DNA from: Sipunculus nudus
Taxonomy: Eukaryota; Annelida; Sipuncula; Golfingiida; Sipunculidae
Direction of reading: 5' to 3'
DNA length: 64,000 nucleotides
NCBI GenBank assembly: GCA_026874595.1
Contig: CM049309.1
Span: forward strand, 48,468,079-48,532,078
Shown here piece after piece: positions 1 through 64,000 of the stretch. The notes beneath the pieces were generated by a model that did not search any database, was not told where the DNA came from, and saw only the letters and a list, made by a program, of their open reading frames with translations. A program made the position numbers and the translations under genes. The first letter of the stretch is position 1. Each line of letters opens with the position of its first letter.

Positions 1-493
1 TAACTTTTGTCAGAGTGAGGCGGTCTATATATACACCCGATCAGAGAGTTACGTCTGTTCCATTGAATTTGGACCCAGATTACTTCTAGATGATCATTAG
101 AAATAAAAGGACATACGGTAGATTGCAAGGAACTTTGTACATAAATGGCAACACCTCAACCATGTCTATTTCGGTCTTTTCGGTAGAGAGTATACCCCGG
201 GATTTCGATTTCATGGGTTGCGATACTATCGTCCAGCCAAGTCTCAGTGAGACATACTACATGGACCGAACCAACCTTTAAGAGGAGCACTAATTCGTCG
301 AACTTGGGAGGAAGACTTCTTACATTTAAGTGGATTATAGTTAGGCCGTTCTTCTTTCGGATACACTGTAGGAGTGTTTCATTGAGGAACCATTATCATG
401 CGTGTTTGAGGAAGGCACGTTTTGATAATCGGGAATGAACCCGTCATTGTTGTGACCAGGTAAGTAACTCTCGTTGTAAGGGGTACTGTTCAT
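1..493 (-). pseudogene. CR1-like ORF2 N-terminus: endonuclease domain, broken and cut by window edge
   Basis: The first frame starts at ATG 493-491 and runs about 50 codons to a TAA at 343-341. The next frame resumes at once with the endonuclease signature IIHLNVRSL, then CLTETWLDD (the conserved TETWL block) and GCIYRPP near the window edge. A TGA at 158-156 falls where the family has a glycine-rich NRHGGG-type motif, so it looks like a GGA to TGA nonsense change. The domain should cut target DNA for target-primed reverse transcription. This copy cannot make it. The rest of ORF2 (RT) lies outside the window. Confidence 0.8.
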
Positions 494-1602
494 GTTAATT
501 CTATTGCTGCTTGCTTGTGAAAATTTTTAAGAGAGGTTGCGATTTTGATTACATCACATATATTTGAACGGAATGCCTTTGAGCCTTTCTTGTTTAGATG
601 GAGGTTGTCAGATTTTAGTGTAAATGGACCAAGGTTATCAGTCATTAGCAGAGTCCATCCGTTTTTTTCAGCGTAGATTTCTAGTGCGGCATTCAGAAGT
701 CTTATTCTTTTAGAGTATATCTTAGAGGGTCTGCTAATCACTGTGCTAATTGTGACGTGCTTAATACTAGGATTCTGTTTTATAATTGGCACAATCTTAC
801 GGAACTTACGAATGCTAGTGTCTGCATTTTCTTTGCTTACATGATTTGTACCGATGTGTATGAGAAGATGGTCAGATTTGACTTGCTTGATCCTATCAAT
901 AGCATGATCAAAAGTAAACACACTTGAGTCCACATGCACATTGACTTTGGTTTTATCGGAGAGGTCAGAAGAGTTCAAGTTCTTTGTCATTGAGTCCCCC
1001 AGGACTTTTTCGTAAGAGGATTGGCAGGGCCTTGTTTTGTGTTGTTTGTGTTCGTGTGAAGGCTTGGGCGTAGAGTTCCCTGATTTCTTCTGAGCTCTGT
1101 TTACATGGCATGTTGCTGGGTTTACATTGGAGTCGTTGTGTACTTCTGTGGAAGCGTCTGTGCTAGGACACGCGTTTACGTCTCGGAAGCTGATATTTGA
1201 GGCTGTTACAGACGAATCTTCACTCGTTGAATTTGATAGTGTGGAGTTTAGAAGAGTAATGGGTGTACTGGTATTCAGCGTAGTCTGTGTTGCAGTGGTC
1301 TTGATTTTTGGAGTTGAGGGTGGATCATTTACTGGTGATGACGAAAGGCAGTTTGTTGTTACGTTACATTTGCATTGACAGCATCGTGTTGAGTTCGATG
1401 GAGTGATACGTTCCATGAGGGCATTAATCTGGGTTTGAAGGGCTATGTTTATCTCAATTAGCGACTCAAGGCGGGTAGCAAGGAGGTTGATTTTGTGTGG
1501 ATAGTTTCTGCACGTTATACACGTCCAGATGCCAAGAGTTCCACTATCCTCTCCTACACATACTGGATGGAACCAGCTCATACAGATGCAGCATCGAACC
1601 AT
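490..1602 (-). pseudogene. CR1-like ORF1, C-terminal part: PHD finger and SGNH esterase
   Basis: The frame opens inside a PHD-type zinc finger (CCICMSWFHPVC, then WTCITC) and continues through a short coiled segment (LESLIEINIALQTQINAL) and a Ser/Thr-rich linker. It ends in an SGNH hydrolase domain. All three catalytic blocks are present: LGDSMTKNL (nucleophile Ser), IHIGTNH (GTN block) and DNLHLNKKG (Asp and His). The esterase triad is therefore intact even though the element is dead. The protein ends ELT and its TGA overlaps the ATG of ORF2. The N-terminal half is in another frame (1578-2378), so a 1-nt indel near 1680-1715 splits the original ORF. In live CR1 elements ORF1 is an RNA-binding accessory protein; the esterase role is unsettled. 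Confidence 0.8.
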
Positions 1603-2378
1603 AGATTCATCAGCATACTTGCGATCATATACACAGTCCTTAGAGCAATATGATTCTTCTTGATCTTTGGTTTCAAGGTTACGTTTTGTTGCACTTTAAA
1701 TGATGTTCTTTTTTTTGTATTACGTGTCTGACGTTCACATGTAGCTTTATCAGGTGTTAGTTTATCACAGTTTGATTTTGTGTTCACCTCATTGTATGAA
1801 TTAGGAGAGCAATGGGTGTTATCATTCAGCTCAGCGTGTGAAATAGGGGAGCAATGGGTGTTATCATTCAGCTCAGCGTGTGACATTACACTAATATCCA
1901 GAGGTGGTGGAGGCGACGTAAAGGCTGGCGATAATGGAGAGACTTGAGGTATTGATGAGTTTATATCAGGTAATGGACTCATTGAGTTGGAATTTTGAGG
2001 GGTCTTCTGGAAAAGATCCCCCAGGATGTTGTCTTTTGTTGTTGACCCTTTGTTCTCAATTGGGGATGAAGCGATGACCGCAACACTGGTTTCTCTCAAT
2101 CTGGTTTGTACTCTGTTGTTTATACCATTAGATATGAATAACGCTTTGCATGAAAGTACAGGTTTTGGTATTGACGGGATTATATTGGCAAGTTCTGCCT
2201 GGATTGCTGACTTGCATTTTGTTTTCCTGAATTTGTTTAGGTCACACTTCTTCATATTATGAACAGTGGTATTCCAGTTATTTGTGACGTCTCTGATGGC
2301 TTGCTCGAGTTTTTCTTTTGTCGGCACAGGCAAGCTATCGAGCAGCATGTTAGATTGTTGAATCAGTTTGTCAGACAT
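1578..2378 (-). pseudogene. CR1-like ORF1, N-terminal part
   Basis: A 266-codon frame starts at MSDKLIQQSN and holds a helical N-terminus, then a low-complexity Ser/Pro/Asn-rich stretch. That stretch includes a tandem duplication (HAELNDNTHCSPISHAELND, and a diverged third copy). It runs out of frame just where the PHD finger begins: the zinc-binding Cys residues upstream of 1602 (YCSKDC) are readable only in the frame of the 490-1602 segment. I read the two ORFs as one ORF1 split by a single-base indel. A real intron is a less likely alternative, because the bordering sequence has no convincing splice sites. Confidence 0.7.
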
Positions 2379-3078
2379 GATTTCTTTTGCGTATACACTA
2401 ATATGAATTCGATAAAACGTCTTAGTGACTGTTTATAGGAAGATGAGAGAACAGGACGCGGGGTTTGTTTACAGTTTCCAGGGGCGACGTCTTGAATGTT
2501 ATGATAGATAAACTTACTTTTCCGTCGCTGAAATATCACTCAAACATCCCCACAACACAGTGTAGGGGAATGCATGGAATATCACAGTTTGTCTTCTAAA
2601 ACATGTGCTTGTAAAATCCGTTTAAGAGCGTAAAATCCATTAAAATCCAAGTAAAAATGTGAGCACTGAGAAGTTCGTTCTCGTACGCCCGAGTCTGCGC
2701 AATGACAAATTATGTTAACGCAATAACTTGAAAAGAATTTGACGCACAGTCACTAAACTTGCAACATAAATACACCTCATAAAGGGCTAGGTCCGGTTTA
2801 ATTACGGATGACCTTGACACATTTTTCAAGTACAAGTGTTAAAGTACACTTTAATATTATAAGTAATGTTTATTTAAATACCCCAAGTATGTTCCGATAA
2901 ATAACTCCGGAGTATTTTCAGTTTAAAGGTTGGTCAGACCAGAGATACCCGGCTATAATGTGCTCGTGACCGATACCCAACATTTAATGCCAAAAAATAC
3001 AGTTTTTAAGTGGAAAGAATGTACTTATTACTGCCTGAAATATCTCTATTAAGGTACCTTACCACACGCCTTTTTCAG
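2379..3078. other. Non-coding: possible LINE 5' UTR and lectin-gene intron
   Basis: No recognisable exon or repeat family was found. The part next to 2378 may be the LINE 5' UTR. The part next to 3079 ends in a good 3' splice site (polypyrimidine tract then CAG), so it is probably intron of the lectin gene. Confidence 0.4.
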
Positions 3079-3332
3079 AAGACGAGGTGGAGGGCGCTTG
3101 GTGGAACGGGTTATGGATTGGTGGTAACGATCGTGACGACGAGGGAATATGGAGATGGGCAGCATCTGGTGATAGAATGTTTTATAATGACTGGCTTCCT
3201 AATCAACCAGACAATAGTTATGAAGAGGATTGCGCCAACATGTTTGGGAAAGGTCAATGGATGTGGAATGACATCAAATGTGACTGGAAAATGCGGGGAG
3301 CAATCTGTGAGAGGATTGGCAAGTTCATGTAG
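3079..3332 (+). CDS. C-type lectin domain protein, terminal exon
   Basis: The exon follows the acceptor CTTTTTCAG (ends 3078) and runs to TAG at 3330-3332. It encodes the C-terminal half of a C-type lectin fold: NGLWIGGNDRDDEGIWRW, then DWLPNQPDN with the sugar-specificity QPD motif (3204-3212), EEDC, the calcium-site WND motif (3264-3272), and a final AICER. Both calcium/sugar site-2 elements are present, so the domain should bind carbohydrate. In this family QPD usually means galactose-type preference. The first half of the domain (the 'CP.GW' and 'LA.I' region) is not found upstream in the window. It is probably in exons beyond the LINE at 1-2378, which would then lie in an intron. A poly(A) signal follows at 3399. 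Molluscs use many such lectins in innate immunity; that role here is inferred. Confidence 0.85.
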
Positions 3333-3398
3333 GTTAAGTGAAAGCAGTCCCTGGAGCAATGTCCGCCTGAAACTGGACAGAACAGGCCTCATTCTAAT

Positions 3399-3404
3399 AA
3401 TAAA
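3399..3404 (+). promoter_or_regulatory. Poly(A) signal AATAAA for the lectin gene
   Basis: AATAAA lies 66 nt after the lectin stop codon, a normal spacing for a short 3' UTR. Confidence 0.6.
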
Positions 3405-3893
3405 ATAGATGACTTAAGAGTAACTACTTGAATGGCATGGGTTGACTTGAAATTCAAAACTCTGCGGTAATTTACGATGTTTCCATGCAACAATATTATT
3501 AGAAGAGGGTTGCGTATCTATTTCATAGAACATTTTGTGACCATCTTTATCACAAGCGGAGTTGTTCATTTGGAAGTTTCGTCTTATAAAGTTTATCTTT
3601 GTTCATAGGCCTTTTGTGTGTTATGTTTGTCTAAGATTATTTTTAATTAAGTCAGATTTGGATGCCTCAATCAACCCACTTAAATGCAAAGAAATTACTG
3701 CAGATAAACTTGACTAGATTGCCTGCGGTCCGGCCGCAAGGTGAGAGTACCTTGAAATAGAATATAACGAGTAAATCATATTCCATGATCAAATCACAAT
3801 ATCTTCAAACACCCTTGGTATGTAGATACTTTTATATGCTGATAATGTGACTGTTACTTACTTTTTAGCCTTAAATTATATATATATATATAA

Positions 3894-3941
<48 letters not shown>

Positions 3942-4637
3942 TGTTGACGATATTTTTTTCAAATTTATTTTAATTCATTAGCTACATTTCAGAAGGAAGT
4001 GTTGGGATTTATAGTTTTTTAACGAGTATGGAATAAATATATACTTTAGTTGTGATTGTATCGGTTTTAAATTTCTCGATAAGCTAATTAATAAACCAGG
4101 CGCGCGACCATACCCGTTTTTTTATGAAATGAGAGAGACGCATGAGTGGTGTAACAAAGGTCGCTTAAAAGTGATAAGAACAAAGTATTAGGACGTCATT
4201 GTGTATACCGTAATATGTGTTTCGTATAAGTTCATAGACCATAATTGGTTGAAATTTTGTACATGTGATTATCATACGTCATTACAAATTATTTTAATGT
4301 AATTCACAGATAATCCGTACATATTCCCCGATTTTCCTTAAGATTAAATGAAAATTAGTTTTAGTGCCTTTTATAAAATTAATATCAGAAATAGAATGTA
4401 GTCAGCACTCAAGTACCTCCGTTATTGTTCTTCTAAAACGTTGGTGTTTCCTACGTAAGCATGAACTGTACTATGTAAATGGAATGAAAAATATGTGTCA
4501 CGGTTCACCAGCTTAATGGCCGCACCAAGGAACACCTTTGCAAAGGCGGACCATACTTCTTTTAAGTAAATCAAGCCCTCAACAAGAATAAACTGAATAA
4601 AAATCATGTTGATATTTACTAGTTATATTTTATTTTT
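3405..4637. other. Non-coding spacer
   Basis: Apart from the (AT)n tract at 3876-3940, nothing recognisable was found; no convincing exon on either strand. Confidence 0.5.
3876..3940. repeat. (AT)n microsatellite, interrupted
   Basis: Alternating AT, interrupted once by AAATGTG. Confidence 0.95.
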
Positions 4638-6815
4638 TAGCTCAGCTGACTGTAAATCATCTGAGCTTTAGCGATCACCCTTTGTCCGGCGTCCGTTTGG
4701 TTGTCCGTCCGTTAACAGGGCACAAATCGTAATCGTTAGACCTAGAAACTTCTTACAATACATCCAGGGAGGTCCTGGGCAAATCTCCATGGAAACCTGA
4801 AATTAGTTTTTTAGCGTCCAGACAGTCAGACGGGGCACAAATTGTATGGATAAGGCCGTGACAGTTAGGGAGATCCTAGGCAAATCTCCTCGGAAACCCG
4901 AAATTAGGTCATTGTGACCTATTTTTTGTCACCTATAGGCCGAAACCTGATTCCGGGCACACTGAATGTCAGATGGGGCAAATCGTTTCTTGGGGCCTAG
5001 AATCTTTTAACTCAATATCCTGGGAGTTTTTAGGCAAATTTCCTTGGAAACCTGAAATTAGGTCATGGTGACCTATATTTTTTTAACTATGGGCCAAAAA
5101 CATGATTTTCAGCACCGAGACAGTTACGCTCCATAAGCAGCGGCTACGCTACACTCAACTATTTGCTACACTACCCACTGCATTAAACCGCAGTTGCCGG
5201 TCAGGTTTGGCCATCAGGCGGTGGAATTCCCCCTGCGTTATATTTAACCAAACACATTGCAGGTATCACCAACACAAACGGATGTTCTTCGAGGTACCGG
5301 TCACTTTACACTGCTGTGGAAAGCTCTTGGTAGCACAGACTTTTTTCACCCCGATTAGAATACACACGATATAATCGTCAGCTTTAGCAGTCTGTATACT
5401 GACTTGCCTGAGGCCAGTTATCCCCCACTGTATGCATATTTCATGTATTGCGTGCTACACGAGCTTGTCACGAGCATAGATATGTTTGTTTACACGCCAA
5501 GCCAATCAGATTTCTTCTACCAGTTCTGCAGATTTGTTTAAACGCAGAGCCAATCATATTTTACTTTATCCAGCGCAAACTGACTGGGTGTTGCCAAACC
5601 TAAAAAAATCCTGCTATTTCTCACAGCGGGTGAGTGGAAGGTCACCAGAGCGTACCAGACAGTCAGGTGGGGCACAATTAGTATCCATTAGGCCGAAAAT
5701 CCTCCAACATGACAGGTCCTAGGCAAATGTCCTTGGAAATCTGAAATAAGGTCATTGTGACCTATATTCTGCGACCTATGTGAAAAAGATGTCGTATGAA
5801 CACCCTGAATGTCAGATGGTGACAAATCGAATCTGTTTGGCCCTTTTTAAACAATTTCCTGGAAGGTTCTAGGCAAATCTCCTTGGAAACCTAAAATAAG
5901 GTCATGGTGACCTACATTTACGAGACAAAAACCTGATTTTGAGCCTCCTGAATGTCAGATGGGCACCAGTTATACCTGTTATGCCTAGAATCTACTAATG
6001 CAACATCCTGGGAGGTCCCAGGCAGATCTCCTTGAAAACCTGAAATGAGGTCAAAGTGACCTACATTTTGTGACCTACAGGCCGAAAACAGCACCCAGAA
6101 AGTCAGACAGGGCACAAATTATATCTGTAAGGCCTAGAATCTTCAAAAGTAATAATCTGAGATGTCCTTGGCAAATGTGTGTGGAAAACTGAAATCAGGT
6201 CACTATGACCTATATTTGCGACCTTCAGGAATAGAAGTCATATAAGTACCCAGACAGGCAGTCAGGGCAAACATTGTTTCTGTTCGGCCTAGAATCTTCT
6301 AATGTAACATTCTGAGACGTCCTTGGCGAGTGTCCTGGAAAACCGAAATTTGGTCACCATGACCTATATTTTGCAACCTTTCAGTGTTCATAGTGACCTA
6401 TATTGTGTGATCTATGGGCTGAAAAATGATTTTTGCGCACCCAGACAGACAAGGCACAAGTTGTATCCGTTAGCCCTTGACTCTTCTAACATGACATTCA
6501 TGGAAACCCTTTGCAATTCTCCTTGGAAACCTGAAAATGGATCATGGTGACCAATATTCTGCTAGCTATGGACAAGAAACATGATTTTGAGCAACCAGAC
6601 GGACGGTACAAATTGTATCCATATTCCTTGGAACCCTGTATTGTGAAATCCATTGGGGTTCTAGGCAGGTCTCCTATGAATCCTGAAATTTTTATTTTCT
6701 GTCCATTTGTTCAACACCTTAACTTTAGCCTTAGGCTTACAGACAATATATAACATCAATAAAAAAACTGAGCACCCAGCCAATAAGCTGAGCGTCATGG
6801 CCCATGAGCCACTTG
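4638..6815 (+). repeat. Dispersed repeat family A, copy 1, with internal degenerate tandem units
   Basis: The block begins TAGCTCAGCTGACTG followed by TCATCTGAGC, and ends AGCTGAGCGTCATGGCCCAT. The outer edges contain GCTCAGCT and its reverse complement AGCTGAGC. The inside is a degenerate tandem array of roughly 160-180 bp units. Each has 'GGCAAATCTCCTTGGAAACC', 'AGGTCATGGTGACCTA' and 'GTCAGATGGGGCACAAAT'. About 5100-5640 interrupts the array with unrelated sequence, including two similar short segments ending GCCAATCA (near 5500 and 5550), so it looks like a nested insertion. The same ends recur at 38944-39888. No coding capacity was seen. Confidence 0.75.
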
Positions 6816-7433
6816 TTTTATATTTGTATTTAAATTCATAATACTAGAAAACTAATAAATTAATATTACTGGAAATTTAAGGAGAAATATCTATGTGATT
6901 AAATCTAAATATTTTCACTTTTTATCCTTTACTTGGATACATGCAATGGGATTTTACATCAAATATAATATAATCACTGTATCTGATTATTAATTTTAAG
7001 GAATTTTTTTTTCGTCTTAAGCATTTTCCATTTCAATCATCATTGTGGTTTTGATCTCATAAAAGCAAAACAGGTATATTTATGTGGGGCCTAAATGGCT
7101 GTTACATTAAATGGATATTAGTCCGCATCAAAGAAAGTAAATTACACCTTACCGAACTTTTTTGTTAACTAGCCGCAATCCTCGATGGAATACACTGGAC
7201 TGAATAAACACAATTAAAGACCATTTATGCAAACTGAAAACAATAAACTAACAAAGCTGTGGCAGAAGAGATAGTAACATTCTAAAAGCGTCGTTTATCT
7301 TGAAATGGTCTCTTTTACTGAATTCTCATAAAAACTCGAAACACTGACGATAGCCTTTCTCGTTTTTTTATGAATCGTCTTTTGAACGGTTGCTTTCTAA
7401 GTGTATATTAATGAAATAAAAATTGCATTTTGA
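6816..7433. other. Non-coding spacer
   Basis: AT-rich; no exon, RNA gene or known repeat seen. Confidence 0.5.
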
Positions 7434-9400
7434 ACACGTGGATATAATTATGTCTGGGGCCGGGCGTGTTACAATACCGAATCTTTTGACCTTTGGAACA
7501 CATGTGAACCTTAGTGTCTGGGGGCTTGCGTGTTAGAATCCTGAATCCCTGACATTTGGAACACGTGGTTATCTTAGTGTCTGGGGGCTTGCGTGTAAGA
7601 ATCCTGAATTCTTGTCATTTGGAACACGTGGTTGTCTTAGTGTCTGGGGGCTTGCGTGTAAGAATCCTGAATCCCTGACATTTCGAACACATGGTTGTCT
7701 AAGTGTCTTGGGGCTTGCGTGTAAGAATCCTGAATCCCTGAAATTAGGAACACGTGGTTACCTAGTGTCTGAGGGCGTGCTTGTAAGATTACTGAATCCC
7801 TGACTTATGGAACAAGTGGTTGTCTTAGTGTCTGAGGGCGTGCTTGTGAGAATCCTGAATCCCTGAAATTAGGAACACGTGGTTGTCTTAGTGTCTGGGG
7901 GCTTGCGTGTTTGAATCCTGAATCCCTGACATTTGGAACACATGGTTACCTTAGTGTCTGAGGGCGTGCTTGTAAGAATCCTGATTCCTGACATTTGGAA
8001 CACGTGGTTGTCTTAATGTCTCGGGGCTTGCGTGTTAGAATCCTGAATCTCTGACATTTGGAACACATGGTTACCTAGTGTCTGAGGGCGTGCTTGTAAG
8101 ACTCCTGAATCCCTGACGTATGGAACACGAGGTTGTCTTAGTGTCTGAGGGCGTGCTTGTAAGAATCCTGAATCCCTGATATTGGAACACGTGGTTGTCT
8201 TAATGTCTGGGGGCTTGCGTGTTAGAATTCTGAATCCCTGACATTTGGAACACATGGTTATCTTAGTGTCAGAGGGCTTGCGTGTAAGAACCCTGAATTC
8301 CTGACATTTGGAAGTCGTGATTGTCTTAATGTCTGGGAGCTTGCGTGTTAGAATGTTGAATCCCTGACATTTGTAACACATGGTTAACTTAGTGTCTGAG
8401 GGCGTGCTTGTAAGAATCCTGAATTCCTGACATTTGGAACACGTGGTTGTCTTAATGTCTGGGGGCTTGCGTGTTAGAATCCTGAAACCTTAACATTTGG
8501 ACCACGTGGTAACCTAGTGTCTGAGGGCGTGCTTGTAAGAATCCTGAATCCCTGACATTTCGAACACGTGGTTGTCTTAGTGTCTGAGGGCGTGCTTGTA
8601 AGAATCCTGAATCCCTGAAATTTGGAACACGTGGTTGTCTTAGTGTCTGGGGGCTTGCCTGTTGGAATCATGAATCCCTGACATTTGGAACACATGGTTA
8701 CCTTAGTGTCTGAGGGCGTGCTTGTAAGAATCCTGAATCCCTGACATTTGTAACACGTGGTTGTCTTAGTGTCTTGGGGCTTGCGTGTAAGAATCCTGAA
8801 GTCCTGACATTTGGAACACGTGGTTGTCTTAGTGTCTGGGGGCTTGCGTGTTAGAATCCTGAATCCCTGACATTAGGAGCACATGGTTACCTTAGTGTCT
8901 GAGGGCGTGTTTGAAAGAATCCTGAATCCCGGACATATGGAACACGTGGTTGTCTTAGTGTCTGAGGGCGTTCTTGTAAGAATACTGAATCCCTGAAATT
9001 AGGAACACGTGGATATCTTAGTGTCTGAGAACATGCTTGTAATATTCCTGAATCCCATATGTCTGAGGGCATGCTTGTAAGAATCCTGCATCCCTTACAT
9101 ATGGAACACGTGGTTATCTTAGTGTCTGAGAGCGAGCTTGTAAGAATCCTGGATCCCTGACATTTGAAACACGTGGTTATCATAGGGTCTGAGGGCGTGC
9201 TTGTAAGAATCCTGAATCCCTGACATTTGGAACACGATGATATATTGATGTCTTGGGTTGTGTGAATACGTATTCAAAATCATTGGCAGTGTGAACACAT
9301 GGATATCATAGATTCTGTAGCAATGCGTGTAAGAGGTCCGAACAACTGACATTTTGAACACGTGGACAGTACGGTGTCTGGGGACGTGCGTCATTGACAG
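7434..9400. repeat. 63-bp minisatellite (about 31 units) rich in CACGTG E-boxes
   Basis: Successive copies of TAGTGTCTGGGGGCTTGC fall 63 bp apart (for example 7515, 7578, 7641, 7704), with occasional 62-bp units. Each unit also has GAATCCCTGACATTTGG and GAACACGTGG. By eye about 18 of about 31 units keep a perfect CACGTG palindrome; most others read CACATG. Since 63 is a multiple of three, the minus strand shows several short open frames with a 21-residue period (KCQGFRILTRKPSDTK type). They are broken by indels and are not taken as genes. Confidence 0.9.
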
Positions 9401-10737
9401 TTTGAACGTTGAAGAATATTATAGTTTTGTTATCATAAGAGGTAACAAAGGTAGGTTATCAAATACAGCGAGATTTTCCATGAATAGATTTTACGGGTAG
9501 GACGGAACGCTTAGTATTAAGCCCAGCCCGCGTATTGTCATATCGTCAATGCAGGTCAAAATAATGGCCATAACCGGGACGTGATATTGTGCGGAATTTC
9601 AGGTCGATGTGTAATACGTTTTTTTCTAATCAAGAGGATGCAAACGCGTTCATTGAAAAAAAAATCACATAAATCTAAAATCATATATTTTTGTGCTCCT
9701 TATAGCTTTATGTGCTTTTTATTTTTACACACACTGAGAAATTCTTGATAAATATACCTCTAGCCAAGACATGGGGTGTCAGCACAAATGACTTGGGGTC
9801 CGAATCACAGGTTAAATGTTAAAAATAATATTGTTACATTGGTAGACACGCGGGGATATTTCCGCATAATGCATGGTGTAAAGAAATTGTCAAAGGGGCA
9901 GTGCCTTTTAATTAAGCAAACAGGCATTTCAACTTAAACGTGTGCATAGAACAGGAATTACCCATTTTTCGGAGGGCAAGTGTATAGCTATTGGCTCAAA
10001 CTTCAACAGGACACATCTTGTTTCAATACACCTTAGCCCCTAGATTAGTTCAGTGTGATCTATTTATATTCAGTATGGCCTTTAAATATATTTCAAACTC
10101 AAATTAAAACTCCTCGATGTTAAAAATAAGCCATTCCCGTGATTTAGCTGAGCACATAAACACCTGTTTACTTAATTAATGTTATAATTTAATATGTTCC
10201 TACGTTTCTCGATCCTAATATTTTCAGCATTTCAGGGACAAATCTGAAACAGACTCAATGAACAGGCCAGTTCTATCTAGTTAAGAAAGTATACCACATC
10301 ACATCTGAAGATTGGGGTATCATTTTTCTTGTTAGTTCCATTAATATGTCTTTTTCACCTCTCTCTCTCTCTCTCTCTCTGTAATTTTCAAACAAGGTAT
10401 TTTTTAAATGATCACTTGCACAGAATGTGAATTATTATGCACAAACTGTAAAACGCCAATTTTACACACACATAATGTGTGACATTCGGTCTGTAACAAA
10501 CGAAAACTATTTAGGAGTTCGCTCTTGTCAATAAGTCCATAATGCATTTGGGGTTTGAAATGAAACGCTCCATGGTTCAGATACAACTTAATGAATGCGC
10601 CGAATTTAAGCTCGGTGTATCAGCAAATCTTGATATATCCATTTTGTCCAATGAAAATATTTTAAATTGAAAATGTGATGTGATCTTTTGATTCAATAAA
10701 ACGTTTATGGATCAAATGTTTGTGTTTGTTTAAGGTG
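9401..10737. other. Non-coding spacer with a short (CT)n tract
   Basis: No exon or known repeat was found except (CT)n at 10359-10380. The end (TGTTTGTGTTTGTTTAAG at about 10720-10736) could be a splice acceptor for the weak exon that follows. Confidence 0.4.
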
Positions 10738-11127
10738 TTATCTGATATTTATAAAGTGAAATGTATATGCAGGAAAGTGAAGAAAGAATGTAGCAATGAG
10801 AGACAAATGAGCACAGCAAGTGGATGTGGGGATAATGTTGAACCTATGATCAAAAGCAGTGCACGCAATATATCCGTGGGCCAGTACGATCCTATGGCTC
10901 GTTATATTTGGTACCATCAAGGGACTCGTTTTCTTTACTTTGTGGATGTTTGTCAGAAAATATTATCATTCAGTAGAAACTTAAATAGCAGCTGTGCGAA
11001 TAATTGTTATCCTATATTCTCTGCACTGATGATTCATTTTCTTTTCAATGTAGTCGAACCCACGCTTTGTCTTTTTTCTAAACTTGTTTGGATAATCTGC
11101 TTAAAATTATCCTTGCCTAGTGGATAA
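10738..11127 (+). CDS. Candidate exon of an unrecognised gene (weak)
   Basis: A 130-codon open stretch follows an acceptor-like TTTGTTTAAG. Its first half has coding-like composition: a basic, Cys-containing start (KVKCICRKVKKEC) resembling a juxtamembrane segment, then a polar stretch ending SVGQYDPMARY. The second half is hydrophobic and Cys-rich and may be read-through into intron. The donor is unclear (one candidate is the GT after about 10909). Together with 11679-11891 it could be part of the cytoplasmic tail of a transmembrane receptor. It may equally be a chance ORF. Confidence 0.2.
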   Translation, partial: LSDIYKVKCICRKVKKECSNERQMSTASGCGDNVEPMIKSSARNISVGQYDPMARYIWYHQGTRFLYFVDVCQKILSFSRNLNSSCANNCYPIFSALMIHFLFNVVEPTLCLFSKLVWIICLKLSLPSG

Positions 11128-11577
11128 ACCTTATTCAACAAACTTGTTGCACATGTCTTATTTTCTGAAAAAGAAATAATTTGGCAATTACATGTGTACT
11201 ACCGTCTAGTTCAGTTATGAAACTGTGTCCAGAGCAATCCGGCGATTTTTAAACATATACACCACAAGAACAAAATGTTTCTTTTTGCTTCCTATTTATA
11301 AAACACCCTCCATATGAAAAAAAGGTGGTACCAATGAAATAAACAAATTGGTGCATATTATCGTGGTTGTACTATCCTTTGCAACAAACCAAAAAAATAA
11401 GATTTCATTTTAACCATCTAAATTTGGAGCTAAATAATATGAAGAAACTGACAGTACACTGTCAATTTTAAAAGGTATATGTTTCCTATTTATCTCATTC
11501 GAGAAAAAACATTAAGCTTTGGAGGTGTTCTTAAACTTTCCTTACGGTCGCTCAAATTTGGGATATAGTTAGATCAA

Positions 11578-11583
<6 letters not shown>

Positions 11584-11633
<50 letters not shown>

Positions 11634-11674
11634 TTGTATATATATATAATATTATATTATATTATATTATATTG
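11584..11674. repeat. (AT)n then (TATAT/ATATT)n microsatellite
   Basis: Alternating TA to about 11650, then repeated ATTAT units. Confidence 0.95.
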
Positions 11675-11678
11675 AGGG

Positions 11679-11891
11679 TTGAATCAATCAAATAATGTAA
11701 CCAAAATGTCCACTACAGCTTGCGAATACAAATATTTTACATTTGATGAAAGTCATCTGTCTGGACTTACAGGAGTGGAATCCATCTTTGACATCCCGCA
11801 AAGACGTAACAATAATTCAGTTGTTCAGATCAAAATAAGACCAAGTATTGACATATATGAGAACTGCGTATATAATAGCAATTTAGAATAA
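11679..11891 (+). CDS. Candidate C-terminal exon with tyrosine motifs (weak)
   Basis: The frame to TAA at 11889-11891 encodes a polar tail with several Tyr-containing motifs: CEYKYFTFDESHLSG, IFDIPQRR, and near the end DIYENCVYN. These look like a phosphotyrosine-docking cytoplasmic tail such as those of scavenger or adhesion receptors. Transmembrane and extracellular exons were not identified, and the true 5' border of the exon is unknown because the (AT)n tract lies immediately upstream. The family is not recognised. Confidence 0.25.
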   Translation: MNQSNNVTKMSTTACEYKYFTFDESHLSGLTGVESIFDIPQRRNNNSVVQIKIRPSIDIYENCVYNSNLE

Positions 11892-12445
11892 TCGGAGAAA
11901 GGGCATGAAGTGGGTCGAGGCTTTTTTCTATAGTATCTCCTTTATTTTTATATGATAATAGCTATGTAACATACAAGACATCTATCAATTCAGTAATATA
12001 AATCAGCCAGTCTTTTGTAATATTCTGATAATTTTTCAACATGTCATTCGTCAAGGTCTTTTTCACATGACAGAGGTAAAGTACAAGTACCAGTCATTGA
12101 TATCGAGGCTTATTATGACTCGAGCCGATCATCACTGCTTCAGTGCTCTTCACTACATTTTAAAAAGGATTTATCTGCCAACTTTCCTCAGACTTGCCGA
12201 ATGATTGACTTAACGTCTGATCAAAAACAATTTTCTTAGAATGGTCGGGAAATGCAAGACATATGAACGTCTTGAAAATACTCAGATATATTAATTTTAT
12301 TTGCCAGTTTCAAAATACCCACTGAATCCTCCTACAAAAATTAAAACCGTTTTGTTTTTTCTTGTTAGGCTTCTATTCAAATATTCTGAAATAAGGTGCG
12401 CAGAAGGTAAGATAATATTTAATCCTGAAGGAAATAGCATTTTGT

Positions 12446-12447
<2 letters not shown>
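11892..12447. other. Non-coding spacer
   Basis: No gene, repeat family or RNA seen. Confidence 0.5.

Positions 12448-12500
<53 letters not shown>
12448..12500. repeat. (AT)n microsatellite bordering a Penelope-like fragment
   Basis: Pure AT alternation ending exactly where the Penelope-like end sequence begins. Confidence 0.95.
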
Positions 12501-12502
<2 letters not shown>

Positions 12503-12740
12503 CCGTGTTAGTCTGTAGTTGAAGCGTAGGTTAAGATAAAGAGTGACGCCTTTTAAATAGATAAACTTGTTTTTTAACACACGAGCTTTCGAAGCACACA
12601 GGCTTCTTCGTCAGGTGGTTAAACACAAGAAACGTGTATGACGACCAAAAGTAAGTAGCACCAGTAAGGCAATAGTAAAACTCTGAACTTGATATGATCA
12701 CATGTGTTATCAATAAGAGGCCTATTATATAAAACAATAA
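12501..12740 (+). mobile_element. Fragment of a Penelope-like element end
   Basis: Starting at the edge of the (AT)n tract, it reads GCCGTGTTAGTCTGTAGTTG, then GGTTAAGATAAA, GTGACGCC and ACACACGAGCTTTCGAAG. The same string of motifs occurs at the outer end of the Penelope-like composite (47033-47185). A small hairpin follows (GAAGC 12591-12595 with GCTTC 12602-12606). Only the first 100 bp can be matched; the right edge is a guess. The fragment sits just downstream of the poly(A) signal of the minus-strand cyclase gene. Confidence 0.55.
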
Positions 12741-12764
12741 CACAGCCGAATTACGTCTGAAGGC

Positions 12765-12770
12765 TTTATT
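12765..12770 (-). promoter_or_regulatory. Poly(A) signal AATAAA for the minus-strand cyclase gene
   Basis: TTTATT on the plus strand gives AATAAA on the minus strand, 19 nt after the stop codon. This spacing is short but usable. Confidence 0.5.
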
Positions 12771-12789
12771 TAAACAAAACTACTACTTT

Positions 12790-12970
12790 TTACTTTAGCA
12801 CGATTTCTGTGGCAATACTTATAATCATCGACCAGATGGCTGCACCGGGAAACAGCTGAGGCGCAGTGCTCACGGTCGCCATCATTCGAGGAACCCGTAT
12901 CCAACAATCATTGGTATTGGTTCTGCACCCTGTGGAACGCTGTGGCCGACAAAATACTTCACGAGTGTCA
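12790..12970 (-). CDS. Paralogue 1 exon 9: Cys-rich end and GPI-like tail
   Basis: Acceptor CCTACAG|TGAC; stop TAA at 12792-12790. Encodes DTREVFCRPQRSTGC, NDCWIRVPR and a hydrophobic tail (AAIWSMIISIATEIV). Confidence 0.85.
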
Positions 12971-14141
12971 CTGTAGGATACATATACCATAGGAATAAAA
13001 AAGTTTAACGGGGAAATATACTAACATACACACACAAAAATGATCTTTCCTGGATAAGGCTTATGTGGATAGTTATTTAAAAAAAAAACTTGTATCATGT
13101 CATTTTTTGATGTGAGAATATCCTCCCTAGAAATATCATAGCATGGTTGATATACAGTAAATCACGCGAAAATAAGCAACACACAACTCATTCTAGCTGC
13201 AAATATTACATTAACTATAAATTGTTACGAGATGTACAGAAACGTAAAGGAGATATAAAACACCTATGCAATGAAGATTTATACATTCATATATTGATAA
13301 GCTATTGTATCACCGTGAAATTAATTAAAGGAGCTTAAAAGCTACGCAACATCGAGCAAAAAAGATTAATCCTGTTCAACCAGGAAGGCCATGTTGACGT
13401 CACCTTAATTTTTATTCATAAGAGGTGAATATGTATAATTATATTCATAATATATGAAGGCTTTGTTGATACGCACTCAAGATTATCAATACACTGGTAT
13501 CCTTTGAGGTGGTAGGTGTTAGTAATCAAGTCCTCCAGTCTTTCCAGTGATCCCTGCCCACAACGTTCTCTGAGAAGCAATATGACAACTGTTAAAACAT
13601 GTGGATCTTCATCATGCCGTGGTGCGTCCATGCTTGATTTTAACGGATACTTTGATAAATAAATTACAAGAGAAGATTGTGGGAACTTAAAATTCATGAC
13701 CATCTCTATTGTTGTTAACTGTATAAATATAACTGATTCGTCAATAAAGCGCTCGGATATATTATGTTATATTAGGTTTATCGGAAACCACCGCATGTAG
13801 CTCCAAAACAAATCCTGTTTAACCTACTCTGGTGAGTGGTCGTCATTGCCAACGACATATACGGTCACCCCGGTAACCAATTCACTGTTTAAACTTGGCA
13901 GCTCATCCCGAGCAAAGATCCTGAAATTACAATCGTATAATCATTTTAGGATATATACGTAATTTTACAACACTTATTGATGCATGTCAACATTTTAACT
14001 ATATCCCAACTTCTGCACGCTTTACTTTAAAAAGTACCATATATCAAATATTGGAACAACATTGCAAGAAAAAGTCATGATAATTTAATGTTTGAATCTG
14101 TTTATTACCAGTTTACCTACAGTTTGTTAACGGAAAAGTAA

Positions 14142-14196
<55 letters not shown>

Positions 14197-15533
14197 TTAC
14201 GTCTCCTCATAGAAAACTTGTTCATACAACCCATCCAGAAGAATCCGCACTTGTCCTCTAGCCAGAGTCGCGTACTTAACATAGAGAGAATCCATTGTGA
14301 CCTAATTATTTCTATGGTGCATGATAAATATATCTTCTCTTAGGTATTACCTTATCGATAAACAAAAAATATAAAAATGGTTCGAAACAATTTATCAATA
14401 TCAGTTGAACATACCTCTCTAGATACACGGCGCCAAAACGCTCTTTCTGTGGTGCTTGTTGGTTCATTTTCGTTTTGTATTACATAACCATACCCATTTT
14501 CGTTGTTAGGATCAGATATCCAATGGGTACCATTGACTGGCAAACCTGCTCGTAAATAATATCTCAAACATACGACTGGGATGATATTATATTTCCTTTT
14601 ATAGTAATCTCTTTGTGTCTATGTGTCAATTTGGAAAGGAATGATAAATTCCTACGAACTATTGCTCGTCTTATAGCAAACACAAGGGGAAACTAATTAG
14701 CTAAAATTATTATCCGATTACTAACCTAGCATAGTCTTGGATATCGACACATAATCCTCTTTGATGCCACATTCCCTCAGGCCCGAATAAAAGGTTACCT
14801 ATATAATATCACATCGAAGACATGTAGATAAACGTTTATATTCACACAAATACATGTACATTATCATATGGCATAATTGCAATAAGCCTCTGGGTAAAGA
14901 CGTTCACCGCGCAACCCCTCTGGAAACAGATAACATCTGTTTTCAGATACCGAGGTAATAATGGATTAATAAACTTAATCATTCATTATATCATTTAAAA
15001 GATGGAAAGAGAGGACATTCAGGACGTGGTTGTCGGGTGGACAAGGACAGGGGTATCAATACAGGGGGATATATATCTCCTAACTATTAGCAACAGGTGA
15101 TGATCAATGTATGTCATGCCCGTGCTATTCAGAGAAAAAAATTAAGAATGATAGACTTGATCCCATTTCTCCACATTTCATTTCTCTATAAAATAATAGA
15201 TATTTTAGCCTTGTTTAATCTTAATAAAACCTTTCTTCAAACATAATAATATCTATTTTTATCTTATACTTAGCTATAATATTTAAATGGGTCACAAAGA
15301 CAATATATATATACATGATGTATATATATATATTTATGTGTGTGTGTATGTCTAGATTTAAAATAAACTAATCCTTAGCTATAATATATTTGAAATGGGT
15401 CACCCAGACAATATATATATGTGTGTGTATTTATAGCTAGATAGAAAAATGTGATATTTCAATAATAATATTATACAAGGCGTTCACCCAATCCACGAAG
15501 ATAACTGGACGAAGACGCAGAACAGCTCTCATC

Positions 15534-15585
<52 letters not shown>

Positions 15586-17283
15586 AATCTATATTGAAAA
15601 AGCAAGTAATAACGACACTTATAAAGCATTCTACAAGAGTGTTGATTTTAATGTTTTCTTCATGCAACATTTCCCAATACAGCCGTATATATCGGTCTAT
15701 TTCCCAAATGATGCGAACATTTTAAAAAATATTTTCCTCATCAAAATTAAATCATGTTATGTTATTCCATCTGAAATACCGTCACTTGTAATTTTTCCCT
15801 TCATAAAAAGATATACTAACCAGATAATTAAAATGAAATATGTTTGACCATTTGTATTCTTCAAGATATTAGGTCCAGGTCAAAACTAAATATCATTTGT
15901 AATTGTTATTGAAACCAAAAGGTAAATTATTCAATCCCCAATATAAGAGATCTAGCGCAAACAGGGAAGAAAAAAGAATTCGAGGTGAATGAAGAAAGCC
16001 AAATGATACAGAAAAAAAAACAAAATTAATCATCAAACTATATATACCTCGTCATAAATTCTCGAGGGAGAACAACAGAAATGTTCCTTTAAAATTAAAG
16101 AAATGTGAATATAATTTTCTTTTCTTAGATTATTCTCTTTTAAGGTGTATTAAATAAAAAATCATACATAATCCTCAGGTAGACTGTGGCTGGCTGCTCC
16201 GGCATAATCATCGTAGTCAGGCTGATCAATGTCTTTGTCCTCCTTGTTACAAAAACCATCACGGAATTTTCTCCAGAGGTCCTGACACTTTCCTCCATCA
16301 CTGCTCAGTGTGTCGTTTTGAATACAAAATTAACCATTACAATTTTAACGACGTCTATGTTACGAAGCGCATATTCGAAAAAAAAATAAAGATGTTGAGC
16401 AACAGAGATACAAATATTTGAATTTGCAAGATTTTTAGTCGTCCGTATTTTTGTTACTTAATTTTTTTTGGTACGGTGTTGGTTGTAAAATGTCTAATGT
16501 GGAATTTTAATTGTTTAACCCTATTCTTGAGTTCTAGGATGTAATGTATGTCATGGACAGGGGGGTACCTTTTCGTAAGATTATCTGCGTTGTCTGTTTT
16601 GTCAATGATACATAACATTAAACTACATGCAAAATTATAGTTGAAAATATTAAGTCTGTATAAAATATCGCTTCACTGACCAGTAACAAAATTTCATTTT
16701 TATTCTACATATGACTTACTGGGTAGCAAGGGTTATCTATGACTTCATCTGCCAAACACTCTCTGATTTTGATGCATGTCATGTAAGTCCTTTTTAGATG
16801 ATAAATTATTATCGCTAACTCCAATACAATTTTAGTAGTAGTAAAACCAAAATTTATAAGAACTGATGATTTGAATTATTCGATCTTTAACATGAAGTGT
16901 ATATGACCTAGCAAGTAGATAATTTGCCTTCTCGAGGATTATATAAATATATAAATATTTTTATTCAAAGATTAGTTTATTTTAAATATGTACACATTTG
17001 AATGATTATAAACTTAATCATAGGATATATCCAACCACTTGTTTATCTTGGTTTCGAAGCTCGAACGCTGATATGCCTGCCCCTTTTCCTTGCTTAGGTT
17101 GCCTCTATTAAAAATGATGAAACATTTATATATGCTAAGTTCTGGAATAATGTCTTACCTTTCAAGGAACCCGCATCGCCCTAAAAACGGACTTGTAAAG
17201 GGCCCATTATCACAGTCTGGTTGGGCCTTGACAACACATACAAGAAGCAGGATGACAAGGGTGACTGTCCAAGCTGTCTTCAT
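12790..17283 (-). CDS. ADP-ribosyl cyclase / CD38-BST1 family protein, paralogue 1 (nine coding exons)
   Basis: Joining nine exons gives 319 codons with consistent phases. The protein has a signal peptide (MKTAWTVTLVILLLVCVVKA), the family's FLGRC start and CQDLWRKFRDGF. It goes on with VTFYSGLRECGIK, SISKTMLG, THWISDP, RAFWRRVSRE, YATLARGQVRILLDG and RDELPSL, then a Cys-rich C-terminus and a hydrophobic tail fitting a GPI-anchor signal. Family members turn NAD into cyclic ADP-ribose/ADP-ribose (or NAADP by base exchange) at the cell surface. Of the four active-site positions of human CD38 (W125, E146, W189, E226), the last two are kept (W167, E204). The first two are Tyr109 and Ser125. Cyclase or hydrolase activity is therefore uncertain. 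The ATG follows a possible acceptor (ATATACAG), so a 5' UTR exon may lie further upstream. Confidence 0.88.
13477..13569 (-). CDS. Paralogue 1 exon 8
   Basis: Acceptor TTCTCAG|AGAA, donor CTTGA|GTGCGT (chosen by phase and by match to paralogue 2). Encodes ERCGQGSLERLEDLI to CIDNL. Confidence 0.8.
13828..13920 (-). CDS. Paralogue 1 exon 7: catalytic Glu exon
   Basis: Acceptor TTTCAG|GATC, donor CAGA|GTAGGT. Encodes IFARDELPSLNS and GVTVYVVGND; the Glu of DELPSL aligns with CD38 E226 (E179 of the Aplysia enzyme). Confidence 0.85.
14141..14195. repeat. (AT)n microsatellite abutting a splice donor
   Basis: Lies in intron 6 of paralogue 1 and runs directly into the GTAAGT of exon 6. Confidence 0.95.
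14201..14274 (-). CDS. Paralogue 1 exon 6
   Basis: 74 bp, identical in length to paralogue 2 exon 5. Encodes YATLARGQVRILLDG. The donor GAC|GTAAGTAT runs directly into the (AT)n tract 14141-14195. Confidence 0.88.
14415..14545 (-). CDS. Paralogue 1 exon 5: FWRRVS exon
   Basis: Acceptor GAGCAG|GTTT, donor AGAG|GTATGT. Encodes LPVNGTHWISDP to FWRRVSRE; the Trp aligns with CD38 W189. The WC of the family's WCG is WI here. Confidence 0.88.
14726..14798 (-). CDS. Paralogue 1 exon 4: altered active-site segment
   Basis: 73 bp, the same length as paralogue 2 exon 3. Encodes VTFYSGLRECGIK and VSISKTML. This aligns with the CD38 segment holding W125 and TLED E146, here Tyr and Ser. Confidence 0.85.
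15272..15430. repeat. Direct duplication of about 105 bp in intron 3 of paralogue 1
   Basis: TAGCTATAATAT followed by AATGGGTCAC and AGACAATATATATA occurs near 15272 and again near 15377, with TG/TA tracts between. Confidence 0.75.
15534..15585. repeat. (AT)n(GT)n microsatellite
   Basis: AT alternation passing into GT; intron 3 of paralogue 1. Confidence 0.95.
16168..16287 (-). CDS. Paralogue 1 exon 3
   Basis: Exactly 40 codons, from CQDLWRKFRDGF to SHSLPEDY; donor TTAT|GTATGA. The acceptor (GGAAAG|TGT) has a poor pyrimidine tract. It was chosen because it is in phase 0 and keeps the conserved Cys. Confidence 0.75.
16720..16789 (-). CDS. Paralogue 1 exon 2: short Cys-rich exon
   Basis: Acceptor AAAAAG|GACT, donor CCCA|GTAAGT; the phase fits exon 1. 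Encodes TYMTCIKIRECLADEV then DNPCYP. No counterpart was found in paralogue 2. Confidence 0.75.
17159..17283 (-). CDS. Paralogue 1 exon 1: signal peptide and FLGRC motif
   Basis: ATG at 17283-17281; donor AAAG|GTAAGA. 41 codons plus 2 nt. Confidence 0.85.
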
Positions 17284-17315
17284 TGTTCCTGTATATATTG
17301 ATATAATTGTGCTTG

Positions 17316-17317
<2 letters not shown>

Positions 17318-17392
<75 letters not shown>
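17318..17392. repeat. Long (AT)n just upstream of the paralogue 1 start codon
   Basis: About 37 AT units ending 35 nt from the ATG. It lies in the 5' UTR, promoter or a first intron. Confidence 0.95.
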
Positions 17393-17396
<4 letters not shown>

Positions 17397-18369
17397 ACTC
17401 CCGTTTATTCGCCGATTTAGAGGTGACAATGGCGGTAGACGAGGGTAGCGGTTCATCAAGGTTGTCGGTGAAAAGAAATAGATAAGGGATATCGTACGCT
17501 CTTTACACAGCGCTTTAACTATAGGCCTATACTCCCTATATCGTAAGCGCTGTTTATTATGACCTCGTATCCTGAATTGCTACACCAGGGGGGAGCACTG
17601 TATTTTTGTCCAATTAGATGAGACCTTGTGCTGGAAAACACGGCCAAGCGATGAATACACGTAGCCAATCATGTTCTTTCGTTTTGAGTGACAGCTCATC
17701 GCCCCGGTAACCATCTGAACAGGCCACAGGCTCAAAGAGAATTGCCCCAGACGTGGTATGCTTAGAGCCTTTGGCCCATAGGATGTCCGGCCGGTGAGCT
17801 GTAATTCACACGAAACGTAACTACAAAGGCTGCGATCATACCTCGCTGGCTGGCTTTAGTTCTGCAGACAATAGATACGTGGCTACGCTAACACAGTCAT
17901 AATGTCATAATCGAATCGGTCGCTGATGCGAGAATACAGAGGGGGTAATTAAAATTTGACCGTTACTCTCTCACCAAGCGGCGCTTGAAGCGCAGCTATG
18001 GGCGGAGCCAGGATGCCTGTCGAGTGTTTGTTTATTGGCATCTGGTTGGCTGCTTGTCACATCATACGCACTTTTTTTTCAGCGGACAGCGAACCGCCAT
18101 CTGGTGTCTAAATATATCATAAATGGTCAAAGCTGGCAGCGTGAAAATCAGTTGCTTCTTTAGAAGCGCAAGATTTTCACTGCCTCGGGAACTTGGGAAA
18201 ATCGGGAATTTGTGAATTGTTGGCGAATGGTGAGTTTGGCGTATAAACGGGCAGCAAATAAACGAGAGTAGAATATATATATATAGAGAGAAATTGTATG
18301 GTTGATAACGGTACACATTAAAGAAGTTTTATGTTGTGTGGAGAATCCTTGGTTAAGAAATGGTTAAAG
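17393..18369. other. Upstream region of paralogue 1
   Basis: Unique-looking, less AT-rich than its surroundings. No exon identified; may contain the promoter and a 5' UTR exon of paralogue 1. Confidence 0.35.
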
Positions 18370-18493
18370 GTTATCCCACAGGCACCTGTCGTATCAACTG
18401 AGTCTTTCAGGGAGTACAGGGAGGGTCAGGGTTCCTCGGCATGTGTACTCTCGCAAAGACTCACTTGATACGACAGGTGCCTGTGGGTTATCC
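18370..18493. repeat. Long hairpin (inverted repeat, arms about 48 bp)
   Basis: The left arm (about 18370-18417) contains CCCACAGGCACCTGTCGTAT. The right arm (about 18443-18493) contains its reverse complement ATACGACAGGTGCCTGTGGG. The arms match for nearly 50 bp with a few mismatches, around a loop of about 25 bp. It could be a foldback MITE or a structured RNA precursor. Confidence 0.85.
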
Positions 18494-20040
18494 GGTACGT
18501 TTGTTGCTTATCTATATAATTTATACGGAGTTGGGTTTTTTTCTAGACCACGGTTTACTTGCTTCCGTTCTGATTTGACTCAACAAATTCGGCAGACGTA
18601 TCGGTGGTGTGCTCTTCTAGGACAAGTTTGTTTTATTTTGTGGGATTATGCCCTATTAAGCTGAAAAATTTTAATATTTCCCCATTAGGTGCCCCTATTT
18701 TTTGTGCTGCAAGGTCCTCCACGCCTGTGACGCTTTTTCAGGAGGCGCCTCGGGGATTTTCACTGGCCTGTTAAGACCGTGGCCAGAGCGCATGTCCTAC
18801 CCAAAAGGCATTTCCGTGCAATACGCGATCACGCGGGTCCACTATAATCCCCATTGACCCCCCATATCCACTGTAACGCCTCTAAAGGAATTTCCCTTCT
18901 CAAAAGGAAGTAAAGATTTTTAATCCAAAGACCACATGAGTCCGCTTTCAATGCGAGGTATTTTCAGTTTGATCAATACTGGATACTAAGTCCAGTAATG
19001 TGACCACCGTTTGACAATTTTTTTTTATGGGTAACAGGTATGTTGATTTTAATACATTCAAAACTATCTTTCCATGATAATCATGCTTTCAAAAATTCGA
19101 CCAAGTCATGTGTTTTATGAAGTTTTTTTTTTACAAAGAAGCTCCACAACTTAATTATCATTCAGGTTGGGGGGGGGGTTCACATATATTTGTAAAGATC
19201 AGTTATCTTTAGGGACGCTAAAACATGAAAAAAATATCACCAGTACATCTTTAAATTGATAACAAACTAGAATCTGTTGTCAGGGCATACAGACTTCCAT
19301 TAGAATCTCCTTTAATATCAGTAATGTGTTCACGTGAATCCGTTTCATGTGTGAACACTGTCATGCTTCAGTAAACACGTACGAGATCACCTTGCGAGTG
19401 GCAGAATAAATAAATACGAATGAGTGGCTTCAACACGGGGACAAAGAAATGGTCCTTTTTCATAATGGTTTTTAAGAAAATATATGTTGTGATGATTCTT
19501 ATTACCCCCAAAATAAAATGGACTGTGGACAATGCAACGAACCATGGCTGAAGTTGTTTCTTTGCTAAATTCTTTCATCAAAATATATCAACCTGCTTTC
19601 TTTTTACCTGGGACAGTTGTCAATTTTGCATTAGACCTGCTTATTCCATGACAATTTACAGTACTTAAACCAAACATTTGTTGGAATATATTTTTCTCAA
19701 CTGACTACACTGAATAAACATCGTATTTTACAATGTCGCCTGAGCTTCAACTAATACAAAGCATCTTTCATATAATTTCACGGTAGAACGCTTCTTTATA
19801 CAATTGTTATATCTATGATATTTCCCAAGCAATGAAGCTGTGGAACCTATGTTGTTTATTGGGAAAAAAATATTGTTTGTGTGATTTCAGGAATGGAATA
19901 AATTTTCTTTCTATGTTGATTTTTTTGGGGAGCGTGTTCCTGGGGAACTCAGCAGAAGTAATCTTTATATCATATAGGTGAAACACATGACAAAAGTTCC
20001 TGCAAAACCTAAGAATTAAAATATGCGTCGTTTAGTTCCT
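18494..20040. other. Non-coding spacer
   Basis: Short G tract near 19170; no gene or known repeat recognised. Confidence 0.45.
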
Positions 20041-20235
20041 ATCAGCTCATTACAAAAATATACATAAGATAGAGCCGTGGATTTTCCACGGGAGCAGCAA
20101 GTCTATATATTAATAGCGTAAGGCGATTTTTGTAACTTTCCGTATCTCCTCTGATACCACCGTACGGATTGCCGTGATTTTCGACAAACATATGCTCCGG
20201 TCGTGTCCGAAAAGATTCCACCCAGTTAAGTTTTA
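20041..20235. repeat. Dispersed repeat fragments, including a Helitron-like 5' end
   Basis: 20041-20100 (AGCTCATTACAAAAA ... CCGTGGATTTTCCACGG) resembles 26565-26645. From 20102 TCTATATATTAATAGCGTA and TTTCCGTATCTCC match the short Helitron-like unit at 21482. No matching 3' end is nearby. Confidence 0.55.
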
Positions 20236-21481
20236 TTTGCAATATTTGCGTATTACGTGCATAATTAATAATTTTAATATTTGCTCCCCCGCGGGCGCCT
20301 CTTTTCTTTGTGTCCTCGGGTCCCGTAAGACAATGACCAAAGAGTGTGTGATGGCCGAACAGAGTTTTACTCGGGGGCCCTATCTGGGTTATTTGTACAT
20401 TTCGCGGTCACTGGCCCGAAATAATCCCCTTCTCAAAAGGGAGATATTTGAAAGAATTGTTTGACAGGCCTTCCTTTCACCGGGATATCGCACGAAGAGG
20501 GCTTCTACCTGCGGCCTGATATGCTTGAATGCACATGTACCGCGTCCAGGGCGTTTGACAAATGAGCGAGTCGCATGCGACTAAAATCGTGTCCCATGGT
20601 CAAACAAACCTGTCTTTATCGCATTTGGTTTGTCGCAACTGTCTTTCATGTGCGATCAAAGGAAGGCAACCATGAGGCAATACATGACACATACAAGCGT
20701 CAAACAGATGACGATAAGTAGTTTTGTCCTTTCAAATCAAGATTTATGCCTGTAAACCTAAATGATATTTCAGTAAAATATAACAAATAATTATGTTTTA
20801 ATTAAATTAATGTGGGATATGACCCCCCCCCCCCTCCCCCCATGCACACATGCACACAAAAATAATTGTCCTGGCGCCCGTGGTTAACGCTTTATTTTGC
20901 CTCCACCTTAAATGTCACTTTTATTGCATCAAATTCATTGTTGCAGTCTTTCAGTGATACATATATAGTAAGATGCATGTTGAGTGTTATAGACATGATG
21001 CTTCCCTACATTTATTCCCCTATGAACTTTAATACTCATATTTTGGTAATGGAAGTGTGGGCTTCCCCGATTTCACGTCATGAAGTGGAATCCCCTGTGC
21101 GTTTAACGGATGCGTTCATCGCAAAAGTCGAGCAGGACTCAAGGTCTGCGATAAACGATTGCATGCGTTGATCGCAGCTGATAATCGTTGCCGGAGGTAT
21201 GTGTCGTGTAATTGAAAATATAGTGTCCAAAAGTTTTACACGGATGCGATGAACGGATGCGATGATCGGATGCAAATAAACCTTGGATTATGTCACCAAT
21301 TTTTTACACGGTCGATTTTGTCTCAAGAAAATTCGGAGGGCAACTTAAAATAGCGATGTTCAACATAATATATTTTTATATAAAATTATTTCATTTATCA
21401 TATCAACTTCTCCGAAAACATCTCCGTCCAATCTCTTGGCTTCAATACGATGTTTATGCATATCACCCTACATATAATGTA
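20236..21481. other. Non-coding spacer
   Basis: C tract at 20823-20841. Around 21090-21270, several GGATGCGAT/GATCGCA motifs on both strands make weak hairpins. No gene seen. Confidence 0.4.
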
Positions 21482-21610
21482 TCTATATATTAATAGCGTA
21501 TCGCGATTTGTGTGATTTCCGTATCTCCCGATTTTCGGTGGATTTCCGATACCAACGTACGGATTGTTTCGTTCGTCCCAAACCGTGCGTAGCACGGGTA
21601 TTTGCTATTT
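21482..21610 (+). mobile_element. Short Helitron-like non-autonomous element
   Basis: Begins 5'-TCTATATATTAATAGCG and ends with a 6-bp hairpin (CCGTGC 21583-21588, GCACGG 21592-21597) about 10 nt before a CTA. Helitrons start with TC and end in a hairpin plus CTRR; here the last base departs from that (CTAT). About 128 bp, no coding capacity. Confidence 0.5.
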
Positions 21611-22110
21611 ATTACTTAATGACAAAGTACAAGTTGTGGGAAACCGTTGATTGAGAACGATGTTGCGGTCTGGAAAGGCACGGTCCACGAAGCGCATATT
21701 GTTCTTGTACAATAGTTTTTCGGTTTCAGGTGGTGTTTTGTCATGGGCATTTCCTGAACAGCATTATCTTAAAGGAACGGGTCTTCAAGGAACAAATCTG
21801 TAATAACGGCGATTATTATTATTCTTATTACTATTTTAATAATATAGGGGAAAAATCAAAATGTACTCAAGATCTTAAAAGAACCGTTCTTTTTTTCTAG
21901 CATAACCTTTAAAGTGATAATGGGATATTATAAAAAGATTATAATTTGACTGAAATCAGTTTCATATACAATTATTCATTTATATGATTTAAATTATAAT
22001 TAAATATCAAATTATGCGGAGTATTATTATTATTATTTTATAATTATTGTATCTGCCAAAACAGATACCACTGTAACCACTGGGCGGAATTTTTAAAAAT
22101 TCGGGATTAT
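21611..22110. other. Non-coding spacer, AT-rich
   Basis: Contains short ATT runs near 21820 and 22025. No gene seen. Confidence 0.45.
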
Positions 22111-23110
22111 GATCAGGTCACAAGTGAACTGTTGCTCCCTCATTTTTGGTTGGCCTCTGACCTTTTCTCTCTGCCCAGCGTCCATTTGCGCGTCTGTTTC
22201 CACACATAAACCCACATGTCTCGAGAACCGGTTGAACGATCAGGCTAAAAATTTTGCACACATGTAGCCATTGGATATCTTTATAACATACACTAATAAT
22301 GTTGGCGCCACCTGCAAACATTTTGCACACCGTCCATCTGTTCATCTGCCTTTAGATAAAATCACCCATATCTCTGCATTGGTTGGACCTATCCACCTGA
22401 AATTTTGCATGTGTATACATCTGGGATAGCTTTCTTGATTTTATGTCAGGTGGCGCCACCTACATTCACATTTACAACCGCAGACATCCAAAATCATATC
22501 TCGGGAACCGTTTGACCGATTGGGCCAAACCTTTGCATGTGTATAGATCTCACATAGCTCATTGTCATATGCAAAACTGGAGGCACAACATGCAACCATT
22601 TTTGCACAGCGTCTGTCTGTTTTTATCTGTCATGGGATAAAATCACTCATATCTATATCTCAGTAGTGGTTTGACTTATCTGTCTAAAATATTGCAGGTT
22701 TATACGTCTTGGATAGCTTACTTGATTTTATGACAGGCGGCGCCGCCTACATTTATGTTTATGCTGCAGACTTTCAGGCTTATATCTCATGACTGGTTTG
22801 ACGTATCCTTCTGAAATTTCACATAGCTCTTAATCATACACAACATTGGTGGCACGTACACCTGCCACCAATTTTGCACAGTGTCCTTCTGTTTGTCTGC
22901 TGTGGGATAAAATCACTCATATATAAGTAGTGGTTTGACTTTTTGCATATGTAAACAACTTGGACAACTTTCTGGATTTGTGGTAGGTGGTGCAACCTAC
23001 ATACATATTTCCGCTGCAGACATCGATGATAATATGCAACACACCGCACGCTACTTTCCCTTGTTGTTCAGTCCATGCCTCACTTCATCCGTTCCACAAT
23101 GGTTTCGGCG
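22111..23110. repeat. Degenerate tandem repeat, family B
   Basis: Units of about 280 bp repeat the phrases GGTTTGACC, ATTTTGCACA, GTCTGTCTGTTT, GATAAAATCACTCATATCT, GGTGGCGCCACCTACAT and GCTGCAGAC. The same phrases recur at 54930-56900. No open reading frame of interest. Confidence 0.7.
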
Positions 23111-25191
23111 GATACACGTAGTCGCTTGTCGACTACCCGTTTTCTAGTATAATTTATAATTCCCGTATAATGTTTTATCATATTCAATTATCTCAACTTT
23201 TAAAAGTGAAAGTTTTTTTATAAAACTACAGTTGTATAGTAAGTGAGTGTAACAAGTAAAGTCATTGTAAAATATGTCCCTGTTGTTGCTGGAATCAGTA
23301 ACAACTGATCCAAATTAAAAATGGAAACTGGTAGCCAGCTATATCACGTCTCATTAAGATGTAATCAACAGAGTGATTGATCAGCTCCTTGATCCATCCA
23401 GGCCATATCAATATTTACCCATGATAACATGGGTATAAATCAGCGAGACCTACCCATGATTGATTTTTCTGTGTATCCCTGCTTATCACAAATACTGCTT
23501 AACTGACCGATTGTTCCGCAGAACTAAACCAAAATTTGTCAGCAAAGACAAACAGAAAAAGGCTTGGTTGTTTAGAAGCCAGAGAAGACGAAGATCTCGC
23601 TTAACTACTCACTGGGTGGGGTAAAGTAGATCGTCATTTATTTAAATAATGTGTCATGTACACTCAAATATTAAGTTTTTTTGCAAATCAGCTGTACAGC
23701 AAATCGGACATTTACATTTCCCTGGACTTCGAAGTAAAGGTTGTCTCTTCATTTTTATATTGTATTGATAAAGTGATTAGATCAAGATTCCAGATGTAGG
23801 GCCAAAGAAAGAATGGCATTTGTGAATGAACCGGTTTAAGATTACAACATGAATGACTGGGTACTTGGACATGTTGGTATATTCCTTAAATGAAACAGGA
23901 CTTGAAATCAATGTATCTTTTCCTTATAAAGGTTGCCATTTTCAGAATACTCTCGAAACTCTACAACAGCCAGGGTTTCTTTAGATTATTTTCTGGGACG
24001 AGCAGTGCCTTTGGTAAGACTGAACGGCATTAGGAAGTAAGTGACAGGTGGTTCATTGTTCAGGCTCAAGGTCAAGGTCAAACATAAACATCAGGCGCAA
24101 ACCTGTGGCCTTCGACTAATACTGCGCCCAAATTAAAGTTTTTGAAAATCAGCCATATTAGAGGTCTAGCGCAAACATAAAATGACAAAGAAAAAATAAA
24201 AAATATAGAAAAATTAAGAATGAGTCGTAATTCATAATTTCAGAAAACATAAGAGTTTCTGTTCTGCTGTGTTTTACATAAAATTACGGCTGTGTTTTCC
24301 CAAAAAAATCTTTAAATAATTTCCTTGTACCGCAAAAATAACATGAACCTTAATAAAATATTTAAACATATCTTTATCTTGCCATATTGTTGTAAGTGAC
24401 TGAGAAGAAACATCGTTAGACTAGCCACAGCCAGAGCATGGTTTGTGAAAGTTTCAAAATATAATAAATCTCTATTAAATAACTTTGCCGCTCTTTGATG
24501 TCGACTGACCGAAATACGAATAATACATTTTTAGATGTTTCGTAACAAAAGGACACGTTTTCATGCATTGTGTAAATATATATGTTGTACAATCTGAGAA
24601 AAGAGTTTCAGGCGGAAAACAAAATGGTTTTTCGCAGTAGATTGATTGAAAACATTTAAATATTTTAACTGGAACTTTGAATTTATGGTTCTTTTTTTAA
24701 AATTGCCTGAGAGTTCTTTCATAAATACTAGCATGTTCCTGCAGAAATTCTTAAAGTTTCAGAAAGGACCCTTAATGGTTCAGTTACGGTAATGATGGTT
24801 AAACTTGTGAACCCCTGGTGTATGGTTATTTTTCAAATCTTTAGTAGAGGCCTATCTTTGAAAAAGTCGTTGGCGTTATTTAACGCAATTTGGATCATTT
24901 ATGATGAAGGATATAGGCCATTTTTGGTGTTTCTGTCTATCTATAAAAGTTGTTCAGGGAGAGCTATAGCCTTTAATATTTGTTTGTAAAGTAGTAACGT
25001 GGCCAATTGACCTATCCATGGACTCTATGTGACCTTAATCGCATACTAATATAAAGAATAATCATAAGCATAGGACTTACGAGCAACCAATCAGGTGACC
25101 GTTGGCATTGTAACCGTCAATCATCTGACAAGTAGGCCTACAAAATTTGCATAATTTGGCAGGGCTCTTCCAAAAAGAACACTTGTAGTCT
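23111..25191. other. Non-coding spacer
   Basis: No exon, RNA gene or repeat family recognised. Confidence 0.45.
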
Positions 25192-25380
25192 CTACCTGTA
25201 TCCTTGTTGCGGATCCACAACTGTGATACGGTCACATTGTTGACGGAGAGGAGCAGAGCGGATCAGAATCACACGTCTTTGGCCGAGACAACCTGTATCC
25301 ATGTAGGCATGTTTTCGGAATATTATTTTATACAAAGGAGACAGTAAAAGAAGTCCTAGGCTAAAGGTTGCAGGAGCCAT
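25192..25380 (-). CDS. Candidate first exon with signal-like N-terminus (weak)
   Basis: Minus-strand ATG in a fair context (GAGGAATGG) opens MAPATFSLGLLLLSPLYK, a plausible signal or anchor peptide. It is followed by TGCLGQRRVILIRSAPLR, QQCDRITVVDPQ, and a good donor (ATACAG|GTAGAG) just below 25192. The two-Cys segment with a central hydrophobic strand is faintly reminiscent of SUEL/rhamnose-binding lectin domains, but this is not firm. No second exon was located. Confidence 0.25.
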   Translation of the reverse strand: MAPATFSLGLLLLSPLYKIIFRKHAYMDTGCLGQRRVILIRSAPLRQQCDRITVVDPQQGYR

Positions 25381-26347
25381 TCCTCCGAATACCGAGTGAA
25401 TAATTATGCCTTACCTAACAAGTATTTCATATGAGACAAATAATCCAAAATATGGCAAGACAGTTATCAATCACTGCTATATATTCAACAATGGAGAAAG
25501 CAAATTCAGTTGATGATGTCAGTCAATGCGACGTCACGCGTCATCCACCTTTGTGACGTCATTATAAACAGTTGTTGCAACCATGGACATGGGAGACCTT
25601 CTGTGTAGGAGCGTTTAGGGGCTCATTATATTAACTGGGTTAAAGGGTGGAGCATATGGGCCGTGGTGGATAGGTCAATTGATACAAGTTAATGCTGCCT
25701 TCTTGTCTTCTGTTCTGGAAACAGTTTCTATGGATCATGGAACAAAATCTAAAAGTATTTCTCACTGAATGTGGGAAAATTACTTGCAGCCATAACAGTG
25801 TGGAGTATCAGAGTTCCAGAAATGTTTTATTCTGCATCAAGACACTAAAAGACGTACTACGGTACAGTGACGTAAATTATATGGGGGCGGATATAACACC
25901 ATATGTTTCGTAAAGTTGTCATTATGGAATAACATTTATAATATATTATTTATAGACACACATGAAAATTGCGACATACTTACAGTTTACTCTGTCAGTG
26001 TGATCTCTATGCATCCAGCGATTGACTAAGTTTGTTTGTTGTGTACACGTATGTTCGCATGCATGGGTATATGATAGGTTTTATGGTTATACACTAAAAA
26101 ATCTTTAGTTCTCTCTTATCAATTAGCAACACGAAGAGATATATCACACTAATCATGTGTCCTTATCAGGCTCAATACTTTTTTTTGGCATGTGTCATGG
26201 CTTCCTGTACAAATATGTTTCATGATTTGAGAACATGTATCCATATCATTTGGTGATAGTTGCCATAATTGCTTATCTGTGTATGAGACACTGCAAGAAT
26301 CTACACATGTAGGGATCACGCTATATGACACAAATATTTGACAATAA
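25381..26347. other. Non-coding spacer
   Basis: An open stretch on the plus strand at 25692-25913 has no recognisable feature. Nothing else seen. Confidence 0.4.
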
Positions 26348-26485
<138 letters not shown>

Positions 26486-26564
26486 TATAGCACATGTGAT
26501 CTTTATATCATGTACAATTGTCCCTGTGAAAAGCACAGGATGTAAATCTGCGGTATGCAGTCCC

Positions 26565-26645
26565 TATAAGCTCATTAGAAAACCATATATCATATAGAAC
26601 AGTGGATTTCCACGAGTGCGTCTGGTTATAAATATTATTAATTAC
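26565..26645. repeat. Dispersed repeat related to 20041-20100
   Basis: AGCTCATTAGAAAACCATAT and the hairpin-like GTGGATTTCCACG match the earlier copy. Confidence 0.5.
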
Positions 26646-27243
26646 CTGTGTACAGCCCAAATCTGAACTGACTCCTGCAGCACTCATTGAAATGTTGTAC
26701 AAAATGTCGATATATTAAATATGGTAAATTTTAACTATATTTCTGAAAAAAAAAGATATTATTATTTTGTTGGCAGAGAATGTCCAACATTTCACTGACA
26801 TCACCTATCTTCCATGTTATGCAGGGGCGTAGCCAGGATAGAGGGAGGGTAGGGGGGAGGGGCATGATCAATGGCGGATCCAGATATTCCAAAACGGGGG
26901 GGGGGGGGGGGGGTAGGGGCGCTTATATGCATGTATGGGTAATATGAAATCTGTTATATTTACGTGAATATGTCATTAAGGTTAGTTACAGGTACATGGG
27001 GAGGGTATGGGAAGGGATATCCCCCTCCAATATTGTGAATTTTTTTTAATATATGCAATGTATAAAGAGGAAATTTTGAGGCAATTTTCACAAAAAATGG
27101 GGATCTCCTGCTCCTGATAAACAGTTCCTGTAGTCAAAGTGTAGAAAGGTGCAATATTAAATATTTATATTTCTTCAAAATAAGGTTATAAAATTTCAAT
27201 CGCTTTCAAACAGGTCAATGGGTACCATGAATATGTTATAAAC

Positions 27244-27293
<50 letters not shown>

Positions 27294-27600
27294 TATTATT
27301 ATTTATTATTATTTCTATACTATATATGTTTTAGTGTATGAAAACATAATTTTTGTTTATTTTAAATTATGAACCATGGTTTCATTAAGGTTAGTTACAG
27401 GTACATCGGGTGGGTATAATATTAAATATTTATATTTATTTATATATATATATATTATTTATATTTATAATCGTTTTCCAACAAGTCAATCGCGCACAGG
27501 CGAATTTACGTTTGTTACTTGCAAAATATTATCTTTAAAATGTAATGCTCGGAGTGAAATAACGGACATGTTGAAGTCTTATGTTAAATTTTGCATTTTA

Positions 27601-27740
27601 CGGGGGCCGTGGTCTTGACAGCACACGGGTCTCCTTAGACCACAGATCGCGAGTTCGAGTACCGGTTTCACCGGAGGAGCCGTGAGATTGTTCACGACCC
27701 CAACCAGTGCCTGGTGCTCTGCAGTTGTTCTGCAGCTGTT
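27601..27740 (+). repeat. tRNA-like SINE fragment
   Basis: GCGAGTTCGAGTACC (about 27649-27663) fits a Pol III B box, and an A-box-like segment lies about 35 nt upstream. It is not a foldable tRNA gene. Confidence 0.45.
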
Positions 27741-27956
27741 ATTATTATCCTTATACTAAAATAAATTTGAAAGTAATAACCTGAAGATAATTTAAACAAA
27801 ATCTTATTGCTGATTAATGAAAAAGAATTAGAAAAACAAAAATTTATCACGAAAATTGGGAAATTAGATAAAATGACAGATATTGCAGCTCAACAGGGGG
27901 CCCGCGCGCCGAAGGCATCCTCTCTGGATATGCCACTAATAGCAAAGGCAATTTCA

Positions 27957-27958
<2 letters not shown>

Positions 27959-28009
<51 letters not shown>
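27959..28009. repeat. (AT)n microsatellite
   Basis: Pure AT, followed by a G tract. Confidence 0.95.
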
Positions 28010-28011
<2 letters not shown>

Positions 28012-28163
28012 GGGGGATCTGCGTTCTACCCCCCCCCCCCGGCTACGCCCCTGTTATTTTCGCCAAGTAGGTTGTGTTTTCACCCATGCCTGTCTGCCTC
28101 TTAATGATTTATATATCTGTTAGCAGAAATACACAGAAACGTTGACTTATGAAAAATGTTTTG

Positions 28164-28166
<3 letters not shown>

Positions 28167-28223
<57 letters not shown>
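28167..28223. repeat. (AT)n microsatellite
   Basis: Pure AT alternation. Confidence 0.95.
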
Positions 28224-28225
<2 letters not shown>

Positions 28226-28486
28226 CTTGGCTTTTCTGTCTCAACACCCGGCACTGAGCACATAATTCCTACCCCTTGCAAACCAAATAGATTGTTTACT
28301 GATTTCAACAAAGTCCGACCAAGTCATTAGCTCTGACCAAGGCTTCAGGGTTAGCAGTTAATTAAGCAATGTTCTGTCTGCATGTATGATATCTACATAA
28401 AGTGACTGTTGAAATGCTGGCGTTGATGTCTCTCCACTGTTTATGTTGATTGACTGTTTTGAGCCAACACCCGCGGAATTTAAAAA

Positions 28487-28500
28487 TTATATATATATAC

Positions 28501-28562
<62 letters not shown>
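28487..28562. repeat. (AT)n microsatellite
   Basis: AT alternation with one CG interruption near 28500. Confidence 0.95.
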
Positions 28563-28565
<3 letters not shown>

Positions 28566-29974
28566 CTTACTTCACTTGCGGAGAGTGGCGGTGCATATGA
28601 AACTTCTACTGGTTAAAAATTTACTTCCTCTGAAAGGCTGACCCATCGGGTCCATGTTTCTGTTTTGCCAGTGCAGTTTTATCAGTGCAGTAACTGTATT
28701 TAATCCTGAATTTTCCAAGTCATAGATGTAGGATAATCGCTTATCTCCTCGTATGTGCAGAGGAAACATATAACACAAACATAGGTTCTCTCCTTGAATC
28801 ATTTCAAGGAGAAAGGGAAACATTCCTATGCATTGTAAATGAGAGAACCGCTATGCCTCCCCCCACCCCCACCCCCCCCCCCCCACACTCCTTCCCTCTT
28901 TCGAAATGCAAAACTGAAAAATACAAAATTACACGTGCCCAAGAGAGTGCCGAAACTTCCCCAGTACTGCACCACTACCCCTCCGATACCCTCCGCATCT
29001 GCCGTGATGTTTGCACCCCTTCCCTATTCTGAAATCATGTTTCCACCCTTGTGATGATCATATACAGTGGTCAAATGTCAATTCAAACTATAAATATGCA
29101 TTCTCAAGCATGTGGGTGGTCTTAATAATGTGGGGTCTCCTCAGCCCGTGTTTTAATTCACTTATTGGCCAATATTCCCAGGTTCATTTGGGCATAATTT
29201 CACCAAAAAGTGTTTGCATCCATTTAATCTGCCTATATTCCCATGTTCAACTGTGCATATGTGACTGCACATTTGTTAATATTCCTTGAAGTTCTTCCTG
29301 CATCCGGATCATGAGCAGGGCCCACAGAAAATTCTAATCGTTTCTTCATTACTCCATACTCCAGGGGGCGCTTATATATGCAATCTATTAAAACCCGGTT
29401 ACTAATAAAATAAGTGAAAAATCCAAACAGTGGAGAAAGGAAGGTGACGCATCTAATAGGAGCCATCTTGCATGTCAACAAATTAAGTGTTCATTATTGG
29501 TCTATGGCCGACAGATGGCCATCCGCATTAAGCAAATACGGCAAACGCAGATGCCACATCGTCCTTTAACAAATAACTCACGTTCTGTATACAGGGCGGT
29601 GTTTGCAATCTCCTGGTGTCACTTTTTATGATTGGTTGACACACTATCCCGCTGTCCTATTTTGAGTGAGATAACCCACGAAGATGTATAACCACGAACC
29701 CTAAAATATACCCATGCCATCGAAACATATCATGTGCACATATCATGTGCACACAGTGCTGAAAACATTGATGTTCATATCAATCTTCTCCCAGACCAGT
29801 TGCCGTGAGTATAATCTTCTTTTTTCTTTACTTAATATATTAGCGGCCACATATTTTTTGGTATGGTCAGTTTGTTATTTGTACATTTGTTAGGAGCAAC
29901 TTTCAGATGTGGAAAGCATTACCCCTATACGCACAGGGGCGTCAATATAGGGGGATGGGGGTATGTATCAAATG

Positions 29975-30013
<39 letters not shown>

Positions 30014-31252
30014 AGGAGGGTAAGGCTAAAAAATAGGCATATACACGCTCTCGCTGTCTAAACCGCTCGAAAATTTAGTGAAATAGTTCACTCGATACTG
30101 CGCGAGTAACACATCTCAGTACGTAAACATAGACACTCGGATATATGGAGATATGTTAACCAGGAAGTAGGGAGTTTTTGCGAGTGGATGTTTTTTCTCG
30201 TTATGTGTGATGTATATGGATATAATAAAACATGACTTTTCAGGGAAAGCATGACTTTCAACGAAAGTGTCAGATATAACGAGTATATATGTAGACATGT
30301 GGACTCCTCGCGCGCTGCTGTCGTTGTAATTCTTCCAGTACCGTAAACCGGGGCTATTTTGAAAATTATTTAATAATATTTTTTACAATATAAAAACTGC
30401 AGAAAATGGGATGTGATTTTTAAAATATTTAAAAAATAAATTGAACAATTTCAGGTTATTTTTTTTAAACTGCAGATTTTTCTGTGAACTGGAGGCAAGT
30501 CCTGCACTAACTATCAAAATGGCCGCCCCGCAAAGTGGTTTTTGACATGTGGTCCAACTTAAATCCAAACAGATAAAGATATAAATATGCAAGTCTCATA
30601 GCAGTAACCAATGCTTCTGTTATTTAGTGTTGCATAAAAAGAATATCCTTTTATTTTGAAAGCCTGATGTAAATACTCAACTTGTGTCTGTTTTTGACCT
30701 TGCGCATACTTTGAACAGGTTGAGGGGGCTACTTTCAACAGTTCCAAGTAGCCCTTTATGATCCATTAATGATACGAATACAGATATATTGGAATGAAAC
30801 GTACCTACCCGTCACATGACAGCCCTTTGCCCAGGTATAATGAATGATATACGGAATATCCATAAATTATATAACAAAATTTTTTTCTAGATGAAACTCC
30901 AGGTGTCAGCACTGTATCATGAGTGTATGGCCAAGCTTCAGATAGTATATTTGACATTTGTGAATAAGCTGTAGCTTGTTTTGTTTTAACCATAGATTAA
31001 TTTACTCATAAGCTTATTGTTTGAATTTTTTGGTGAGTTTTAGAGTCCGTTTCTCCACTGGAATGGAGACTAGTTGATGTGAAAAACTTGCACCCAGGAG
31101 CTTAACTTCATTTTGCCCGAATACCTTTATTGCCCCTCTATTACTGTAATAGAGTTGGTTGGGATTACTTATATTAAAGAGCATTTGAAGTGTTACTTGA
31201 CAAGTGCATTTGAAAATAAGATTAGGCCTACTCGAGTCCCTAGATTCAAACT

Positions 31253-31305
31253 AATTACTCGAGCCCCAAACTGGGACTCGAACACCCGTATTGCTGCTCT
31301 AGATT
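31253..31305 (-). repeat. tRNA-like SINE fragment
   Basis: The minus strand carries a B-box-like GGGTGTTCGAGTCCC. Other tRNA arms cannot be completed. Confidence 0.35.
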
Positions 31306-32783
31306 TAGCCACTAATTAAATTGACTGTAGATATATTTGTTTCCTTCAATCAAGTTTTATGTTCTTGTATGTTAAAGTGTCATCAGTGCCGAAGTTATAC
31401 ACATATATACTGAGAGGGCTGCAGCTCAAGACCTTACAATCTATCGGGGCCTTGGCTTTGTGCTAACAACATTAAAATTTTCCTTTCATTTATTTCGTTT
31501 GTAACGCTAAAAATGAGACCAAAATAATGTTTAAAATAACATATGTGTGAGAAACAAATTTTGGGAAAATTCTTGAAGAAATTGCATCGAAAAAATAAAT
31601 GGAAAGCAATTACTCTAATAACTTTGTAGAGACTGTAGCATGCCTGTTAATATTTGTGTCGTCATTATTAATATTATACAGTTGCTAGCTTACTAAATGT
31701 AGTAAATACATAAAAAATCTCTTTTATAAATGACATATTTTCCAATGTTCTTCTTGTAATGCTTAGATCATGCAGTATAGTTATGATTTTTTTTCATAAT
31801 TCTGGGGGCTTCCCTGGGTTTCGTAGCCAAGGGCCTGTAAATGCTCAAATCCAGCACGGACCATCTCGCGTTTATAAAAAAAAATAAAATCTGTCGGTAG
31901 ATGTTTCCACAAATGATGACAGAGCGCACGATTGTAACCTATACAAGCGCAGTCAAAGTGGGTTCATGATGTGGAATTGGTCGGACATTGCTCCTAGAAA
32001 AACGCATGTCCTTTCAGTATTGGGTAGGTTTATGAATGTCTGGCAAAGAGTCAAATTATTGACTGTTAAAAGATATGGTATGGCGTGGAAAATGATGACC
32101 TCTCTCAGGCTATCCGCCTCAAGCTATCCCTAACACTGAGGCGATATCAAGGAATCAGATGTGCAATGCTCCGAAAACCGTGTGTGCATTCACTTAATGG
32201 TCCAATAATCCCTGGTTCATTTGTGAATATTCCTGGAAGTGCTTCCTGGACACGGGTCCACACACAAATACAGGAACGGCGATGAACACATATCCTCCTG
32301 ACGAAGGGTGTAAATTACCGGGTGAGCAGTAAACCCCATCGCTTTGGGACATGTGATGTCAAAACCCGTTAAAATGTAGGTCAAAGTGGTCGCTATGTAA
32401 CGGATCCATTGGGAATTCCATTTATCCGCGTGTCTCATACCGCATATCGCAGAGTAAAAAAATGCTTGTAATAAAATGATTGCAGCAAAAAAATCGTTCA
32501 GCAAACTGCATACCGCGTGCGGCGCTTTTAACCGAATCATTTTTTTTTTTTTGCGTCGTGTGGGCACTTATATCGCTTACAACGGAAAGGTGATATTATT
32601 AGAAACAGAGGCTCATAATCAAATTTGGTTTATTTACTGAAAATGACTATCTGACTAAAAGATTCCGTTATTAAAAACGTATCAAATCTGAACTTCCATG
32701 CATTAGCACTTGAAATTAAGGCTTTGGACACGTGTGCGGAGTCTTTACGCAGAAGGTCTTTAAAGTTTCAGAAGTGGGTCTAG

Positions 32784-32908
32784 AGGACTGGGGGGGGGGG
32801 GGGGTGAGTGGGTTCCAGGAGGTTCCAATTTTACGGCCTTTTATAGGATTTATCATTAGTCCTCCTCGGTTGGACCCTTATTTTTCCTGAATCCTGGATC
32901 CGCCCCTG
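32784..32908 (-). mobile_element. MITE of the CAGGGGCGGATCC family
   Basis: Reading the minus strand from 32908: CAGGGGCGGATCCAGGATT, then GGGTCCAACC and AGGAGGACTAATGA. This is the same order as the complete copy at 48194-48387. The distal end runs into a G tract and is truncated. Confidence 0.7.
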
Positions 32909-33210
32909 TGTTTTGTTCGGGTCTGTGATAGCCGCCATCACACCAGTAATTACACATTCCGAATATATTTGTAATTTGTATATACTATGTAACTTTATAT
33001 ATACTATTTTCCATGTTTTAAGCAGTATGTGATCTAGACGCATCATAATATAGCTCTTGCATTATATCCTGGTCGTATCACGTGATATAAGCCAAAATTA
33101 CAACTTTATTGAAGATATTAAGTGATGTATTAAAACCTATATTTTCATATTGCGGTGTGTTTTAATCAGTACTTATCCCGTTGAATTTTAGACTTAAGGC
33201 TTAAAGAGTG

Positions 33211-33217
33211 TATAAAA
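33211..33217 (+). promoter_or_regulatory. TATA box for cyclase paralogue 2
   Basis: TATAAAAGG lies 101 nt upstream of the ATG. Transcription would start near 33240, giving a short 5' UTR with small upstream ATGs (one directly followed by TAA). Confidence 0.55.
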
Positions 33218-33311
33218 GGGCACCTTCATGTAAAATAAACGTAACCTCTGATCATGCGATTATATGTACATGTATATATTTATAGTTTTAACGCCAATTT
33301 ACCAGCAAAGA

Positions 33312-33424
33312 ATGGAAAATCACAGGACAGTCTTCTTATTTCTACTTCCCATTTACACCGGACAAAACTGTGATCCCACCAGCCTCAGCAGCATCTTCAC
33401 ATTCCAATGCGACAACGTGAACAA
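33312..33424 (+). CDS. Paralogue 2 exon 1: signal peptide
   Basis: 37 codons plus 2 nt; donor AACAA|GTGAGA. Reading past this donor meets TGA at once. The last 20-odd bases and the donor form part of the 75-bp repeat unit. Confidence 0.8.
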
Positions 33425-36251
33425 GTGAGACTTACTGACAGTTTATGCGAGAATGTTTATTATGAAATATGGTATATCCCAATGCGACAACGTGAACAAG
33501 TGAGACTTACTGACAGTTTATGCGAGAATGTTTATTATGAAATATGGTATATCCCAATGCGACAACGTGAACAAGTGAGACTTACTGACAGTTTATGCGA
33601 GAATGTTTATTATGAAATATGGTATATCCCAATGCGACAATGTGAACAAGTGAGACTTACTGACAGTTTATGCGAGAATGTTTATTATGAAATATGGTAT
33701 ATCCCAATGCGACAACGTGAACAAGTGAGACTTACTGACAGTTTATGCGAGAATGTTTATTATGAAATATGGTATATCCCAATGCGACAATGTGAACAAG
33801 TGAGACTTACTGACAGTTTATGCGAGAATGTTTATTATGAAATATGGTATATCCCAATGCGACAATGTGAACAAGTGAGACTTACTGACAGTTTATGCGT
33901 GAATGTTTATTATGAAATATGGTATATCCCAATGCGACAATGTGAACAATTGAGACTTACTGACAGTTTATGCGAGAATGTTTATTATGAAATATGGTAT
34001 ATCCCAATGCGACAACGTGAACAAGTGAGACTTACTGACAGTTTATGCGAGAATGTTTATTATGAAATATGGTATATCCCAATGCGACAACGTGAACAAG
34101 TGAGACTTACTGACAGTTTATGCGAGAATGTTTATTATGAAATATGGTATATCCCAATGCGACAACGTGAACAAGTGAGACTTACTGACAGTTTATGCGA
34201 GAATGTTTATTATGAAATATGGTATATCCCAATGCGACAACGTGAACAAGTGAGACTTACTGACAGTTTATGCGAGAATGTTTATTATGAAATATGGTAT
34301 ATCCCAATGCGACAACGTGAACAAGTGAGACTTACTGACAGTTTATGTGAGAATGTTTATTATGAAATATGGTATATCCCAATGCGACAACGTGAACAAG
34401 TGAGACTTACTGACAGTTTATGCGAGAATGTTTATTATGAAATATGGTATATCCCAATGCGACAACGTGAACAAGTGAGACTTACTGACAGTTTATGCGA
34501 GAATGTTTATTATGAAATATGGTATATCCCAATGCGACAACGTGAACAAGTAAGACTTACTGACAGTTTATGCGAGAATGTTTATTATGAAATATGGTAT
34601 ATCCCAATGCGACAACGTGAACAAGTGAGACTTACTGACAGTTTATGCGAGAATGTTTATTATGAAATATGGTATATCCCAATGCGACAACGTGAACAAG
34701 TGAGACTTACTGACAGTTTATGCGAGAATGTTTATTATGAAATATGGTATATCCCAATGCGACAACGTGAACAAGTGAGACTTACTGACAGTTTATGCGA
34801 GAATGTTTATTATGAAATATGGTATATCCCAATGCGACAATGTGAACAAGTGAGATTTACTGACAGTTTATGCGAGAATGTTTATTATGAAATATGGTAT
34901 ATCCCAATGCGACAATGTGAACAAGTGAGATTTACTGACAGTTTATGCGAGAATGTTTATTATCAAATATGGTATATCCCAATGCGACAATGTGAACAAG
35001 TGAGATTTACTGACAGTTTGCGCGTGAATGTTTATTATCAAACATAGTACATCCGAATGCGACAGTGTGAACAAGTGAGACTTACAGTTTGTGCGTGAAT
35101 GCTTATTATCAAATATAGCAACAGTACTAAGCTTATTAAAACTTATTTACATATTATTTTAACCTTGTTCGATGGTACTTAGTGGTTATAAAACGTAACT
35201 GACAGGAGCGTCTATACAGGGGGATGTGGTCAAGGGAGAATTCAGAGAATAATATTTGTTTGGAAATGAATTAAAGCGTCCCAGCTCAAATCACTCATTT
35301 TATTTTACACCTTTTGGCAGCAAATATCGTTATGGAAAGGACTGTCATGCCTTGTGGGAACTCTTTCGAAATGGATTTTACTACAAGAAAGACCACGAGA
35401 TATCTAAATCCAGTTATGATGAGTATACCAAAGAAGGGCGCCACAGCCTAACCAAAGACGAGGTATGATCAGTTATAAAAATGAAAAGGTCACACATTCA
35501 CGATCTGGACCATGGTCTGTCCCGACTAATCGTAGCCACGAAAGTCGTGTGTGGTCGTGTGAGAAGTTCCACCATATCAACTCCTACGACTGTACTATAC
35601 GATACTGCTGAGATAAAGCAAGGTGGCTCCAGGACCTGTCACGACTTAAGGCAGAAATTTTTAATACAATGTGTAACTGAAAGGCACAAATTAGAACGAT
35701 TCCCCCACCTTCACGGGCCGAAGACACACGACCCTCTGCAATAAGCGACGATTCCTATATGAATAATCACGATGCATTAAACACGTAGGATGTCGTAAAA
35801 AATCGTAGCAAACCGTGATATATCGTAGTAACACGTACCACAACATCAGAGATGTCCGACGACTGTCCCGGATTAACCACGATATATGCCGACTAGGCAC
35901 ATGTTAACGTCTGATCAAGTTCATTTTAACGTTTGTCTCCTGATGAATGACTATCGACTTAGGATGGAGCTACGATTGGAAAATATTCGTATGGGCTCCA
36001 CAACAATTTCAACCTTTCCAAAATAGTCATAACCCTCGCCCGACCTATCATGGCCCATCCCGACCTCCACGATTCATAACGACTGCGCCACGACCTTGGT
36101 CCCGGCAATCACGATTTCAAACCGTAGCTATATCGTAGTTCAAATCGTGAAGATGTGCCATTTTTCTCTTTTTTTTTTAATTTGTTCATTTTAATTTGTC
36201 ATGATTTTTTCCTCGTTTTGAATTTTTTGTTAAAATATTGAAGTTCTATAC

Positions 36252-36329
<78 letters not shown>

Positions 36330-38533
36330 TCGTATTCGGATTTCTGTGGATTTGACTAAAATACTGACCAGTTCACCACAATTTGATATCCTTATGCTTT
36401 ACACGCAAGGACACTGATGGTGCCCGTATTATTGTATATTTTGTGATATCGTTCGCTTTCCCACAGGAATTTCAGGATACCAGTATACAAATGCATGTGC
36501 GTTTGAAAATGTCGCATTTGTATGTGAATGCAAGTCCATCGGGTATTCGTAATTGCCAATATACGACTACTGAAACATTCTGACATTAACTGATGTTCAC
36601 CCTGTTATAAATATATATCAATCAGGTTTACCTCTTTTTTTACCTATCTAATTAGAGTTAACAATTTGCATTTAAGTTATATGAATTATGTACATTTGCA
36701 TTTATATGTAGAGTTCCATTTGTCTCCAATCTGGGATATTTTTTATCTGAACTCTAACATTTTTTTTCCTGTGTGGAAGATTACTTTTAAAGGTTACATT
36801 ACCACTTTTTTGTACTCCTAAACAAGGTCACATTATATTCTGGATTAAAGGAAAATGGCATCAAAGACGATCTCCTTTCAATATCAAGGACAATGCTTGG
36901 TAAGTTGGAGTTGAGTCCCAGTAAGTGATAAATAACTGTTAATAAATGTGTCATGTGACAATGTGGATATATGTAACAGGAATATACACGCTGTATTGGC
37001 TTAATATATTCCATGGCTTTAGCATTTTTTATGGTTATCAGACTGACAAATTTCCTTTACTTTGATGTTCTTTTATCATTTATGAAACGTTGTGTAATTT
37101 TTTTTATAACTGATGATTTCATTTTATTGGAAATTTAATTCCACCAGGTTAAACTAATAGGTAAACTAATAGTAAACATAATAATTTTTAAATCTGCCGA
37201 TAGGTGGCCCTGTTAACGGGGTTCATTGGATTGCTGATCCAGTGGTGGGGTACAGGTTACCGAACGACAGTGGAAGTAATACCGAGACGATGTTTTGGCG
37301 CCGAGTCTCAGAAGAGGTAAATTTAGCGTATAATTTTATTTACGATTAATTATTTTATGTGATGACAAGATTCTATTTAGAACCATGTTTATATTTGTAT
37401 TCATAATTTTTCATAAATGTATACAATGGGCTTCGTTTCAGGAGGGGGGGGGGAGCGAGGGATGTAAACAAAGTATCCTTTGTAACCCTCATTTTATAGG
37501 AGAATTAAGCGCATAAATTTGTACATAGCGATTTCAAGACTGAATTTCCGTCTTTCGCTTTTTGGTTTTCATCCTATTAACCTGTTAGAAATATTTTGTT
37601 TCCAACAGTATGCTGCTCTGGCTGAAGGAGAAGTAAGGGTTCTCTTGGATGGAACCAGAGAGAATGCTTTTAAAGAAGACACGTAAGAATTACTACATGT
37701 AATTAACATCCCGGACTTTTTTATTACAATATGTTATCCGTGCAGACATAACATGAAAGAGGTCCTTCATGCCTGGACACATCCATTTTTTATGTGATCA
37801 GTTTCAGGATTAGCTGATGATGCACAGCTTAAATTCTATCGTCATGACAACATGTTGTTTATGTAGTTTTATTTTCGGTTTCATTTATATGGCAGTACGA
37901 CAAAGCGTGCAGTGCATTGTTAATTTCAAGTAAGGACCTTTTGTTTAAATATGGAAGGTAATTTTACAGAAGTAAAAAAGGACCGTTTGTGCGACAAGCA
38001 CGGACAGTCCTACCGGAATTAATTATTAGAAGTCTTCACGATCTTATCTGAAAACGGGTTCCCTTGATATTGCAAGTTGGTAGTTTTGTTCATGAAGATA
38101 TATATTACTTTAACATAAACATGATTTTGTATCGCTTGTCAAGCGTCAAATCAGGAAAAAGACGCTTCAGTCTATTTATCTTTACAAAATAATAGACTAA
38201 CGCGGGTCAGTAATTCAACCTGCTGCTTTAAGACGCCTGACGCGCGCTGGCTGAAATAACTTAAGACAGATTTTCCCTCCCCTGCATTCGAATTCAGTAT
38301 TAAACTGCACGCTATAATTGATTTGACTATAATTATTGATGGGAATCTGGTTAGAAAACGTGCAACAAAGCAACACAAATATATAATATCATTGTGAAGA
38401 AAGATTGGTCTCAAACAGATACATATTTGTATACATTTTATCCAATGCTGATCATCAAGATTACTAGTTTTACAACGATTAACAAAATATACAACATGTA
38501 CTTGGTTAATACCATACAATCTGATGAATTGTC

Positions 38534-38567
<34 letters not shown>

Positions 38568-41500
38568 AGCCATGAAATATGCAATGAATATGTAAAAAAT
38601 ATTTCAATGTAAACCTTACTTATTAAATTTAATCTACTGAGATTTATTTCAGCATCTTGGGAATAGAAGAAATCCCTAACTTAAATAGCGCAAATGTGAA
38701 CAAAGTGACGGTATATGTAGTTACTTCTGACAGTGAAAAAAGGTATGTTTAATAATTAGTAGTAACAGCACTGAATGGTGCGGTAGAAGTACCAGGGTAT
38801 ATGTTATTTGATGTGTTTGTCCAAAAGACTTTAATGTGTCCGAACGCTATGTCTATTTTTTTTTCTTTCTCTCATTCTGTCATGGCAGCCCGGGATTTAC
38901 CATTTTCTCTTTTTTACTCAAGATTTTTCATTTGTTATTAATTTAGCTGATTGAAAATCATCTGAGCTATAGCGAAGGGTTTTTGTCTGGTGGTCCGGTT
39001 GCCCAGTCGTCTCTTAACAGGTCACTAATCGTAACGATTAGACGTTGGAATTACACCCTAGGGAAATCTTAAATTCTTAAAATCTTAAAAAGGGAAATCT
39101 AAGGTGACCTAAAGCCTGTGAGCTATGGGTCAAAAACATGTTTTTTTTGTAATCTGATTGCCAGATTTATGTCACAGTTTAAAGTTGCTGAACATCTATT
39201 TTTGCATTAGATCATAAAATTAAACTTACTTGTGCTAAATTTACACATTTAAGTACTATCAGCATGCAGAGTTTTATCAGAATCGGATACGTTTCATATA
39301 TTCGAATACATAAGCTAGGTTATGTCTGTTACCCCATGTGTCAGGAACAGCTGGCGCTGCGACCAATGAACATAACAAATCTATTGAGCCTGTTACAGGT
39401 TTATCAGTGTACAGTGCAGGTGGCGCCACTTATATTGACTCAGTTTCTGTTTGATAAAACATTCTTTTCCACTACTTTTACCTCAAGCAGGAAAACAGAG
39501 TAACAATTTAACTTTTATGTTAAGGTTAATTATAGTATGTAGGATTAATGAGTATTAGTTCATCTTAATTATTTTCAAAATGCCGTTTTGTTAATTGCAG
39601 TATTTGATTTCTTTGTTTGTTTAGAATATGTTATTCGTTACAAAATAGTGTTAAATTGTGAATTGTATTCTTGGGTCTCCTGTTAAGAACACCTATCAGT
39701 ACAGATATCAGTGTGATACTTAGCAGGGCACATATAGTAACTATTAGGTCAGGGTTATTCAAACTTAATATCCAGCAACCAGGTACAAGTAAATTCAAGC
39801 TGTAACCCCTAACTTGGTCACTTTAACTTATATGATTTATCTTTCAGTAGTGTGTCCTTTTCAGCAAAGCGTCATGGCCCATGGCCACTTTTTTTCATAC
39901 TCTGAATTTTCGTTTTTCTCTTTACCAATCAGATTTGCGATTTGCTCTTTTCTTTACAGGAATACGCTTTTGTTCTTTCCTACTCCAAAAGTATATCATT
40001 TTCTATGTTACAATTCTGTTTATGCTTTCGACAAAAAAAATATTTTTTGTCGTGTCCTACTTTCACTAGTTTACATTTTTAATCAATACATCTTTAACCT
40101 TGAAGGAGGGAAATAACTGGTGATCTACAATGCTTATTCCAGGCGTTTTGTAAAATTTATTGATTAAGATATCCGTACATAATAAAATAAATTCATCCAT
40201 ATAATTTAAGAGGATCAGAAGACTCCTTGTTGTGTTGTATACAAGGAAAATAAAATAACCGTTTTGTATCGTTTTTGTCATATCATAACATTACAAATAA
40301 GCGATTTGTGCTATTTTTCAAAGCACGTCTATTATATATTGTGTAACTAATATTTATGTTCTAATATTATTTAATACATTTTTGTCTGGTAAGGGTTACC
40401 CTCCTCGAACAGCGTTTGTACACTGCAGTTGTATCAGATCCCGTTCCAAAAGCTATTTCGAAGTCTCAACAACAGTGCTGGCACAAGGTCAAGAATCAGA
40501 CCAACGAGAGCGGGGTGTCACGATTTTAGACGTTGAGTTGCATGCACAGTCCTATACTCCGCTGTCATTGGTCTGATCAGAATCATTTGCACTGCTCCCA
40601 CTCTGGTGGTGAGAGCCGGAGAATCATTTTTTAAAGATATTTTGGTGGAGGTAACCGCTCCCTATTTTTTAATGCGTGTACATATGCACAATTCAATTTC
40701 TTTATCGGACTACGTGACAGGGGCTTGCAGGCGATAATTCTGTCGTCAACCAGCTTCGGTGTATCACTCCTGCAGGTCCTAGGTGTGTATTATTCCAATT
40801 GCTGGGTCTTAACACCGAGGAACCTGTGAAAAGGTGCACTCGTTTGTGAGTGAAACACGTCTGTTGGGCACAGTCTCCCCGTTACCCTGAAGTATTTCAC
40901 CTCCTTGACTGGGATTCGAACTCACGATCTCCCGGCTTTAAGCCCTCCTTGAGCCACAATCCCGAAGAATCATGCTATATAGAGCAGCGGTTAAAACGAA
41001 GGCGATCTGGAACAATTGCAGTGTATACCTGCTGCGTAAGGGTGAAGGTGAGAATTAATCATTTGCTTTTAATTTCTGCGGATCGAAAATGTTCGTGCAT
41101 TTCTAATTCTATGTTTCCAACCTAATCTATCTTGAACAGACGAGACTCGTGTGGAGGGGAATCGTTGATTAGACTGAGATATCTGATAGAAAAGAAGGGC
41201 ATCATATACTGCTGTATTGACAACCAGGCGTAAGTACATGATGATAGTTATCTCGAAATGTTTATGACGATCAAAGCTCAATGGCATGCATGATTTGTTA
41301 TAATTTACTTTCTTTCTAATCTCTTGCTATGGTAGGAGGACAGTCCAATCAATATGTGTGCATGGTAGAAACGACCAGTACACGGTCTGAGATAGTCCGA
41401 GCTGGCCAACTGGCCCAGTCTACTCGACAAGAAGGTAGTTTTCTTATTGGAAAGGTTTGAATGTGAACAGCAACATCTTTTGGCCATTAAGGACTGCATG

Positions 41501-42364
41501 GTATTAGGCCATTGTATGTTTTTGATAAAGGAGCTTTGTATTGAGGGAAAATTTGTAATGAGAAGTACACCCTCCCCCGACATAAGGACACCCGCTCCAA
41601 AATCTCGCCCTGCGCCCACTTAAGACAAACAGGACAAAATCTAACACTTAGGATAGTTTTCTTTAATCCTACCCTATTTTAGAAATAATTTCTCAGTTTT
41701 CAGTACCAATTATTACATTTGATTTACATATTCATAACCTGGGCTTACATATAGACAATAAAATTAGACAATTGAAAAATGTAATATCATAAATGTTCTA
41801 AATATAAGATGCATAACTGAAATATTATTGAAGAGGTTTCACGAAAATATAAACTGTGAAATAATGTTCTCGAAATTTAGACATTTTTTTTTATTTCCCT
41901 CAAAGGTGAGGAGGACAAACAGCACTTTGTCCACCACAATTAAAAAAGTGGGGATGATGTTTACCCAAGAAACAAGGCCCATGACTTCACTGTTGTTTGT
42001 AATGAACAATATAAAATACTCATAAAAACTAATTTGACCATTAACAAGAGTTAATTTACATTTGTAGAAAAAGAGAGAGGATCAGCTATCCAGGAAAATC
42101 ACATTTTCGCATTTTAGAAATTACCTAACATGGCAAAACACATATATATATTTAATTTTCCCATTTTTAACCTCTAGTATATATATTTTTTACAGTGAAG
42201 CTCGGAGAGTGTTTTGTCCCCCGAACAGGAAGCGGGCCACTGGATGTTGCGATTGTTGGACACGAGTTCCGGACATTGTCGTCAACAAGGCGCCGAAGAT
42301 GTCTGCAGCGCGATGGCTGGCACTGATAGCTTCCGTCTTAAGCTTCAGAATCATCTGTGCTTAA
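33312..42364 (+). CDS. ADP-ribosyl cyclase / CD38-BST1 family protein, paralogue 2 (eight coding exons)
   Basis: Eight exons join in phase to 287 codons. The order is signal peptide (MENHRTVFLFLLPIYTG), CHALWELFRNGF, VTLYSGLKENGIK, SISRTMLG, PVNGVHWIADP, MFWRRVSEE, YAALAEGEVRVLLDG (very close to the Aplysia AEGEV segment), IEEIPNLNS, VNKVTVYVV, RDSCGGESLIRL, YCCIDN, then a Cys-rich end and a hydrophobic GPI-like tail. The family cyclises or hydrolyses NAD outside the cell. W141 and E178 align with CD38 W189 and E226. Tyr89 and Ser105 stand where CD38 has W125 and E146. There is no exon matching paralogue 1 exon 2, and intron 1 is filled by a 75-bp minisatellite. TATA box at 33211, poly(A) signal at 42548. 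The two genes diverge from a 16-kb spacer. Confidence 0.88.
33403..35105. repeat. 75-bp minisatellite, about 22.6 units, containing the exon 1 splice donor
   Basis: The unit starts CCAATGCGACAACGTGAACA, which is the end of exon 1 with its GTGAGA donor, and continues CTGACAGTTTATGCGAG to GGTATATC. Units are nearly identical; the last three or four carry shared variants (TGAGATTTAC, TATCAAAT). Because 75 is divisible by three, one frame is open for 546 codons as a 25-residue repeat. That frame is not the gene's frame, where TGA follows the donor at once. Confidence 0.95.
35321..35462 (+). CDS. Paralogue 2 exon 2
   Basis: Acceptor TTTTGGCAG|CAAA, donor CGAG|GTATGA. Encodes KYRYGKDCHALWELFRNGF to HSLTKDE, matching paralogue 1 exon 3; the phase fits exon 1. 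Confidence 0.85.
35490..36165. mobile_element. Unclassified CG-rich insertion in intron 2 of paralogue 2
   Basis: Unlike its AT-rich surroundings, this segment is crowded with ATCGT, CGTAG and CACGA motifs on both strands. Its ends are imperfect inverted repeats: GGTCACACATTCACGAT on the left and ATCGTGAAGATGTGCC on the right. No coding frame was recognised. Confidence 0.45.
36257..36328. repeat. (AT)n microsatellite
   Basis: Pure AT in intron 2 of paralogue 2. Confidence 0.95.
36827..36899 (+). CDS. Paralogue 2 exon 3: altered active-site segment
   Basis: 73 bp; donor CTTG|GTAAGT. VTLYSGLKENGIK then LLSISRTML: Tyr for W125, Ser for E146. Confidence 0.88.
37204..37316 (+). CDS. Paralogue 2 exon 4: FWRRVS exon
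   Basis: Acceptor CGATAG|GTGG, donor AGAG|GTAAAT. Encodes PVNGVHWIADP to MFWRRVSEE. Confidence 0.9.
37609..37682 (+). CDS. Paralogue 2 exon 5
   Basis: Acceptor CCAACAG|TATG, donor ACAC|GTAAGA. Encodes YAALAEGEVRVLLDG to FKED; 74 bp as in paralogue 1. Confidence 0.9.
38533..38566. repeat. (ATT)n microsatellite
   Basis: About 11 ATT units in intron 5 of paralogue 2. Confidence 0.95.
38653..38742 (+). CDS. Paralogue 2 exon 6: catalytic Glu exon
   Basis: Acceptor TTATTTCAG|CATC, donor AAAAG|GTATGT. Encodes ILGIEEIPNLNS to VTVYVVTSDSEK. Confidence 0.88.
38944..39888 (+). repeat. Dispersed repeat family A, copy 2
   Basis: Starts TAGCTGATTGAAAATCATCT and ends AGCGTCATGGCCCATGGCCA, as copy 1 (4638-6815), but is less than half its length. 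It lies in intron 6 of paralogue 2. Confidence 0.65.
40495..40577. mobile_element. Small MITE with ATCAGACCAA ends, copy 1
   Basis: ATCAGACCAACGAGAGCGG on the left and CCGCTGTCATTGGTCTGAT on the right are inverted repeats. 83 bp, in intron 6 of paralogue 2. Confidence 0.65.
40880..40960 (-). repeat. tRNA-like SINE fragment
   Basis: The minus strand has GTGAGTTCGAATCCCAG, a good B box. The rest does not fold into a complete tRNA by eye. Confidence 0.45.
41140..41229 (+). CDS. Paralogue 2 exon 7
   Basis: Acceptor TTGAACAG|ACGA, donor CAGGC|GTAAGT. Encodes RDSCGGESLIRLRYLIEKK to CCIDNQ. Confidence 0.85.
42196..42364 (+). CDS. Paralogue 2 exon 8: Cys-rich end and GPI-like tail
   Basis: Acceptor TTTTTACAG|TGAA, stop TAA 42362-42364. 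Encodes EARRVFCPPNRK, CCDCWTRVP and a hydrophobic end (WLALIASVLSFRIICA). Confidence 0.85.
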
Positions 42365-42547
42365 CGGTTTTGTATAAGGCCTTAAAAAACGTCAACCTTG
42401 AGTTGAGGTTTATTGACCACATTGTTTACATTTCAATGGTGGATACATTGGGTTATGCTGTTATAAGAGCCTTCTTTATGATTTGCATACTTCGTACCTG
42501 ATGCTTAGGATATAATCCTGAATCATAACGTAAAGTTTATGATAAAA

Positions 42548-42553
42548 AATAAA
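42548..42553 (+). promoter_or_regulatory. Poly(A) signal AATAAA for cyclase paralogue 2
   Basis: AATAAA 183 nt after the stop codon. Confidence 0.5.
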
Positions 42554-45224
42554 TCATGATGTACTAGGATACAATCTAGTACATAATCATTTAAATGATA
42601 TCATATTTTATTTAATTATCTAATACAGTATCATGCCTGAAATATCGAACGAAAACGCATCGAAATTCTATTGACCACCAAGCTGGGGCCATGGGTAATT
42701 TCTATATGAAAGGACCAATCATTTCACGTAATGATTGTTCATTGTCGAAAGGACATTTTGTTGTATTGTATTGTATTGTAATGTATAGTATTGCTTTGTA
42801 GTTTCCATGTAACAAGCTTGAAGTATTCAGGGGCATGATTATAATAACTGTAATTCTGCATTTAAAAGTATACACCTCTAGAGATGAAAAATGCTTCAAT
42901 ATTTATATATTCCTATAATTTTTTTCCTGCTTTTGGAGTTTGGATTTGCATACATCATTCAAATCATATATAGCAATCTAGTTTCAACGATGCACGCTAC
43001 CAATATTTTTAAAAACTTGTCAACAAATGACAAAGAATGAATAAAACACTGTGCATTCGGACCGTCATTATGGTGGGCCGTGTAGACTTTGATGGTTATT
43101 TGGCAAATGGTGTATATTTGCAAGAAAAAAATGCGTTCTCAGGCAAATGGTATATTTAGCCCATACCCATGTGTCATAAGCATCATTTGTATGAATGCCA
43201 CACCTTTTGAAGGAGGGAGAAATTTGGTCTTAAAAAACAGATTCAGCAGAGTTCCCGGTGGATTTTAGAATTTATACAAGAAATTCGCTTGATTATATTT
43301 GTCCCGGAAAGGTAGGAGGAGCAAATAGTTCTGCTTTATAATGTTCAGAATTTGAAGCCGTGCATATTACCAGGCTTGAGTAATAGTGTATTATAATATT
43401 AATTATTGATATCGTATGTATGATGAACAAGGGTGCGGCTTACATATTAACGAAGGGGATTATCATACAGTTTCGTGTCTATTTTACATCTGCCCAGCCT
43501 ATGATAATGGCGTTTAATGGTGTTGTATGTCAAAAAGAAGTTATCAGCACTACTGACACCGACCTCTCGTGTGATTGAACCAAACAAGCCACAGCTCAGT
43601 GAACGGTCACGGATGTTAAAAGCATTTTAAATGCATCTTTTGTACAACTTGTACATGGAAAATTGACAGTGTTTTTATTTCTATTTGTAGGAGATATACC
43701 TTCGTGTGTTACACTTGTATAAGGTTCTTCGGTAAATCCGTTATATACATCAGTTGTTGTAAAATAACAAGATATAAAACAGTAATTTTCTACTATTCTT
43801 TTACCCTCTCAAACGAAAACGACTATATTTAAGAAATATCATAACAGAGAGAGAGAAAGAGGGATGAAATAACGTTGTCTTCTTCTATACCGATCGTGCA
43901 CAGTTGCACCATCCGGTTCACAAAGAACCCTCAACCATAAAAAAGAAACCTCAACTATTCAAACATAAGCAGAAAGACGCTGAAAATTAAACAGCACTAA
44001 ACTTAACTTCAGAGAAATTCTTCCGTATTAATATTGTTTAAATGGAAGTGTGTCGCTGAGCTATAAACAATGTAAAAGTTCTAGATACTTAGTTATGATA
44101 CTTTTATAGATGATACTAAGCATCATCGGAATGTTAATGTTTCCATACTTGTGGGGAGATCATTTTGAGGCTTATAAAAAGGATAAGAATGTAGGAGAGC
44201 TATAGCCATAAAAGGCCGAGAGTTTAGCATATGTTTTTAAACTGGAGGCGAGGTCACAGGTTAACGGTGAATTGGTCCCAGGCTTTTGGCACATTGTACA
44301 ATTAAGGTGACCTCATGCATTAGATTTAGTTTAATGACTTAAATAAGAGACATTGCTGTAATATTTTCCTTCCCGTTTCCCTGAGATGGAATATTCATAA
44401 ATGATTCAAGTATTTGTATAACCAGAATGCTTACCAAATACCCATGCACAGCGTCATTTCCCGCTAAAGTACAGATATCGCTAACGGATTGCTCGAAAAC
44501 TCTATATTGACTTGTAACGAGCAACAACGAACCAAAAGAGCCGTGTGAGTATATAACGCAGTTTTTTCGGTTTTTTTAAATGTATTTACTATATCATATG
44601 TTCTTTTTGTTTATTCAAATGGTACTCTCTGTCCCAATGTGTTTTGTCCATGGCATTTGTGTAAAGTCTGGATAGGAAATTCGTGATCAGTTGCATCAAA
44701 TTTGAAAAGTCCTTTACACTTACGATTCCATACCGCAAGAGTCATTCATGCCGTGATATCAGATGAGAGAGAGAATATTATATATCTACATGTGTGTGTG
44801 TGGGGGGGGGGGGGTGTTGTGTTGGTGCGGGAGATTCCTGCTAAAGGAAACCGGAGCACACGGAGAGAACCACGGATTACCCACATTACCACACACTGTC
44901 ATAGCCACGCCAGAAATCAAACCCGGGTCTCCAGCGGAAAGGGTCGAGCGTTTTACCACTCAACCAGCCAGGCCAAGGTCAGCTCAGAGAAGAACATTTT
45001 GAAGTCTTGTGTCTTAATATTCCATCCGTACCAAATGTCCAACCAACCAAAGCTGGGCTTTCATGATGAGTGACCCAGTGCTTCCCTCCATGAATACCCT
45101 ATATACGCTCCTCACGGTTATACGGTTATACATGGCAGCCGTCCCAGACCTTGTTACCGCTTGTTTGTATAGCGAGATTCTCCGGGTTCGAAAGACCTAT
45201 GCGGACACAGAGTAAAGAAGTGTA
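42554..45224. other. Intergenic region downstream of paralogue 2
   Basis: No gene recognised. 44415-44490 resembles 53365-53440 (CTTACCAAATACCCATGCAC vs CTTACCAGATACCCACGCAC). A G tract lies at 44802-44814 and a SINE-like segment at 44860-44970. Confidence 0.4.
44860..44970 (-). repeat. tRNA-like SINE fragment
   Basis: GGAGCACACGGAGAGAACCA and CAAACCCGGGTCTCC resemble interspersed tRNA-derived sequences. Orientation by the B-box-like GGAGACCCGGGTTTG on the minus strand. Confidence 0.35.
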
Positions 45225-45337
45225 ATCAGACCAATGAGAGCGTGGTATGATAGTGCATCTAGCTCAAAATTTTAAACATGCGACACCCACTCTTATCCGT
45301 CTGAATACACAAGGACACCAGCAATCGTTGGTCTGAT
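45225..45337. mobile_element. Small MITE with ATCAGACCAA ends, copy 2
   Basis: ATCAGACCAATGAGAGCG and CGTTGGTCTGAT are inverted ends; same family as 40495-40577. Confidence 0.65.
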
Positions 45338-45472
45338 TCTTGGTCCTGTGGAAGCATCAGGTGTCAATATGTCCTTGTCCACTGTCACCACGAGCGTTCA
45401 AGCCCCCAAGTATAGCAAGATTCTGTCTTCTTTTGGACCGTGTCCAAAATCTTACGAGTTTCTGGTAGAATT

Positions 45473-45474
<2 letters not shown>

Positions 45475-45529
<55 letters not shown>

Positions 45530-45536
45530 ATATATA
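45475..45536. repeat. (AT)n microsatellite
   Basis: Nearly pure AT. Confidence 0.95.
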
Positions 45537-45537
45537 T

Positions 45538-47012
45538 TGTTGGTTCAGCCTTGATTAAACTTACAGGATTCAGACGCTTTCAGCTGTAGTTTGCACGGTC
45601 TCACTTATGACGTTCCCCATTCTTTGTGTTGTGTGTCAGGCAATTAATAAATATGATGGGGGCTCATATTAACCTAATTTTCAAAGCCGATCTAATAGGA
45701 TAAACAGGTAAGACGACACTGTGGAATTGCAAAAAGATAATATGCTTTATGCTTTAGCAATGGTCAACTCGGCAAAAGAAGATGTGCTTTTTTCACGATT
45801 ACGATAATAATCATTTAAATAAAAAGAGAATTGTAGTGTTGACTATTTATGGTTTCATATATAAAAAATGGCCAAAATAATATTTAGTGCTGTTTGATTG
45901 AAATGTATACAGTAATTTATCTGCAAACATGAATGTGAATGAGAGTGCAAAAGGAATGCTGCCTTTATATCTTCATTCTTAAATTAGTTGCATTTGTAGA
46001 CTGCATGCTAGCTGTTAACCACTCGTTCACTCTTGAGCTCTTTACGGAGTGTCCATCTGTTCGGTCTCCGTCGACATTTTTTCAAAATCCATCTACTCTT
46101 TCCTTGCTTATTTGATATGGAAGGACTATTTATGGGCTTCCAGTTATTCAAACAGAATTCCTATTAATTCCTTTTGCACATTTATTCAAACTGTATAGAA
46201 AAAAATGCTTCTTTTTATTTTTTTGACTGACTATAATTTTAGATTTAATAGGCTCAGGCTACACATTTTTTAATTTTTTTAATTGGGCATATCTTGTTTA
46301 AAATTGTTTAAACTAAAAACAAAAATGCTTCTTCTGCCTTATTTCTTGAGCAATTTTTATTATGTTGGATTTATCAGGCAAGGCTAAGTGTACCTTTGAA
46401 ATTTTTTAATTTATTCATAACGCAAATTAGGTTTTTAATTTCTACACTTAGTAAAAATTGTTAAAGCTTATGTTGCCGGATGGGTACCGGATGTGCAATA
46501 CCACATTGACGTTTTACTTTAGTAACTTCACTACATAACGTCATCATTTAAAGCATGGGATGATTATTAAAGAACCAAGACTGTTTAATGGATTAAAAGT
46601 TACATATTTAATATATCTGAATGATTTTGTTGCTGGTAGATTGTTTTCCAAAACACACCTTATCACACTAGGTTGTCTTATGCTTACTCCCCACCTTTTT
46701 TGCTTTCGATAGGAATTGAATAATTCAACGTTATCAAAATATAATTATGAAAGGATATATATTAAATGCTGGTCTTCTCTGTTGGAAACAAGCTTCTTGT
46801 AGAATTTGAGAACACTAAATTATGAAGACTTTCAGAAAACTGACTTTTTATACCTTAAAGGCAGCAGAACTTCTTCAATATTAAAAGCTTTCTCTTCAGC
46901 CATGGTTCAAGCCTGCTGGTCCATCTTCTGCAACTGACCTACGGGCAAGATCTGATGCTGGAAATGTATTTTTAGGCATTTATACAGTGCTCAAGTGTCG
47001 GTCGGATCGCCG
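45538..47012. other. Non-coding spacer
   Basis: A short degenerate duplication near 46190-46440 (AAAAATGCTTCTTYT followed by TTTTT tracts). Nothing else recognised. Confidence 0.4.
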
Positions 47013-47032
47013 ATATATATATATATATATAT

Positions 47033-47160
47033 GGAAGGTTAAGATGTATAGTTAACTGGTTTATTAACACACGAGCTTTCGAAGATGGTACTTCGAAAGC
47101 TCGTGTGTCAATAAACTTGTTAGCCTATCTAAAAGGCGTCACTGTTTATCTTAACCTTCG
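47033..47160. repeat. Palindromic end of the Penelope-like composite
   Basis: CACACGAGCTTTCGAAG (47068-47084) and its exact reverse complement (47091-47107) flank a 6-nt loop. Outside these, GGTTAAGAT and ATCTTAACC continue the symmetry to about 120 bp. Each half matches the fragment at 12501. Confidence 0.85.
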
Positions 47161-47175
47161 CTTCAACTACATACT

Positions 47176-47600
47176 AACACGTCTATATCAACATGATAAG
47201 TATATTGCCGACATATTTTTAAAATAGATACATCAGGTGAATGTGGTTAGAATGAAGCTAACGGCGAGGTTTGAAAAGCCGAGACTTTACGAGATTACGA
47301 GATTTTGCTTTGTGCGATTCGGGGGGGGGGGGGGGGGGGGCATGTGAAAGACTGACACTGATTCTATTGTCCTCGGGGGCTCAATAGGATCGGTCGGGGT
47401 ACACGTGCGATACTGGAACATAACAGGGCAAAGAGGTTTGTTGTTGTTTTTGTTTATATATGATACAAAGATATATACCAGGATGCTCAATTAGCATAGT
47501 AAACTGATTTGCAATAGGGTCCTGGAAGCAGTGAACATATCAGTATAATAAATGTGATATAAATACACAATATAATATGAAAATACACAATATACAATAA
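47176..47600 (-). repeat. Inverted arm A (3' region of copy A)
   Basis: Reverse complement of arm B. Shared blocks include the motif ATTCACCTGATG, a 20-nt G tract (47321-47340), CGTAATCTCGTAAAGTCTCG (minus) and TGATATGTTCACTG (minus). It lacks about 158 bp present in arm B, including most of the hammerhead. Confidence 0.85.
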
Positions 47601-47819
47601 ATAAATAAATATTTAATATAAAAGACAAATATACTATACTATACTCATATCGAGTGGACTCCACTCGATAAACTCACCATGGGGTAGTGGTAACGCCATG
47701 TCCCTCAACACTGCAGTAAGAGAACAACTACCTGATCAGGTAAGTCTGCCCAGCAGATCCTCGTGGTGGGGGGGGGGGGGGGGTTGGATGAGGGGGCACG
47801 TATAATATTAGTAAGAATG

Positions 47820-49195
47820 CTAGGTTTTAAAACATATTAGAGTGAATTTGTTTTTATGGCGGCACTTGGAGAGAATTTCAGCTCTTGAGTTCAACAATGA
47901 TACAGGGGGGGGGGGGGGGGGGGGCGTTGCTATATGTAGCTCTTCGGACAAACAGAGATCACACTTTCTAGTCCGACAGAAGTAAGGTGCTGCCTTGGCA
48001 GATATTTCCCAGGAGAGCTTGTAACTGATATTGTTATCTTTTAGTGACCAGATGTCTTTAGACATTTCAGTATTTTTAACTTTGGATCTGTTACGAAAGG
48101 ATTGTTTGTGGTTATTGTATCTAGTCTTGAAATAACCTTCAGTACACCCTATGTAGTGTTTCTCGTCATTGTCTGTCCTAACTTTTGCCTTATCAGGGGC
48201 GGATCCAGGATTTAGGAAAAGGGGGGGTCCAACCCAGGAGGACTAATGAAAATCCTAAAAAAAAGGTCATCACGTCTGGAAAAAGGGGGGTCCAGGCCGC
48301 AAAATTACGTCTAAATCCCCTTAAAAAAGGTTGCTTCGGGTGAAAAGGGAGGGGTCTGGACCCCCCCCCCCCCCGGATCCGCTTCTACTTATAGACATTG
48401 CATCTCAGCTGACACTGACCATTCATAGGACATTCGTCTTTTTAACGACAGTTACACTGTTTTTGAGGTACATTTACAGCTTTGTCAGTATTTAGAACCT
48501 TCATATTATGTTTACTGATCAGGTAAGACATGTTGGGTAGACAGCTGTAGCTTATTTTCAAATTGTTCCTGTTGAATAACCTGTGGTACCTGTGATGTTT
48601 TGGAAAGAGTTTTTCAACTAGTTTCATGAATTGTCTGCCAATGTTGGTTTTTACAGGACGGCTGTAGGGGGGATTGAACCATATTATTTTCCTTTTCCTG
48701 TTTCTTTTGCTTTTCACTGTGGGTTCAACATATTTTAAGCTTTCTGAGAACCCGCTTTTTGCTTAAGCTTTGTCATACATGGGTTTGGCTTTCATAAATA
48801 GCTCTTCATTGGCAGGAGGTGTCGGATACACGCTTGCTGATCATCATAGGTATCTGCCTGATAATTGCTGGGGGTGATTGGGTTGTGCGTGGACATAGAG
48901 CGGATCTTTGTTCGGTTTTCTGTAAGGGTAGAAAATGTCATTTTTTGAGGTCAAATGTTACGTCTAAGAAATCTGTGCAGGTCAGGTTATTTTCAATGGT
49001 TATTTTTAACCCAACATTGGAAAAGAGTTTGATCATTTTCTTACGGGTGCTAGCAGCTGTCTGCTTTGGGTCCAGACATGTTGGGGAAACAACCTAAACC
49101 GTCATCTCGATACAGGCCTAGAGCATTTTCACCAAATTCCTTTTTCAACATATCTCGGATGTATAAACCAACAATTTTGCATACTTCAGCGCCAT
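47820..49195 (-). pseudogene. Penelope-like reverse transcriptase and GIY-YIG endonuclease, copy A
   Basis: Pieces in order on the minus strand: FDGAEVC and the RT catalytic motif GLYRDDGLG (YRDD at 49112-49101), frame breaks, then 48717-48442 (WFNPPYSRPVKTNIG, ISYSCLPNMS, QKQCNCR). A TAA follows directly where the frame continues as DECPMNGQCQ (a Cys cluster). A MITE (48194-48387) splits the endonuclease. Beyond it are HYIGCTEGYFKTRYNNH (GIY-YIG core with Arg), KDIWSLKD, CDLCLSEE and ILSKCRHKNK. The region between EELHIA and LLNSRAEI holds a C homopolymer (G tract 47906-47923 on the plus strand). RT copies the RNA, and GIY-YIG cuts the target DNA. This copy is inactive. Confidence 0.85.
48194..48387 (+). 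mobile_element. Complete MITE (CAGGGGCGGATCC family) inside the PLE endonuclease
   Basis: 194 bp, ends CAGGGGCGGATCC and GGATCCGCTTCTA, flanked by a 5-bp direct duplication CTTAT (48189-48193 and 48388-48392). With one CTTAT taken as the duplication, the endonuclease reading frame would be continuous across the site. The insertion therefore came after the Penelope-like element. Confidence 0.85.
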
Positions 49196-49201
49196 CAAAA
49201 C

Positions 49202-49445
49202 AGAAGATCTATTCATGAAAGCCCTCAAATTTGCCAAAACCATGGTCTTCATTCCAGATGATGTTATCAAATTCATCCTGCACAGCAGGAAAAGCTTACT
49301 GTTTAGCAATGGTAACATCTGGGTGAAAAAAGATCATACTAGTTTTGACGTCACCATGGGCAGTTTTGATGGCGGTGAAGTGTGCGAAATTGCTGGTTTA
49401 TACATCCTAGATATGATGAAAAAGGAACTTGGAATATTATACTAG
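49202..49445 (+). pseudogene. Penelope-like reverse transcriptase fragment, copy B
   Basis: An open frame with MKALKFAKTMVFIPDD, SRKSLLFSNGNIWVKK, FDVTMGSFDGGEVCEIAG and LYILDMMKKEL, i.e. the RT segment leading to and including the GSFDGxEVC block. It stops at TAG 49443-49445 before the YRDD motif. It faces away from copy A, which starts at the same FDGxEVC block on the other strand. Confidence 0.8.
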
Positions 49446-50409
49446 CTGATAAACCCGGTATACCGGGCTTTTTACCGGGGTTTGGGATATTTAAATGAGA
49501 TGTGGAATGTTGGCTGAATTTTTTATTCTAAAAGTTAAAAGAAAATATAGGTTACATTTGGGATATATATGGGATACTATCTCAATAAGATATGTATGAA
49601 TATTTTTTAGAAAGTTCATACCTCCGTATGTTTACCTTGAAGACCTGGTCAGTGATGTTAACATTGCGGAACCGGAATGAGACGCGGGGGCATTCAGGTT
49701 ATCGATGATATTTGACTGGATTCTATCGTTGGACGTATAAAGATTAGGTTGAAGTGAGCAACGCATGAAAGATTAATTAAATGTACGTTGCATGGAAACT
49801 GTTCCTGAAGAAAGCAGAAGCGGACCCAACGGGACTCCATGCAGAGGGTCCCGTTTCCTATTTTCAGCCGCCGCCATTTTTTTCATCGTATCAGACAAAT
49901 TTAAGGCCTGAAACCCCCGCAACCACTCCACCCCACCCTAGATCCTGAAATTGGCACCTTGAATTAGGTTTTGTCAGTAAACCTTCCTGGGTTGAACCCT
50001 CCATTTTATGAAGCGAGAAACCTGTGTTTTTCACTTTTACTGACCACGCATGTGGATGAGAGCCTGGGTCAAAGGCCAGACATGCTCAAATCCCTCACCG
50101 AAAGCAAGCGTTATTCATATGAACAATAGTCCTTAATGGTGTGTTTGAGGTTGAGTGACCACGATGCACGCTTTCCGGTCATTGCCGAAGGCAGTTCGGC
50201 TGGGTTCGGTGTAACCTCAGAAAAAGTCAGTAAAAACTGAAAAAATCACTCAAAATTATTAGTACATTAAAATTCATTTATTCTCATATCGCCTATGTCA
50301 CTGCGGGAATAATAACCTTAAAATGAGGTATGGGACTGTGTCATACGCAACGCGGTTTCACAGAACATTGCGAACAAAGGTGGACCGAATTCCTTTTATA
50401 AGTATTAGA
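49446..50409. other. Unassigned interior of copy B
   Basis: No Penelope-like coding sequence is readable here, so copy B is internally deleted or replaced. A 14-bp palindrome CCCGGTATACCGGG lies at 49454-49467, possibly the edge of another insertion. Confidence 0.4.
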
Positions 50410-50985
50410 TTTTGTGTATTTTCATATTATATTGTGTATTTATATCATATGTATACTACTGATATGTTCACTGTTTCCAGGGCCCTACTGCAAATCAGTT
50501 TATTATGCTAATTGAGCATCCTGGTATATATCTTTGTAATATATAAACAAAAACAACAACAAACCTCTTTGCCCTGTTATGTTCCAGTATCGCACGTGTA
50601 CCCAGACCAATCCTATTGTGCCCCCGAGAACAATAGGATCAGTGTCAGTCTTTCACATGCCCCCCCCCCCCCCCCCGAATCGCACAAAGCATAATCTCGT
50701 AATCTCGTAAAGTCTCGGCTTTTCAAACCACGCCGTTAGCTTCATTCTAACCACATTCACCTGATGATCGGGTCGCATCCCGTGAAACAGACGGTTGTGA
50801 ATTTACAGTGTTGTTTTTCTTCAGAGTTATATATATATATTATCTGAAGATACTCATATCCGTGTACAGCAACTGCATATTATGAGACAAATAGCCGGTG
50901 ATCAAGTCAGTTGCCTTTATCATGTATCTATATTAAAAATATATCGGCAATATACTTATCATGTTGGTATAGATTGACGGAGAAA
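50410..50985 (+). repeat. Inverted arm B (3' region of copy B)
   Basis: Matches arm A in reverse complement: GTGTATTTTCATATTATATT, GCATCCTGGTATATATCTTT, a C tract at 50660-50676 in the position of arm A's G tract, and GCTTCATTCTAACCACATTC. Includes the hammerhead motif. Confidence 0.85.
50755..50802 (+). ncRNA. Hammerhead ribozyme motif in Penelope-like 3' region
   Basis: Stem I ATTCAC (50755-50760) pairs with GTGAAT (50797-50802). CTGATGA (50761-50767) is the first core strand. Stem II is CGGG/CCCG (50769-50772 with 50779-50782) closing TCGCAT. GAA (50784-50786) is the second core strand. A two-pair stem III (AC 50787-50788 with GT 50794-50795) precedes T50796, the expected cleavage position. 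All invariant core bases are present. The pair next to the core in stem II is U-U instead of G-C, which may weaken it. The tiny stem III and stem-I-open ends fit the hammerheads known from Penelope-like elements. Confidence 0.75.
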
Positions 50986-51189
50986 GACAGAATCTGGTAT
51001 CACGAATAAGCTCTCTTGGACGGTTAATCACAAATTTGTATTCATGCGAGAGTAAAGTGCAATATTTTTCATTATGTGAATATTAGCCGGGAGCAGAGTC
51101 ATGAAAAAGTTGTGATAAGAAATGCTCTTGATAATAGGGCGCTCGTTAAAGCAGGGAAATAACGTTTATATAACTGTGACAATTAAATA

Positions 51190-51537
51190 TATAAAGTGTA
51201 TATCAAGTGAGTAGTGACACTAAGCCGTTATTAAGAACAGGTCAAAGATGAGTATTATCTCATATCTAGATGTCGCCGAGCGTTCGCAGGACAAGCCTCC
51301 ATGTAATAATCATAAAAATTCTGAAAAGCGGAACCTACCCTTAACTGTACCAGCGATCACGCTCTGAAATCCTGTTTTTCCACTCCCAAAATTTCGGACT
51401 GTTATTTAGGTGAATAAAATCTGAGGAATTCAATTTGCTGGCATTTTTATTCATCAACGGGCACCGGGGTTGACATTTAATGATTTAATCACAAAGTAGA
51501 AAGTTTATATATCATTGTATACATATCCTATACAAAT

Positions 51538-51568
<31 letters not shown>

Positions 51569-51780
51569 CCTATAAGTATCCCAAAAGCAAAATTATATGT
51601 GTGTTAAACATTTATATAGAAATAAAATATAAAGTAAACTTTAATGGGTACACAGATTTATAGGGTACGCACGGATTGGTGTAAGGATATGCATGCATGT
51701 TGATGTAAATGACAAACATATAGGCAGAGGTTATCATGGCCAGCTTGGCCTACCATATGTTCAACCTTTGCATCGATCAT
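51190..51780. repeat. Dispersed mosaic repeat family C, copy 1
   Basis: Blocks GTGACACTAAGCC (51215), AACCTACCCTTAACTGTA (51339), AAATTATATGTGTG (51590), AGGGTACGCACGGATTG (51662) and GGCCTACCATATG (51746) recur at 53600-54700 and/or 63185-63870. Confidence 0.65.
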
Positions 51781-53599
51781 TTATGACTATTATTTTAGCC
51801 AAAGGTTAGTATGAGAATGTAAGTACTATTGCAGATCTAGCGAAGTTGGTGATAATTGAGGCTCTGCTAATGATTGTGCGGCCCTGAGAATAAGGTTAAG
51901 ATAAAAAAAAATTAATATCATGTAATACACATTTGCAAACTAGGACTATTAATGAGCCCACATTTCAGTTTTTGTAAACAGTCATATTGGCGATAAAGCT
52001 CAAAAAGAAAATGGCAGAAAAAAGGAAAATAAAATGAAATCTGTTTTTTTTATTAATATGGACCTTAAGAGGTCTGTGTTTCCAAAATATGGACATAAAG
52101 ATAAAATCCCTACTGGGGAGGCTTAAAAATCCGCCTGGACATGCTTTTCTTACACTATATATGTCTCCTTCTTGTTATCAAATCGTCCTCTCACTCTTAC
52201 ACTTTAATGACATTTCGGCCCTCTGGCAAATGAGAGTCTACGACAAGCGTACTCTGCGTCAGAGTGCCTTTACATCCTTTAACAGGACCACAGTTAGGCG
52301 CTGTGAGGATGCAAACATTTTAGTAATTTTTAGAATAGTACGCTGTCACTTGACATAAACCAGACCAACAAACCAGAAAAAATTCGTTTTAACTCGGCAT
52401 ATTTGTAAATCATTCTGCATATCTGTTGTATTTCTAACCGCACGAATACAAACATGGTTTCCACGAGTTACTGAACGAGAGCCAACTTGTGATAGAGGAA
52501 AAAACTCCTTACCATAGAGAAGATTTTCAGTTGATTTGTGAGGTCAAATATATTATTTTGTTTTAAATCATAACTTGTAGCCTAATATTAAGACTCTGCT
52601 GTTTGCTTGATATCAGTGCAACAGAATGACTCAGCGCTGCAATACATTCCCCCATATGGCTTGTATCAAGAATCTTGTCAGGCTTGGCAGCCCAATATAA
52701 ATGCCTACTGTACCTTGTATAAACGGCTAGCTCATATACGCACAAAATCACGCTTGCGTTATCTACCTGCATACATATTGATACGCTAATGACTCATAAA
52801 ATGCTGATAAAATATAGTCCTTCAAACACACAAGAAATTCCTCAAAGTTAATTGTTAAAACAAATAATGGAAGACCCATTTCTTCGATAACTAAAGTTTC
52901 AACTTTTTTTAACCAATTGATTTAATTAGGACACCCAAAAGGTCTGATTGGCTAATCATAAGTTTCATTGAATTTCAGCTTGAAAAAGGTATGTTTACCT
53001 AACTAGGGTTATAAAAGTTTTCTTTTACTGCTGATATAGTAATTTGAGCGATCTTCCAATGTAAAACATACATTAATCAGACGCTCATTAGATCCGTGTT
53101 TTATTCACATTATAAAATATTATAAGCCTTATATTATCATAATAGTTCCAGAGATTTTTATTTGACATTTTGCAGAAACTATTTATCTGAGACGATTCAA
53201 AGCTTAAGGAAAATACATGACAAATACCATTTATTGGAAACCATGTTGTATTAAGAGTGAAATATTGTCATGCTCTTCCAAAGGGTACATTGGTCCCGTA
53301 AAACATGCATTTGTTATCAAATTTGTAATTTATTTATTCAGGTTGTCTGATAAGGGAGATCGATCAAGCATATAAAACCACACGGCTTACCAGATACCCA
53401 CGCACAGCAACACGTTCCACTACGTATATAGATCACTCTGAAGACAGGAAGGCGAACACTCGGACGGCTGCTTGATCTCTGGAAACCCCAAAGTGTAAGT
53501 TTTACATAATTTTCATATTATGTTTTGTTTCATTGTGCAATCCATATATGAAATACCTTACATTTCATTCAATTGGTCTAAATTGTAACATAGTTACAA
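51781..53599. other. Non-coding spacer
   Basis: No gene recognised. 53365-53440 resembles 44415-44490. Confidence 0.4.
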
Positions 53600-53861
53600 C
53601 TTAGTTGTAAGCTGAACCTACCCTGAACTGTAGCGTCGATCACTCTCTGTCCCAAATCCTGCTTTTTCCAAATCCCTCATTTCTGTTATTTCAGTGAATA
53701 AAATTTATATTATTCGATTCGTCGTGACTTAATTTCTAATAATACGTATCAATGTCCTATACTTTCTATAAATAGACTATAAACAAAATCATATGTATAT
53801 AAAAAAAAACATATAGAAATATAACAAAAAACTTAGCTTAAAATGTTTTATATATATATAA

Positions 53862-53912
<51 letters not shown>

Positions 53913-54700
53913 GAATGTTTACTAAGAAATGTTTTATACATAATATCACTTCAGAAATCAGGAAATAATTCACTTCTGTAGAATTCAATTCTCAAGTCGG
54001 CATTTTTTCCTGCTCAAACATAAAACAAAAACAAAACAGACCATCAATATCTGCAAATTTTACCTGCACCACTAATAGAATGTCATTTGAATGTAGTTTT
54101 ATTCATATCATATCCTTTGTCTTTTTTTCCTCCATTTGCCGTCATCTCAATTTTTTATTTCTGTATAGTCAAAACAACACAATGATAACGTTTATTTTAA
54201 ATCTAGTAAACATCCAGACATACAGTGTCACTGTACATTGAAGACATTGGTGTCTTTTTACAAGATTTTGAATATAATATTTTACAGACATTTAATTCTC
54301 AATAAAATATTATTCATGAGCTTTTATATGACACATATTTGATTGTAACATGCTTTTTAACAGAAAAAAGAGAGGTTCGAGCCATATTCTGAGTGTATCA
54401 GCCATGCTGTGTTTGATCCATCGATCCATCAGCCCTTAACGTATACGTAACGGAATGCTGTATTGGTAATCAACAAGACAACCTTTCATATAAATGATAA
54501 ACGCCGTATGTGACCTGCCAAGGTAAAACAGGCGCTGCTTGTTATCTCCTTAACTTTTTTGATCAGGATTGATCCCTTCCTGGTTTATTTGTGGTACCAG
54601 CTTTCACCTTGCACGGCCATGTAATATCATCTACTTGAGACAAGTTGAGGCCGATGACATTTGCAAAAAGAGAAATAAACAGGCAGGCATGGTATAAACA
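53600..54700. repeat. Dispersed mosaic repeat family C, copy 2
   Basis: AACCTACCCTGAACTGTA matches copy 1. GTAATCAACAAGACAACCTT, ATGATAAACG and CACCTTGCACGG match copy 3 (63415-63690). Contains (AT)n at 53853-53909. Confidence 0.6.
53853..53909. repeat. (AT)n microsatellite, interrupted
   Basis: AT alternation with two AAATATAT interruptions. Confidence 0.95.
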
Positions 54701-54929
54701 GGAGAAGCCTTAATGTATCATAAATGTATTAAAATATATGTTTAAATCTGCTTTAATCATTATGAGATACAAGTAATACATGATCAGCCAAAGGCCGTTT
54801 AATAGCATTAAGGAATTATTGGTATCTAGTATATAGTATCGCTGGGGATATCTAAATGAAATAAAAAAAAAAAAAAGATTTAAAGTAACAGTAGTGTAAT
54901 CTAAATTATATTCTTTCCGTTATAAGTTA

Positions 54930-56900
54930 CATCCTCCCCCCCCCCCCGAAGGAATGGACTTCCGGGTTTTTAAGCGAACCTGTGAGCTTATGCGATGGTG
55001 CGGCGACGTCCGTCGTGCGTCAGTGCGTCGTGCGTCGTCTGTCCGTTAACCCATACTATCTAGAAAGTGGCAAGAGCTAGCATCACATAACTTTATGTCA
55101 AAATTCAGTCATCTAAAAACTCTATCGGATTTTGTTTATTTTTTGGCTATCTGCATTTACTTATATTTAATAGTGAAAAGGCTTAAAAACTTTTTAAAAT
55201 CTTCTTCTCCGAAACTGTCCAGCCAAATTGTCCAATATTCCACAGAAATAATTAATCCAAGGAGAATCATTCTCAATTTTGTTCGAATAGTTCCGATTCG
55301 GTGATTTTTGGCCGAGTTACAGGAAGTTGAACTCAGTCATCTGTCTAAAAAGCATACTAAAATTTCAATCTTAGAAATGGCTGGAGCTATCATCACCACA
55401 TTTTATGCCGATGTTGGTCACATGAGTCATATCTGAAATTGAGGTATTGGTGGCGCCACCTGCACCGGCCTTTTTTGTACGGTGGTCATCAGTGCCTGTA
55501 TCATACTGAGGGATACAAAAAACTTCTTCTCTGAAACCATATGGCCAAATTGTTTAATATCGCAAAGAAATGATTTTAGGTTAGTGCTTTCTGAAGTTTG
55601 TTCAAATGGTCTTTGTTTAGTGACTTTTGGCTGAGTTATGGGAAACTGCATTTAGTCATATGCCATGACAGCCCATTTAAGCTAAGTGGCTACAAAGATC
55701 TTCTCCTTAAAAACTACTGGACCAAACTCTTAAATTTCACAAATTAATTATCCTCAGATGTTGATAATTTAAGTGCTTTTTGGCTGAGTTACGAGAAGCT
55801 TTTAAAATATAGATTTATCATTTAAATAATTCACAATTTCAGGCAATGTTTCAGTCATGAATATTCAGCTCTCTGTGGCTATATAAAGACGGCTGTACAT
55901 GGATTATAAATAATTGGTATCCGTACTCACCTTAATTCATGAATTTGCTATCAGAGAGATGTATCTGTATAATAATTTTGCATTCAGTATGCATCTGTAA
56001 ATTTTTTCATAGATTCCTGATTTCTTTTTTATCAAAAGTCAGCTGAAAAGCAGTATTGGGAAAATTTATTTCAAAGTTATTTCAAGTAGGGACCACTTTT
56101 GTGTACAAATGGCAGCACTTGGTTTAGCATGGGCAGATTGCCATGATTTGCCAGTGACTGGATGTTAACGATAAGCCAAAATGATTTCAGCTCTATAAAT
56201 AGCTTGGCACAGCCACGGTTGGAAGAAGTGCAGCAAGGTATAGGTCAAGAGTTCCCTCAGTGAAGTAGCAGCATTCTCTTTATAGCTTTGACAGACTTCA
56301 CACTGCATCAGATTTAGCACCAAAGTTCAGCCTTGATCTATTCGTAGCTTTGGCAGACTGCCAACTGTGTCAGATTATGCAACAGGTCCAAGTTCACTCA
56401 GTCTAACAAGCTCCAGGTCAAGAGTTCGCTCAGTGCAGAAGCTTGAGCCAGCAATTTGTCATAGTTCACTCGGGGGAACTGCCTTTCTCACCTAAGCCTG
56501 GTCAGCCCATTGCATCAAACTCAAGGGAAGTTTGATGTATTGGCCTTCCAATTTTGACCTGTCTATGCGCCATTGATGGCTTTCTCGTTCCAAGACAGGT
56601 GTCGCCACCTGCATTGAATTTTGCACAGTGCATGTGTCTGCATATTTCTACGGAGGAATATGGTGTATCAGGCTGAAATTGGCCATATTTATACATATCG
56701 GATAGTTTTATCGTGTAAAAGATTGGTGTCGTCGCCTACAATAATTTTTGCACAGTGTATGTCTCTGCTTATTTCTCAGGAGGGTTTGACATATTAGACT
56801 GACATTGGGCAAATGTATATAACTTTGCTAGCTTCGTTGTATTAAAGATTCTTGGTGCCAGCTACAATAATTTTTGTGCTGTGTGCACCCAGGCTAGAAT
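54930..56900. repeat. Degenerate dispersed repeat related to family B
   Basis: Starts with a CGTCGTGCGTC-rich segment. Phrases such as TGGCGCCACCTGCA, AATTTTGCACAGTGCATG, GAGCTATCATCACC and TTTTTGGCTGAGTTA recur several times. It resembles 22111-23110. No coding capacity. Confidence 0.6.
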
Positions 56901-57584
56901 TTCAGCAGTGACGTTTGTGTAATTGTTTCTTGTTCAAAATGTTATGTACTTGCATTGTTCATATACATGTTTCACATGTACTTGAAAAGTAATGGTCCAG
57001 CATTGAAGCTTACCTGGTGTATATCCAATTGCACAGGCTCGCATTGGGCCTGTACATGTGGACCTTGTTAAATATTTAGTTCAGATGGCTGAATTACATA
57101 CACACAATAATCCACACAGTCGTTATAATAAATCCAATAGCACAGAGTCCTGGTTACACTTGCATAACACAGTCTTGGTTATAATGATATTGAATCCGAT
57201 ACCATATATATACCCATATACAACTGGAATCAGTCGACACAATGTAATGGTCCGTGCGCACTGAGCTGCGACTCCTGATCTACATATTCTGTGTAGAATA
57301 GCGTGGAAATACTCCAGGGAAAAAACTCTACGTGTATAAACACTGAAGTCGCATTCTCAATCTGCCCAAGTGAGAAACCTTACCATTGTATTTCGTCTCA
57401 ATAACTGTATCACAATCAGTACTTACCAATGACCGTAAGGCTTCAACAGCCATCGATGACGCACCGCAAACATATACTTGGTGATTCCTGTAACTTCGTA
57501 CGAAATATTACTATTGCTCACTTTTATGCGCAATACATGTACTTTGAGAATTTCAGCGTCCGTTCTAGGCACATTGGATTTTCC
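56901..57584. other. Non-coding spacer
   Basis: Nothing recognised. The right part may be the decayed 3' region of the LTR element that follows on the minus strand. Confidence 0.4.
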
Positions 57585-58323
57585 TTAGCAGAGTGAGATT
57601 GATTGTTGAATACCCGGTGCTAAGAAAGTGGCCCAAAAATTCAAGGTAACGATATCCAACGAACATCCTGGTTTAACCGCAAAGGTGGCTCGATCGTACT
57701 TGGCTAACATTTCTCTGGGCGTTTTGGCATGTTCGTCCCATGTTTCTGCGTATACAAATGCATCGTCTATAGAACGTTTGACATATTCCTGAACAGTTTT
57801 CGCATCATTGGGGTAAAAACTGCCCCTGCAGTCACTCAACCGAATGGTATTATCCTGAATTGGTAATGTCCGTCAGGCGTGACAAATGCAGCTTTGTCCT
57901 TTGATTCCTCAGAATTAACCAATAGCCTTAAGTCAAATATACCTTGGTTTCTGCATTTGGCTACCTCTGTGAATAGTTTTTTGTCGGATTTTGCATCTGA
58001 TCCGGGTCAAACACTACTGACTAGTTCAGTCTACGGAAATCGATCACGAATCTGATCTTCCTATCCTTTTCACGTAAGCGCAAAACCTGATTCCGATTTC
58101 TCGATTATGCCTCATTCTAGCATATCATTGATCTAAGAAATTCTCTTATTTCGAACGGAACACAAAAGGGTTTCGACTTCAATGATGTATCAGAAATTAA
58201 TAGAATGTTACACTCGATGACATCGGTGCTTTTGGGGGCATCTGTTAACATTTCTCCAAATCGGTTAAGCAAATAACGCATCTCGCGCTTCTGTCGCTTG
58301 TCAAGTAAGGCATTGATCTGCAA
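57585..58323 (-). pseudogene. Reverse transcriptase of the Gmr1-like element
   Basis: 58323-58117 reads MRYLLNRFGEMLTDAP and TDVIECNILL, the stretch that precedes RT in gypsy-type pol. Then, in broken frames: a VIDFRRLN-like block, FVTPDGHYQFRIIPFG, and finally SIDDAFVYAETWDEH (the Y/FxDD catalytic region) and a degraded LTVKPSKC/FLGH region (TFAVKPG, LNFWATFL). Confidence 0.75.
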
Positions 58324-58509
58324 GTGGCGTTAGGTTCGGCAACGTACTGTGGACGATAAGGACACATGGGATGTTTCGTCTACTCCGTCGGTTTAGCTTA
58401 CCGCCGAATGAGGATTCAGATTCTCAATTCGAATTATCCGGTTCTCGACTCGTACGGTTGCTCCCTGCCCTTTGGCAGCTGCTGTTAAGACATGCTGATA
58501 TTCGGCCCT

Positions 58510-59100
58510 TGTCTCATATATCTTCAGTATGTGCACATGGAAAGTCTTGACATTGTTACCGACCTCGACCCGATAGTCTGGGTCACCTACTTTACCGCAC
58601 CCCTAACACCACGCCCGTAGAACAATTCAAAGGGCGAGAAACCTATGCTCTCGTGTGATGTCTCTGTATAGGCAAACGGGCACCAACAATCCGTATCCTG
58701 CGATATCTCATTTGCATGTTCGTTTTAACCCTGTTTCAGGATGCCATTTAAAGCTTTCAATCATCCCATTGCACATCAGGTGATATGGTGTGGTAGTTAG
58801 CTATCTCACATAAGATGGAGGGTCCGACTATCTTCTTTCATGAGATCAGAAATAAACTGATTCCCTATGTCTGTGAGTACTTCCAATGGCACTCTCAGGC
58901 GTGTACACACATCGACTAACGCATCGGCTTCTGTCGCGGTGTCTCTGTCCTTTAAGACCACTGCTTCAGGATAGCGCCTAGCATAATCCCTGATGGCCAG
59001 TATATATCAGTGGCCTTTGTTGGACGCGGGATGGATCGGTCCGATAAGATCTATTGCAATCCTGCTCCAAGACTCGTCCATCAGGGGCATCTTTTCTAGC
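58510..59100 (-). pseudogene. Integrase core and C-terminal tail
   Basis: Readable pieces: MPLMDESWSRIAIDLIGPI (first catalytic Asp), TGA in a GHxYI position, ILAIRDYARRYPEAVVLK, LEVLTDIGNQFISDLMKE (second Asp), NGMIESFK (catalytic Glu), FELLYGRGVRG, and the tail motif DPDYRVEV with VKTFHVHILKIY. The DDE triad survives despite several stops and frameshifts. Confidence 0.75.
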
Positions 59101-59236
59101 GTTGCCCCGACACTGCCTTAAGGTTTAATTATCTAACATATTGGGACACGACTTGCAGAACTCTGTTGTATTGGCCCCCTTCCATGAGAACTGGGCACCT
59201 AATGCTCATTTGTCAAATCTACACCTTGATGCTTCG

Positions 59237-59575
59237 CTATAATTGCTTCGTGCCCATCTTCGATACATCATCCTCTAACGGTGGGCACCACTTTTCTCGA
59301 TCCATCCGGATCACCGAGTTCACCGCAAAACCTGACAAAAAAGTCTGTAATCTAGAAAGTTCTATCAATTTCGCCAGCTGTTCTAAAAACTGCTTCCAGT
59401 ATTGAGCTAGCAACGTATCTCCCTCCTGGGTCTTCAAGAATTTGGCCAGACTTGCATCAGCGACTGGCGTGGCTACATGTAAACTTCGCGTCGGTGACTC
59501 TTGCCTATGTGCAGCGGCACATGCTTCTACTGCGGACCTCACCTCAGGTCGATACTCTCCGTTGTCACGCACCAT
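59237..59575 (-). pseudogene. Pre-integrase segment of the Gmr1-like element
   Basis: Open frame with SLAKFLKTQEGDTLLAQYWK, a type of sequence (LKxxQxxDxxLAxYW) found just before the integrase zinc finger in gypsy-type pol. It ends KMGTKQL, where the integrase N-terminus would begin. Sequence upstream (to about 59700) remains open in part but is unidentified. Confidence 0.5.
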
Positions 59576-59700
59576 GTATGAATTCCTGTCGGACTTCCAT
59601 GTTCGATCTGGATGGTTCGTATCCTGCGCTCAAGATACGTTCTCTAACGTATCTGTCTGAAAGGGCCCAGATTTCACATATGTTTGCGTACTCCCGCTGA

Positions 59701-60179
59701 TTAGCAAGCACAGTCGTGTAACTCTTTGGCTGCCTTGCCGTTTATCAACCCATCTGAAATGGGTTAAGAACGAACGACCTCTTCAAGAGCAGTCAATCCT
59801 GATACTGTTAATCAGTAACTATGGTTACGCATTTTGGGGGGAAATTCACGATATTCGAAAATAATGAGTCTGATTTTTCTAACTTTGTCAGTGATAAAGC
59901 TAGAGAGGTCTACGTTTTTGCATCAGGAAGGATTTAAGTAGTGTTACAAAAATTTATTACAAGTCTCACAATATCCTGCACAATATCTCGTCAAACGAGA
60001 TTTTGCGAGAATTTATTCATGAATTCCTTGAGGCCACAAACTTGAAGGAATAATTTTGAAACTGATAAAACTGATGTTCTATTTGAATATGGCCGCTAGG
60101 GGGCGCTACACCTTAACCACTACGACATATAATCGTTTGGCCATATCTCCAAAATTATAAACCTTACCTACATAACCTA
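59701..60179. other. Non-coding spacer
   Basis: Nothing recognised; may include decayed 5' parts of the LTR element. Confidence 0.35.
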
Positions 60180-61375
60180 TTGCTCATTTTGTTTCCTTTT
60201 ACCTTCTGCATAAGATTATCTAGACATCTGTTATCTCGGATGTGTCATTTTGTCAGTATTTCTGTCAGTTCGTCTGTTGCTGTCAGCTTTTTCTGCTTGT
60301 TTATTCTTTTGTCTTATATATGTCATTTTACAGGCAACATGTTCACAGTAATCACTCTGAAAGTCATTCAATTGATGGAAAACTGACATTATGTTCTTTC
60401 TGTCTGTCGGTCTGTCATTTTAACTTCCGGTAAGTGCTCTACCTATGGTCGTGTAGTCTGTCTGCCTGTCTGTTTGTCTGTCTGCCTGTCTGTCCCCTCT
60501 TTACAGGCCACAATTTTGCAGCAATCGCAAAATTTCAAACTTATACAGTTGATGGATAATCAAAAGTAACAGGAGCTTATTGTTTTTGGTTTTTGGTCAA
60601 TATAGGTCAAAGATCAAGGTCATAAAAAAAATTATTTTGCATCATTACTTCGTCAATATTAGTCCTATCATGATAATCTTAGGCTCAATTCCTTCCTCTG
60701 GGTCTTCTCCATAACCTGCTCTAGTCAACTACTCTTTGTGTCTCTTTGTCAGTATGTCTGTTTGTTTGTCAGTATCCTCCATTCCGCCTGCTTTCTGATT
60801 CTAGCCTCTGACATATACAGGTCACAGTTTAGCAGGAATCTCTTTGTATCTTACACATATTGTATATTGGATTATATCTGGAAGTCGTATGTGTATTATT
60901 TGAAAAGCCAAAGGTCAAAGTCTTCAATAAAAATCAAACTATTAGTACCTCATTACTTTGTCAATATTGGTTCTAATTTCACAAACTATGGCTCATTTTC
61001 TTCCTCTTCATCTTCTACATCATTTGGTCTAGTCATCTGCCCTCAACTTTTTGTCACTTTGTCAGTACATCTGTCTGTTTGTAAATTACAAATATTGTAT
61101 TTAGAACCAGTTTCTGAAAGTTCTATGTATATTATAAATATCGGTAAAAGGTCAAGGTCATCAAGACATCAGAATCTTATTTTCATCATAGCTTTGTCAA
61201 TATCGATACTATTTCACAAACCTTTTTTCCTCTTCAACCTATACACACATCCTATAAATATCATCTTATATAATATGTATAGATTATTATTTTTTTTATC
61301 TCTTATTTGTTTTGAAATAATGTCTCAGAATTATCATTTTAATTTTTTTTCTTTTTCATCATCGACATCATTACG
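60180..61375. repeat. Degenerate tandem repeat, T/C-rich on the plus strand
   Basis: Three to four diverged units of about 240-310 bp. They share TTTGTCAGTATTTCTGTC or CTGTCTGTCTG tracts, AGGTCAAGGTCAT, CTTTGTCAATAT and TTCCTCTTCATCTTCT. The 213-codon open stretch at 60738-61379 is a by-product of the biased composition. Confidence 0.6.
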
Positions 61376-61458
61376 GTAACCAAAAACATTACAATACATT
61401 TATTGTAAATAATAAAAAGGATGTAGCAACAAAAACTCTTCATGTGGCTTCACAATAA

Positions 61459-61860
61459 TCAAGAACTGTTAAAAATGGCGAGAATTTGTCCCCATTTTAT
61501 AAGATGCTTATCTAGGAATTGATTCTTTTCTGCTGTTTTAAGTTCGATCTTCTCATTATGCTTCACATGCGGAAGGAATGTTGACAGTGATGGGACATTG
61601 CCCTGCCTACGTTGACTAAATATGATTAACTTATAAATAAATGACAGGAAATCAACAAGCTGTTTAAACGGCGTATCATCCAGGCAACCCATATACACAG
61701 TTTCAGGTGTTAATGGTGGATTACAGATGCCAGCCGGATGCGCCCAATCTATAATGTGAAAGTTAAGATATTTAACCATAAAACATTCACAGAAAAAATG
61801 GACAACTGATTCTTTATCCATAAAACAGTATGAACATGTGTAACTGTCAATCAGTCTCCA
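61459..61860 (-). pseudogene. LINE ORF2 C-terminus
   Basis: Begins with the Cys-rich SYTCSYC motif just upstream of 61821, then VVHFFCECF, a GCLDD segment, LSFIYKLIIFSQRR and stop at 61459. This is the typical C-terminal zf-RVT-like end of L1-type ORF2. Confidence 0.65.
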
Positions 61861-62331
61861 TGTGTATTATTCATCATTGACAGTTAATATATTATGTAGG
61901 ATTTTGAAATGAAACTGTCTTAAATACACATCCAAAGTATTTTTATATACATTTTTACAGCTTTTTTCCAACAAACATTCAGATCAAGATTTTTGCAAAT
62001 TTATTATTCACTGGTTCTTAAACTTTGTCCTGAATTAATCGTGAGTAGACCAGTTTGCAATTTACATTTGCAGCATTAACTGTATTTTTCCCTCCAGAGA
62101 AAATGTTTTCAAACTCTGTTTCCTCGCAAGTATTTGGGTTCCTTAACAGTTCTTTCCATTTTTGCGGAATGGCCTCCTGTAATCTCTCCAGTGAATAAAA
62201 TAAATTGTATAAGCAGCATTTTCAGATATAGCGTCTGAAAATGCCTTTTTCGTCCCTCTTTGTGCAATACATGATACACATATTTTATCCCCAACTCATC
62301 TAAATATTTTATATTAATAGATCCACATTTT

Positions 62332-62733
62332 TCACATTTGTTGATTAAATATAGTACTAGTATCAACTGAGTCTACAGTCATGAGAGTAGACCATGACTG
62401 TAAGCAATGTCGAAAGTACTTGGTTATATTTCCATTAATAACATTTATATTTATATATTTTGATAAATTAGCTAGACCACCAAATTTACGTAAAAAATGA
62501 TTCGGTACAACAATGCATTTTGCTTTCTTCATGTCCTTAATCTTAGCGATCCACATTATCCTCTGTGTTTGTACTATAGCGGCTATATCTGGCAAACCAA
62601 TTCCTTCATTCTCTTTGGCAATTAGAATGACTTCATATTTAATTTTTGGCTTTCTTCGGTAGCATATAAAGTCAACAACACAACTTTTCACTTTCTTTAC
62701 AAAGTTCACAGGAGGTTCTAAAATATTTGACAC
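62332..62733 (-). pseudogene. LINE ORF2 post-RT segment
   Basis: KIKYEVILIAKENEGIGLPD, TQRIMWIAKIKD, FLRKFGGLANLSKY: the region following RT in L1/Tx1-type ORF2. Frameshifted at both ends. Confidence 0.7.
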
Positions 62734-62944
62734 ATAAAGTAGTTTACTGATGCCCAGCGATTTTACAATTGAATTTCAACAAAAAAATCAATGCTCTCGT
62801 TTTGGACATATTAAATAGGACTACTTTATTGTGAATGTTTTCAAAATTTAGTGTATCCGAAAGTGTCTTATCATAAGTGTACCAGATTCCAAGAATTGTT
62901 ATCGCTTTTTCATGTAAATTTATCCATTTATTATCATCTTGTTC

Positions 62945-63110
62945 CGGGGTTTTGCTTGGAGGGCAGCCGATAATAGATTAAAAAATTCAATATAAAATTC
63001 TTTTGATAATCCGTCATTTCTAGGTGTTTTGTTATTTTTCATTTCCCTAAACACGTTTTTAATTTCATCCTTTGTAATTTCACTTTCACATATATTAAAC
63101 TCAATAATAA
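62945..63110 (-). pseudogene. LINE RT N-terminal segment
   Basis: Reads EITKDEIKNVFREMKNNKTP followed by RNDGLSKEFY, the well-known entry motif of LINE reverse transcriptases. The frame ends near 62945 at the deletion. Confidence 0.7.
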
Positions 63111-63184
63111 TATAGATATATATAATATATAATATACATGAATATATATATTATTATGTTCAATGAATAAATATATATATATAT

Positions 63185-63553
63185 ATATGATATGCAAAAT
63201 TATATGTATGCCTGACATTTATGTAGAAATAAAATAAAAAGTCATCTTTAACAGGTATATAGATACACAGGGTACGCACGGATTGCTGAATGTACACGTG
63301 CCTGCGTCCGTGCATGCTGATGCTATTGACAAATATATGGGCAGAGGTATTATGGCCAGCTGGACCTACCATATGATCGCCCTTATTAGATTTACGCATG
63401 TATTTGCATACCAATTAGGTTATCAATAAGACAATCTGTCATATTCATGATAAACGTCCTGCTGCCAGAGGAATTCCTGTAAGCACTGGAAGCGTTCAAT
63501 AACTTTTGTAACCTGGTAAGGTAAAACAGATACTGCTTTTACCTGAATATCAT

Positions 63554-63605
<52 letters not shown>

Positions 63606-63870
63606 CAATATTAAACACTAGATTACTGCTTTATTCCTGATACCACTTTCCACCTTACACGGTGAAGGCCGTCCACCTAAGACAAGTTAGGTTTGTTGTC
63701 ATGGTTTTTATCATGCATATATATCATGGACAAACATATACATCGAACAGTATAGACACTAAGCCCTTTATTAATGGTTGGTCAAATTTGAGCATGATGT
63801 CTTAATTTTTGCAATCACCGAACGATCGCAAGAGAAACCTTCATATCCCTACCACTCTCTCACCTCAAAC
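63185..63870. repeat. Dispersed mosaic repeat family C, copy 3
   Basis: AAATTATATGTATG, AGGGTACGCACGGATTG, GGACCTACCATATG, TATCAATAAGACAATCTG, TTCCACCTTACACGG and AGACACTAAGCCC match blocks in copies 1 and 2. Includes (AT)n at 63560-63602. Confidence 0.6.
63560..63602. repeat. (AT)n microsatellite
   Basis: Pure AT inside repeat family C copy 3. Confidence 0.95.
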
Positions 63871-64000
63871 CATAAGAGTCTTAAATCGTCTCTTCATGGT
63901 TACAGCAGTAGTAGAGATTAATCAAATTATGAACTTAATTAGGTCATACTTATAGGACTCGCAAATAATTCGGACCTTATTGTTAATGTTTAAGTCAAAA

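What the first reader, a model, noticed from the sequence alone, without database searches (positions are those of the whole stretch)
33403..35105. A 75-bp minisatellite amplifies an exon end together with its splice donor
The repeat unit starts inside exon 1 of paralogue 2 and carries the AACAA|GTGAGA donor, so about 22 candidate 5' splice sites stand in a row. Only the first gives an open protein, because TGA follows each later use in the gene frame. Each unit also has an acceptor-like ACTTACTGACAG. The array could act as a splicing modulator or a source of nonsense-mediated-decay isoforms. Its length is probably polymorphic.
Basis: partly seen in the sequence, partly recalled or inferred. 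Interest (0 to 1): 0.78.

Follow-up and report, generated by a model that had tools for sequence, protein, structure and literature searches.

The report
Repeated splice-donor array in a cyclase gene
In what is probably an animal gene for a CD38-like enzyme, the end of the first exon and its splice signal have been copied 23 times in a row, leaving 22 possible cut points of which only the first can give a full protein; a similar case is known in a human gene.

Summary
A 75-bp minisatellite (33404-35116, 23 units) starts 21 nt inside exon 1 of an intact, modelled eight-exon ADP-ribosyl cyclase gene (P2) and repeats its donor; 22 of 23 units keep a GT donor. The first donor sits at the phase-2 position modelled for paralogues P1 and P3. 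Any later donor keeps unit 1's own TGA and gives 38 residues; that stop is mostly a by-product of a phase-2 GTRAG donor. The core motif was reported 22 times in the 1.43-Gb assembly, all in this array: a local expansion, not a dispersed element. Most likely the first donor is used and the rest is tolerated intron with some unproductive splicing; no RNA was available. The general idea is published for human IFI6/G1P3. Different here: the extra donors are unproductive, and each lies in a self-complementary 13-mer. In nascent-RNA folding donor 1 is more open than later donors (2.1 kcal/mol; 2 of 44 shuffles as large), but the finding is post hoc and other controls do not support special pairing. 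Regulated splicing and length polymorphism are untested.

The parts
33312..33424 (+). exon 1 of paralogue P2 (signal-peptide-like start to Cys, phase-2 end ...QCDNVN|)
   Evidence: gene model with GT/AG sites and phases matching P1; same position as modelled P1 and P3 exon 1 ends
33404..35116 (+). 75-bp minisatellite, 23 units; first 21 nt of unit 1 are the end of exon 1
33425..33430 (+). first donor GTGAGA, the only array donor giving the 287-aa protein
33426..33428 (+). in-frame TGA made by the first donor when a later donor is used or intron 1 is retained
33500..35080 (+). 21 later GT donors, one per unit except unit 8; unit 16 (34550) is GTAAGA
33424..33436 (+). self-complementary 13-mer AGTGAGACTTACT around the donor (unit 1; repeated with the 75-bp period where the unit is unchanged)
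35321..35462 (+). exon 2 of P2; its acceptor is the one all donors would compete for
36827..42364 (+). exons 3-8 of P2 (36827-36899, 37204-37316, 37609-37682, 38653-38742, 41140-41229, 42196-42364)
12790..17283 (-). paralogue P1, eight exons, same intron phases, 858-bp intron 1 without array

Best explanation
A 75-bp segment spanning the exon 1/intron 1 junction of an ADP-ribosyl cyclase gene was duplicated in tandem and expanded to 23 copies by unequal exchange or slippage (inferred). The first, ancestral donor remains the working 5' splice site and the rest of the array is spliced out as intron (inferred from homology and the IFI6 precedent). Some transcripts probably use a later donor, keep the TGA of unit 1 and are lost to NMD or give a 38-residue peptide (inferred), so the array is mainly a tolerated burden that may lower output with copy number, not an evolved device.
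For: The first donor is at the phase-2 position modelled for P1 and P3, a few codons after a Cys. The 21 exonic nt of the unit weakly resemble the exon 1 ends of P1 and P3 (16 and 26 of 1000 shuffles as good) whereas the intronic 48 nt do not (830 and 724 of 1000), which suggests that the exon end seeded the array. The core motif with up to 3 mismatches was reported 22 times in 1.43 Gb, all in this array, and a 298-bp query matched only here; the tool calls such counts lower bounds. P2 is intact: 287 aa, PF02267 E 6.9e-37, 8 exons, 7 of 7 phases as in P1; P1-P2 differences by codon position are 107/86/157 in 278 codons, which looks like past constraint. No depletion of variants at the donor: 2 of 12 distinct variants in units 1-22 fall in its 6 nt, one of them destroying it. 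In IFI6 two downstream repeat units are used as donors, giving three mRNA species (introduction of PMC4526556, passages).
Against: No RNA was available. The first donor has no advantage in sequence: its 9-mer is identical to 20 others and unit 16 scores higher (7.41 v 4.86). If this species uses intron definition, the donor nearest exon 2 could win and most transcripts would be unproductive. Only one assembly was seen, and no relative with a single copy.
Confidence: 0.6

Rival explanations
1. Donor choice by transcription order: each donor lies in a self-complementary 13-mer, so each later donor is made next to an already transcribed complementary copy one unit upstream, while donor 1 is not. 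Donor 1 is therefore the most open while it is 20-80 nt old and binds U1 first; the balance could depend on elongation rate and copy number.
For: Opening energy of donor 1 at 20, 40, 60 nt past the GT is 3.3, 3.8, 4.0 kcal/mol against means of 6.0, 5.4, 6.0 for units 4-6; mean difference 2.1, reached by 2 of 44 shuffles of the intronic part. Over the 23 units donor 1 is the lowest at 20 and 60 nt, tied lowest with the GT-less unit 8 at 40 nt and second to unit 8 at 80 nt. A two-unit fold pairs donor with donor by 6+6 bp.
Against: Post hoc, one of several tests. Donor 1 has no advantage at 8 nt (2.5) and loses it once unit 2 is transcribed (6.9 at 120 nt, 6.4 at 160 nt); later array donors are no more closed than the 13 other donors of P1 and P2 (2.0-10.2 at 40 nt). 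An earlier accessibility run gave donor 1 a lower value in one of three settings and slightly higher ones in two. Shuffled units gain as much from inter-unit pairing (157 of 300 as large), the array is no more stable than shuffles (225 to 237 of 300 at least as stable), and 528 of 2000 shuffled units hold a 13-mer this self-complementary.
Confidence: 0.08
2. The array is a regulated poison device: late donors are used under particular conditions to send transcripts to NMD and tune cyclase levels.
For: All 21 later GT donors give a 38-aa product with the stop 71-1646 nt before the junction; TERT shows that an intronic repeat block can control splicing in a copy-dependent way (PMC3948165, abstract and passages).
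Against: P1 (858-bp intron 1) and P3 have no such array. The stop is automatic for a phase-2 GTRAG donor (5 of 5 here). No RNA.
Confidence: 0.13
3. P2 is a relaxed paralogue: the array removes most productive splicing and is tolerated because other cyclase genes exist.
For: P1, P3 and P4 lie in the same 324 kb and three further PF02267 matches on contig C11; P1 and P2 have a Tyr where the Aplysia cyclase has Trp, and SIS[RK]T for TLEDT (residue roles recalled).
Against: All 8 modelled exons, their splice sites and the reading frame are intact; constraint cannot be dated from the P1-P2 pair.
Confidence: 0.16
4. The array is coding in another frame (557-aa open frame of 25-residue repeats).
For: Stop-free frame 33374-35047.
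Against: 469 of 2000 dinucleotide-shuffled units also have an open plus-strand frame, 1663 of 2000 one in six frames. A four-unit consensus peptide has three Pfam matches, none over the curated cut-off. The commonest variant changes a residue in that frame and is synonymous in the exon 1 frame.
Confidence: 0.02

Closest known systems
Human IFI6 (G1P3, 6-16) minisatellite with multiple splice donors (Turri, Cuin and Porter 1995, NAR 23:1854)
   Same: A minisatellite provides multiple splice donors (title seen in reference lists), and two downstream repeat units are used as donors (introduction of PMC4526556). The 1995 paper itself is not held.
   Different: From recall the IFI6 unit is 12 bp and adds codons in frame; here the unit is 75 bp, a late donor always leaves a stop, and the gene is a cyclase.
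Internal tandem repeats at exon-intron boundaries of human duplicated genes (PMC2812944; abstract and passages)
   Same: Variable tandem repeats at exon-intron boundaries of recent paralogues change splicing; 27 intron modifications were reported.
   Different: Those are human segmental duplications with RNA support; here one locus, no RNA, and one donor amplified about 22-fold.
TERT intron 6 VNTR (PMC3948165; abstract and passages)
   Same: A repeat block acts on splicing through RNA pairing and depends on copy number.
   Different: The TERT repeats lie over 1 kb from the exons and the passages seen mention no donors in them; pairing there is shown by experiment.
Intron gain by tandem duplication (PMC4974935; abstract and passages)
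   Same: Tandem duplication of a segment holding splice signals.
   Different: No new intron with its own acceptor is evident here; the duplicated segment extends an existing intron.
[quoted passage not shown] passages)
   Same: Minisatellite-sized units in intron 1 of a duplicated invertebrate gene.
   Different: The passages seen do not say that the repeats include an exon end or a donor.

Membership tests
Minisatellite providing multiple splice donors (IFI6 type) | Tandem repeat that includes an exon end with its donor | tested here: met
   (exon from a gene model)
Minisatellite providing multiple splice donors (IFI6 type) | Most repeats keep a GT donor | tested here: met
   22 of 23 units
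Minisatellite providing multiple splice donors (IFI6 type) | More than one repeat donor is used in RNA | not testable with these tools
   no RNA data; no spliced retrocopy reported in the assembly
Minisatellite providing multiple splice donors (IFI6 type) | Late donors add in-frame codons (recalled for IFI6) | tested here: not met
   all 22 later units lead to the TGA at 33426-33428
ADP-ribosyl cyclase (PF02267) host gene | Family profile over the curated cut-off | tested here: met
   127.5 bits against 25
ADP-ribosyl cyclase (PF02267) host gene | Eight-exon organisation as in CD38, similar in the Aplysia gene (PMC9033130, passages) | tested here: met
   8 exons, phases 2,0,1,0,2,2,2 in the P1 and P2 models
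ADP-ribosyl cyclase (PF02267) host gene | Catalytic Glu (CD38 Glu226) and active-site Trp/TLED region | tested here: inconclusive
   the Glu aligns (LGIEEI with FGSVEV and FGKYEL), but Trp is Tyr in TLYSG and TLEDT is SISRT; activity not tested
Dispersed repeat or transposable element | Copies elsewhere in the genome | tested here: not met
   22 motif matches reported in 1.43 Gb, all in this array; 10 of 10 matches of a 298-bp query here

The most novel reading that the evidence does not exclude
A self-masking donor array: because the repeated donor is self-complementary, every copy but the first is transcribed next to an antisense copy of itself, so the order of transcription singles out the first of 22 near-identical donors; array length and elongation speed would set the share of productive mRNA.
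Probability: 0.08. Interest if true: 0.75.

Novelty: new variant of a known kind. Interest (0 to 1): 0.42.

Why it matters
It is a natural competition experiment: 22 near-identical 5' splice sites, mostly 75 nt apart, in front of one acceptor, with only the first productive. It makes the question of how a cell picks among equal donors (first made, nearest to the acceptor, or most accessible) directly readable from long-read RNA and array-length variants. It also shows a coding exon end caught at the edge of a homogenising array.

Tried and rejected
Transposon or dispersed satellite origin: rejected, core motif reported only here in the assembly. Coding repeat: open frame explained by chance. 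Selection on donors within the array: no depletion of variants. Special fold of the array: no more stable than shuffles, and no larger gain from inter-unit pairing than shuffles. Retrocopy as proof of splicing: none reported. Likeness of ACTTACTGACAG to the U1 5' end (recalled): within 2 edits of ACTTACCTGGCAG in 19 of 23 units, background 0.0007 (+) to 0.0028 (-) per 75 nt, none within 1 edit; noticed after the fact, and the human-like 20-mer ATACTTACCTGGCAGGGGAG has no match with up to 1 mismatch in the assembly, so the species' own U1 end was not confirmed; two looser patterns did not complete. Exon 1 of P4 was sought upstream of its exon 2 and not found. A Pfam scan of 9 other open frames of the window (chosen from 33 of 100 aa or more) gave one weak match.

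Full report
What is there. The window is part of a 1.43-Gb, 153-contig assembly (C4:48468079-48532078) of an organism not named to me, probably an animal (inferred from the CD38-type gene). The finding lies in a gene I call P2. Joining eight modelled exons on the + strand gives an uninterrupted 287-residue protein that matches Pfam PF02267, ADP-ribosyl cyclase, at 127.5 bits, E 6.9e-37, with CD38 and Aplysia cyclase as the best-scoring solved structures (E about 5e-19). A second gene, P1, on the - strand (17283-12790), codes for 300 residues (121.8 bits) and has the same seven intron phases, 2,0,1,0,2,2,2; 136 of 278 aligned residues are identical and differences at codon positions 1, 2, 3 number 107, 86, 157. 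Human CD38 also has eight exons and the Aplysia gene is organised similarly (PMC9033130, passages).

The array. Tandem Repeats Finder gives 33404-35116, period 75, 22.9 copies, 98% matches. I cut 23 units; 13 of 23 equal the consensus. Divergence is highest at the 3' end: units 21-23 carry most changes and unit 23 has a short deletion, while unit 1, which contains the end of exon 1, equals the consensus. Twenty-two of 23 units keep a GT donor; unit 8 lost it (TTGAGA), unit 16 has GTAAGA. Of the 12 distinct variants in units 1-22 (unit 23 left out), one falls in the 21 exonic positions (synonymous in the gene frame), two in the six donor positions and nine in the remaining 48; this shows no depletion at the donor.

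The first donor is the ancestral one. Exon 1 ends QCDNVN| in P2, RCGFLE| in P1 and RCRSLN| in a third paralogue P3, whose exon 1 lies about 5 kb beyond the right edge of the window, all at phase 2 (models, not transcripts). The 21 exonic nt of the unit weakly resemble those two exon ends (16 and 26 of 1000 shuffles as good); the intronic part does not (830 and 724 of 1000). I infer that the array was seeded by the exon end rather than brought in. The core motif with up to three mismatches was reported 22 times in the whole assembly, all within this array, with 0 for the reversed control; a 298-bp query gave 10 matches, all here. The tool warns that counts of repeats are lower bounds.

What the later donors would do. 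In all 22 later units (unit 8, without a GT, included in that count) use of the unit's donor position keeps the TGA at 33426-33428 and stops after 38 residues, 71 to 1646 nt before the exon junction. By the 50-55-nt rule (recalled) these would be NMD targets. This is not special: when an intron is at phase 2 and its donor reads GTRAG, the first full codon after the junction is TRA; 6 of 8 phase-2 introns of P1 and P2 stop there, among them all 5 with GTRAG. A 58-nt cassette between the acceptor-like CAG of one unit and the donor of the next would shift the frame. The acceptor-like motif scores -0.16 to 1.41 on a matrix of only 14 own acceptors, whose own leave-one-out scores run from -6.2 to 9.5 (exon 2's own acceptor 1.15), so that test decides nothing.

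How the first donor might be chosen. Its 9-mer is the same as that of 20 others and is of middling strength (own-donor score 4.86; the 13 other donors of P1 and P2 range from -2.5 to 11.2), so sequence alone cannot favour it. In IFI6 two downstream units are used as well, giving three mRNA species (an introduction citing Turri 1995; the 1995 paper is not held). I noticed that the donor lies in AGUGAGACUUACU, self-complementary in 6 of 6 pairs around a central A, so that neighbouring donors pair in a two-unit fold. Folding nascent transcripts, donor 1 costs 3.3, 3.8 and 4.0 kcal/mol to open at 20, 40 and 60 nt past the GT, against 6.0, 5.4 and 6.0 for units 4-6; the mean difference of 2.1 is reached by 2 of 44 shuffles of the intronic part (the script stopped on time before its planned 150). 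Against it: donor 1 has no edge at 8 nt (2.5) and loses it at 120 nt (6.9), and the 13 other donors of P1 and P2 cost 2.0-10.2 at 40 nt, so the later array donors are not unusually closed; the array as a whole is no more stable than shuffled arrays (225-237 of 300 at least as stable), shuffled units gain as much by pairing between units (157 of 300), and a 13-mer this self-complementary is found somewhere in 528 of 2000 shuffled units; a first, simpler accessibility run put donor 1 lower in one setting and slightly higher in two. I keep this as a testable idea at low probability.

Context. In the 324 kb joined from window and flanks TRF, at score 150 or more, lists seven rows with period 10 or more and four or more copies, two of them AT repeats; of the five others only this array touches an exon that I modelled (P1, P2 and two exons of P3). 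The 63-bp array at 7510-9056 also carries donor-like motifs (GTAAGA 17, GTGAGA 1 in 7510-9311), about 3.5 kb from the nearest exon that I modelled, a reminder that such motifs in minisatellites need mean nothing. P1 intron 1 is 858 bp with no array. P4, closer to P2 in sequence, has no exon 1 that I could find, so the single-copy ancestral state was not seen. A whole-genome PF02267 search listed three matches, all on contig C11, and none of the exons of P1-P4, so it does not count the family.

Compared with print. The kind is known: a human interferon-induced gene has a minisatellite giving multiple donors (title), tandem repeats at exon-intron boundaries alter splicing in human duplicated genes, with 27 intron modifications (PMC2812944, passages), and an intronic VNTR controls TERT splicing by RNA pairing (PMC3948165, passages). 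In the listings of my searches I saw no case with 75-bp units whose late donors are all unproductive, nor one in a cyclase gene; I judged most papers by title and start of abstract only, and the library holds open-licence papers only. Hence a new variant of a known kind.

Noticed in passing
L012:5264-5400, L013:218-350 and onward; C4 about 48582166-48582306: Two more ADP-ribosyl cyclase paralogues next to the window: P3 (+ strand, exon 1 donor AACAA|GTAACA at the same phase) and P4 (- strand, closer to P2), plus, by eye, an exon-8-like stretch upstream of P4.
   Followed up: partly
36827-36899 and 14726-14798: P2 and P1 have Tyr in place of a Trp of Aplysia cyclase (TLYSG/TFYSG for MFWSG) and SISRT/SISKT for TLEDT, so their enzyme activity may differ from CD38 (residue roles recalled).
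   Followed up: no
7510-9311: A second minisatellite, 63-bp unit, about 25 copies, 83% matches, with many GTAAGA motifs, about 3.5 kb beyond the 3' end of P1.
   Followed up: partly
490-1695 (- strand): A 401-aa open frame with a weak GDSL-lipase-like match (28.8 bits, below the Pfam cut-off of 32.9), PHD-finger-like at its start by eye; perhaps a retroelement ORF.
   Followed up: no
33211-33270: TATA-like TATAAAAGG at 33211 and two in-frame ATGs upstream of 33312 (33264, 33270), so the true start codon of P2 is uncertain.
   Followed up: no
L035-L037 (C11, between 33579563 and 33624551): Three PF02267 matches on contig C11; those in L035 and L036 align with exon 2 of P1 or P2 at 33-41% identity.
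   Followed up: partly
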